33,401 nucleotides of DNA from a virus, in the IMG/VR virus record IMGVR_UViG_3300008517_000182, positions 1 through 33,401 of that record; one strand, given 5' to 3'. The translations under genes were made by a program, and so were the position numbers. Below, in pieces: positions 1 through 33,401 of the stretch; the first letter of the stretch is position 1; each line of letters starts with the position of its first letter. The notes beneath the pieces were generated by a model that did no database searches, was not told the origin of the DNA, and saw nothing but the letters and a program-made list of their open reading frames with translations.

Positions 1-1108
1 GCCCACCAAATCCAAATTGGCTCATCCCACCATCTATTATAGCATCCTTTATAGCAGAACCATTACCACTAACTGTGATAGTACTATCTACATTTATCCA
101 AGTACCTGGATTTTCAATTAAAAGATAACTTGAACCAGAATAAGTTAAATTATTAACCACAGTCTGGCATACTGTAGCAAAATTAGTATTGGATGCCAAC
201 TTCTCACTAGATGGAGAGTATCCCACATAATCATCTCCTTCCTTTTTAATAGTAAAGTGAGTATTTGGTATTGTCTTACCTGAAAAGCTACCACCAACAA
301 TCGTGCCACCTGAAATCTTCTGTGATGAGATAGAAACTAATTGAGTTCCACTAGCAACAAATCGAGAATTGATATTAGAACTATGAGCAAATAGATTTCT
401 AGAATTACTTGAAAAAGCAGTATATTCCGTATCTAATGTATCAGTATATGCCTTAATTGATTGTTGAGTGGCAAGAGCAGTAGCAGAATCACTTCCCATT
501 GCATCTTCATCTAAAATAGTAGTAACTCTTGTAGCACCGACTTTTAAAGATGCACTAGACATTGCAGTACTTGAAATTGGACCAACAAATGACTTGGCAG
601 TTAATGTTCCAGAAGTATCATCATCTCCAGTATTAATTAGATAATCAGAATGTGCTTGAGAATTATCTTGACTATGAGTGTATGCAGTAGAATACTCATT
701 CCCTGAATCAACATATTCAGATATTCTCTGTGCTGAAGCATTAAACCATGTATATGTCTGTGTGTATTTAGTTCCAGATTCTAATATGTTTGTATATTGA
801 GAACCTGAGTTGACCATCCATTCATATGTTTTTGTGTATTCATTGCCAGAAGCATATAAATCAGAATATTTAGCACCAGAATTTATCATCCAATTATATG
901 TAGCAGAATATTCATTTCCTGATGCTTGGACAATAGATAATTTAGAAGAAGAAGCAACAAACCAATCATATGCTTGTGTATAATTGTTGCCAGAATTTGA
1001 TATGTCTATAGCAATCCCAGATATTTTTAGAAAGTCAATCACAAACTGATTATGATTTTCTGGTAAAATTTCGTCTCCATTTACTTTTGTTTCAGTATAG
1101 CCACCCAT
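1..1108 (-). CDS. Tail fibre / appendage-like protein, 3' part missing
   Basis: Open leftward frame that enters the window at base 1, so the C-terminus is missing. It starts at ATG 1108 after a GAGTGAT ribosome binding site. The first 150 or so residues carry four imperfect repeats with the pattern SGNEYS/T..Y.W...S....Y, each about 24-28 residues. After these comes Ser/Thr/Gly-rich sequence typical of beta-structured phage fibres, including SGTLTAKSF and GGTIVGGSF. The same SGNEYS and SSNSRNL motifs occur in the appendage protein at 13379-15481, so the two share modules. The place just after the tail-chaperone gene is where a tape measure would be expected, but what is visible does not look like a long helical ruler. 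The function (host recognition or tail-tip appendage) is inferred from composition and repeats. Confidence 0.7.
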   Translation of the reverse strand, partial: MGGYTETKVNGDEILPENHNQFVIDFLKISGIAIDISNSGNNYTQAYDWFVASSSKLSIVQASGNEYSATYNWMINSGAKYSDLYASGNEYTKTYEWMVNSGSQYTNILESGTKYTQTYTWFNASAQRISEYVDSGNEYSTAYTHSQDNSQAHSDYLINTGDDDTSGTLTAKSFVGPISSTAMSSASLKVGATRVTTILDEDAMGSDSATALATQQSIKAYTDTLDTEYTAFSSNSRNLFAHSSNINSRFVASGTQLVSISSQKISGGTIVGGSFSGKTIPNTHFTIKKEGDDYVGYSPSSEKLASNTNFATVCQTVVNNLTYSGSSYLLIENPGTWINVDSTITVSGNGSAIKDAIIDGGMSQFGFGG

Positions 1109-1458
1109 ATTTAATCACTCTTTTTCATTTTCATATTTGTAAATCTAATTTAAAAACAGAATCCAGATGAATATCTGCCATAACATAGGAATATTTGGCA
1201 TAAATCTGGCATAACATAGAAATAAATACCTCCACACCCAAGCGAAACTATATTGAAAAATCTAAATGCATTAGGTGCAAGTGTAACTATTTCAATAACA
1301 GTATTGATATATCACTAGAATGCTTCAGGTGCTGTTTTAATGCACCTCTAAGCCATTATCTTTTTAACTTGATACTACACCCTTAGTTTGGCAATATGTT
1401 GATAGCGTGGCTTAAAATCATTTCTAGCATACATCATTAAACATACAAATAGATAACA
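1109..1458. other. Intergenic region between tail-chaperone extension and fibre gene
   Basis: About 350 bases with no convincing large gene. On the minus strand a 28-codon frame (1217 to 1131) has a GGAGG-type site before its ATG and could be a leader peptide, but nothing else supports it. Two imperfect copies of gcataacatagRaata lie at about 1178 and 1210. The segments aggtgca (1273-1279) and tgcacct (1341-1347) are complementary and could form a long-range stem. This region may hold the terminator of the tail-tube operon and the promoter of the fibre gene; no clear TATA box was found. Confidence 0.4.
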
Positions 1459-1665
1459 TTAGTGCTTTCTGTGCTTCTTAGCTTTGGATTTCCTCTCCAT
1501 TTCCTTTTGTGCTTTCTCTCTTTCTTTTGCTTCATAAATGATACGTTGTTCTAGATATGCTATATCAAGTGGTCTCTTCCTTCTTATCTCTCCAATCTCA
1601 CTTGGAGTTCTGTGAAGTATTCTCACTAATTCCATTTCTAGTGCAGAAACACCCGATTTAACGAA
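1459..1665 (-). CDS. Tail assembly chaperone extension, reached by frameshift
   Basis: This frame lies directly downstream of the 161-residue tail chaperone gene and in the +1 frame relative to it. It is open across the upstream stop at 1658-1660 and ends at TAA 1459-1461. Read from the shift site it gives a charged, largely helical protein that contains MELVRILHRTPSEIGE and then a Lys/Arg/Glu-rich C-terminus ending KAKKHRKH. In many tailed phages the gene between tail tube and tape measure makes a short product and a frameshifted longer one (lambda gpG and gpGT), and this pair fits that in position, size and composition. A separate start at ATG 1635 would give 58 residues, but it has no good ribosome binding site, which favours the frameshift. 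Confidence 0.65.
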   Translation of the reverse strand, partial: FVKSGVSALEMELVRILHRTPSEIGEIRRKRPLDIAYLEQRIIYEAKEREKAQKEMERKSKAKKHRKH

Positions 1666-2143
1666 ATTTCTCTAATTCTTCAGCAGTAACTGGTCCAGAT
1701 TGTGAAACATTCATCAATGCACCGATGAAATTACTCAAAGTAGTGTTAGAAGTACTTCCAGACCAGAACTCTGCATCTAGTTTCTTATCGACACATAGTT
1801 CAGCAGCTAAATTGTTCAATTTGCCGTATATCTCTGTCATCTTGTCTATTGATTTTTTGTCAAGACGAGTTTCATATATAGCAGATTCAGCAGCAAGTCT
1901 CATTATCAGCAACACCTGTTTCTGTGTTGGCTTTCTTGCTTGTATCTTTCTTTTGACACCTGGAGAGGTTTCAAATATTACATCAACTATATCCTCATTA
2001 TAATCCCTCTCCAACAAATTTCTAGTGGCTATCTGTTTAATAACCTGTGAAGTATCTACTGTTTTCTGCTTATTGATTTTTCCCCTAAGTTCATCATGTG
2101 TTTTGACATCTGTGGCTTTCTTTTGTTCATTTGCCATTTCCAA
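1658..2143 (-). CDS. Tail assembly chaperone (gpG-like), short product
   Basis: A 161-residue protein directly after the tail-tube genes, the usual place of the lambda gpG-type tail assembly chaperone that coats the tape measure during tail growth. It has a charged N-terminus, then the segment DVIFETSPGVKRKIQARKPTQ, often seen in this class as a beta pair followed by helices, and an all-helical remainder. It starts at TTG 2143 or at ATG 2137; GGAGG lies 5 bases before the TTG, which favours that start. The gene ends in EELEKFR and a stop that is apparently bypassed by a +1 shift. The assignment rests on position and on the paired frame rather than on a strong motif. Confidence 0.65.
   Translation of the reverse strand: MEMANEQKKATDVKTHDELRGKINKQKTVDTSQVIKQIATRNLLERDYNEDIVDVIFETSPGVKRKIQARKPTQKQVLLIMRLAAESAIYETRLDKKSIDKMTEIYGKLNNLAAELCVDKKLDAEFWSGSTSNTTLSNFIGALMNVSQSGPVTAEELEKFR
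1661..1669 (-). promoter_or_regulatory. Candidate +1 ribosomal frameshift site
   Basis: On the minus strand the zero-frame codons are AAA TTT CGT TAA. A +1 slip on the Phe codon moves a tRNA with GAA anticodon from UUU to UUC, a better match, and the ribosome then reads GTT AAA in the frame of the extension at 1459-1665. In the +1 frame the last upstream stop is the TAG at about 1673-1675, so the shift must take place between there and the zero-frame TAA at 1658-1660. The canonical -1 heptamer is absent, and the -1 frame closes soon after. Confidence 0.55.
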
Positions 2144-2204
2144 CTATTCCTCCATTAGGAAGTTCCTAATTAAAAATAAAACATATTTTTACATATTTTG
2201 TTTA

Positions 2205-2720
2205 TTAGAGCAATCCTCCGCCACTTACTGGAACAGTCCAACTGAATGGAGTGAAATCACTTATATATACACCACTTTGACCAGTTAACCAATAAACACT
2301 TGATACCATATATGGATACAAAATAGCAAAATCAATGCTTCCTTCTGTTATCTCATCTGCTGTTCCAACACTGAAATCAAATCCAGTGACTTGGCAACTT
2401 CTGAAATAGAAATGTAATGAATTTGCTCCTGCATTTCCTGATACTGTGACTGTATTTCCATCAATCATTTGTTCAACTACCCATCCAAGACCTGCAGTAG
2501 TTATTTTACATGCAGTGAGAGAACCTTCTACTGAACGAGAGCCAGCCAAACGGAAATTTCCTTTTGAACCAACAAGTTCTTGTTCTGCTGTGCCTCTATC
2601 TATTGCCAAAGAGAAATCAGACATAGCAAGTGTACTTTGTCCACTTCTAGAAGCTCCTGCTGTTCCTAATGCTATTGCAGCATCTTCACCTGTATAATAA
2701 CGAGGAGTTGGTCCTGACAT
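2205..2720 (-). CDS. Tail tube protein paralogue, subfamily B, second copy
   Basis: A 171-residue protein, the last of four consecutive tail-tube-like genes. It shares the N-terminal TGEDA motif, SDFSLAIDRGTAEQEL, GNFRLAGSRSVEGSLT, and the C-terminal SCQVTGFDFSVGTADEITEG with the B copy at 3217-3690. Major tail tube proteins are beta-sandwich proteins that stack as hexameric rings around the tape measure. This gene sits between the tail terminator and the tail chaperone, exactly where the tube gene lies in siphoviruses. Its ATG overlaps the stop of the upstream gene by one base (TAATG), so translation is probably coupled. Compared with 3217-3690 it has a longer C-terminus (about 13 more residues, ending in VPVSGGGLL). 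Confidence 0.75.
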   Translation of the reverse strand: MSGPTPRYYTGEDAAIALGTAGASRSGQSTLAMSDFSLAIDRGTAEQELVGSKGNFRLAGSRSVEGSLTACKITTAGLGWVVEQMIDGNTVTVSGNAGANSLHFYFRSCQVTGFDFSVGTADEITEGSIDFAILYPYMVSSVYWLTGQSGVYISDFTPFSWTVPVSGGGLL

Positions 2721-3217
2721 TACGATTTCACCTTATCCGATATTAAACCACCAGTGTATTCAATGTTTTCTGGGTCTAGAACTATGAAATCTATGCTTGC
2801 TTCAGTTATAGCAGTTGCATCACCTATAGACATATCGTAACCAGTAATTTGGCATGATACAAGATACCATTTTAGATATGTAGCATCTGTAGCATCCGAT
2901 ACTGCTCCAGATATAGCAACATATTCACTCTTTCCTGTACCATCAATGATATTTAGTAAGGCATATGAACTTCCTGACGTACCAAATCTACTTATGGTGA
3001 ATGCACCATCCATACTTAATGCTCCCTGGTCATGATAATTCCCCGCTTGTCCCATCAAATCCTTCTCAATGGTTCCTCTATCTAATGTTAATGAGAAGTC
3101 AGACATCCCATACCAAGAATGGTCTTCAGTTGCTGTGAATCCAGCCCAATTAGCAATCCCGCCAGAGTGTCTTGCAAAGAATACATTACAATCCTCTCCT
3201 GTAACTGTTCCTGCCAT
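2720..3217 (-). CDS. Tail tube protein paralogue, subfamily A, second copy
   Basis: A tail-tube-like protein of about 165 residues. The chosen start is the ATG at 3217, which overlaps the previous stop (TGATG) and has GGGAGAGAT upstream; an ATG at 3232 would add GEIL-type residues. It resembles the A copy at 3690-4184 over its full length: MAGTVTGE, FTATEDH, SDFSLTLDRGTIE.DL, GNYHDQG.LSMDG, TYLKWYLVSCQITGYD, and IDF.VLDP. It shares the shorter patterns SDFSL, DRGT, SCQ.TG and ITE.S.DF with the B copies, so all four come from one ancestor. It should be a tube subunit or a tube-related ring or decoration protein; which of the four builds the main tube cannot be told from sequence. Confidence 0.75.
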   Translation of the reverse strand: MAGTVTGEDCNVFFARHSGGIANWAGFTATEDHSWYGMSDFSLTLDRGTIEKDLMGQAGNYHDQGALSMDGAFTISRFGTSGSSYALLNIIDGTGKSEYVAISGAVSDATDATYLKWYLVSCQITGYDMSIGDATAITEASIDFIVLDPENIEYTGGLISDKVKS

Positions 3218-3690
3218 CAGTATCTCTCCCAATCACTTATAAATGTTCCAATGCTTCCAGCTTCATGCTGTACACCAGAAACCATATATGGATGTAATAC
3301 TGTGAAATCCATTGAGCCTTCCGTTATTTCACTTGCAGTTCCAATGCTAAAATCAAATCCAGTAACTTGACAGCTCTTGAAATACCAATGCAATGAATTA
3401 GTACCTGTATTTCCAGACACTTGAACCGCTACACCGCCAATCATTCCAGACACAATTGTTCCAACTCCAGCAGTTGTCAATTTGCAGGATGTTAATGATA
3501 TTTCTACTGACCTAGAACCTGCCAAGAAGAAATTACCCTTCTCACCTAGAAGTTCTTGCTCAGATGTTCCTCTATCTATTGTTAATGAAAAGTCAGATAT
3601 TGCTAATGTTGAATGTCCTTTTCCTGTTCCAGTAGCATCAATAATTTCTATAGTTGCATCTTCTCCCGTATAAAAAGTAGGTTTTACCAT
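3217..3690 (-). CDS. Tail tube protein paralogue, subfamily B, first copy
   Basis: A tail-tube-like protein of 157 residues, starting MVKPTFYTGEDATIEI at ATG 3690, which overlaps the stop of the previous gene by one base; an in-frame ATG at 3699 is a weaker alternative. The core motifs are SDFSLTIDRGTSEQELLG, GNFFLAGSRSVE, LHWYFKSCQVTGFDFSIG and ITEGSMDF. The closest relative in the window is 2205-2720. With 3690-4184 it forms an A-B unit that has been duplicated in tandem. The maintained one-base overlaps imply that the four proteins are made in similar amounts, which would suit a tube built of more than one subunit type, although this is inference. Confidence 0.75.
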   Translation of the reverse strand: MVKPTFYTGEDATIEIIDATGTGKGHSTLAISDFSLTIDRGTSEQELLGEKGNFFLAGSRSVEISLTSCKLTTAGVGTIVSGMIGGVAVQVSGNTGTNSLHWYFKSCQVTGFDFSIGTASEITEGSMDFTVLHPYMVSGVQHEAGSIGTFISDWERY

Positions 3691-4184
3691 TATAACCACG
3701 CTGAATCCGATATTTTACCATTATTATAGTGTATATTCTGTGGGTCTAATACCACAAAGTCAACTGATGCTTCTGTGATTGTACTTGCATCTCCAATAGT
3801 AAAATCGTATCCAGTGATTTGACAAGAGACTAAGTACCATTTGAGATATGTTGTGCCTCCTCCATCATCTGCTACTTGTCCTGAGAATGCAACGTACTTA
3901 TTTGTTCCTGTTCCATCCACGATGTTATCAAGAGTATATGAACTTGCTGATGCTCCGAATCTTCCCATCATGAATGAGCCATCCATACTTAGAGACCCTT
4001 GGTCATGATAATTACCAGGTTGCCCAATTAAGTCTTGTTCTATGGTTCCTCTATCTAATGTTAGTGAGAAATCTGATGCTCCCCAGAATGCATGGTCTTC
4101 AGTTGCTGTGAATGATGGGATAGTGCCACCAGCATGCGTTTTAAACCATAATGATGCCGATTCTCCTGTAACTGTTCCTGCCAA
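3690..4184 (-). CDS. Tail tube protein paralogue, subfamily A, first copy
   Basis: A 164-residue protein, the first of the four tail-tube paralogues. The start is TTG 4184, since GAGGTGA lies 5 bases upstream and no ATG fits. Motifs: MAGTVTGESA, FTATEDHAFWGASDFSLT, DRGTIEQDLIG, GNYHDQGSLSMDG, TYLKWYLVSCQITGYDF, and TITEASVDFVVLDP. The gene follows an 89-base gap with a TATA-like element, so the four tube genes probably have their own promoter, in keeping with the high tube copy number. The neighbouring tail terminator gene (4274-4675) lies upstream. Confidence 0.75.
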   Translation of the reverse strand: MAGTVTGESASLWFKTHAGGTIPSFTATEDHAFWGASDFSLTLDRGTIEQDLIGQPGNYHDQGSLSMDGSFMMGRFGASASSYTLDNIVDGTGTNKYVAFSGQVADDGGGTTYLKWYLVSCQITGYDFTIGDASTITEASVDFVVLDPQNIHYNNGKISDSAWL

Positions 4185-4239
4185 TTATGTCACCTCTATA
4201 TTTGAATACCAGTTAATATTAATCATTAATGCACCTTAA

Positions 4240-4249
4240 TTTATAATAC
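4240..4249 (-). promoter_or_regulatory. Probable TATA box of the tail-tube operon
   Basis: On the minus strand the element reads TGTATTATAAATTAAGG. An archaeal TATA box centred near 4244 would place transcription start around 4217, leaving a leader of about 33 bases that contains GAGGTGA just before the TTG at 4184. It lies in one of the few gaps inside the structural block. Confidence 0.5.
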
Positions 4250-4273
4250 ACCATTAACATACAATCAAACAAT

Positions 4274-4675
4274 TCAATCTTCCCTTATTTTTGTGAAACT
4301 AAAAGTTAATATCTTCCTATACAATGATTTCTCATCATCAAACATATCCATCTCCGAATCCTTTCTACAAGCACCAGAAACTATTAGTAAAGGAATTATT
4401 TCATCTGCTATTGCATATACATTCCTCATACTATCTCTGTCATAAATATCCACTTGAATAACTGGTTCTTCTCTTCTTAATCTTGAACCTGCCACTGTAG
4501 TTTTATATCCTAAATATCCAGTATCTGAACCAGCAACTTGAGTAATTAGTATACATGGAAATGAATCAACAGTTCTAGTCCATCCAGGCTTTATATCATT
4601 CTTTGGAACTAAATCAGTTACAGCAGAAGAACTACTAAGAAATCCCATTATGCTTCTTAATGATTCAAGAGACAA
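4274..4675 (-). CDS. Tail terminator / tail completion protein
   Basis: A 133-residue protein whose order matches the siphovirus tail terminator: after the gp10-like neck protein and before the tube genes. It has an N-terminal helix (SLESLRSIMGFLS), a central strand region with FPCILITQV, then EEPVIQVDIYDRDSMRNVYAIADEI, the strand-helix arrangement of terminator proteins of the DUF3168 or lambda gpU type, and a last strand (YRKILTFSFT). These proteins form a hexameric ring that caps the tail tube and joins it to the neck. The start is TTG 4675, with GGTGAT 5 bases upstream, partly inside the end of the previous gene. The assignment combines fold pattern and synteny. Confidence 0.7.
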   Translation of the reverse strand: MSLESLRSIMGFLSSSSAVTDLVPKNDIKPGWTRTVDSFPCILITQVAGSDTGYLGYKTTVAGSRLRREEPVIQVDIYDRDSMRNVYAIADEIIPLLIVSGACRKDSEMDMFDDEKSLYRKILTFSFTKIRED

Positions 4676-4676
4676 A

Positions 4677-5183
4677 TTAAATCACCACCTTACTAAGACT
4701 TTGCCTAAGAACTTTTGCTATTTCATTCAACATGCTCTTTCTAACTGTTGGAGAATTCATTGCTCTTGTTAAGTAATGATAGCCTGATTGGAGTGTAAAT
4801 GTTGGTCTATATGCAACTACTCCACCTTGTTGTCTGCCTATTGGCCATGCTTTATGTCCATAATCACTAGCTCTCACTTCTCCAATTGCACCTAGTTCTA
4901 CAATTGCAGAGTGCCCACTTGTACTTGTTAATTTAACTTCTAAAGGAGATAACTTTTGAATTGTCCATTTCTCCTTAACCCTAATTGGGTCAGTTGATAC
5001 ACCTAATGATGGCCACTTACCAGTTCCAACACTAAGATTTAATATATCAATTGCAGAATCTCTAAGAACTTTTGAAGAATTCTCTAATCCCTTATTGGCA
5101 TCAGCAGTAATCACTATTCGTAATTTGGCAATATTCTGCATAAGTTTCTCTCTTCCTGTAATTTTAATTTCTACTTGTTTCAT
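4677..5183 (-). CDS. HK97 gp10-like neck / tail completion protein
   Basis: A 168-residue protein starting MKQVEIKITGREKLMQNI, the classic opening of the HK97 gp10 family (a strand, then G...L...L followed by a long helix of A/L/K residues). The middle carries TSGHSAIVELGAIGEVRA, matching the conserved part of the family where a loop with E.G precedes the later strands; HYLTRAMN and a final amphipathic helix follow. These proteins sit at the head-tail interface and help join the finished tail to the capsid. It lies between the head-closure gene and the tail terminator, with essentially no gap on either side, as in many siphoviruses. Confidence 0.75.
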   Translation of the reverse strand: MKQVEIKITGREKLMQNIAKLRIVITADANKGLENSSKVLRDSAIDILNLSVGTGKWPSLGVSTDPIRVKEKWTIQKLSPLEVKLTSTSGHSAIVELGAIGEVRASDYGHKAWPIGRQQGGVVAYRPTFTLQSGYHYLTRAMNSPTVRKSMLNEIAKVLRQSLSKVVI

Positions 5184-5501
5184 TTAAATCAACACCAAAA
5201 GGCAGTTTCTGTGGTGAGATTCACTATCGATTACGCATTCTTTAACTCTATATGATTCATCACTATAGACTAATCTGCTATCCTTATCAATATCTGTATC
5301 ATAAGTGAAATATCCTCTGTATCTCACATCATCATATCTTCCAGTTGGGTCTGTTCTTTCAGCCATAGAAAGTGGGCTTAACCTACATTTAGTTGTTGAT
5401 GTTGCAGTTGTATATGTATAAGTCCATTCCCTAATATCATTCTGTGAGGATGCTCTAGTTTGGAGATAAACTTCTTTGTTCAGAAGTGATGAAAATGTCA
5501 A
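5184..5501 (-). CDS. Head closure / head-tail joining protein
   Basis: A 105-residue, mostly beta protein with the usual layout of the stopper family (SPP1 gp16, HK97 gp9-like): an N-terminal LLNKEVYLQTRASSQN strand, a W.YTYTTATSTTKCRLSPLS strand pair, and later RYRGYFTYDTDI followed by SYRVKECVIDSESHHRNCLL. The family closes the connector channel after DNA packaging. Synteny supports this: it lies between the adaptor-like gene at 5752-6147 and the gp10-like gene, with only a small HNH gene inserted. The start is TTG 5501 with GGAGAAATTTAA upstream. It ends one base before the next gene. Confidence 0.7.
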   Translation of the reverse strand: MTFSSLLNKEVYLQTRASSQNDIREWTYTYTTATSTTKCRLSPLSMAERTDPTGRYDDVRYRGYFTYDTDIDKDSRLVYSDESYRVKECVIDSESHHRNCLLVLI

Positions 5502-5747
5502 TTAAATTTCTCCCATCTTTTCCAAATATTTCTTATGAATTCTTTTATGACAATCCCGACACACAGGAGCTAAATTTTGAGCAGAATTATCTTTTGAGAT
5601 TTTGTAAGGATTCAAATGATGCAATTCTAATTCTCCTTTAGCATATCTTCCACAATTCTGACATATATATCCTACACTTTTGAATATGGCGAATCTTCTT
5701 CTGTTCCAATTTTCTCCATATGTTGGTGAAGGATAACGATAAACCAT
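5502..5747 (-). CDS. Small HNH endonuclease
   Basis: An 81-residue HNH nuclease. Cys pairs in CQNCG and CRDCH bind a structural zinc; the active site is ELHHLNPYKI with the following N of QNLAPVC. The N-terminal part (NWNRRRFAIFKSVGYICQNC) is the typical lead-in helix. The part from LHH to KKYL closely resembles the end of the 299-residue HNH protein at 16591-17490 (both have PY.ISKDNS and then NL, C..CHK and KYL), so the two share a recent ancestor. It sits between two connector genes, which suggests an inserted free-standing homing endonuclease, although HNH proteins also help terminases in some HK97-like phages. Confidence 0.85.
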   Translation of the reverse strand: MVYRYPSPTYGENWNRRRFAIFKSVGYICQNCGRYAKGELELHHLNPYKISKDNSAQNLAPVCRDCHKRIHKKYLEKMGEI

Positions 5748-5751
5748 AGAA

Positions 5752-6147
5752 TCAACTATTTGAGATGTAAATCTTCAGTTTATTATTCCTCTTGAATGAA
5801 CGCATACGAAGCATCTTCTCCGCTATCGTAGACCAAGAACTTACATCACCAAAATTCCCTTCGTTGCCAAATCTTTCAAATGAATAATCTCCAATGCTTT
5901 TTCTTCTTATTGCAAAGTGTTTCTCAGCTAATCTCGGACCTTGAACTATCTTGGAAACTACAAGAAGAGTTGCTGGAATCCTAACATCACTTGCTGAATT
6001 GAGTTCATAAACTGCTTCTATGTAATCCTCAACTGCTTCTATGTGGAGTAATAATGATGCTTCATTTATATCATCGTAATCTAATGGCGGGTCCACTAGG
6101 TTACGACAATCTTTGGTTGTGGTATATTTTGGAACATAATCAGACAT
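5752..6147 (-). CDS. Head-tail adaptor-like connector protein
   Basis: A 131-residue, mostly helical protein. Helices can be read around INEASLLLHIEAVEDYIEAVYEL and IPATLLVVSKIVQG, followed by a segment on KSIGDYSFERF and a basic C-terminus. This resembles the HK97 gp6 and SPP1 gp15 adaptor type, which docks under the portal as a 12- or 13-mer ring. The SIGDYS(Y/F) pattern after the second helix is common in such proteins. It precedes the head closure gene, the normal order. No catalytic motif is seen. Confidence 0.6.
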   Translation of the reverse strand: MSDYVPKYTTTKDCRNLVDPPLDYDDINEASLLLHIEAVEDYIEAVYELNSASDVRIPATLLVVSKIVQGPRLAEKHFAIRRKSIGDYSFERFGNEGNFGDVSSWSTIAEKMLRMRSFKRNNKLKIYISNS

Positions 6148-6153
6148 ATGGCA

Positions 6154-6411
6154 CTACCATCCCAACCATGGGAGATTTCGAATATTTCCCTTTTTCTTGG
6201 AACGTCCAGAACCTATTGGGGGATAGGGAACTTTCCAATATTCTGTCGTTGTTGGGTCTGTTCTTCCACTACCTTGTCCAGTTCCAATATCCAAATGCAA
6301 TCTATCCAATTCTTCACTTGTATATCCAGATTTATCTAGTAAAGCCTTCCTTCTATCATTTAGGTAAGACTTACGCAGAAATTGCTGCTTTGGTCCATTT
6401 CCATGCAACAT
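6154..6411 (-). CDS. Small basic protein of the head module
   Basis: About 85 residues from ATG 6411 (MLHGNGPKQQF). A frame start at TTG 6426 exists, but ATG 6411 follows CGTGAG at a better distance. The N-terminal half is basic (RKSYLNDRRKALLDKSG) with a short acidic helix SEELDRLHLDIG; the C-terminus is rich in Gly, Pro and Trp (EYWKVPYPPIGSG, LPWLGW). I do not recognise the family. It lies between small structural genes and the connector gene, so it may be a minor head or neck component. It slightly overlaps nothing and follows the previous stop by a few bases. Confidence 0.55.
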   Translation of the reverse strand: MLHGNGPKQQFLRKSYLNDRRKALLDKSGYTSEELDRLHLDIGTGQGSGRTDPTTTEYWKVPYPPIGSGRSKKKGNIRNLPWLGW

Positions 6412-6418
6412 TTGATGC

Positions 6419-6715
6419 TCACGCAATATCTGTATCTAAATTTCTGTATACTGGAATGTAACAAGTTGCACCTGTTGCTCCATATGTTGACCCTGATACA
6501 TAATGAATTTTCAACCAACCATAACTAGTATCTGCGGGTAAACCAACCACACCTGCATGTATTCCACCACTAGTACCTGATATAGATACACCTGTCCAAG
6601 GAGACGCAGATTGAATAACAAAATTAGATGCATCACAGTATACTACAATTCCTCTACCATCTTCTGAAAATCCAAGTCTTTCTATTTCCATTACTGGTAT
6701 TTTTCTTCCTGGCAT
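6419..6715 (-). CDS. Small structural protein, tandem copy 2
   Basis: A 98-residue protein starting MPGRKIPVMEIERLGFSE after a GTGAT site. It is a clear paralogue of the neighbour at 6726-7010: both contain EDGRGIV.Y.D, NFVIQSASPWT, GWLKIHY.SGSTYGATGAT and IPVYRNLDT. The fold appears all-beta, with no helix-rich segment. Together with 7030-7788, which also starts MPG and also ends in a region rich in small residues, it forms a group after the major capsid gene, so a head fibre, decoration or neck appendage role is likely. It is not assignable to a known family by eye. Confidence 0.65.
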   Translation of the reverse strand: MPGRKIPVMEIERLGFSEDGRGIVVYCDASNFVIQSASPWTGVSISGTSGGIHAGVVGLPADTSYGWLKIHYVSGSTYGATGATCYIPVYRNLDTDIA

Positions 6716-6725
6716 ATTATCACAC

Positions 6726-7010
6726 TTATGCAGTATTTGTATCTAAATTTCTGTATACAGGGATATAAGCAGTCGCACCAGTTGCCCCATATGTAGAGCC
6801 AGATATGTAGTGAATTTTCAACCAGCCCATAGAACTTGCGGCTGGGAATAACTGTTCACTTGCACCAGCTGCTGTAGATGATGGAGCAGTCCAAGGAGAT
6901 GCAGATTGAATAACAAAATTAATACCATCATTATAAAGTACAATACCACGTCCATCCTCTGTCATTAATAAGTTTTCTATCTCAACTTCATCTATATCTT
7001 GTCCAGGCAT
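6726..7010 (-). CDS. Small structural protein, tandem copy 1
   Basis: A 94-residue paralogue of 6419-6715, starting MPGQDIDEVEIENLL after a strong GGAGGTTAAATT site. The conserved core is EDGRGIVLYNDGINFVIQSA, then a variable loop (SSTAAGASEQLFP in place of ISGTSGGIHAG), then GWLKIHYISGSTYGATGATA and IPVYRNLDT. The variable loop between two constant blocks looks like surface variation on a shared beta scaffold. No enzymatic motif is present. Confidence 0.65.
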   Translation of the reverse strand: MPGQDIDEVEIENLLMTEDGRGIVLYNDGINFVIQSASPWTAPSSTAAGASEQLFPAASSMGWLKIHYISGSTYGATGATAYIPVYRNLDTNTA

Positions 7011-7029
7011 AATTTAACCTCCCTATTAT

Positions 7030-7788
7030 TCATGTTGTACTCCATGTATTCCCACCCATTCCAGATGGATGTACTGCATACCATGTAGTACCAATACCAG
7101 CAAGTGTGGTTGCATCTCCTGCATAATTGAATGTTAGATAATAATATTTGGTAGAACTCCCACCAACTTGATATCCAGATGATGATATTTTAGCTGTACA
7201 AGATGTTTCCGCCACATTACCAGAATCAATGTATATCAATGATAATGTCTGTCCTTCAGTTGGAGTAGTTAATTTACAGTTAATACTACCACTTCTTCCA
7301 CTTAAATAAATAATTCCTTCACTTGGAAGTACTGCACCAATTCCAGGTGTACCAGAACCAGATGCATTCAAATAACCAGTTGGTCTACCAACATTACCAG
7401 ATATGTATTTAGCGGTTCGTCTAGTCAAATCATCAGCGATAGTCAGAAAGCCACTAAGTGTAGTGCCACTGAATTTAGCATTAGCACCACTAACATGACC
7501 AGTAGTAGTAATTCCACCAGTACCAACAGTAACTAATCCTGTTCCAGTTGTAAATGTATGTGAACCCTCAACTGTAGTATCTCCATCTAGTGTGACTGCT
7601 GTAGAACCCTGTAATTCAACTGTTGTAGATGTCACTTGAACTTTAGTATCACCGGTAATATCCAATTGTCCATCAGTTGATGAAGAGATATGCAAATCAC
7701 CATCTCTAAAGGAAATTTGTCCACTTCCTTGTTCAGCAATCCTTAAATCATCCCGAACATTTAAATAATTATATTTTGGTCCAGGCAT
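7030..7788 (-). CDS. Beta-rich structural protein (head fibre or appendage)
   Basis: A 252-residue protein beginning MPGPKYNYLNVRDDLRIAE after AAGGAG. The first 120 residues are a regular alternation of Thr/Val/Gly-rich strands (TKVQVTSTTVELQGSTAV, VTVGTGGITTTGHVSG) like the beta-helical shafts of phage fibres. The second half holds a globular domain with GQTLSLIYIDSG, TKYYYLTFNY and a tail AGIGTTWYAVHPSG; similar endings are common in proteins that display a C-terminal knob. It is the first gene after the major capsid gene and the RNA fold at 7838-7885. Its role as a capsid or neck fibre is inferred from position and composition. Confidence 0.6.
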   Translation of the reverse strand: MPGPKYNYLNVRDDLRIAEQGSGQISFRDGDLHISSSTDGQLDITGDTKVQVTSTTVELQGSTAVTLDGDTTVEGSHTFTTGTGLVTVGTGGITTTGHVSGANAKFSGTTLSGFLTIADDLTRRTAKYISGNVGRPTGYLNASGSGTPGIGAVLPSEGIIYLSGRSGSINCKLTTPTEGQTLSLIYIDSGNVAETSCTAKISSSGYQVGGSSTKYYYLTFNYAGDATTLAGIGTTWYAVHPSGMGGNTWSTT

Positions 7789-7837
7789 AGATTCTCCTTA
7801 TTTTTCTATAACAAAATAAATACTTAAAATATAAATA

Positions 7838-7885
7838 CTTGATGCAGTTCATTTTGAAGAACCGAGACTTACATCTCGCATCAAG
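7838..7885 (-). terminator. Three-arm RNA fold after the major capsid gene
   Basis: Outer stem cttgatgc (7838-7845) pairs perfectly with gcatcaag (7878-7885). Inside it are two further stems: gttc/gaac (7847-7850 with 7859-7862) and gaga/tctc (7864-7867 with 7874-7877). The whole is a 48-base three-way junction. It begins 25 bases after the stop of the major capsid gene in the transcribed sense and is followed by the U-rich stretch TATTTATATTTTAAG, so it may stop transcription or protect the 3' end of the capsid message. The same U-rich stretch could carry a TATA box for the genes that follow. Confidence 0.5.
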
Positions 7886-7909
7886 AACATAGAAATTAGT
7901 GTGTTATCA

Positions 7910-8953
7910 TTATTTGTGGCGTATACTGCATCCAGCTTTTTCCTTAATTACATCGAATCCGAATCTCATCCTGAGAACAATTCCCATCAAGTTATGGATT
8001 GGGTCATCATATTCAGTGACTTCAATATCTTGTCTCATTACAAGTTTAGCAAATTTTGCTTTAGAAAATGCTATTGCAGTTACATTACTTGCTGCAGTAG
8101 TATCATCCCAAGTTGGAGTTGCACTATCTGTTGCAGTACATGTGATTGGTGATAATCCCATAAGAAGTGGAACCGTTCCAGTTGTCAATGGAGAGCTTGA
8201 ACCCATATATGCAGAATATGCTAAATTTGAATCTGTTAAAAGCCATCCTTCTGCTGTCGGATGCGTTACAAGTATATCTGGCATAAAGTTCTGTTTCTTG
8301 ATTTTCTTTGCAGCTATTGCTAAATCAGATACTGCAATATGTGTGCCTGTTGGGTCAATTACATTTGTAGTTATCTTGTTAGTTCCATTTAGAATCTTGT
8401 CAAGACATTCCCTGTTGATTGCATTTTCCATTCTTGCACCAGCATTCCGAAGTTCTTCAGCAATAACATCAAAGAGTCCATCATCAATTAAATCCTTAGA
8501 AATTACTGGTCTATCTGCATAATCATCAATTGCTATATCCTGCTTTGTGTATGCTATGGTATGAATTCCTGGTGCTCCAATCTCAGAAACCTTACTTGCA
8601 TATCCTGTATCTTCTCCTTTAACAAATCTCATTGAGTATGAATTTGCATTAACGACTGGAAATACTTTTCTAGCAATTCTGAATGGAACTGTACCTTCTA
8701 TTATAGTGTTATATACCTCTTCCTGAACCAACGTAGAATCATTGATAGCATCTGCTTCGGTTTGAACTAATGCTTTATAACCAGAAAGTCTTTTTGGGAC
8801 TTGTTTTTGGTCGGATTCAAATTTCTCTAAATCTTTATTCCAGAAACAACTAACCGATTCTAATGCCTTAACGAATTGTGCATTGGAAAGCATTTTCCTC
8901 TTTTCTGCTGAACCTGCAAAATTGTATCTTAATATATTTGCGAGCTGTGACAT
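7910..8953 (-). CDS. HK97-fold major capsid protein
   Basis: A 347-residue protein after two decoration-like genes and the prohead protease, in the standard order protease - decoration - capsid. The first 90 residues include a Lys/Glu-rich segment (NKDLEKFESDQKQVPKRL). The body has the pattern of the family: EEVYNTIIEGTVPFRIARKVFPV (N-arm and start of the core), AYTKQDIAIDDYADRPVISKDLIDDGLFDVIAEEL (E-loop end and spine helix with the typical ISKDL), LVTHPTAEGWLL (A-domain strand-helix) and IAFSKAKFAKLVMRQDIEVTEYDDPIHNLMGIVLRMRFG (final P-domain strands). GGTATTTAAT precedes the ATG. It builds the icosahedral shell. Confidence 0.85.
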   Translation of the reverse strand: MSQLANILRYNFAGSAEKRKMLSNAQFVKALESVSCFWNKDLEKFESDQKQVPKRLSGYKALVQTEADAINDSTLVQEEVYNTIIEGTVPFRIARKVFPVVNANSYSMRFVKGEDTGYASKVSEIGAPGIHTIAYTKQDIAIDDYADRPVISKDLIDDGLFDVIAEELRNAGARMENAINRECLDKILNGTNKITTNVIDPTGTHIAVSDLAIAAKKIKKQNFMPDILVTHPTAEGWLLTDSNLAYSAYMGSSSPLTTGTVPLLMGLSPITCTATDSATPTWDDTTAASNVTAIAFSKAKFAKLVMRQDIEVTEYDDPIHNLMGIVLRMRFGFDVIKEKAGCSIRHK

Positions 8954-9045
8954 ATTAAATACCTTTCATTAATAACATACGAATTGCACATATTTCTCTT
9001 ACTATGTACAATTCAACAAATAAACAAATTAAACTTACATTAATT

Positions 9046-9423
9046 TTACCTTAAGAGAACTCTAACTGCTCCACTAGAAGCAATGCCCTCAAGAGCAATG
9101 CCTACACTTGCATACGTGCCATAAAATCCACCTGCATGAACTTTACCAGTTGCTGCTGCATATAAATCATCACCAGCAGTTACTGCACTTGATACACAGC
9201 ATCTAACAATGCAATAAGGACCAGCTATAGTTATCATTTTTCCCGCAGCAGTCTCATATAATGCTACACCAATCGTATTACAAGAATTTGCTGAAGCATG
9301 AACTACTTGCATCGGTCCAGCGGGTTTAACAAATGCTGCACCAGATATTGCACTTGATGCCTTGAAACTGTATAAGTTCTGACCTACTACTAGAATGTCA
9401 TCACTAGGGGTTACAATTGCCAT
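9046..9423 (-). CDS. Capsid decoration-like protein (DUF2190-like), copy 2
   Basis: A 125-residue, Ala/Gly/Val-rich beta protein starting MAIVTPSDDILVVGQNLYSF. It ends ASVGIALEGIASSGAVRVLLR, the pattern of DUF2190-type decoration or head-fibre proteins, which have a run of G-spaced strands ending in iG.Ale....g..vrVlL. A conserved IVRCC segment in the middle is shared with its neighbour at 9438-9818. It is placed between the protease-scaffold gene and the major capsid gene, as decoration proteins usually are. GGAGATATAAC lies upstream of the ATG. A 92-base gap follows before the capsid gene. Confidence 0.7.
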   Translation of the reverse strand: MAIVTPSDDILVVGQNLYSFKASSAISGAAFVKPAGPMQVVHASANSCNTIGVALYETAAGKMITIAGPYCIVRCCVSSAVTAGDDLYAAATGKVHAGGFYGTYASVGIALEGIASSGAVRVLLR

Positions 9424-9437
9424 TGTTATATCTCCAC

Positions 9438-9818
9438 TTATTTAAGTAAAACCCTAAGTGCACCACCCGAAACAGCTGCTTCAAGGGCAATTCCAATACA
9501 TGGAGAAGTACCACCATATACTAAGGAATCATCCACTTTTCCATCATTAGCTACAAATAAATCTGCTCCCATAGCAATACCAGAAGCTGCACAACATCTC
9601 ACGATATTTCCACGACCATATACATCAACATAATCGCCCTTTGCAGTCTCATACGATGCTACACCTATTGCATTATCAGTAGATTCTGTAGCTTTAACCA
9701 CTTGCATTGGACCAGCTACCTTAACACATGCTGCACCAGAAATAGCTCCAGATGCTTCGAAACTATATATGTTTATGCCATCCACTAGAATATCATCACT
9801 TGGAGTTACTATCGCCAT
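9438..9818 (-). CDS. Capsid decoration-like protein (DUF2190-like), copy 1
   Basis: A 126-residue paralogue of 9046-9423. The first 12 residues are identical (MAIVTPSDDILV); blocks YSFEASGAISGAA, AGPMQVV, NAIGVA.YETA, NIVRCCA and IGIALEAA are shared, while the segments between differ. AAAGGTG precedes the ATG by a few bases. Both genes retain paired cysteines in the RCC motif, which might stabilise a virion protein. Its role on the capsid surface is inferred from family resemblance and synteny. Confidence 0.7.
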   Translation of the reverse strand: MAIVTPSDDILVDGINIYSFEASGAISGAACVKVAGPMQVVKATESTDNAIGVASYETAKGDYVDVYGRGNIVRCCAASGIAMGADLFVANDGKVDDSLVYGGTSPCIGIALEAAVSGGALRVLLK

Positions 9819-9857
9819 TTTTCACCTTTCTATTTATTTAACAAAGAAACATAAGTA

Positions 9858-12002
9858 TTAGTACACTAATCTACTATGCTTAACAATGCCATCTTTGATG
9901 ACTATTCCGTTATCATCGAATACTTCAATTTCATCATCAGCATCTTCATCACCTTTCTGCACAGTCTTTGGTTCTTTACTCTCTACATCTGCTTTAGAAA
10001 GAATTTCTATCTTTTTCTTTTGTGCATCAATCTGGTCATCTCTTGCCTTGATTGCCATTTTCATCTCATCCATTTCAGATTCCTCTTTCTTTTTCTCAAA
10101 CAGATTGGAAAATTGCTCACCGATTGACTTTGTTAGTTCATCTTTAAATACATCAAAGTCTTCCTTTGTAACAAATTGTGGATTATCTGCCTTCTCTTCG
10201 GTCGGTTCATCTTCAGCAGGTTTCTCATCTTTAGTTTCTGTTTCAGATTTATCTTCTTTCTCTTCTGGGTCTTCTTGCTTTACTTCAGTTATCTTTGATA
10301 AAGCAGCTTCGATATTGAAGATAGCTCTCTCCATATTCTCAATGCGTTCTTCTACAGATAATTCAACAGTATCATCATCAGTCTTTCCCTCAGTTTCAGA
10401 AGGTTCAGTATCTTCTTCTTTAACTTCAGTTTTAATTTTCTTTTTCATTGTATCATTATTTATATCACAATCTTTACATACATCAGATAAATTGTTAGCA
10501 TCAAATTTAGATTTAGAAATTACAACAAATCCTGACATCTCATTAACTGGAAATTGGCAAATTGAAACTTCGAATATATTAATATCGTTCAATACATCTT
10601 TGCAATCTTCTCCATGAATGTTACATACTCTTTCTGGTTCACTCAAAATCTCACAACCTATTGAAAAACCATTTAGTTCTCCATTTAAAATTGATTGCCA
10701 TAAGTTATCAGCCGTCTTAATATCTTTACGAATTTCTGCAATTATATAAAGTCCTTTATCATCTACACGGGTTTTTAAATTACCGTATGAAGGAATTATT
10801 CTTCCCACTTGAATGTTTTTATGAGTTAACATCAAATTAGCATATGAAGGATCAGATAACAATGATTCAATTCCTTTTTTCAATGCATCTGTTGTAATTA
10901 GTTGTTCTTGAGAATCTATTACAGCAACACTATTACCAGTAATGAAGTGCTTACCATTTCTTCTAGCAACAAAAAAGGAGTTTGGAACTGTAACACACCA
11001 TACATCTCCTTGATATTTTTCTATAATTCTATTATGTGCACAAACATCCTTTCTATCTGTAATATATGCGTCATAATCCCCTCCCTTCTGTTTAGATTCC
11101 ATATTGATGTTAAACTTCTTACCTATCTTTAATGCAATTTCTTGTACCTGACTGATTAAATCATAATGCTCTTCATGATATGATAGTATTAATCTTTTAT
11201 TTCTATTTGGTCTCTTATCATATCCGTGTCCACCATCTCCCTTCATCAATGTATCAAATATAATCCCCAACTGTCTCTTACTAGAGTTTAATATTTTTCT
11301 AGTGAATCTTTTATTAGGAATTAATTGCCTAATTTTCTCTCCATCATCACTATGGATTAAGAAACAATGAGTGTCCTTATGATTTTCTTTCTTATTTTGA
11401 TAAATATTATGTGAAAAAGAGATACCAATTCTTTTAAGAAGTGCATCTATTTCATCATAATATTCTGTTATATTGATTCTGATATCTCTTCTATCAACTC
11501 TAAAATGCCCTTCTGTGATAATCCATGATAATAACCGTAACATATCATCAGATATATCAATTTCATCATTATCATAATTGCCAGTTGTTGGTATTTTATC
11601 ACTCCCAGCAATTTGATATGAAAGTTTGACTCTATCATCACATCTATATCCTCTTACAAACCATCTATGATTCAATGTAGTTATTGTGTCTATAGAAGCA
11701 GATTTAATATGTAATACGTCATCATCGATTTTATAATTCCACTTGCTAAGAAAATTCTGATACTCTAATTTATTGCTTTCTGGATTCCATGTTAATACCA
11801 TGTCAGTTGATTTAATAGTATCATGATTTTTCCATCCATTGTCAGTAAGAATATCAGTGTCCGCAGAAACACAAGCATATCCTGCAATTATCCTATCCCC
11901 ATCTGCTTTCTCAACTATCTTGACATTTCCAAACAATTTAAATGGAATTGTTCTAGTATCAATTCTAGACTCAGCCATCAAGGAGAGTTCTTTTATATTC
12001 AC
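9858..12002 (-). CDS. Prohead protease (XkdF-like) with scaffold-like tail and intein
   Basis: A 714-residue precursor starting at GTG 12002, whose first bases overlap the previous stop (GTGA). Residues 1-43 and 358-about 500 form the protease: IIAGYA joins to SVAVIDSQEQLITTDAL, the usual opening strand; His394 in MLTHKN and Ser447 in NGFSIGCE fit the catalytic His and Ser of the HK97/U35 group. Residues about 520-690 are acidic, Lys/Glu-rich and partly coiled coil (VEERIENMERAIFNIEAALSK), like a fused scaffolding domain that the protease would later digest. Residues 44-357 are an intein that must be removed to restore the protease. It should mature the procapsid. Confidence 0.85.
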   Translation of the reverse strand: MNIKELSLMAESRIDTRTIPFKLFGNVKIVEKADGDRIIAGYACVSADTDILTDNGWKNHDTIKSTDMVLTWNPESNKLEYQNFLSKWNYKIDDDVLHIKSASIDTITTLNHRWFVRGYRCDDRVKLSYQIAGSDKIPTTGNYDNDEIDISDDMLRLLSWIITEGHFRVDRRDIRINITEYYDEIDALLKRIGISFSHNIYQNKKENHKDTHCFLIHSDDGEKIRQLIPNKRFTRKILNSSKRQLGIIFDTLMKGDGGHGYDKRPNRNKRLILSYHEEHYDLISQVQEIALKIGKKFNINMESKQKGGDYDAYITDRKDVCAHNRIIEKYQGDVWCVTVPNSFFVARRNGKHFITGNSVAVIDSQEQLITTDALKKGIESLLSDPSYANLMLTHKNIQVGRIIPSYGNLKTRVDDKGLYIIAEIRKDIKTADNLWQSILNGELNGFSIGCEILSEPERVCNIHGEDCKDVLNDINIFEVSICQFPVNEMSGFVVISKSKFDANNLSDVCKDCDINNDTMKKKIKTEVKEEDTEPSETEGKTDDDTVELSVEERIENMERAIFNIEAALSKITEVKQEDPEEKEDKSETETKDEKPAEDEPTEEKADNPQFVTKEDFDVFKDELTKSIGEQFSNLFEKKKEESEMDEMKMAIKARDDQIDAQKKKIEILSKADVESKEPKTVQKGDEDADDEIEVFDDNGIVIKDGIVKHSRLVY
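10932..11873 (-). mobile_element. Intein with LAGLIDADG endonuclease in the prohead protease
   Basis: A 314-residue intein, residues 44-357 of the precursor. Block A is CVSADTDILTDNGW with Cys1; block B has TTLNHRWFVRG; block F reads VWCVTVPNSFF; block G is FITGN followed by Ser+1. Two LAGLIDADG-type motifs (LLSWIITEGH and FDTLMKGDGG) show a homing endonuclease domain. Trp at B:12, Cys at F:4 and Thr at G:5 match the WCT triplet of the phage-linked class 3 inteins, although Cys1 is also present. The insertion site is the conserved GYA.V strand at the start of the protease fold. Confidence 0.9.
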
Positions 12003-12265
12003 GATATCAACTTAATAAATATAGCTACAAGTGATACTCCAATGCCACCAAATGCCCATTTAATGTTACTGATAGTAGTTTCAATTGCAGTCAATCTACT
12101 CTCATTAGTTGTTATGTGATTATCTAAACGTAAATTAATTCCATCTAGTTTACTATCGAAATCATCTATTCTACCAATTATATATTTTAATAAGTCCCTT
12201 GTTGTGTAATTTCTATTTCCATTAGTGTCATTGAATTTCTTAATTAAATCTTCTATATTATCCAT
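11999..12265 (-). CDS. XhlA-like coiled coil protein with C-terminal membrane segment
   Basis: An 88-residue protein: two helical charged segments (DLIKKFND, DLLKYIIGRIDDFDSKL), then a coiled-coil stretch INLRLDNHITTNESRLTAIETTISNIKW, then a hydrophobic C-terminus AFGGIGVSLVAIFIKLI that can span a membrane. This layout matches the XhlA haemolysin-like proteins that accompany phage holins. GTGAT precedes the ATG, and the stop overlaps the GTG start of the protease gene. A lysis role is possible, but the position among head and appendage genes is unusual for a lysis gene; membrane anchoring of another process cannot be excluded. Confidence 0.55.
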   Translation of the reverse strand: MDNIEDLIKKFNDTNGNRNYTTRDLLKYIIGRIDDFDSKLDGINLRLDNHITTNESRLTAIETTISNIKWAFGGIGVSLVAIFIKLIS

Positions 12266-12272
12266 AATATCA

Positions 12273-12734
12273 CTAATATGGTGTGCCAGTTATATTTACC
12301 ATCCATGAACCTGTTGCTCCACTTCTCAATCCTGAAATTCTTGCTCTCACATAAGGATGATGTTCTGTATTACTATAATACCATTTTTGACTACTTGTCA
12401 TTTCCATACGTTTTATATTATACCATTCTGAATTGTTATCCCAACTACCTTCAAAGTTCACAGCCATTCCACTACCAAGAACATGTGTTGTGAAACTCCC
12501 TGCTGATACATAAAATGTTTTAGTTTTATAATAATTAGCATAAACTGCCGAACCTGTTACTTCTAAAGTCGTGCTACCAGTAATATTTGTAGTTGATAAT
12601 GTTGCTGGATATGTCAATACATCCATTCCATAAAGTCCGACACCACTAGCTACTGTACCTGAGATATAACTTACATTGACATCTCTTATATGTCCAGGAT
12701 AATAATTAGCCTCAAACCCACCTACGATTACCAT
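12273..12734 (-). CDS. Beta-rich structural or appendage protein
   Basis: A 153-residue protein with almost no charged helices and many Gly/Ser/Thr/Tyr-rich strands (VNVSYISGTVASGVGLYGMD, LSTTNITGSTTLEVTGSAVY). The central part is SGMAVNFEGSWDNNSEWYNIKRMEM and the end is RARISGLRSGATGSWMVNITG, a typical beta-sandwich or jelly-roll ending (the SG..G...V.I.G pattern). There is no signal peptide. It follows the appendage gene 13379-15481 and its coiled-coil partner, so it may be part of the same virion appendage. Family not recognised. Confidence 0.55.
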   Translation of the reverse strand: MVIVGGFEANYYPGHIRDVNVSYISGTVASGVGLYGMDVLTYPATLSTTNITGSTTLEVTGSAVYANYYKTKTFYVSAGSFTTHVLGSGMAVNFEGSWDNNSEWYNIKRMEMTSSQKWYYSNTEHHPYVRARISGLRSGATGSWMVNITGTPY

Positions 12735-12762
12735 AACATTAACTCTCTCTCATAAATTTACA

Positions 12763-13386
12763 TTAAGTGGTATTCCAAATCAAAGCCATGTAAGAATAAT
12801 CTTCTCCTTCACTTGGCTCTAACCAGAATGAATCTTCTTTAACATACAAATCTTTCAACTTAATCACATCCTCTCTTGGAATATCCCACTCCAATGAAAT
12901 TAATTTGTCTTCGCTCTGATTATAGAATCTAATTTCAATATGTGCTCCATAGTCCATCAAATCTACAAATGGACACCAATCCCCTCCTTGCAATTCTTTA
13001 TATTTATCCTTATCTATGTCAGTAAAATGAATTTGAAGTAAAGTTGTATCCTTTTCTTCTTTAGAACCGAAAGTTTTCTTAATCACACCTAAATCATCAA
13101 CTATTTCAATATCATCTTTAGATACCAATTCATATGATTCATCATTCATCTGAATAACATAATCATGTCCCTTAATCTTCTTATTCTGTAATTCAATAAG
13201 CTTCTTTTCCTGCTTATGTGTTTGTTCCTTCAATTCATTTAATTGTTCTTTATTCTGTTCATATTCAATGAATATATTCTTTTTCAATTCCTTAATTTCA
13301 TCTAATGCAATCTTCTCAAGTTCCTCCTCTGACTTCACTTTTTCTATTCTTCTCTTATATTCCTCTATCACAGAATCCTTATTCAT
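12763..13386 (-). CDS. Coiled-coil protein with C-terminal beta domain
   Basis: A 207-residue protein. Residues 1-75 are a continuous Lys/Glu-rich coiled coil (EYKRRIEKVKSEEELEKIA onward), followed by a beta-rich domain from about residue 78 with HDYVIQMNDESYELVSKDD, DWCPFVDLMDYGAHIEIRF, and LISLEWDIPREDVIKL. The start ATG overlaps the end of the 700-residue appendage gene by 8 bases, which indicates co-expression and perhaps partnership, since that protein also ends in a coiled coil. I do not recognise the family. A chaperone or connector for the appendage is a possible role, not demonstrated. Confidence 0.6.
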   Translation of the reverse strand: MNKDSVIEEYKRRIEKVKSEEELEKIALDEIKELKKNIFIEYEQNKEQLNELKEQTHKQEKKLIELQNKKIKGHDYVIQMNDESYELVSKDDIEIVDDLGVIKKTFGSKEEKDTTLLQIHFTDIDKDKYKELQGGDWCPFVDLMDYGAHIEIRFYNQSEDKLISLEWDIPREDVIKLKDLYVKEDSFWLEPSEGEDYSYMALIWNTT

Positions 13387-15481
13387 TATTTTTGTCCTTT
13401 ATATTTTCCATTAAATTATCAACATCTTCATCTCTCATGTTGGAAACTAATATTTTAGTAATCATTGTGTCTATTTCATCTAATCTCAACTTTAGTTCAT
13501 CTATATCATTCATCCCAATCTCAGGCTTTAAATCATCCTTGTATTTGATTAATATTTTAGTAGTATCATTCAATTTCTTAATTATATCACCAGAATCTTT
13601 TTTGTTGGTCATATCCTTTTTGATATTCACAATGCTTTCCAATATCTCATTAATTCTTAATTTAATTTCATTAGATGATTTAGATATGCTTTCTATTTCT
13701 TCATCATGGTATTTATCAATGTTCTCTGATACTTCCTTCAATAATCCTCTTGTTTCTTTAGTATCCTCCAATATGGTGTCTCTTTGCTTGTGTGTCCACG
13801 GAGACTTGCTTCCTGGAATTACATAAGTATCTCTTGCCCCGCCTCCACCACCTAAACTCCCATGGTCACTAGCTGCTGTTCCCCTACCAAATGCAGTAGT
13901 TCTCCAATCAACATAATCATCATCTTCATCAGTAGTTCTTATTCTACCCTTAACTGCATTACCATAACCATTAGCAGTTTGGAATATAACTGTGGCTATT
14001 GGTCTCATTTCAGGACCAGGCAAGTCACCTAATAATAAACTATTAACTTCAGTTGTTGCTCCTTCTCTAGCATCAGCAGTACCATCATATTCAGTTTGAC
14101 CAATTATAGAAATCACTGAATCTTCTTTCTTTGTGGTACCGAATACATGAGCAAGAACAAAATCTAAATTGTCAACTTCCTGTAGACTCCAATTTCCAGA
14201 ATCATTTTGATTCCAAGCTAATCTACCAGTACCAATAGTTAATACAGAAAATCCAGCATTAGTAGTCTTAAACCAAATACCAGATGTTCCACTTCTATAA
14301 TAGATTGGCAACCCAATCGTTGAATCAACTGATGAATTATCTATACTTATATCTTCATCAATCACTGTTCCTACATCAACACCAAATTGTGCATGTGAAT
14401 CTTCATCACCATCACCATTTGATGATATAGTGTTTAATGCAAGTCCATCAAGCCATCTAGTTCCTTCTACATAATGTAAATATTGATGTGTGTCACCATC
14501 CATCTGAATTCCATGTCTCTCTTCACCAACATATGGGGCAGTTTGACTGCTCTTATTCCAATAAATTATAGAAACTAACGGCTTATTACGAAAGATATCA
14601 GCTTCTTCAATTAAATCTGGAGATACAGAATCAATAAAATCTCTATTAGAACTTAAATATAAATAATGTAATCCAGTAGTGTCAGATATTTGAATATTAG
14701 CAGATGCTATAGTATATTTAGTTCCTCTAAGATAATAATCAAATGTTGCAGAAGCGGCAGATATAGCAAACTGCCTATCTACATCACTCCAATATAATGT
14801 AGAATCAGTCCTATTAAGAAATCCAGTTGGTTCATTTGTTGAAGTGTATACATCCCAAACTTGGCTACTAAGAATTTGTCCTAAACTTGATGGATAGTAT
14901 AAATTTCTTGAGTTAGATGAAAACGATACTAATGTAGAAACTGTACCAGAAGTTCCAGCACCAATTCCACTTCCATAATACAAGTTTATTGCATTTGAAG
15001 AGAAATCTGATAATGCTTTTCCTAATGATGATGGATAGAATTGTTCAATAGCAGTTGAACTTGCTATGTAATCTTTAATATACTGACCTGAAATTATTGC
15101 ATGGAATGAATGAATTTTAAGAGATTGTGATGATGCATATGCAGAAGAGTATTCATTCCCACTTGCTAATATTTCTTCATATCTTTGACTAGAACCATTT
15201 ACCCAATCATATGCTTGATTCCAATTAGCTTCTTCTGTTACTGAAACATGAACTGAAGCATTACCAGAATGCCCTATATAACCAGATGCCCCAGACCAAG
15301 CTGCTCCAGATGCTCCTATCGATTCATAAACAGTATCTAACCAATCAGTTAAATTACTTGAAGGAAAATGAATGTCTTTATTTGAAGAATGTTGAAAGTA
15401 GTTACCAGAAAGCCCATAGAAACCAGTTGCTCCTGACCATGCAACATCAGCTACTATTTGCTTTAGTAGGATGTTTGCCAT
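13379..15481 (-). CDS. Large tail fibre / appendage protein
   Basis: A 700-residue protein starting MANILLKQIVADVAWSGATG after AGGAGAT. Residues 1-250 are Ser/Gly/Asn/Tyr-rich with repeated motifs (SGNEYSSAYASSQS, YPSSLGKALSDFSSNA, YPSSLGQILSS), shared in part with the fibre at 1-1108. Residues about 310-350 contain HGIQMDGDTHQYLHYVEGT, a motif I associate with phage and viral receptor-binding or collar proteins. A globular beta region runs to about 540 and contains the Gly-rich linker LGGGGGAR. Residues 560-700 are charged coiled coil. It should be a virion surface protein, most likely for host attachment; the exact location is unknown. Confidence 0.65.
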   Translation of the reverse strand: MANILLKQIVADVAWSGATGFYGLSGNYFQHSSNKDIHFPSSNLTDWLDTVYESIGASGAAWSGASGYIGHSGNASVHVSVTEEANWNQAYDWVNGSSQRYEEILASGNEYSSAYASSQSLKIHSFHAIISGQYIKDYIASSTAIEQFYPSSLGKALSDFSSNAINLYYGSGIGAGTSGTVSTLVSFSSNSRNLYYPSSLGQILSSQVWDVYTSTNEPTGFLNRTDSTLYWSDVDRQFAISAASATFDYYLRGTKYTIASANIQISDTTGLHYLYLSSNRDFIDSVSPDLIEEADIFRNKPLVSIIYWNKSSQTAPYVGEERHGIQMDGDTHQYLHYVEGTRWLDGLALNTISSNGDGDEDSHAQFGVDVGTVIDEDISIDNSSVDSTIGLPIYYRSGTSGIWFKTTNAGFSVLTIGTGRLAWNQNDSGNWSLQEVDNLDFVLAHVFGTTKKEDSVISIIGQTEYDGTADAREGATTEVNSLLLGDLPGPEMRPIATVIFQTANGYGNAVKGRIRTTDEDDDYVDWRTTAFGRGTAASDHGSLGGGGGARDTYVIPGSKSPWTHKQRDTILEDTKETRGLLKEVSENIDKYHDEEIESISKSSNEIKLRINEILESIVNIKKDMTNKKDSGDIIKKLNDTTKILIKYKDDLKPEIGMNDIDELKLRLDEIDTMITKILVSNMRDEDVDNLMENIKDKNNE

Positions 15482-15691
15482 CTAATCTCCTATGACTTTT
15501 ACTATCCTGCCTATTTTATCTTTATATTTAACTATGTGCCCTTCTTTTAATTCATCAAGTGTAAGTGGAATTATATAATCGAAGTCATCTTCACCAATAG
15601 ATTTGGATTGAATCATTTCTGTTGGAACAAATGGAACTTTTGCACCAGATGGCTGTGGAGTTTCATCATCTGCTTTAGAACTCTTAATCAT
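15482..15691 (-). CDS. Small conserved-looking protein of the head block
   Basis: A 69-residue protein. The first 25 residues are low in structure (DDETPQPSGAKVPFVP); the rest looks like a small SH3-like or KOW-like beta barrel (LDELKEGHIVKYKDKIGRI and VKVIGD). Its ATG overlaps the stop of the upstream frame (ATGA), and its own stop abuts the appendage gene, so it is part of the same transcript. No family was recognised. Confidence 0.55.
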   Translation of the reverse strand: MIKSSKADDETPQPSGAKVPFVPTEMIQSKSIGEDDFDYIIPLTLDELKEGHIVKYKDKIGRIVKVIGD

Positions 15692-15963
15692 ATCACTTCT
15701 TTTAACTTCGCTAAATCAACTTTTAATCCTTTAATCTCTATTAGGATTTCCTTTGCTAAGTCTGACTTATCAACAGACTTTTGACCATGTGCTCTTCTCC
15801 AATTGCTTCCGCAGACTGCTGTAGCCTGTTTTCTATCAGCTTCACTCTTAGGATTCATTGGTTTTCCACGTAATGTACCTTCACCAAATATGAAAGAAAC
15901 ACATCTCGAAATGTATGTATTTTGTGGCTCACGAGGTTTAACGGGAGGGAGAGGAATGATTCT
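15688..15963 (-). pseudogene. Frame with conserved-looking sequence but no good start; likely frameshifted
   Basis: The frame from the TGA at 15964-15966 to the stop at 15688 encodes protein-like sequence with NTYISRCVSFIFGEG, NPKSEADRKQATAVCGSNW and a C-terminal helix KEILIEIKGLKVDLAKLKEVI. The CV....NPKS.A...AVC pattern is often seen in small phage head-associated proteins. The only ATG (15858) would cut away the first half of this pattern. The frame continues, with a +1 offset, the 51-residue frame at 15938-16093, so the two may be one gene broken by a frameshift (or by a sequencing error), or a programmed shift may join them. Confidence 0.5.
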
Positions 15964-16093
15964 TCACCCCCGATGTCAATGTTGATTCAGTTATAATCTT
16001 CTTCTCAACATAATCACTCAATTGCTTTTCTATAGCAGATAATTTCTCTTCTAATCTACCAAGCCGTCTATTAAAATATTCTTTTTCATCCAT
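15938..16093 (-). CDS. Short coiled-coil protein, perhaps the N-terminal half of a split gene
   Basis: A 51-residue frame starting MDEKEYFNRRLGRLEEKLSA, a clear amphipathic coiled coil of about 35 residues, and ending in the non-helical HSSPSR, which looks like out-of-frame sequence. The next frame (15688-15963) overlaps its last 26 bases. If they are joined near base 15961, the product would be a coiled coil followed by the Cys-containing domain, about 135 residues. The stop is TAA 15938-15940. Confidence 0.5.
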   Translation of the reverse strand: MDEKEYFNRRLGRLEEKLSAIEKQLSDYVEKKIITESTLTSGVKNHSSPSR

Positions 16094-16129
16094 TTAATCA
16101 TTTTAAATTATCAACATCAACTTAACATT

Positions 16130-16447
16130 CTAATACTTTTGTTGTGGAATCACATGCCAATGAGCATGGTCGGGAATTTTGTGTCTCTTCATTCGAAGTC
16201 TAACAGTAGAGCCAAATAATTTCCTGCATCGATATAAGATTCTTCCCCATGCTTCTCTAGTGATTTCAGTTACATGGTCAGAATATACTATCATAGGAAC
16301 TTTGCAAGTCATACAATCAACAATTGCAAATTCAGCATCTGGAACTTCTTCTAGAGTTTCTGGATAATATAACTTGGTCTTAACTTCTCCATGAGTAAAG
16401 ATACGACATAGAGGACAACTTACGACATGGAGTGACTCATCCTTCAT
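16130..16447 (-). CDS. Zinc-ribbon protein with HIT-like HxHxH motif
   Basis: A 105-residue protein with CPLC (11-14) and CMTC (45-48), which can bind one zinc, then SDHVTEITREAWGRI and a C-terminal PDHAHWHVIPQQ in which His94, His96 and His98 make an HxHxH motif. HIT-superfamily proteins (nucleotidyl hydrolases and transferases) place this motif just after a helix and use the middle His as nucleophile; here there is helix-like sequence before it and short strands around it. Likely a compact HIT-related protein; a nucleotide-related role is possible but not shown. Its ATG follows the previous stop directly (TAGATG). Confidence 0.55.
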   Translation of the reverse strand: MKDESLHVVSCPLCRIFTHGEVKTKLYYPETLEEVPDAEFAIVDCMTCKVPMIVYSDHVTEITREAWGRILYRCRKLFGSTVRLRMKRHKIPDHAHWHVIPQQKY

Positions 16448-16603
16448 CTATTCTTTCTGCTCCAAATATCTAACTGTTCTTCCATCTTCATCTTTAAGAA
16501 CAAGATAATTATTTATTCTAAGTGCATAATTGAAACTACAGTGCCAACATTCCATCCCAGAATTTTCACACTTATCACCAAATGAACATATCACTTTAGC
16601 CAT
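16448..16603 (-). CDS. Small cysteine-rich protein
   Basis: A 51-residue protein, MAKVICSFGDKCENSGMECW onward, with Cys at 6, 12, 19 and 22, and His21; the spacing C..C with two upstream Cys suggests one zinc site. The rest is a short strand-helix (NYLVLKDEDGRTVRYLEQKE). The start overlaps the end of the HNH gene by 13 bases and the stop abuts the HIT-like gene, so all are co-translated. Family unknown. Confidence 0.55.
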   Translation of the reverse strand: MAKVICSFGDKCENSGMECWHCSFNYALRINNYLVLKDEDGRTVRYLEQKE

Positions 16604-17490
16604 TGATTTACTCTCATTGAATTTATTTCTTCAAAATATTGTGGACGTGTTTCTATTTTTAAATATTTATGTTCAATCTTTTTATGGCATGAATTACATA
16701 AAGTTATAAGATTACCTATAGAATTATCCTTACTGATTCTGTACGGAATTATATGATGTATATGTAACTTTTCATTTGATGAACAGCATAAACATATTTT
16801 ATCTCTTCTCAATATTAAATCCTTTTGTTTAAACCAACCTCGCCCATAATAATGACTGTATCCACCAACATAATATGGATGCTTTTCACCAACAAGATTT
16901 TCCTTATACCATTTATTATAACAATCTCTCCCACAGAAATTATTTCCATTATTTATTAAAGAATTTGGTCTATAAAATTCTTCTTTACACCAATCACACT
17001 CAATAAACTTTCCTTTTGTACTATTTTCATAATATTTATGATTATAAAATTCTGATTTGTTTTCTCTCATATATGAATAATAGCAATCACCACTACAAAA
17101 ATTATGCTCACTTATCTGATAAGGATATTTCTTAATTTCAATTCCACAATGATTACAATTCAATTTAATTATTTTTTCTGATTTATATCCTTTAATGCCA
17201 AATCTCTTTCTTAGTCTACAAATTGTATAACTTGATATATTATATTCTTTGGATAGTATCGTATCAAAATTTGTTCCTAAGACAGAAATTAATTCAGATG
17301 GATAATCTTCTAATCTACCCTTCCCAGCCATAAAACTTCTGTGACTAGGTATTCCCAACTTTCTTCTTTTATATAATGCTGCATCTTTAGAAATTCCAAA
17401 TTCCTTAGCAACATCTTTATCTTCATATTTTCCTAAACTATCTATTAGTTCCTTAGTATAATTGTATCTCACTATTTTCTTAGATATCAT
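16591..17490 (-). CDS. Large HNH homing endonuclease with zinc fingers
   Basis: A 299-residue protein. Two helix-turn-helix-like segments at the N-terminus (EDKDVAKEFGISKDAALYKR and DTILSKEYNISSYTICRLR) probably bind DNA. Two zinc fingers follow (CNHCG...CSGDC and CDWCKEEF...CGRDC). The HNH nuclease is at the end: CLCCSS, LHIHHIIPYRI, NLITLCNSCHKKI. The last part is close to the small HNH gene 5502-5747. Its ATG overlaps the stop of the protease-like gene (TAATG). A free-standing homing endonuclease inserted between head genes is the simplest reading. Confidence 0.85.
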   Translation of the reverse strand: MISKKIVRYNYTKELIDSLGKYEDKDVAKEFGISKDAALYKRRKLGIPSHRSFMAGKGRLEDYPSELISVLGTNFDTILSKEYNISSYTICRLRKRFGIKGYKSEKIIKLNCNHCGIEIKKYPYQISEHNFCSGDCYYSYMRENKSEFYNHKYYENSTKGKFIECDWCKEEFYRPNSLINNGNNFCGRDCYNKWYKENLVGEKHPYYVGGYSHYYGRGWFKQKDLILRRDKICLCCSSNEKLHIHHIIPYRISKDNSIGNLITLCNSCHKKIEHKYLKIETRPQYFEEINSMRVNQWLK

Positions 17491-18026
17491 TACTTCACCA
17501 TTGCCATAGAATCTGCTGGATTACAAACCACAGCCAAACCTACTAGAACTATATCAGTTGCATGGATTTCTCCATCAATATACTTGTCCTTAGTAAGAAT
17601 TTCTACACTCAAGCCATTCACATATCCAGCATCGATAAGTATACGCACATCATTACTTGCGTGTGTAAGACAATGAAGATATGCATCTCCCTTTAATGTA
17701 TCATCCTCAAAGTATATATTTGGAACATATCCAATCCTGCTAAGAACTTTATCTGGTTCATGGTCAGTATTCCAGAATATCCTATCATCTTCTAATGTAA
17801 AATATTCTTCCTTCTTACAGATATTATTTGGTATCTTGCTTAATTCATTAGCACTATAATTTATTGGACTCCTTGAGATGCTATCAGAAAAAATTCCTGC
17901 ATGAAGCATTTCCACTCCATTATATCTACGTCCATCTCCTTTAGCAATTATCTTCTTGTCATACTTGAATGGGACTAATAACCTTCTTAATGTCGCTTCT
18001 TTCTTTTTACTCATATTTCCCCACAT
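17490..18026 (-). CDS. Prohead-protease-like protein (U35/HK97 type)
   Basis: A 178-residue protein right after the portal. The centre reads FWNTDHEPDKVLSRIGYVPN, with His89 as candidate catalytic His, and then DAYLHCLTHASNDVRILIDA followed by GYVNGLSVEILTK, with Ser140 as candidate nucleophile. It ends ATDIVLVGLAVVCNPAD, the characteristic final strand of HK97-type prohead proteases (i...vALV..PA). An ATG at 18014 is an alternative start. A second, different protease with a scaffold-like tail is at 9858-12002, so this virus encodes two members of the superfamily. Either both mature the capsid, or one is a structural relative. Confidence 0.7.
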   Translation of the reverse strand: MWGNMSKKKEATLRRLLVPFKYDKKIIAKGDGRRYNGVEMLHAGIFSDSISRSPINYSANELSKIPNNICKKEEYFTLEDDRIFWNTDHEPDKVLSRIGYVPNIYFEDDTLKGDAYLHCLTHASNDVRILIDAGYVNGLSVEILTKDKYIDGEIHATDIVLVGLAVVCNPADSMAMVK

Positions 18027-18029
18027 ATA

Positions 18030-20366
18030 TTAATCAGCTGTGACATCCACTGGAGAATTAATTTCCTCACCACCAACACTTCCAGTTATTAATTCATCCC
18101 CACCTTCGACATTTTCTAGGTTAAAGAAACTTCTTACTTCATTAATTGTTATTGGCTTCTTTCCTTCTGGGAATCCTCTCAATAGATTACCTAACCATTT
18201 TGCCATTCCTTCTTCATCAGCACTTGTTACACTTTTAAACTTAATACTCACTTCATTTTCTTTAAATCCATTATTAATCAGATTTGGATTGAAAAGTTCC
18301 AACCTTATCTGATTCTCAATCTTATGCTGGAATGATCTAATCATTCTCTCATGAAGTATCTCCCGTACTCTCGCACTAGCTTCTGTTGAATTACCTGTAA
18401 TGATACACTTGCCATCTAATCTAGTTAATATTAATCCATTATCAACTGTTACGCAATATACATTTCCGTCATAATGTTCCTTTGTTAATATAGACTTATG
18501 TCCCTTTATGTTCGTAATGCGAACTTCTGGTGTCATCTGTCCTTCATTTCTAGTTACTGCATATTCAGGCCAATTACATTTACCAGTTACCTTCCCATGA
18601 ATTACTACATCCCTTCCTACTCTTGAATCTCTATAATATATAGAACTCCCATATCCCATTTTTATTAAGATTTCCTGTACATCATCAGCAAGTCTTTTTG
18701 ATGTTGTGGAATAATTATTATAACTACCATCACCCAGCATCAAAGCATCATATAATATCCTAAGTTGTTTTGGACATAGTTCTTTCAAATCTTCTGGTAT
18801 AAACTTATTTGGAGCGTACTTACCAAAATGTCTTAAATAATCTGCTAATTGTTTTGAGAATATTCTTGCTCTATCCTCATTATAAAATACTTCAAATGGT
18901 AAATTTTCCATGCATTTCCACATTTTTTCTTGACTCTCACCAAAACTCTGTCTGATAGTGACGGAATATGAATTCCCCTCATCAAATGTAGTCCATCCTT
19001 CAGATAAATAATATCCCATAAATTCAAGCCACAAATCCATTGGAATATATTTTGGTCCTTCAGTTTTGAATTTTGATTTCCCACCAGTCCATCTATTCCC
19101 GACATAATAATCAACAGGTGGCAATATAAAATAATCTTTTTCTATGCCACTCCACTTCATACCACCAACCATCATTTCAAAACTATTTGGCAAATCTTTA
19201 GCTATATCAATCTCAAAATCTTTCTTTCTATACTTTCTGTGGTATATTCTATGGTCAGATGTACATTTAAGATTAAATGAATGTCCCTTGAAATTATATA
19301 TTTCTTCATTAATAGGACGAATCCAGTTTTTCTTATTCTCTTGAAATTCTAATTCATTAGTTTCTGCATTTAATGTGATGATTTTATCTCCAACCTTCAC
19401 TTCTGGAATCTTTACAAATCCCTTATTCTTTACAAATAATTCTGTATCTGGATGAAGGGGTCCTTGACCTAAACCTAATGCCTCGGGCATTGCTAATAAT
19501 CCTATTAATACTTGAGTAAGAAACATATCAGAATATCTCTCTACCCCAGTAACTCCTTGAGCATCTATAGTCCCCATTTTAATAACCCCAGGAATTATAT
19601 ATTCATCTTGAGAACTCACATCCTCCAAATCAGTCTTAATCCTATCAAACACAGGTTTTGGTGGAATCTCTTCTGGAGTTCCCACTGTTACAACATATTT
19701 AGGAGATCCATGTCTCATTATTGCTTTAAATAAAGAAATATCAACTTTTACCTTTCTATCTATTGCTTCCTTTGATGGTTCTATAATTGAAAGACCATAT
19801 TGACTACTTGGATTACGAAAGAACTTAAAGTGAATCATCTCATCTGGCATTAATTTCGTCTTTCTTATTACTCCACCAATCTTTTGTTGATAAGATAGAG
19901 TCCTATTGAAATCATCAATGTTAATAATAACTGTTGTTGGATCAACTATCCTTAATTTTGCTATATCCCCACTAGTGTCTTTTTGAATCTCTATAAATCC
20001 ATCACCATATATTAATGTATCTGTAACAGCATCAAGTAAAACTTCCTCTAGATTTACCTTCCTTACAAAGTCTCTAATTAATTGTTGTGCATTTTCATTA
20101 TCAGAATTTATCTGGTGTCCAACCATGACTGTATCCCAAGTGGTTGTGTTTATAGCAGCAAATACAGCTCCATCACCAGAATACCAATTCCAATAAGTTT
20201 CTAATGCCTTCTTATCTCTCCTATATTTGCTAATTCCCTGCAATTGAAATGCAGAAGTTCCAATAACAAATTTAGGAGTGCCAAATTCATCTAGCCACTT
20301 TGTCTCTTTAGGTGAAAGTATCTTTAACTTTCTCAAACTATCACCAACTGAATCTTTCCAAGCCAT
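18030..20366 (-). CDS. Portal protein with intein
   Basis: A 778-residue precursor; without the intein it is 421 residues, normal for a portal of the HK97/SPP1 type. N-extein: WNWYSGDGAVFAAINTTTWD, then the conserved DAVTDTLIYGDGFIEIQKD, LRIVDPTTVIIN, EMIHFKFFRNPSSQYGLSIIEP, and RHGSPKYVVTVGTP. C-extein: STEASARVREILHERMIRSF followed by a C-terminal domain. The portal forms a dodecameric ring at one vertex through which DNA is packaged and released. The intein interrupts the GLGQG/STEAS segment, a conserved part of the family. It lies 10 bases after the Alba gene, and the protease-like gene follows. Confidence 0.85.
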   Translation of the reverse strand: MAWKDSVGDSLRKLKILSPKETKWLDEFGTPKFVIGTSAFQLQGISKYRRDKKALETYWNWYSGDGAVFAAINTTTWDTVMVGHQINSDNENAQQLIRDFVRKVNLEEVLLDAVTDTLIYGDGFIEIQKDTSGDIAKLRIVDPTTVIINIDDFNRTLSYQQKIGGVIRKTKLMPDEMIHFKFFRNPSSQYGLSIIEPSKEAIDRKVKVDISLFKAIMRHGSPKYVVTVGTPEEIPPKPVFDRIKTDLEDVSSQDEYIIPGVIKMGTIDAQGVTGVERYSDMFLTQVLIGLLAMPEALGLGQGPLHPDTELFVKNKGFVKIPEVKVGDKIITLNAETNELEFQENKKNWIRPINEEIYNFKGHSFNLKCTSDHRIYHRKYRKKDFEIDIAKDLPNSFEMMVGGMKWSGIEKDYFILPPVDYYVGNRWTGGKSKFKTEGPKYIPMDLWLEFMGYYLSEGWTTFDEGNSYSVTIRQSFGESQEKMWKCMENLPFEVFYNEDRARIFSKQLADYLRHFGKYAPNKFIPEDLKELCPKQLRILYDALMLGDGSYNNYSTTSKRLADDVQEILIKMGYGSSIYYRDSRVGRDVVIHGKVTGKCNWPEYAVTRNEGQMTPEVRITNIKGHKSILTKEHYDGNVYCVTVDNGLILTRLDGKCIITGNSTEASARVREILHERMIRSFQHKIENQIRLELFNPNLINNGFKENEVSIKFKSVTSADEEGMAKWLGNLLRGFPEGKKPITINEVRSFFNLENVEGGDELITGSVGGEEINSPVDVTAD
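18390..19460 (-). mobile_element. Intein with LAGLIDADG endonuclease in the portal, starting with proline
   Basis: A 357-residue intein, residues 303-659 of the precursor. By alignment of the DT of block A (PLHPDTELFVKNKG), residue 1 is Pro, coded CCC, not Cys, Ser or Thr. Block B is CTSDHRIYHRK, block F is VYCVTVDNGL, block G is IITGN followed by Ser+1. The endonuclease motifs are MGYYLSEGWT and YDALMLGDGS. Cys at F:4 and Thr at G:5 agree with class 3 inteins, which can start with Pro, but position B:12 is Ile instead of the expected Trp. Confidence 0.85.
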
Positions 20367-20376
20367 TTAATCTATC

Positions 20377-20664
20377 CTATTTCTTATCATTCTTCTCTTT
20401 CTTAAGTCCAGATAATTCAATATCAATAGTAGTAACCCATCTTTCTCTTTCATCTTCTGGACTTTTAAACTTCTCACTATCCACAGTGATATTATATTTT
20501 GGATTCTCAAGATAATCTCTAATAAGAATTGCGAGTACATCTAATGCGGTCTTTGCATTCTTGCCACGAGCCATTATCCTTATCTTATCCTCTTTACCTA
20601 AGCCAAAGAAACATGCAGATATATAATTCTTAATATCCTTCTGACCAATATAAATCGTCTCCAT
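20377..20664 (-). CDS. Alba-family chromatin protein
   Basis: A 95-residue protein starting METIYIGQKDIKNYISACFF at ATG 20664, chosen because GGAGGTGA lies 8 bases upstream; the frame extends upstream into the end of TerL without a site. It follows the Alba pattern: strand plus YIG.K...NYI, then KIRIMARGKNAKTALDVLAI, a loop VDSEKFKSPEDERERWV and a last strand VTTIDIELSG. Alba dimers bind DNA or RNA in most archaea. The position equal to Sulfolobus Lys16 is Gln8, Lys17 is Lys9. The gene is in the packaging operon between TerL and portal, so the product may coat viral DNA or be packaged. Confidence 0.85.
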   Translation of the reverse strand: METIYIGQKDIKNYISACFFGLGKEDKIRIMARGKNAKTALDVLAILIRDYLENPKYNITVDSEKFKSPEDERERWVTTIDIELSGLKKEKNDKK

Positions 20665-20683
20665 AATTTTGTTCACCTCCTTC

Positions 20684-22243
20684 CTATACCTTATAAAATT
20701 GAAATCTATTTCCAACAGATTTAACATTATCAGTTTTTGTAGCACATCCTTTCGTCATTTGTGCCACTTCTTCCCAATTTATTGTAGGTCCTTCATCTTC
20801 AAATTCTTGAGATGCAATCACAGCAAATGAAAGTGCATCAAATGAATCATCTGTAGCACCTCTCGGAAATGAAAGAAGCTCATCGATTAATGCTGAAAAC
20901 TTCTCATCTGAACTAAGATATATCCTTCCTGTTTCAAATAGAACAGAAAGTCTTTGGATTCTTGACATTTTATCATTAACAATGGATGATTTTATTGGAA
21001 GTATAGGAAGTGTGGACATATCCATATATTGGTCTACAATTATTTTACCCTGTCCTGCTTGCTCCACACCTATCTTACTTGGATTCCAATCATTATCTCT
21101 TTGCCTAATCAATTCAAATTGCTCAAACATTGATGCTTGCTTAGTTCGAACTCCATCAAGTACATATACCAATCCATCTTTAATCGCTACTACAATAATT
21201 GTAAAGTAATCACTGTCTTCACCCTTAGAAGCCAAATCAACTCCCATAAATGTTTGATAAGGACGTACAGGAGTTTTGTAATTAGAAAGTGCAGCTTGTA
21301 TCCAATCATATTTAATTGGTGCGTCTACATCAGAAATATATTCATTCTGATATTGCATCATAAATGCAACATTACCATCAGCCCTTCTTATTCTTGCAAG
21401 TTCGGTGTATGGAACAAACTCTTTCCATAATACATTTGGTTTTTTATCATCTGGAAGTTTATTTATAAAATCACTTATAATTGGTATATGTTCCCCTTCC
21501 TCTAGTGCATTCCAATCTAATTCAGTTACGAATGTATAAAGTTCTTCAGATTCATATAACATTGCTTGATATTTATTAAATTTATATCCTGGCTTCTTAC
21601 TGGCATACTTATAGATATCTGATTCATGCCACTTAGTTCCAATAATAATAACTTTCTTATAAGAACTGTTTGGTATGAACATTTGCATAATTTCACTATC
21701 TAGTTGTTTCTCTAATGACCTTCTGCGATATTCAGTTCTTGAATTCTCTTTATCTGTGATATCATCAAGAATAATTATATCAAAGTGCCCACCAACAATG
21801 CCACCAGTAACACCAACAACCTTGAGAGTTGGATTATCTATGTCTTTTGCACCTTTAACCATTAATTTCTCTGATTTCCATAGTATGTTGCTTTTTTGAT
21901 TACCAAATGTATTTATTAACCTGTCATTAGTTTCGAGATTCGATTGTATAAATCTCATCATGTCATCTGCTCGTGTTTGATTGATTGTCACTACAAGTAT
22001 CTTTATGTTTGAATTTTTAACTATGTTCCATATAATATATGCACCAACTAACAATGACTTGCCGTGCCCCCTTGGGGCGAGCAACAAATTAAATCTATTG
22101 CTCTCAAATGATTTAATCCATTCCTCATGAAATGGTTCACACTTTAGTCCAACAACTTCTGTTACGAATGCTGGAAAGTTATCTGAATATTTCACTCTGT
22201 CTTTTATAGACTGAATCTTTTCCTCATAAGAAGTATTTGTCAT
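20684..22243 (-). CDS. terL: Terminase large subunit
   Basis: A 519-residue packaging motor. ATPase: Walker A APRGHGKS at 56-63, Walker B IIILDD at 156-161, coupling motif GTKWHESD at 202-209. Nuclease: Asp336 in FMGVDLASKGEDSDYF, Glu394 in IGVEQAGQGK, and Asp466/Asp469 in TDDSFDALSFAV, the three acidic metal-binding positions of the RNase H-like fold. The protein cuts concatemeric DNA and pumps it through the portal. It has no intein, unlike many relatives. It is followed closely by the Alba and portal genes and preceded by two small membrane-protein genes and a probable small subunit. Confidence 0.95.
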   Translation of the reverse strand: MTNTSYEEKIQSIKDRVKYSDNFPAFVTEVVGLKCEPFHEEWIKSFESNRFNLLLAPRGHGKSLLVGAYIIWNIVKNSNIKILVVTINQTRADDMMRFIQSNLETNDRLINTFGNQKSNILWKSEKLMVKGAKDIDNPTLKVVGVTGGIVGGHFDIIILDDITDKENSRTEYRRRSLEKQLDSEIMQMFIPNSSYKKVIIIGTKWHESDIYKYASKKPGYKFNKYQAMLYESEELYTFVTELDWNALEEGEHIPIISDFINKLPDDKKPNVLWKEFVPYTELARIRRADGNVAFMMQYQNEYISDVDAPIKYDWIQAALSNYKTPVRPYQTFMGVDLASKGEDSDYFTIIVVAIKDGLVYVLDGVRTKQASMFEQFELIRQRDNDWNPSKIGVEQAGQGKIIVDQYMDMSTLPILPIKSSIVNDKMSRIQRLSVLFETGRIYLSSDEKFSALIDELLSFPRGATDDSFDALSFAVIASQEFEDEGPTINWEEVAQMTKGCATKTDNVKSVGNRFQFYKV

Positions 22244-22328
22244 GATAAATTAAATCTGAATAATAAAAAGTAAAACATAAAAACATGTAGGATATTTAAT
22301 CACAACTATTCTCCTATGCTAATTAGAA

Positions 22329-22538
22329 TTATTTGGATTCTTCCCAATCCCAAGCAATTCCTGTGCCTATACCAGATGCTATCCCTATCAAGAAGAAAGC
22401 TAATCCAGTAGTTCTTGGTAAACCCGCACCAATAATAGAAGTAGCAACTGTACCTAAGAGCCATAAAATTGCTCCAAGAGTTATGCCACCGAAAATGCCT
22501 GTGATAGTTCCGATTCCAATTCCTGGAAGTTTTTTCAT
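22329..22538 (-). CDS. Small Gly-rich membrane protein, two helices
   Basis: A 69-residue protein with two hydrophobic segments (GIGTITGIFGGITLGAILWL and TGLAFFLIGIASGIGTGIAW) rich in GxxxG patterns, a short basic start (MKKLPG) and an acidic end (DWEESK). AGGAGGTAAAAT lies just upstream of the ATG. Small two-helix membrane proteins of this size are typical holins or antiholins; there is no further evidence. Its place before TerL in a packaging operon is unusual for a lysis gene. Confidence 0.6.
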   Translation of the reverse strand: MKKLPGIGIGTITGIFGGITLGAILWLLGTVATSIIGAGLPRTTGLAFFLIGIASGIGTGIAWDWEESK

Positions 22539-22565
22539 ATTTTACCTCCTTATCCTATTATAACA

Positions 22566-22700
22566 TTAAAAACACATACCAATTTTGTTCCACGTAATGT
22601 GTACATCATCTGTTACTTCTGTATCCAATGCTTCTTCACGGCATGTCTCTTTATGCTATAATTGTATCACCGAATCCACCGAAGGACTGAAATAATAAGT
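22566..22700 (-). other. Gap with possible gene remnant
   Basis: No start codon with a ribosome site was found. On the minus strand, codons from about 22652 to the TAA at 22566 read as plausible protein (containing EALDTEVTDDVHITWNKIG) but lack an ATG. A second short frame just before it ends in GGFGDTIIA. The two may be a decayed or frameshifted small gene; this is weak. Confidence 0.25.
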
Positions 22701-22940
22701 CTAAACTTCTACTTCTTCTGTATCGTTAAAATGCTTCCAAGCATTTGTTGCTGCATGCAATAATCCAACAATGAATGCAACTAATCCTGCTTGCTCTGGT
22801 GGGAATGTCTCTGTTTCTAGGAAGTTAGTTGAATATCCAAGTATTATTGGAATTAGAACTAAGAATAATCCTGTCCAGAATTTCTTTAGTACAATACCCC
22901 AATCAAACGATGATACTTCTATTGTTTTTTTCTTAACCAT
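22701..22940 (-). CDS. Small two-helix membrane protein, holin candidate
   Basis: A 79-residue protein with an N-terminal basic end (MVKKKT), two hydrophobic segments (GLFLVLIPIILGY and AGLVAFIVGLLHAATNAW) joined by TNFLETETFPPEQ, and an acidic C-terminus DTEEVEV. AAGGAGGATATG precedes it. The layout suits a phage holin of the two-helix class, with the N- and C-termini on the same side. It is separated from the next gene (22329-22538) by about 160 bases without a clear gene. No endolysin is visible nearby, so the call stays tentative. Confidence 0.6.
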   Translation of the reverse strand: MVKKKTIEVSSFDWGIVLKKFWTGLFLVLIPIILGYSTNFLETETFPPEQAGLVAFIVGLLHAATNAWKHFNDTEEVEV

Positions 22941-22976
22941 ATATCATATCCTCCTTAAGTTCTACATATAAGAACA

Positions 22977-23552
22977 TTATTTATTCTCAAGTAACTCATC
23001 TAACAATTCATCTACTTTCTTCTTGCAATTATCACATAATTCTTTCTTTAATTTAATAAGTTGGTCTGCCCAATTATTAAGTAAAATTATTATCTTCTGC
23101 TCTTTCTTAAGATTCACATCTCCTATGTTTTTCATTTGTCCAAATGTGCTATTATGAAGTGATTCCCATCCTCTTCTTTCTTCTGCTAATCCTTTAAATG
23201 CAGTAGTAAGAGCCTTAGATAAATCATTAACATCTCCATTGTCTCTAGCTGTATCAGTCATTTCTTCAGCGATATCCATAAACTTGCTTGTTCTTTTGAT
23301 AATTTTCCTTAATTCCTTTCTGAATTCATTGTCTAGTTCTACAATAGGGTTCTCACCATCATCTATCATCTGCTCAACAATATCTCTTCCATAAGAATCT
23401 AGTCCTCTTTTGATAGCCATATGAGAATAGCCACCATCTTCTGGATATTTCTTGTTGAATATGTTAGATATTTCAATCCAACCATGTCCATCATCTCGAA
23501 GCCTCTTTGCTTCTTGTTCTCTTCCGTGTTCTTTAATTTTACTAATTTTCAT
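22977..23552 (-). CDS. Probable terminase small subunit
   Basis: A 191-residue, mainly helical protein. The first 60 residues resemble a winged or simple helix-turn-helix (GREQEAKRLRDDGHGWIEIS, then YSHMAIKRGLDSYGRDI), followed by long charged helices (FRKELRKIIKRTSKFMDIAE, LSKALTTAFKGLAEERRGW) and a Cys-containing end CDNCKKKVDELLDELLENK. DNA-binding N-terminus, oligomerising helices and a position upstream of TerL fit the small terminase subunit that recognises the packaging site. Sequence alone does not prove it. AAGTGAAATAA precedes the ATG. Confidence 0.6.
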   Translation of the reverse strand: MKISKIKEHGREQEAKRLRDDGHGWIEISNIFNKKYPEDGGYSHMAIKRGLDSYGRDIVEQMIDDGENPIVELDNEFRKELRKIIKRTSKFMDIAEEMTDTARDNGDVNDLSKALTTAFKGLAEERRGWESLHNSTFGQMKNIGDVNLKKEQKIIILLNNWADQLIKLKKELCDNCKKKVDELLDELLENK

Positions 23553-23562
23553 TTATTTCACT

Positions 23563-23679
23563 TTATATAGAATAAGGTAATGTGCCCAACCATCTTTCCC
23601 GCCAGTAGCTTGGCAACTCCTTCTTGACATATAATTTAACGGATAAATTAAGTGTGATATTTTTTAGTACTCCTTCCAT
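23563..23679 (-). CDS. Possible 38-residue protein coupled to the HNH gene
   Basis: The ATG overlaps the stop of the HNH gene by one base (TAATG), and the frame encodes MEGVLKNITLNLSVKLYVKK with a Trp-rich end (YWRERWLGTLPYSI). Coupled placement is the only support; it could equally be chance. It ends 11 bases before the ATG of the small terminase candidate. Confidence 0.35.
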   Translation of the reverse strand: MEGVLKNITLNLSVKLYVKKELPSYWRERWLGTLPYSI

Positions 23680-24401
23680 TATAATCCATTAAGAAATATC
23701 ACTTCACTTTCTGTGAAGATTGGATTTCCTCCATCTAGGAATTTAACAACTTTTGCATAAAGTTTCTTGCTCTTTCTGCAAATCATTAAGTCAAATGTGT
23801 GGTCATTAATGATTCTCTTTTTTAAATCTTTTCTTGGTAGTAAATTTAATTTTGAATAGTCAATCATATATATTTTATTTCCCTTTTGAGAGTTGCACGA
23901 ACCACATAGTGGTTGCACATCATCAATTGTATAAACTAATCCAACTGGAGCTTTACTGACTGGAATTATGTGGTCGAGTGCCAATTTATCAATACCAACA
24001 TTCTTATCACACATTGGACAAATTCCATTTGTTGATTTTAATTTCTGTTGCCACTCATCTTCAGTGAAATCGTGAACAATCCCTCTCTTTCTGGCTCGAT
24101 AATTTCTATTTCCATTCCTTGTTGATAATCTCCCATTTTCTGTTTGACGATATTTCCTCATAGCTAATTTACCTTTTGGAGTTTTGACATATTCTTTTTG
24201 GTATGCATAGTTAGTTCTTTTTGCATATTCTATTGAACCCCTATTTACTTGTGATCTGTAATTGTCACTTGTAGCATACAGATTCTTATTGTATTCTTTC
24301 ACACAATCCTTACACCAATACTGCAAGTTGTCTTTATTACATTTATTTTTATTGAAACTTTTTAACGGTAAATTCTGGTTGCATTTTGTACATGTTTTCA
24401 T
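23679..24401 (-). CDS. HNH endonuclease with N-terminal zinc finger
   Basis: About 240 residues. I chose the ATG at 24401 (MKTCTKCNQNLPLKSF), which gives the usual start of this family, over the ATG at 24416. The N-terminus holds CTKC...CKDC (zinc finger), then a basic repetitive helix region (YAKRTNYAYQKEYVKT, RKYRQTENGRLSTRNGNRNY) common to phage HNH proteins, then the nuclease: CPMCDKNVG, LALDHIIPVSK, DDVQPLCGSCNSQKG. It is the first gene of the leftward morphogenesis block, next to the small terminase candidate; HNH proteins at this place often assist DNA packaging, but a homing role is also possible. Confidence 0.85.
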   Translation of the reverse strand: MKTCTKCNQNLPLKSFNKNKCNKDNLQYWCKDCVKEYNKNLYATSDNYRSQVNRGSIEYAKRTNYAYQKEYVKTPKGKLAMRKYRQTENGRLSTRNGNRNYRARKRGIVHDFTEDEWQQKLKSTNGICPMCDKNVGIDKLALDHIIPVSKAPVGLVYTIDDVQPLCGSCNSQKGNKIYMIDYSKLNLLPRKDLKKRIINDHTFDLMICRKSKKLYAKVVKFLDGGNPIFTESEVIFLNGL

Positions 24402-24430
24402 TACTACTCTTCCCATTATAAAAGAGTACT

Positions 24431-24454
24431 GAAGTGCTAATCATTAGCAACTTC
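24431..24454. promoter_or_regulatory. Palindrome, probable operator of the leftward block
   Basis: The sequence gaagtgctaat-c-attagcaacttc has arms that pair over 11 bases (gaagt GCTAAT / ATTAGC acttc, with one extra a). It lies 30 bases upstream of the first leftward gene. A minus-strand TATA-like element (GGCTTATAGAAGG, 24460-24472) would put transcription start inside the palindrome, so a bound regulator would block initiation. Candidate binding site for a dimeric repressor or for an activator of late genes. Confidence 0.45.
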
Positions 24455-24960
24455 AAATCCCTTCTATAAGCCAATACATAGCTTTAAATATAATGTCAGG
24501 AACGTGTGATGAAGAATGCTTTTTCATCATTCCGTTAATCCCCCGCCAAATCCAAGAGGCATTTCAGCACATGGAGACAAAAGTTTTGTGGTGGAGTTAT
24601 TTTATGTGTTTTCTACGACATACATGCTTTTTACCAGTATACTGTAGAATTCACTTCAAATGGTATTTATAGGTAACATTTAAATAAGTGTTTTTATTGC
24701 TATAAAAGGTCTTTTTGGCTTATAGTTAATGGAATTTTAAATAACTAAGCAGTAAAGAGAGTATATATCTTCTTACTAAGGCTTCTTTATGCCTAAGCTT
24801 TTAAAGTAAAACCTTAATCAAAATGCCAATCATGATCTACAGCATAGAATCAACATCAGAGCCATGCAGGAGCCTCATAGAGCAACACCAAGGCATTAAC
24901 TCCCTGCCTAGATGGTAAGGTATCAACTTGCATATGACATGACTATCGCATAAACAATAA

Positions 24961-24970
24961 CTATATATAC
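24961..24970 (+). promoter_or_regulatory. TATA box of the first rightward operon
   Basis: ctatatatac centred at about 24965. Counting about 27 bases gives a start near 24992, so the transcript begins just at the GGTGATAAG (24993-25001) that serves as ribosome binding site for ATG 25006. This excludes the ATG at 24991 as the real start. Confidence 0.65.
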
Positions 24971-25005
24971 CCCCTGCTGCATATACTTTAATGGTGATAA
25001 GAAAA

Positions 25006-25230
25006 ATGGAACATGAATGGATACCAACAATAAGAAATAAGGAAGTATGGTATAAAAATCCATATAAGGATAAAGTATTAGTTATAAGAAAAGGTATGGA
25101 TAATTATTTTGAAGGTGAATATTACCATACGCAAATCAATACTTGGCACTGGACAGGTAGAACACATAATGAAGTATTGCATAAAGCAATAAAAGATATA
25201 GAAATAAGAGAGAGTTTAGAGGAGGAATGA
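25006..25230 (+). CDS. Small early protein of unknown function
   Basis: A 74-residue protein, MEHEWIPTIRNKEVWYKNPY onward. The ATG at 25006 was chosen because GGTGAT lies 6 bases before it and the promoter starts inside the earlier ATG at 24991. The sequence alternates short strands (KVLVIRKGMDNYFEGEYYHT) with aromatic residues (NTWHWTGRTHNEV) and ends in an acidic helix (EIRESLEEE). No family recognised. It is first in an operon with 25227-25436, with which it overlaps by 4 bases (ATGA). Confidence 0.6.
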   Translation: MEHEWIPTIRNKEVWYKNPYKDKVLVIRKGMDNYFEGEYYHTQINTWHWTGRTHNEVLHKAIKDIEIRESLEEE

Positions 25231-25436
25231 AAATGGAACCAGAAGTAAAAGTAGATAAGATGGTTAAGAAATACCATCTACATGTGAAAGAGAAGGCAAC
25301 AGAACCAACACATTACCCAAGACCAGAATATGGTAGATGCAACAAAGGACATATCCTAGTAGAAGTATATGATGAAAGGAAAAATGCTTTTATCTGGGAC
25401 TGCCCAATCTGTATAAGAATGATGCAAGAGGCCTAA
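25227..25436 (+). CDS. Small zinc-ribbon protein
   Basis: A 69-residue protein with CNKGH and CPIC near the end (RCNKGHILVEVYDERKNAF then WDCPICIR), a pattern of Cys and His able to bind one zinc. The N-terminal half is basic and His-rich (MVKKYHLHVKEKATEPTHYP). It overlaps the upstream gene by 4 bases, and the overlap region gives AGGAGGA as ribosome site. Small zinc proteins of this type are common in archaeal viruses; target unknown. Confidence 0.6.
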   Translation: MKMEPEVKVDKMVKKYHLHVKEKATEPTHYPRPEYGRCNKGHILVEVYDERKNAFIWDCPICIRMMQEA

Positions 25437-25461
25437 AAAGGATCCCCTTTCTTTTTCTTTC
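25437..25461 (+). terminator. Transcription terminator
   Basis: Hairpin aaagg-atcc-ccttt (25437-25450), followed by a T-rich run ctttttctttc, directly after the TAA at 25434-25436. T-rich runs end transcription in archaea. Confidence 0.65.
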
Positions 25462-25653
25462 TATAATATAATAATACCCAACTACCCAATATCACCAACT
25501 AACCAATTAACTATAAGGAATTGTAGATCAACTAACCAATAGAACCAATTACCCTATTATAATACTTATATCCATATCAACAGTAGAAGCTGCCTCTGCA
25601 CAAGTAGAGAAATCATTTTAAGCAATTCATTCATAAGGAGAGTGCCTATATAC

Positions 25654-25764
25654 GTTAATTCAACACCCATAGAATGTAAAGTACTTGCATCTACACGCAT
25701 ATTGGATATATGATACTCATTCATGCACGAATGTAAAGTACTGTTAATTCTATACCCCTAGAAT
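25654..25764. repeat. Paired repeats A1-B1 ... B2-A2 upstream of a promoter
   Basis: Repeat A (gttaattcNaNacccNtagaat, 19 of 22 bases equal) lies at 25654-25675 and 25743-25764. Repeat B (gaatgtaaagtact, exact) lies at 25672-25685 and 25729-25742. A1 runs into B1, and B2 runs directly into A2. The second A contains a 7-base inverted repeat aattcta/tagaatt. Likely binding sites of a viral regulator or initiator. Confidence 0.55.
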
Positions 25765-25830
25765 TGATACTACTGCCAATTCTTTTTTAAGCACATGCTT
25801 CTTTTCACAAAGTGAATAAAATTAATCAAA

Positions 25831-25841
25831 AAGTTTATATA
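25831..25841 (+). promoter_or_regulatory. Archaeal BRE/TATA promoter
   Basis: aaaaagtttatatac is a near-ideal archaeal promoter (purine-rich BRE followed by TTTATATA). Its centre near 25838 places the start at about 25864, just before the GTGATAAG ribosome site of ATG 25876. This is one of the clearest signs that the host is an archaeon. Confidence 0.8.
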
Positions 25842-25875
25842 CTGAACTTGTATTCTCTAATTGGTGATAAGTAAA

Positions 25876-26043
25876 ATGAATGCAAATGAATTATTAGCAA
25901 TCAGAAGGCAAGAAACTCAATTTGAAAAACCAGAAGGAAAAGTAATATGGTGTCCAGAAGGATGTAGAAGATCCGCATTACTGAAACCAGATGGAAGTTG
26001 GTATTGTATAATTGGGCATCATGGTAAGGAGGACAAAAAATAA
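25876..26043 (+). CDS. Small zinc-binding protein
   Basis: A 55-residue protein, MNANELLAIRRQETQFEKPE onward, starting at ATG 25876 after GGTGATAAG; the TTG at 25861 lies before the likely transcript start. CPEGC (residues 26-30 region) and C..GHHG near the end can form a zinc ribbon. The rest is polar. It is the first gene after the promoter at 25831-25841 and leads a group of short genes up to 26838. Function unknown. Confidence 0.6.
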   Translation: MNANELLAIRRQETQFEKPEGKVIWCPEGCRRSALLKPDGSWYCIIGHHGKEDKK

Positions 26044-26050
26044 AAATAAA

Positions 26051-26280
26051 AAATTAATTATTACAGGAAGGTGAATTGAAAAATGAGAGATGAAAAAGAA
26101 ACAATGAAAAAGGCATTTACGTTGACGAACCAGCTTAGAGAACTTGGTTTTACACTAACATATATTCCTATGGATGGATATGAAACTTGGATTATGTTTA
26201 AGAAATTAAAGGAAAATAAAGGTAATCAAAAAATAAAAAATAATAAATTAATTATTATAGGAAGGTGAATTGAAAAATGA
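26051..26280 (+). repeat. Duplicated translation-leader sequence
   Basis: The 36-base segments 26051-26086 and 26245-26280 differ at one base. Each contains ttaattatta, the ribosome site AGGAAGGTGA and the ATG of the following gene (26083 and 26277). The second copy also encodes the last residues of the gene at 26083-26268. The unit was probably copied together with a small gene. Confidence 0.75.
26083..26268 (+). CDS. Small protein of unknown function
   Basis: A 61-residue protein, MRDEKETMKKAFTLTNQLRE onward: an amphipathic helix, then a strand pair (GFTLTYIPMDGYETWIMFKK) and a basic tail (NNKLIIIGR) that is encoded by the duplicated leader of the next gene, so the tail may be an accident of the duplication. 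The ribosome site AGGAAGGTGA lies 10 bases upstream. No family recognised. Confidence 0.55.
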   Translation: MRDEKETMKKAFTLTNQLRELGFTLTYIPMDGYETWIMFKKLKENKGNQKIKNNKLIIIGR

Positions 26281-26462
26281 AAGTAACATTACTAAAAATA
26301 GATACGGGAGAAACATTGATCAAAAACAATATTACATTTATACGACATGAGAAAAAATGTGTAGCTTTCAAAGAGTCATATGCATTATACAATAAAGAAA
26401 GATATTGGGACGGCGTGTATCCTACAGATGACTATTTAATAACAGTTATAGAGGAGGACTAA
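26277..26462 (+). CDS. Small beta-rich protein of unknown function
   Basis: A 61-residue protein, MKVTLLKIDTGETLIKNNIT onward. It looks like a small beta sheet: strands around VTLLKI, NITFIRH, KCVAFKES and YLITVIEE. It shares its translation leader with the gene at 26083 but not its sequence. It ends 2 bases before the next ATG, with GAGGAGGA serving that gene. Function unknown. Confidence 0.55.
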   Translation: MKVTLLKIDTGETLIKNNITFIRHEKKCVAFKESYALYNKERYWDGVYPTDDYLITVIEED

Positions 26463-26464
26463 AA

Positions 26465-26740
26465 ATGATAGATGATGAACTAATTGCAAGATTATTTTTT
26501 AACCTTGATGGAACTCCTAAATCTCTTGTTATTCAAAAACCAAGAAAAAAAGTTTGGGAAGAAAAGCTTGACGAAGTAGCAATTGAGTTAATGAAACAAG
26601 GATATATTATAAAGAAAAAGATTCCGAAAACCTGTTCAAGATGCGGTGGCACTGGTAAATATTCTTGGAATAGGAGAACTGGCAGTGTTTGTTTCAAATG
26701 CAACGGTAAGAAGATTTATTATGTTGATGAGGAGAGATAA
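26465..26740 (+). CDS. Small protein with DnaJ-like zinc finger
   Basis: A 91-residue protein. The N-terminal 55 residues contain a helix pair (EKLDEVAIELMKQGYIIKKK). The C-terminus has CSRCGGTGKYSWNRRTG followed by CFKCNGKK, a CxxCxGxG pair as in the cysteine-rich domain of DnaJ and in several small regulatory proteins; it should bind one zinc. There is no J domain. It may bind nucleic acid or an unfolded partner; neither is shown. GAGGAGGAC precedes the ATG. Confidence 0.65.
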   Translation: MIDDELIARLFFNLDGTPKSLVIQKPRKKVWEEKLDEVAIELMKQGYIIKKKIPKTCSRCGGTGKYSWNRRTGSVCFKCNGKKIYYVDEER

Positions 26741-26742
26741 AA

Positions 26743-26838
26743 ATGGTGAATATATACAATATAATAATTCATGGTTTTAGTGATGAAGATGAAGAGATGG
26801 ATCGTATTTGCGATGATTGTAGATTTGAAGAGGAATAA
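26743..26838 (+). CDS. Very small acidic protein with CxxC
   Basis: A 31-residue protein, MVNIYNIIIHGFSDEDEEMD onward, ending CDDCRFEEE. The ribosome site GAGGAGAGA lies in the end of the previous gene. The GF....C..CR.E ending resembles the end of the 55-residue protein at 32031-32198 (GGFCDGCRYE). It may be a short form of the same class. A following 14-codon frame (26842-26886) is probably not a gene. Confidence 0.4.
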   Translation: MVNIYNIIIHGFSDEDEEMDRICDDCRFEEE

Positions 26839-27199
26839 AAATGATCAAACTATACAATGTAGTTACCATAGAATTTCACTTGTAATTACTTCTATAATTC
26901 CACTGCTTAGGTGTAGTTACTAACATTTAAGAAGCTTCATAAGGAGAAGTGAATTTTAAGTACAATTATCAATAATGCCATAGTAAACATTCGGATGAAG
27001 AGTTTTTGCCTTCAGCTTACCTTAAACCACTTTAGAATTGAATCTGTGCATAAGTTCAGAAGTGGATCATGAAGCTGCCGTGTAAGGAGAAGAGAGGCAT
27101 TATGGATAAGTGACTTCTTAATAGAAATTAGAAATGTATGTATAACTTAGTTAATTCGTGTTATTTACAATATTCCCTTATTAGTTATTTCCCACTAAT
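26839..27199. other. Convergent non-coding region
   Basis: About 360 bases between the end of a rightward and the end of a leftward gene set. No gene with a ribosome site was found. The short motif taaggagaag appears at about 26940 and 27084, with a related taaggagag at 25635, each in a purine-rich, translation-leader-like context without a following gene. Just beyond, on the plus strand, a run of ten T at about 27205-27215 could end rightward transcription. Confidence 0.4.
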
Positions 27200-27358
27200 T
27201 TAGATTTTTTTTTTCTTTTTCCCTTCCTTTAAAAATTTCTCAATGAGCGGTTTATTCAATTGATAGAACATTTCATTTTTAAAAGCTCCCATAAGAAGAG
27301 TGATTTCTATGTCTCTATATCTATACATAATTTTATCTATCTCCTTGTTTTCCCTCAT
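27200..27358 (-). CDS. Small basic helical protein
   Basis: A 52-residue protein, MRENKEIDKIMYRYRDIEIT onward, with a central MGAFKNEMFYQLNKPLIEKF and a lysine-rich C-terminus coded by the A-run at 27205-27217. GAGG lies immediately before the ATG. The stop is TAA 27200-27202. It is the last gene of the leftward accessory set. No family recognised. Confidence 0.5.
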   Translation of the reverse strand: MRENKEIDKIMYRYRDIEITLLMGAFKNEMFYQLNKPLIEKFLKEGKKKKKI

Positions 27359-27366
27359 CCTCTAGT

Positions 27367-27507
27367 TTAATAATACTCCAACATTTCTTTTATCATACCA
27401 TAATGTTTGTGATATACTGTTAGTGCATTACTAGGATAATCTGTTAATCTTTTTTCTAATTCCTTCTTTATATCTACCAACACTTTTTTTATTTCTTTAT
27501 TTTCCAT
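27367..27507 (-). CDS. Small helical protein
   Basis: A 46-residue protein, MENKEIKKVLVDIKKELEKR followed by LTDYPSNALTVYHKHYGMIK, made of two amphipathic helices broken by DYPSN. It has a clear promoter (27541-27556) 35 bases upstream and GTGGTAATT before the ATG. Begins ENKEI like its downstream neighbour (RENKEI), which may reflect a distant duplication. Function unknown. Confidence 0.55.
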   Translation of the reverse strand: MENKEIKKVLVDIKKELEKRLTDYPSNALTVYHKHYGMIKEMLEYY

Positions 27508-27540
27508 TTCCAATTACCACATATACTATATGCAATCTGC

Positions 27541-27556
27541 CCTTTATATAGTTTTC
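27541..27556 (-). promoter_or_regulatory. Archaeal TATA promoter of the 27507 gene
   Basis: Minus strand GAAAACTATATAAAGG. Centre near 27547 gives a start near 27520, 13 bases before ATG 27507. The leading GAAAAC is the same as in the promoter at 29699-29713. Confidence 0.65.
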
Positions 27557-27774
27557 TATCTCTAATTAAATCTCTTATTTCTACATAATTATTCACATAA
27601 TACACTACATAACACCTTACCTACAAACAACTTATAAATACGCCTTGTCTTATCTCTCTTTTCATGCACTTATTTAAGAACAACAACCAAATTGGATGGA
27701 TCAACCCATCCGATAAATTAACCATATCCGAACGCCTAATAACATGGGAATAACCTCATATTCCCTCTCTTCTT
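27557..27774. other. Intergenic region with hairpins
   Basis: No gene seen. Inverted repeats gggaata/tattccc (27746-27752 with 27759-27765, loop 6) and ggatgg/ccatcc (27694-27699 with 27706-27711, loop 6) lie 10 to 80 bases downstream of the stop of the leftward gene at 27775 and probably form its terminator or protect the RNA end. A minus-strand TATA-like GTATTTATAAG lies near 27635. Confidence 0.5.
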
Positions 27775-28125
27775 TTAAACACTGTTTTTAAGAGCCATAG
27801 ATCCATTATCTTTTTGTTTAAATGACAACACCTTAATAGCTATTGTAATACTGATAAAACACTGAACTAAATAACATAACATCTCTTCTAATATTCTATG
27901 TACTGGATTTCTCTCATATCCTTCTTTATTCACCCAACCAACCCTACCTAAAGCACATTTATTAAAAAGCAATTCTGGATTAAACACTTCATATCGTGTA
28001 AACTCTCTATTCTTATCTAATTGTACACTAACATAATGTATGCCTTCATGTATTGGCACAGTTAATATCATTAAGATACTTAATACAAGTGCAAACAATA
28101 TTAATTCCTTTTTTGTTTTTAACAT
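27775..28125 (-). CDS. Miniature membrane metalloprotease-like protein (HExxH)
   Basis: A 116-residue protein. A first hydrophobic helix (ELILFALVLSILMILTVPI, about 7-25) runs directly into HEGIH (26-30), the zinc-binding HExxH motif. Further on, residues 78-88 (ILEEMLCYLVQ) carry Glu80/Glu81 with Y and Q spaced as in the third-ligand helix of gluzincins, followed by a second membrane helix (CFISITIAIKVL). Membrane zincins with this order exist in bacteria and archaea, normally much longer. It could be an active mini-protease or a decayed one. The ribosome site is weak. Confidence 0.55.
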   Translation of the reverse strand: MLKTKKELILFALVLSILMILTVPIHEGIHYVSVQLDKNREFTRYEVFNPELLFNKCALGRVGWVNKEGYERNPVHRILEEMLCYLVQCFISITIAIKVLSFKQKDNGSMALKNSV

Positions 28126-28219
28126 TTCTCAATAACCTACCTCATGAAAATCTATTTTTGTTAAACATTGATTTAGATTTCTTTGATTAATAAAAGCTAA
28201 AACTTTATATTTTGTAATT

Positions 28220-28399
28220 TCAGATTGTTTTTTTTACATAAATTTCTAGTGTGCCATTTGTCCTTGAAACTACATTTGTAATATTTTTATCTAAATTTTT
28301 AATTTCATTTCTTATATCTAATTTTATTTCATCTTTAATGTTTTGTAATAGCTTCTCTATTTCCTCTAATCGATATTGTATATATTCTACTCTTATCAT
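28220..28399 (-). CDS. Small coiled-coil protein
   Basis: A 59-residue protein, MIRVEYIQYRLEEIEKLLQN onward, with heptad-like repeats (IKDEIKLDIRNEIKNLDKNI) over most of its length. It starts 5 bases after the previous stop; AAGGAGAAGT lies upstream. It is probably a small dimeric helix protein. Function unknown. Confidence 0.5.
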   Translation of the reverse strand: MIRVEYIQYRLEEIEKLLQNIKDEIKLDIRNEIKNLDKNITNVVSRTNGTLEIYVKKTI

Positions 28400-28403
28400 T
28401 TCA

Positions 28404-28586
28404 TTACTTCTCCTTATCTCTAGTTCTTGTTAGTGTTGCCATTGTATGAGCATAATTACCCAATAACTCGTACCATTCTGCTTTATTCTTTGGTTTCTTA
28501 TCTGGTCTAAAATGAACTGTCATAACTGTTTTTTGCTTATCTATGCATTCTGGGTGTGTTTTCCATTCAGTGTCGAATCCTGTCAT
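28404..28586 (-). CDS. Small protein of unknown function
   Basis: A 60-residue protein, MTGFDTEWKTHPECIDKQKT onward. A strand (TVMTVHFRP) is followed by basic KPKNKAEWYELLGNYAHTMA and a charged end (TRTRDKEK). AGGAGGAATGATAAA lies upstream of the ATG. It lies between a larger gene and the coiled-coil gene in the leftward accessory set. No family recognised. Confidence 0.55.
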   Translation of the reverse strand: MTGFDTEWKTHPECIDKQKTVMTVHFRPDKKPKNKAEWYELLGNYAHTMATLTRTRDKEK

Positions 28587-28603
28587 TTTATCATTCCTCC
28601 TGC

Positions 28604-29335
28604 TTAATTTGTTCTAAAAATAATAAATTCTTTGTCATCTACAGTTATATATTCCTCTGAACCATCGTAACTATTCAATAGATGTCCATACCCATCGATG
28701 TTTATCACTTGTTCTGTCCATTCATCTAGTCCTAATGTTGTATTTCCTTCATCTACTGCCATTTTCCATAGTTCGTCATCGTCTTTAAGATACTCTTCGC
28801 ATCTCATATATGCCTCACTATCTGTAAGAACCATATACTCTCCATCATTTCTGTTACAATATTCCCTTCTATCAATTATTCTCTTATCAAACCATGCCTC
28901 ATGATAACTTTTTAAGAAGTCTTCATCTCCTTTATTAAGCAAATGATAGAGAACATTTGATATATATCCACATTCTCCCACTATATAGTTTGCTTCTGGG
29001 GTATCTTCTTTCTTCTGTAGTTTCTTATCTATCTTGTAATATAATTTATCTCTAGTGCTATCACTTGTCCATTGGAGGTTTATAAATGCTGTAATTTCTT
29101 TTATATCTTGTTTTGTAAGTAGTTTCTTGAAATCTGTAATTATCTTCTTATATGTTTCTGGGGTTGTGCCTTCTTTTACCTTTCTTGGATTAATTATGAA
29201 CTGGTCTCCATTCTCTTCTATGGTGTCATCTTCTCCGTTTAAATCCAAATGGTCTATAATTGCCTTTAATTTTTCTTCATCTTCATAGTCACCAAGATGA
29301 AAACCTTTATATTTCCTTTCGTATTCTTTATTCAT
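28604..29335 (-). CDS. Conserved-looking viral protein with LxSYDGSE motif
   Basis: About 243 residues from ATG 29335, chosen because GGAGTGATAA lies just upstream; an ATG at 29356 lies before it. It is acidic and mixed helix/strand: YKGFHLGDYEDEEKLKAIID, TYKKIITDFKKLLTKQDIKE, GECGYISNVLYHLLNKGDED, and at the end INIDGYGHLLNSYDGSEEYI followed by a final strand EFIIFRT. The motif (D/N)GYGHLL.SYDG.E near the C-terminus is one I associate with small uncharacterised domains in phages and plasmids. No catalytic function can be named. Confidence 0.55.
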   Translation of the reverse strand: MNKEYERKYKGFHLGDYEDEEKLKAIIDHLDLNGEDDTIEENGDQFIINPRKVKEGTTPETYKKIITDFKKLLTKQDIKEITAFINLQWTSDSTRDKLYYKIDKKLQKKEDTPEANYIVGECGYISNVLYHLLNKGDEDFLKSYHEAWFDKRIIDRREYCNRNDGEYMVLTDSEAYMRCEEYLKDDDELWKMAVDEGNTTLGLDEWTEQVINIDGYGHLLNSYDGSEEYITVDDKEFIIFRTN

Positions 29336-29348
29336 TTTATCACTCCTC

Positions 29349-29660
29349 TTAAGCATATAATTTGTCTATTTCTTTTTGTTCTTGTTGTAATGCCTTTTGT
29401 TGTATTTGTATTAACTTCTGTTGTGTACTCTCTAGCATATATGACAGTTCTCTCTTTGTGAATACATTGTATAATTGCTCTATTTCTCTGCTCCTAGCAA
29501 AATCTCTTGTGTCCTTCATTGCCTTAACAAATTTTATCATTTCATTGCATCCAGCGATATAATGTCCCATGTCGATACCACATGCCATATATCTATTGGG
29601 GTTGTTATGGTCGAATGATTTATCTCCTGCCTCTTTATTTTCCTTCTTTATTCCTTCCAT
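29349..29660 (-). CDS. Helical protein with C-terminal coiled coil
   Basis: A 103-residue protein: a polar start (MEGIKKENKEAGDKSFDHNN), YMACGIDMGHYIAGCNEMIK, then long helices and a Gln-rich coiled coil at the end (QQKLIQIQQKALQQEQKEID). Ribosome site AAGGAGTTGA lies before the ATG, and the promoter at 29699-29713 drives it. It is the first gene of the leftward accessory set. No family recognised. Confidence 0.55.
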   Translation of the reverse strand: MEGIKKENKEAGDKSFDHNNPNRYMACGIDMGHYIAGCNEMIKFVKAMKDTRDFARSREIEQLYNVFTKRELSYMLESTQQKLIQIQQKALQQEQKEIDKLYA

Positions 29661-29698
29661 TTATTTCAACTCCTTTTAAGAAAGGTAATAATTCATGT

Positions 29699-29713
29699 GT
29701 TTATAAAGTTTTC
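29699..29713 (-). promoter_or_regulatory. Archaeal TATA promoter of the leftward accessory operon
   Basis: Minus strand GAAAACTTTATAAAC, with transcription start expected near 29678 and ATG at 29660 after AAGGAGTTGA. Confidence 0.65.
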
Positions 29714-29776
29714 CCTTCTTCATAATATCTATTTGTTGGCGTATTGCTTCCTTCTCCTTATAATTCAATCATGACA

Positions 29777-29792
29777 CGAAAGTTATATAAAC
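29777..29792 (+). promoter_or_regulatory. TATA promoter with cgaaagt element, first copy
   Basis: cgaaagttatataaac; a nearly equal sequence (cgaaagtaatataaac) lies at 30121-30136 before the PCNA gene. The start predicted at about 29813 is 4 bases before ATG 29817, a leaderless transcript. Confidence 0.55.
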
Positions 29793-29816
29793 TCCAACTG
29801 ACAAATACATAGGCAC

Positions 29817-30044
29817 ATGATTCATAATTACTTTGAAATAGATTTATCTATGTTTATGGTTTTATCAACTTCAGAAGATAATGGATTCCTATTTAAAAAG
29901 CATCTGAAAAAGGAGATTAAAAATTCAATATCTTCATTTAAAAAAGAATCTCACATAATGATTAAAAAATCCTTATCGTTAATTCAATTTTCATATTCTG
30001 CTGTTAAGCCCAAATTAGAAGTAATTGCCCCAATTTTAACATAA
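29817..30044 (+). CDS. Possible small protein on a leaderless transcript
   Basis: A 75-residue frame, MIHNYFEIDLSMFMVLSTSE onward, with a Lys/Ser-rich middle (KKHLKKEIKNSISSFKKE) and a hydrophobic end (KPKLEVIAPILT). There is no ribosome site, but a TATA box 31 bases upstream would make a leaderless message, which archaea translate. Composition is unremarkable and no family was recognised, so the gene remains uncertain. Confidence 0.4.
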   Translation: MIHNYFEIDLSMFMVLSTSEDNGFLFKKHLKKEIKNSISSFKKESHIMIKKSLSLIQFSYSAVKPKLEVIAPILT

Positions 30045-30120
30045 CACTTCTAACATGTAAAAAGCATCAATAAAAAGTGATTAGATATTCTCCTATCAAT
30101 CCTTCTATTGCAAATACAAT

Positions 30121-30156
30121 CGAAAGTAATATAAACCCATGATGACATATATATTA
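30121..30156 (+). promoter_or_regulatory. Two nested TATA elements before PCNA
   Basis: cgaaagtaatataaac at 30121-30136 and catatatatta at 30146-30156. Starts would be near 30158 and 30176. The second start leaves only ATG 30187 as a usable start codon, with GGAAGTGA in front. Confidence 0.5.
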
Positions 30157-30186
30157 GTGCCGTGATTGGCAGGAAGTGAAAAAGAA

Positions 30187-30984
30187 ATGAATGAAGAAGA
30201 AATAAAAGAACAGGCAGATGATTCAACACCAGAAAAGATTGAATATATAAACTTCGAGCATCCAAGTGGATTATTTAAAAATATATTCAAGACTTTAAGT
30301 GTTGTGAATGGCGAAGCAAAGATATTCTTTACTAACAATGAGATAAAAACAACTCTTGTAGACCCAGTACATGTAATGATGGCAACAATTAAAATACCAA
30401 AAAGTGCAATAGAAGAATATCAAGTAAATGAAGATATATCTCTAGGATTTGACTTGGATAAATTGAATGGTATTTTCAAAGGTAGCAATAAAAATGATAG
30501 GTTTAAATTCTTATATGATTCAAATAAGGATATAAGCAAAGCATTTATAAACATAGGAATATTTGACCATAAATACACTTTGATTGACAAAGACCAATTA
30601 GCAGAGCCAAGAACACCAACATTAGGCTTGCCAGTGATTATCAAACTTAATACAAAAATACTACTTGACTTTTTAGTAAAAGCAGATAAAGTATCAAACT
30701 ATATTGAAATAATTGCTACAAAGGATGACTTAACCTTCAATGCAACAGGTGATAGCGATGAAGTATCAATAACATTAAATAGAGAGCAGATGGCATTATA
30801 TCAATGTGATGACACATATAGAAGTCCATATTCAGTTGATTATCTTCTATCTATTGTTAAACCACTTAAGACATTATTCAGTGAGATAGAATTAAATATG
30901 GCAAATGATAACCCTTTAAGAATTGTTGGTGATAATGGATATACAGTAGAAGTTTTACTTGCACCAAGAATAGAGAGTGAATAA
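30187..30984 (+). CDS. pcn: PCNA sliding clamp
   Basis: A 265-residue protein from ATG 30187 (MNEEEIKEQADDSTPEKIEY); a TTG at 30166 would add 7 residues but may lie before the transcript start. The first 25 residues are an acidic addition. Then comes PCNA: GLFKNIFKTLSVVNGEAKIFF, TTLVDPVHVMMATIKIPKSA (the DPxHV signature at 59-63), GFDLDKLNGIFKG, a second domain starting in GLPVIIKLNTKILLDFLVKAD, and the C-terminal EVLLAPRIE typical of archaeal and eukaryal PCNA. Trimers encircle DNA and tether polymerase and other factors. It heads the rightward operon and indicates virus-directed replication in an archaeal host. Confidence 0.9.
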   Translation: MNEEEIKEQADDSTPEKIEYINFEHPSGLFKNIFKTLSVVNGEAKIFFTNNEIKTTLVDPVHVMMATIKIPKSAIEEYQVNEDISLGFDLDKLNGIFKGSNKNDRFKFLYDSNKDISKAFINIGIFDHKYTLIDKDQLAEPRTPTLGLPVIIKLNTKILLDFLVKADKVSNYIEIIATKDDLTFNATGDSDEVSITLNREQMALYQCDDTYRSPYSVDYLLSIVKPLKTLFSEIELNMANDNPLRIVGDNGYTVEVLLAPRIESE

Positions 30985-30987
30985 AAA

Positions 30988-31125
30988 ATGATAGATAAAG
31001 ATATTCCTGTTTTAAAAAAAGATGGTGAAATTGCAATAATAAATACAAGTTGGGGAACAGTTGAATATGTTGTCAAAAAAGGCAATAAACTAATAATGAA
31101 AAAAGTAACCTTAGAAGAAGAATAA
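30988..31125 (+). CDS. Small protein after PCNA
   Basis: A 45-residue protein, MIDKDIPVLKKDGEIAIINT onward, with strands around GTVEYVVKKGNKLIMKK and an acidic end (TLEEE). The ATG follows the PCNA stop by 3 bases. Perhaps a small beta protein; function unknown. Confidence 0.45.
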   Translation: MIDKDIPVLKKDGEIAIINTSWGTVEYVVKKGNKLIMKKVTLEEE

Positions 31126-31137
31126 GGTGAAAGAAAG

Positions 31138-31284
31138 ATGAACTATAAATCATGGCTTAATGGCATAGATGTGGATATAGACATGGTTAGGATTGCAGAG
31201 AGGAATATGAGAAGCGTTTATGAGAGGGATAAGATAGAGCATATCTTAGATAAGTTTCTAAAGGAGGAAATGTTGATAAAATGA
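31138..31284 (+). CDS. Small helical protein
   Basis: A 48-residue protein, MNYKSWLNGIDVDIDMVRIA onward, mostly helical with many charged residues (RNMRSVYERDKIEHILDKF). AAGGTGAAAG precedes the ATG. Its stop overlaps the next ATG (ATGA at 31281-31284). Confidence 0.5.
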   Translation: MNYKSWLNGIDVDIDMVRIAERNMRSVYERDKIEHILDKFLKEEMLIK

Positions 31285-31427
31285 GAGAAATTAAATTTAG
31301 AGCATGGTATTATAATGGAATAGATTTAAGTTCTGGTGATATGCGGTATGATGTTGCAGTAAAAAGAGAAAATCTTGCATTTGTCAGAGATACAGATTTA
31401 TTATTAAAGTGGAGTAATTGTGTGTGA
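31281..31427 (+). CDS. YopX-like protein, N-terminal half (split by in-frame TGA)
   Basis: Encodes MREIKFRAWYYNGIDLSSGD and ends at TGA 31425-31427 after 48 residues. MREIKFRAW is the standard start of YopX-family proteins. The next codons in the same frame continue into the conserved second part of that family (31431-31646). The gene is therefore a YopX-like gene interrupted by a single stop codon. AAGGAGG lies 10 bases before the ATG. YopX proteins occur widely in phages and their function is not known. Confidence 0.7.
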   Translation: MREIKFRAWYYNGIDLSSGDMRYDVAVKRENLAFVRDTDLLLKWSNCV

Positions 31428-31430
31428 GTA

Positions 31431-31646
31431 ATGCAATACACAGGACTCAAAGACAAAAACGGCAAGGAAATTTATGAGGGAGATATAATACAGTTACAAA
31501 GAATATATAGTTCAGATATTGGAAAAGTCTTTATGAGATTGGGATGTTGGTATGTAGAAAATCTTAGGGAGTTAGGATATTTACCAAATCCACAAATTAA
31601 AGTTATAGGTAACATCTATGAAAATCCAAAGTTGATAAAGGAGTGA
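31431..31646 (+). CDS. YopX-like protein, C-terminal half
   Basis: A 71-residue product if started at ATG 31431: MQYTGLKDKNGKEIYEGDII, GKVFMRLGCWYVEN, and at the end IKVIGNIYENPKLIKE. These are the two best conserved blocks of YopX. It is in the same frame as 31281-31427, two codons after the TGA (TGA GTA ATG), so reinitiation at this ATG is possible and would give a separate C-terminal domain. In intact relatives the MQYTGL segment follows without a break. Confidence 0.75.
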   Translation: MQYTGLKDKNGKEIYEGDIIQLQRIYSSDIGKVFMRLGCWYVENLRELGYLPNPQIKVIGNIYENPKLIKE

Positions 31647-31651
31647 TTTAA

Positions 31652-31771
31652 ATGGTGTTGATAGAAGTATCTAAAAATGACTTATGGGAAGCAATTTGTA
31701 AATCAAGAGTTGGAGATACAATTAAGGTGATTACACCAAAAGCAAGTAGAATGTTTGAAAGGGTAAATTGA
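31652..31771 (+). CDS. Very small protein of unknown function
   Basis: A 39-residue protein, MVLIEVSKNDLWEAICKSRV then GDTIKVITPKASRMFERVN. GAGTGATTTAA lies before the ATG. A strand-helix-strand pattern is likely. It is part of the tightly spaced rightward operon. Confidence 0.5.
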   Translation: MVLIEVSKNDLWEAICKSRVGDTIKVITPKASRMFERVN

Positions 31772-31772
31772 A

Positions 31773-32018
31773 ATGAAAGAAATAAGTTCAGATATTTATG
31801 CTGTGGAAGATTCACTTGATGGCATACATTATCATAAGACAAAGAAAGGCACATGGAATAAGATGTGGGATTACTTCAACTTTGATAAAGATATTCGAGG
31901 ACATCTTATGCTTTGTCCAGATGCCAAAGTCAGATTGCGTAATGTGACAGAAGATAAGATTATTGGCGTGTTGAAATATGATAAAGACAACAATAAGTTT
32001 TTGCATCTGAGTGAATAG
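31773..32018 (+). CDS. Small protein of unknown function
   Basis: An 81-residue protein, MKEISSDIYAVEDSLDGIHY onward, with a Trp-containing middle (KKGTWNKMWDYFNFDKDI) and a basic end (RLRNVTEDKIIGVLKYDKD). Its ATG is one base after the previous stop. GGGTAAATTG gives a weak ribosome site. No family recognised. Confidence 0.55.
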   Translation: MKEISSDIYAVEDSLDGIHYHKTKKGTWNKMWDYFNFDKDIRGHLMLCPDAKVRLRNVTEDKIIGVLKYDKDNNKFLHLSE

Positions 32019-32030
32019 GAGGAAATAAAA

Positions 32031-32198
32031 ATGAATAAGGAAAAATGTGTTGGATGTGGTAAAGAAGAGGAATACATTGATGATGGGGAGTTTGGCAAGA
32101 CTTGGATTGTTCGCATAATAGGAGGATTTTGTGATGGTTGTAGATATGAACAGGAACGAGAAAAGGAGAAAGCATTAAAGGAGATGTATGGACATTAG
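32031..32198 (+). CDS. Small zinc-finger protein
   Basis: A 55-residue protein with CVGCG and CDGCR separated by about 30 residues (MNKEKCVGCGKEEEYIDDGE, then IIGGFCDGCRYEQERE), a four-cysteine zinc site, followed by a charged helix (EKEKALKEMYGH). AGGAGGAAATAA precedes the ATG. The second half resembles the 31-residue protein at 26743-26838. Confidence 0.6.
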   Translation: MNKEKCVGCGKEEEYIDDGEFGKTWIVRIIGGFCDGCRYEQEREKEKALKEMYGH

Positions 32199-32209
32199 GT
32201 GATTAAAAA

Positions 32210-32653
32210 ATGAAGAAAGATAAATATTCTAAAATACAATGGGAAGAATTTGAAAGAAACGGATTTATAGACTATGTGGATATTGTAGACATAATTGCAA
32301 AAAGAACATCTAAAGATTATCTAAAAGATGATAGGATTGGTGAATTATTTAAGAAATGCACATTAAAGGATAAGATGACAATTCAACTAAAAAATGTTGT
32401 ATGTGAACCTTGGAATGATAAAAACATGATGGAAATAGGAACAGGAAGATATGACATCAAATATATACTAAAAATTGTAGAAGAAATTGAGAACAGGAAA
32501 ATTCTTGTCAATGATGAAAGCAAAGTAATGGATAGATTATTAAATGATAGTGTGACAATCAAGATAAGATATGCAGAAGAAAAAGATTATCCAATAGTGA
32601 TTGAAGGCAATGGGGTGTTTTATCTATTAGCACCATGTATAGTGGGTGATTAG
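32210..32653 (+). CDS. Protein of unknown function, 147 residues
   Basis: Starts MKKDKYSKIQWEEFERNGFI after GGTGATTAAAA. It has helix-rich sequence first (DYVDIVDIIAKRTSKDYLKD), then IQLKNVVCEPWNDKNMMEIG, YDIKYILKIVEEIENR, and a beta end SVTIKIRYAEEKDYPIVIEG followed by GVFYLLAPCIV. The end, a sheet with FYLLAPC, is faintly like the last strands of sliding-clamp domains (compare LLAPRIE of the PCNA), but the length and the rest do not match, so no relationship is claimed. Confidence 0.55.
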   Translation: MKKDKYSKIQWEEFERNGFIDYVDIVDIIAKRTSKDYLKDDRIGELFKKCTLKDKMTIQLKNVVCEPWNDKNMMEIGTGRYDIKYILKIVEEIENRKILVNDESKVMDRLLNDSVTIKIRYAEEKDYPIVIEGNGVFYLLAPCIVGD

Positions 32654-32655
32654 AA

Positions 32656-32868
32656 ATGAAATGTCCAAAAGGAGCAAGAAAGAAAAGATTTGCCAAAGGC
32701 AGAGGACATCCTAGTGATTATGCCAGAAGTTTAAAAGGGCACACTTGGGAGAAGTTATTTAAAGAAATAAATGGAATTAGAGTGAAAATAGGCAGAAGAT
32801 GTAAACTCTGTGGAAAAGAAGTTTTAGTTCCTGAATGGAAGGAAGTGAAAATAAAAAAGGAGGAATAA
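32656..32868 (+). CDS. Small basic protein with CxxC
   Basis: A 70-residue protein, MKCPKGARKKRFAKGRGHPS onward, strongly basic in the first half, with CKLCGK near residue 50 and a Lys-rich end. GGTGATTAGA overlaps the end of the previous gene (GTGATTAG). The basic, single-CxxC layout suggests nucleic acid binding. Not assigned. Confidence 0.55.
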   Translation: MKCPKGARKKRFAKGRGHPSDYARSLKGHTWEKLFKEINGIRVKIGRRCKLCGKEVLVPEWKEVKIKKEE

Positions 32869-32872
32869 AGAG

Positions 32873-33401
32873 ATGTGTCAATTCTTTAGTTGTATAATAG
32901 ACAAAAAAGGACATGTGTATTGGCATGCTGAAATAGATGCACATGAAGAATTAATTGAGAAATATAAGTTAGATGAAATCAATGATGATAGCAGAAAATG
33001 GGTGAGGATAGAAGTCACACCTATAGATGGTGATATTTTTTATCATAACATTAAAAACTGGAAAATCAAGATAGATGAGCATATAATTCCAGAATGGTAT
33101 GAAAGACAGCAAACCACATTATATGAAACGAATATATACAATGCATTAAAAGAATGTTTTAAATCTTGTTTCATTATAAACAAAGTTGGAATTAAACTTT
33201 CTGATGGGATTTGGTTCATAAAAGATTCGGAGATAACAAAATTAGAAAGAAAAGCAATCATTCGAATATTAGGAGGGAAATCCACCGTAAATGAGATGTG
33301 TGACAGTAGCACCGTAAAGAAGATGTGGGACAGTAGCACCGTAAATGAGATGTGTGACAGTAGCACCGTAAATGAGATGTGTGACAGTAGCACCGTAAAT
33401 G
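32873..33401 (+). CDS. Protein with C-terminal 9-residue repeats, 3' end missing
   Basis: Starts MCQFFSCIIDKKGHVYWHAE at ATG 32873, with AAGGAGG 9 bases upstream, and runs off the right edge. The first 135 residues form a domain seen in several phages (MC.FFS....KG..Y....DAH.ELI.KY.L, then WVRIEVTP, then a Trp-containing middle YERQQTTLYETN). From residue 138 it changes to tandem 9-residue repeats STVNEMCDS. I recall related repeat tails (units ending in SS.V) in many phage proteins. The repeats probably form a regular beta coil. Function unknown. Confidence 0.7.
   Translation, partial: MCQFFSCIIDKKGHVYWHAEIDAHEELIEKYKLDEINDDSRKWVRIEVTPIDGDIFYHNIKNWKIKIDEHIIPEWYERQQTTLYETNIYNALKECFKSCFIINKVGIKLSDGIWFIKDSEITKLERKAIIRILGGKSTVNEMCDSSTVKKMWDSSTVNEMCDSSTVNEMCDSSTVN
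33284..33401 (+). repeat. 27-base tandem repeat
   Basis: Four full units of 27 bases start at 33284, 33311, 33338 and 33365, and a fifth is cut by the window edge at 33392. Units 1, 3 and 4 are the same (accgtaaatgagatgtgtga then cagtagc); unit 2 has aagaagatgtggg in the middle. In frame they encode STVNEMCDS, once STVKKMWDS. Confidence 0.9.

Follow-up and report, generated by a model that had tools for sequence, protein, structure and literature searches.

An Alba-family gene fixed between the terminase and portal genes in a clade of head-tailed viruses

The Alba gene and its neighbors

The DNA analyzed here, a viral record of 33,401 nucleotides to which we refer as the window, carries a small gene between those for the terminase large subunit (TerL) and the portal protein (Table 1). 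Its product has the sequence METIYIGQKDIKNYISACFFGLGKEDKIRIMARGKNAKTALDVLAILIRDYLENPKYNITVDSEKFKSPEDERERWVTTIDIELSGLKKEKNDKK. Reading 5' to 3' into the gene, a Shine-Dalgarno element, AAGGAGGT (read within GGAAGGAGGTGAACAAAATTATG), is followed by GAACAAAATT and then by the ATG; the start is separated from the TerL stop by 19 nt, and 10 nt lie between the end of the gene and the portal start. An earlier note, made from the letters alone, had placed an Alba gene with a strong ribosome site here, between TerL and portal. Both gene and ribosome site were borne out, on the minus strand, and the matches of the neighbors to phrog_38 and phrog_12 upheld the placement. Composition alone gives 95 open codons a probability of about 0.0015, and this, together with conservation of the frame and a dN/dS of 0.22, ruled out a chance open reading frame.

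Table 1. Positions of genes and other features in the window
Feature	Positions	Strand	Product	Remarks
Prohead protease (Peptidase_S78) gene	9858-12002	minus		intein-like interruption with LAGLIDADG_3 domain
Small conserved gene	16130-16447	minus	about 105 aa	downstream of portal and protease genes
Head maturation protease-like gene	17490-18026	minus		phrog_2753, E 1.2e-5; next after portal
Portal protein	18030-20366	minus	778 aa	phrog_12, E 2.6e-20; intein at residues about 303-659
Alba	20377-20664	minus	95 aa	ATG at 20664; stop (included) ends at 20377
Shine-Dalgarno element	20675-20682	minus		upstream of the Alba start
TerL	20684-22243	minus	519 aa	phrog_38, E 1.3e-83; Terminase_6C, E 6e-12
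Small putative membrane protein	22701-22940	minus		between candidate TerS and TerL; from reading of the frame
Candidate small terminase subunit (TerS)	22977-23552	minus		upstream of TerL; kept in relatives
PCNA	30166-30984	plus		above both Pfam cut-offs
Tandem array	33283-33401			27-bp unit, 4.4 copies, reaching the record end

When the window protein was searched against Alba family profiles, the check which the earlier note had proposed, Pfam PF01918 (Alba) was matched with a score of 28.1 bits relative to a gathering cut-off of 25. This model was also matched at E ≤ 0.001 by 40 of 41 aligned viral members, and its cut-off was exceeded in 43 of 49 viral records. Among solved archaeal Albas the best phmmer match of the window protein was M. 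jannaschii Alba 1nh9 (E = 6e-8); a profile built from 12 relatives gave a stronger match than this single-sequence search, to T. volcanium Alba at E 2e-12, and the profile-profile probability to archaeal Alba was 98%. NCBIfam Alba models were matched at E 9e-12 and 5e-9, both under their cut-offs, and the equivalog model TIGR00285, 'DNA-binding protein Alba', gave 36.1 bits relative to a cut-off of 88.25. As these NCBIfam scores fall far under the cut-offs, we consider the window protein a member of the Alba family and not an equivalog of cellular Alba. The AlphaFold2 model, made with 41 viral sequences (pLDDT 92.2), shows the secondary-structure order of Alba, β1-α1-β2-α2-β3-β4. Foldseek searches with it placed Alba structures at the top (A. 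fulgidus 1nfh_A, rmsd 1.0 Å, TM 0.83/0.92); among predicted viral proteins they gave no close match, only weak ones including a phage protein annotated as SpoVS. These results confirmed that the window protein belongs to the Alba-fold family.

The position of the gene does allow a different use of the fold. The lambda gpW gene also lies between the TerL and portal genes, and several viral Albas are acidic (L079, L080, L083, and L085, pI 4.9-5.6), as might be expected if the protein were a structural or chaperone component of the head, with nucleic-acid binding secondary or lost. However, no head-completion protein was among the fold matches listed for the window Alba, and the residues that contact nucleic acid are among the most conserved of the viral family (see below); we consider a structural head role the least probable of the explanations weighed here.

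Upstream of TerL lies a candidate TerS with short N-terminal helices, possibly a helix-turn-helix, followed by a long helical region; its AlphaFold2 model is all-helical (pLDDT 83). Of 43 records, 38 had a profile match to it upstream, and the remaining five end before that point. Family and fold searches with the candidate gave no match, and the name TerS is therefore a provisional one. The presence of this separate, conserved helical candidate, putative as its name is, disfavors the idea that Alba is itself the small terminase. Relatives, too, from reading of their frames, have small proteins like the putative membrane protein encoded between TerL and this candidate. A scan of the window for sigma-70-type promoters gave matches at chance level, with a bacterial model that is not informative for archaea.

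Several further features of the region were noted. The edges of the portal intein were set by comparison with relative L007, in which the site is uninterrupted (GLGEG-STEASA); the first intein residue in the window is apparently Pro (PLHPDTELF...), where Cys or Ser is expected, and in the L068 portal that site holds Ile. The TerL frames of L033, L034, and L037 are about 1000 nt longer than those of their relatives, consistent with TerL inteins. The module in the window has two protease-like genes, the phrog_2753-type after the portal gene and the Peptidase_S78 gene before the capsid gene. The gene for a protein of about 105 aa is kept in L003, L004, L005, L007-L009, L011, and L012; Pfam gave no family above cut-off for the product, which has CxxC near the N terminus and WGRxLYRCR as its core; at the C terminus the window copy has HAHWHVIP, which resembles a histidine-triad motif and is degenerate in many relatives.

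Conservation across the virus clade

Relatives were collected in two independent ways, via Alba and via TerL. The set recruited by TerL is a fair test of linkage because such recruitment does not select for Alba. In 48 of the best 50 TerL-recruited loci, which include near-copies, Alba lay directly downstream of TerL. Two of the 48, L092 and L093, have a canonical-type Alba after TerL, then a small membrane-like open reading frame, and then the portal gene; L094 and L095, one group among the best 50, run from TerL straight to portal with no Alba between. No Alba was found in the flanks of 30 more distant viral TerL loci or of five genomic TerL loci. Counted by distinct Albas, the order TerL-Alba-portal was present in the window and in all 43 of the other distinct clade records, and whole-record scans found one Alba per record, with no second copy elsewhere. 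A scan of viral contigs for canonical-type Albas gave two further contigs, with no recognized TerL or portal in the gene flank; as these Albas lie away from any recognized TerL, they set the packaging-linked group apart.

Purifying selection on the gene is strong. Pairwise dN/dS, taken only where dS was estimable (several saturated values were left out), ranged from 0.01 to 0.22, the highest being that between the window and its nearest relative. Alba also co-diverges with TerL and portal: Mantel correlations of distances were 0.69 for Alba-TerL, 0.63 for Alba-portal, and 0.79 for TerL-portal, and for the two pairs with Alba none of 2000 permutations gave a value as high. A tree that included six cellular Albas placed 40 viral Albas on one side of a branch with support 97/92; the L092 Alba grouped with the cellular Albas on a very long branch, a placement that may be wrong. 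The tree rests on 94 columns, too few to name the archaeal source lineage. Helix 2 and strand 3 are separated by an insertion of about 25-35 aa in the Albas of L052, L053, L054, and L085.

We concluded that Alba is a fixed core gene in the cassette candidate TerS-small membrane proteins-TerL-Alba-portal-protease of one virus clade. The proposal of a virus-encoded Alba inside a packaging operon thus stood, with the position kept across the clade. Adjacency and co-inheritance speak for membership in a late operon; they do not speak for contact with TerL or DNA.

The window has the features of Caudoviricetes, with matches to Phage_capsid families (HK97-type capsid), terminase, and portal. Its PCNA gene has counterparts among 49 relatives only in L093 and L095, and larger relatives encode a family-B DNA polymerase (PolB) and an ERCC4 nuclease. 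Among the source metagenomes of relatives, two belong to a study of Helarchaeota in Guaymas Basin sediment (PMC6478937). When 84,980 genomes were scanned with a TerL profile, the only matches were five distant bacterial TerLs, none accompanied by Alba, and no provirus was found. The clade members G009 (154,999 bp) and G045 (89,379 bp) have apparently large genomes, with genes resembling those for sugar-activation and radical-SAM enzymes beside replication genes. We conclude that the clade consists of uncultivated head-tailed viruses whose hosts are probably archaea.

Residues kept and lost in the viral Albas

Functional positions were taken from Sulfolobus Sis10b/Ssh10b (PMC7498313) and from a survey of Albas (PMC11621453) and are given in Sulfolobus Alba numbering; the alignment of viral with cellular Albas was ungapped or nearly so through them. 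K17, Y22, and R42 were each present in 40 of 40 clade members and G43 in 41 of 41, L092 included. The contact residue K16 was kept in only 3 of 40 members, the R44 position was basic in 7 of 40, and K40 was kept in 1 of 41; the window Alba has Q at the K16 position and K at the R44 position. The alignment agreed with the earlier note that Gln8 of the window Alba corresponds to Lys16 of Sulfolobus Alba. The note's further suggestion, that this Gln mimics acetylated Lys, did not survive: the column reads S14, G7, N7, P3, K3, A2, D2, Q1, T1 in the 40 clade members, and with Gln in a single member and the column not conserved, acetyl-lysine mimicry is unsupported and we rejected it. Little conservation of K16 is reported among Albas at large (PMC11621453), and its loss therefore leaves family membership intact.

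K17, Y22, R42, and G43, all invariant, have a part in RNA binding as well, and RNA could therefore be the ligand. The critical residue for chaperone activity on RNA and for a preference for single strands in Sulfolobus islandicus was reported to be K17, which in crystals makes weak contact with RNA and none with DNA (PMC7498313); Gly43 has been linked to RNA binding, and the Alba domain is thought to be RNA-binding in origin (PMC11621453). The viral protein might then act on late mRNAs, or on a packaging RNA, as a chaperone or as a regulator of translation, with its operon position reflecting co-expression only. We think this unlikely, although it is the foremost of the alternatives: Sis10b carrying M20E/L24E/L27E/F60E had almost no RNA strand exchange activity (PMC7498313), and the viral Albas are without that patch; moreover, a general RNA function leaves the strict linkage to TerL and portal unexplained.

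Oligomerization of Alba uses a hydrophobic dimer-dimer patch formed by M20, L24, L27, and F60 (PMC7498313). In the clade M20 was replaced in 40 of 40 members (S/K/A/P/G/D/E, mostly Ser), as were L24 (S/T/P/N/Y, mostly Ser or Thr) and F60 (Tyr in 32, His in 7, Asn in 1); L27 was Phe in 33 viral Albas. Net charge in the 40 members ranged from -4 to +5, relative to +8 for Sso10b and +5 for M. jannaschii Alba. To judge from these alignments, the clade Albas have kept the core nucleic-acid contact residues and lost the fibre-forming surface.

These changes bear on the idea, also raised in the earlier note, that the viral Alba serves as a chromatin protein, coating and compacting the genome of the virus and being packaged along with it. 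The Alba fold and the retained basic contact residues would suit such a coat, and there is a precedent in SSV1, whose virions contain Sso7d, a chromatin protein of the host (PMC9608457), albeit in a virus that is not head-tailed. However, the dimer-dimer patch is replaced in every one of the 40 members, K16, K40, and R44 are mostly lost, and the proteins are less basic, with low net charge and several acidic members, all of which disfavors chromatin-like compaction. Tailed-virus motors also push DNA through a narrow portal, and bound protein is expected to be stripped. We therefore regard a packaged coat as improbable. An Alba α/β core from which the oligomerization patch is gone also has the design of a chain terminator, and Alba1-Alba2 heterodimers occur in Sulfolobus; the viral protein might accordingly pair with host Alba and, late in infection, break up the fibres of the host. 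A gene with that function would not have to lie between TerL and portal in every member, however, and we place this explanation just after the packaged coat.

A possible role in packaging and comparison with known systems

The combination of kept contacts and a lost fibre surface, as read from the sequences, points to a specialized packaging-stage job and not to bulk coating of DNA, and the conservation of the position across the whole clade makes a packaging-stage role reasonable. The suggestion in the earlier note that Alba may mark DNA for the terminase is compatible with these observations. We propose that the viral Alba is co-produced with TerL and portal, that it would act as a discrete dimer and not as a fibre-forming coat, and that this dimer may bind viral nucleic acid where terminase loads, cuts, or docks onto the prohead. 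The loss of fibre formation would make sense because a cooperative coat would block the translocating motor. Counting against such a role, the sister group L094/L095 manages to package DNA with no Alba at this position. A non-fibre-forming, DNA-architectural cofactor of packaging at terminase/prohead docking is nevertheless the explanation we favor, tentatively and with somewhat less than even confidence; after it we rank RNA work, a packaged coat, interference with host Alba, and a structural head role, in that order. The broader statement, that an archaeal-type nucleoid protein was turned into an obligate, non-oligomerizing partner of the packaging motor, a chromatin-derived terminase cofactor, in a whole clade of tailed viruses, is one we hold more doubtfully still.

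The Alba family is already known; what appears new, as far as the literature searched goes, is that the gene holds a fixed place in the packaging cassette and that its product has lost the fibre-forming surface. That literature contained no virus-encoded Alba held between TerL and portal throughout a deep clade: a search of mostly open-access literature for Alba and viruses turned up no paper reporting Alba in head-tailed viruses of archaea, and the text of the main survey of archaeal Caudoviricetes makes no mention of Alba, chromatin, or PCNA. INPHARED held no match to the Albas of the window, of another clade member, or of M. jannaschii, and TerL matches there were all below 60% identity, about 25% among the matches listed. 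The host nucleoid protein IHF helps phage packaging; a chromatin-derived terminase cofactor, if our proposal is true, would be a packaging component undescribed in head-tailed viruses in the literature searched. The proposal makes testable how tailed viruses handle archaeal chromatin at packaging, and the clade offers a natural series of patch-less Albas useful for separating DNA-binding, RNA-chaperone, and oligomerization functions.

With archaeal Alba/Sac10b proteins (A. fulgidus 1nfh, M. jannaschii 1nh9, T. volcanium 4z9e) the viral Albas share the fold and K17, Y22, R42, and G43. They differ from cellular Albas in the replacement of P18 by D or E (36 of 41), in the newly conserved K38, R49, and R75, in a β3-β4 hairpin that is shorter in most members, and in the basic residues and M20/L24/F60 patch described above, and 40 of 41 lie on a branch separate from the cellular Albas compared. 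SpoVS, an Alba superfamily protein of bacteria and some phages, has an Alba-like fold, but its structural match is lower (TM about 0.57), with no sequence-family match, and it is not packaging-linked as far as tested. Sso7d is host-encoded, with a fold unrelated to that of Alba, and SSV1 is a spindle-shaped virus without terminase/portal packaging. What the two cases have in common is an archaeal nucleoid protein used by an archaeal virus (PMC9608457). For the role proposed here, a parallel may be drawn with IHF and HU at lambda-type terminases. Both are bacterial, host-encoded, and unrelated to Alba in fold, and IHF assists the lambda terminase at cos; by analogy, the viral Alba would be a small dimeric nucleoid protein that aids its terminase.
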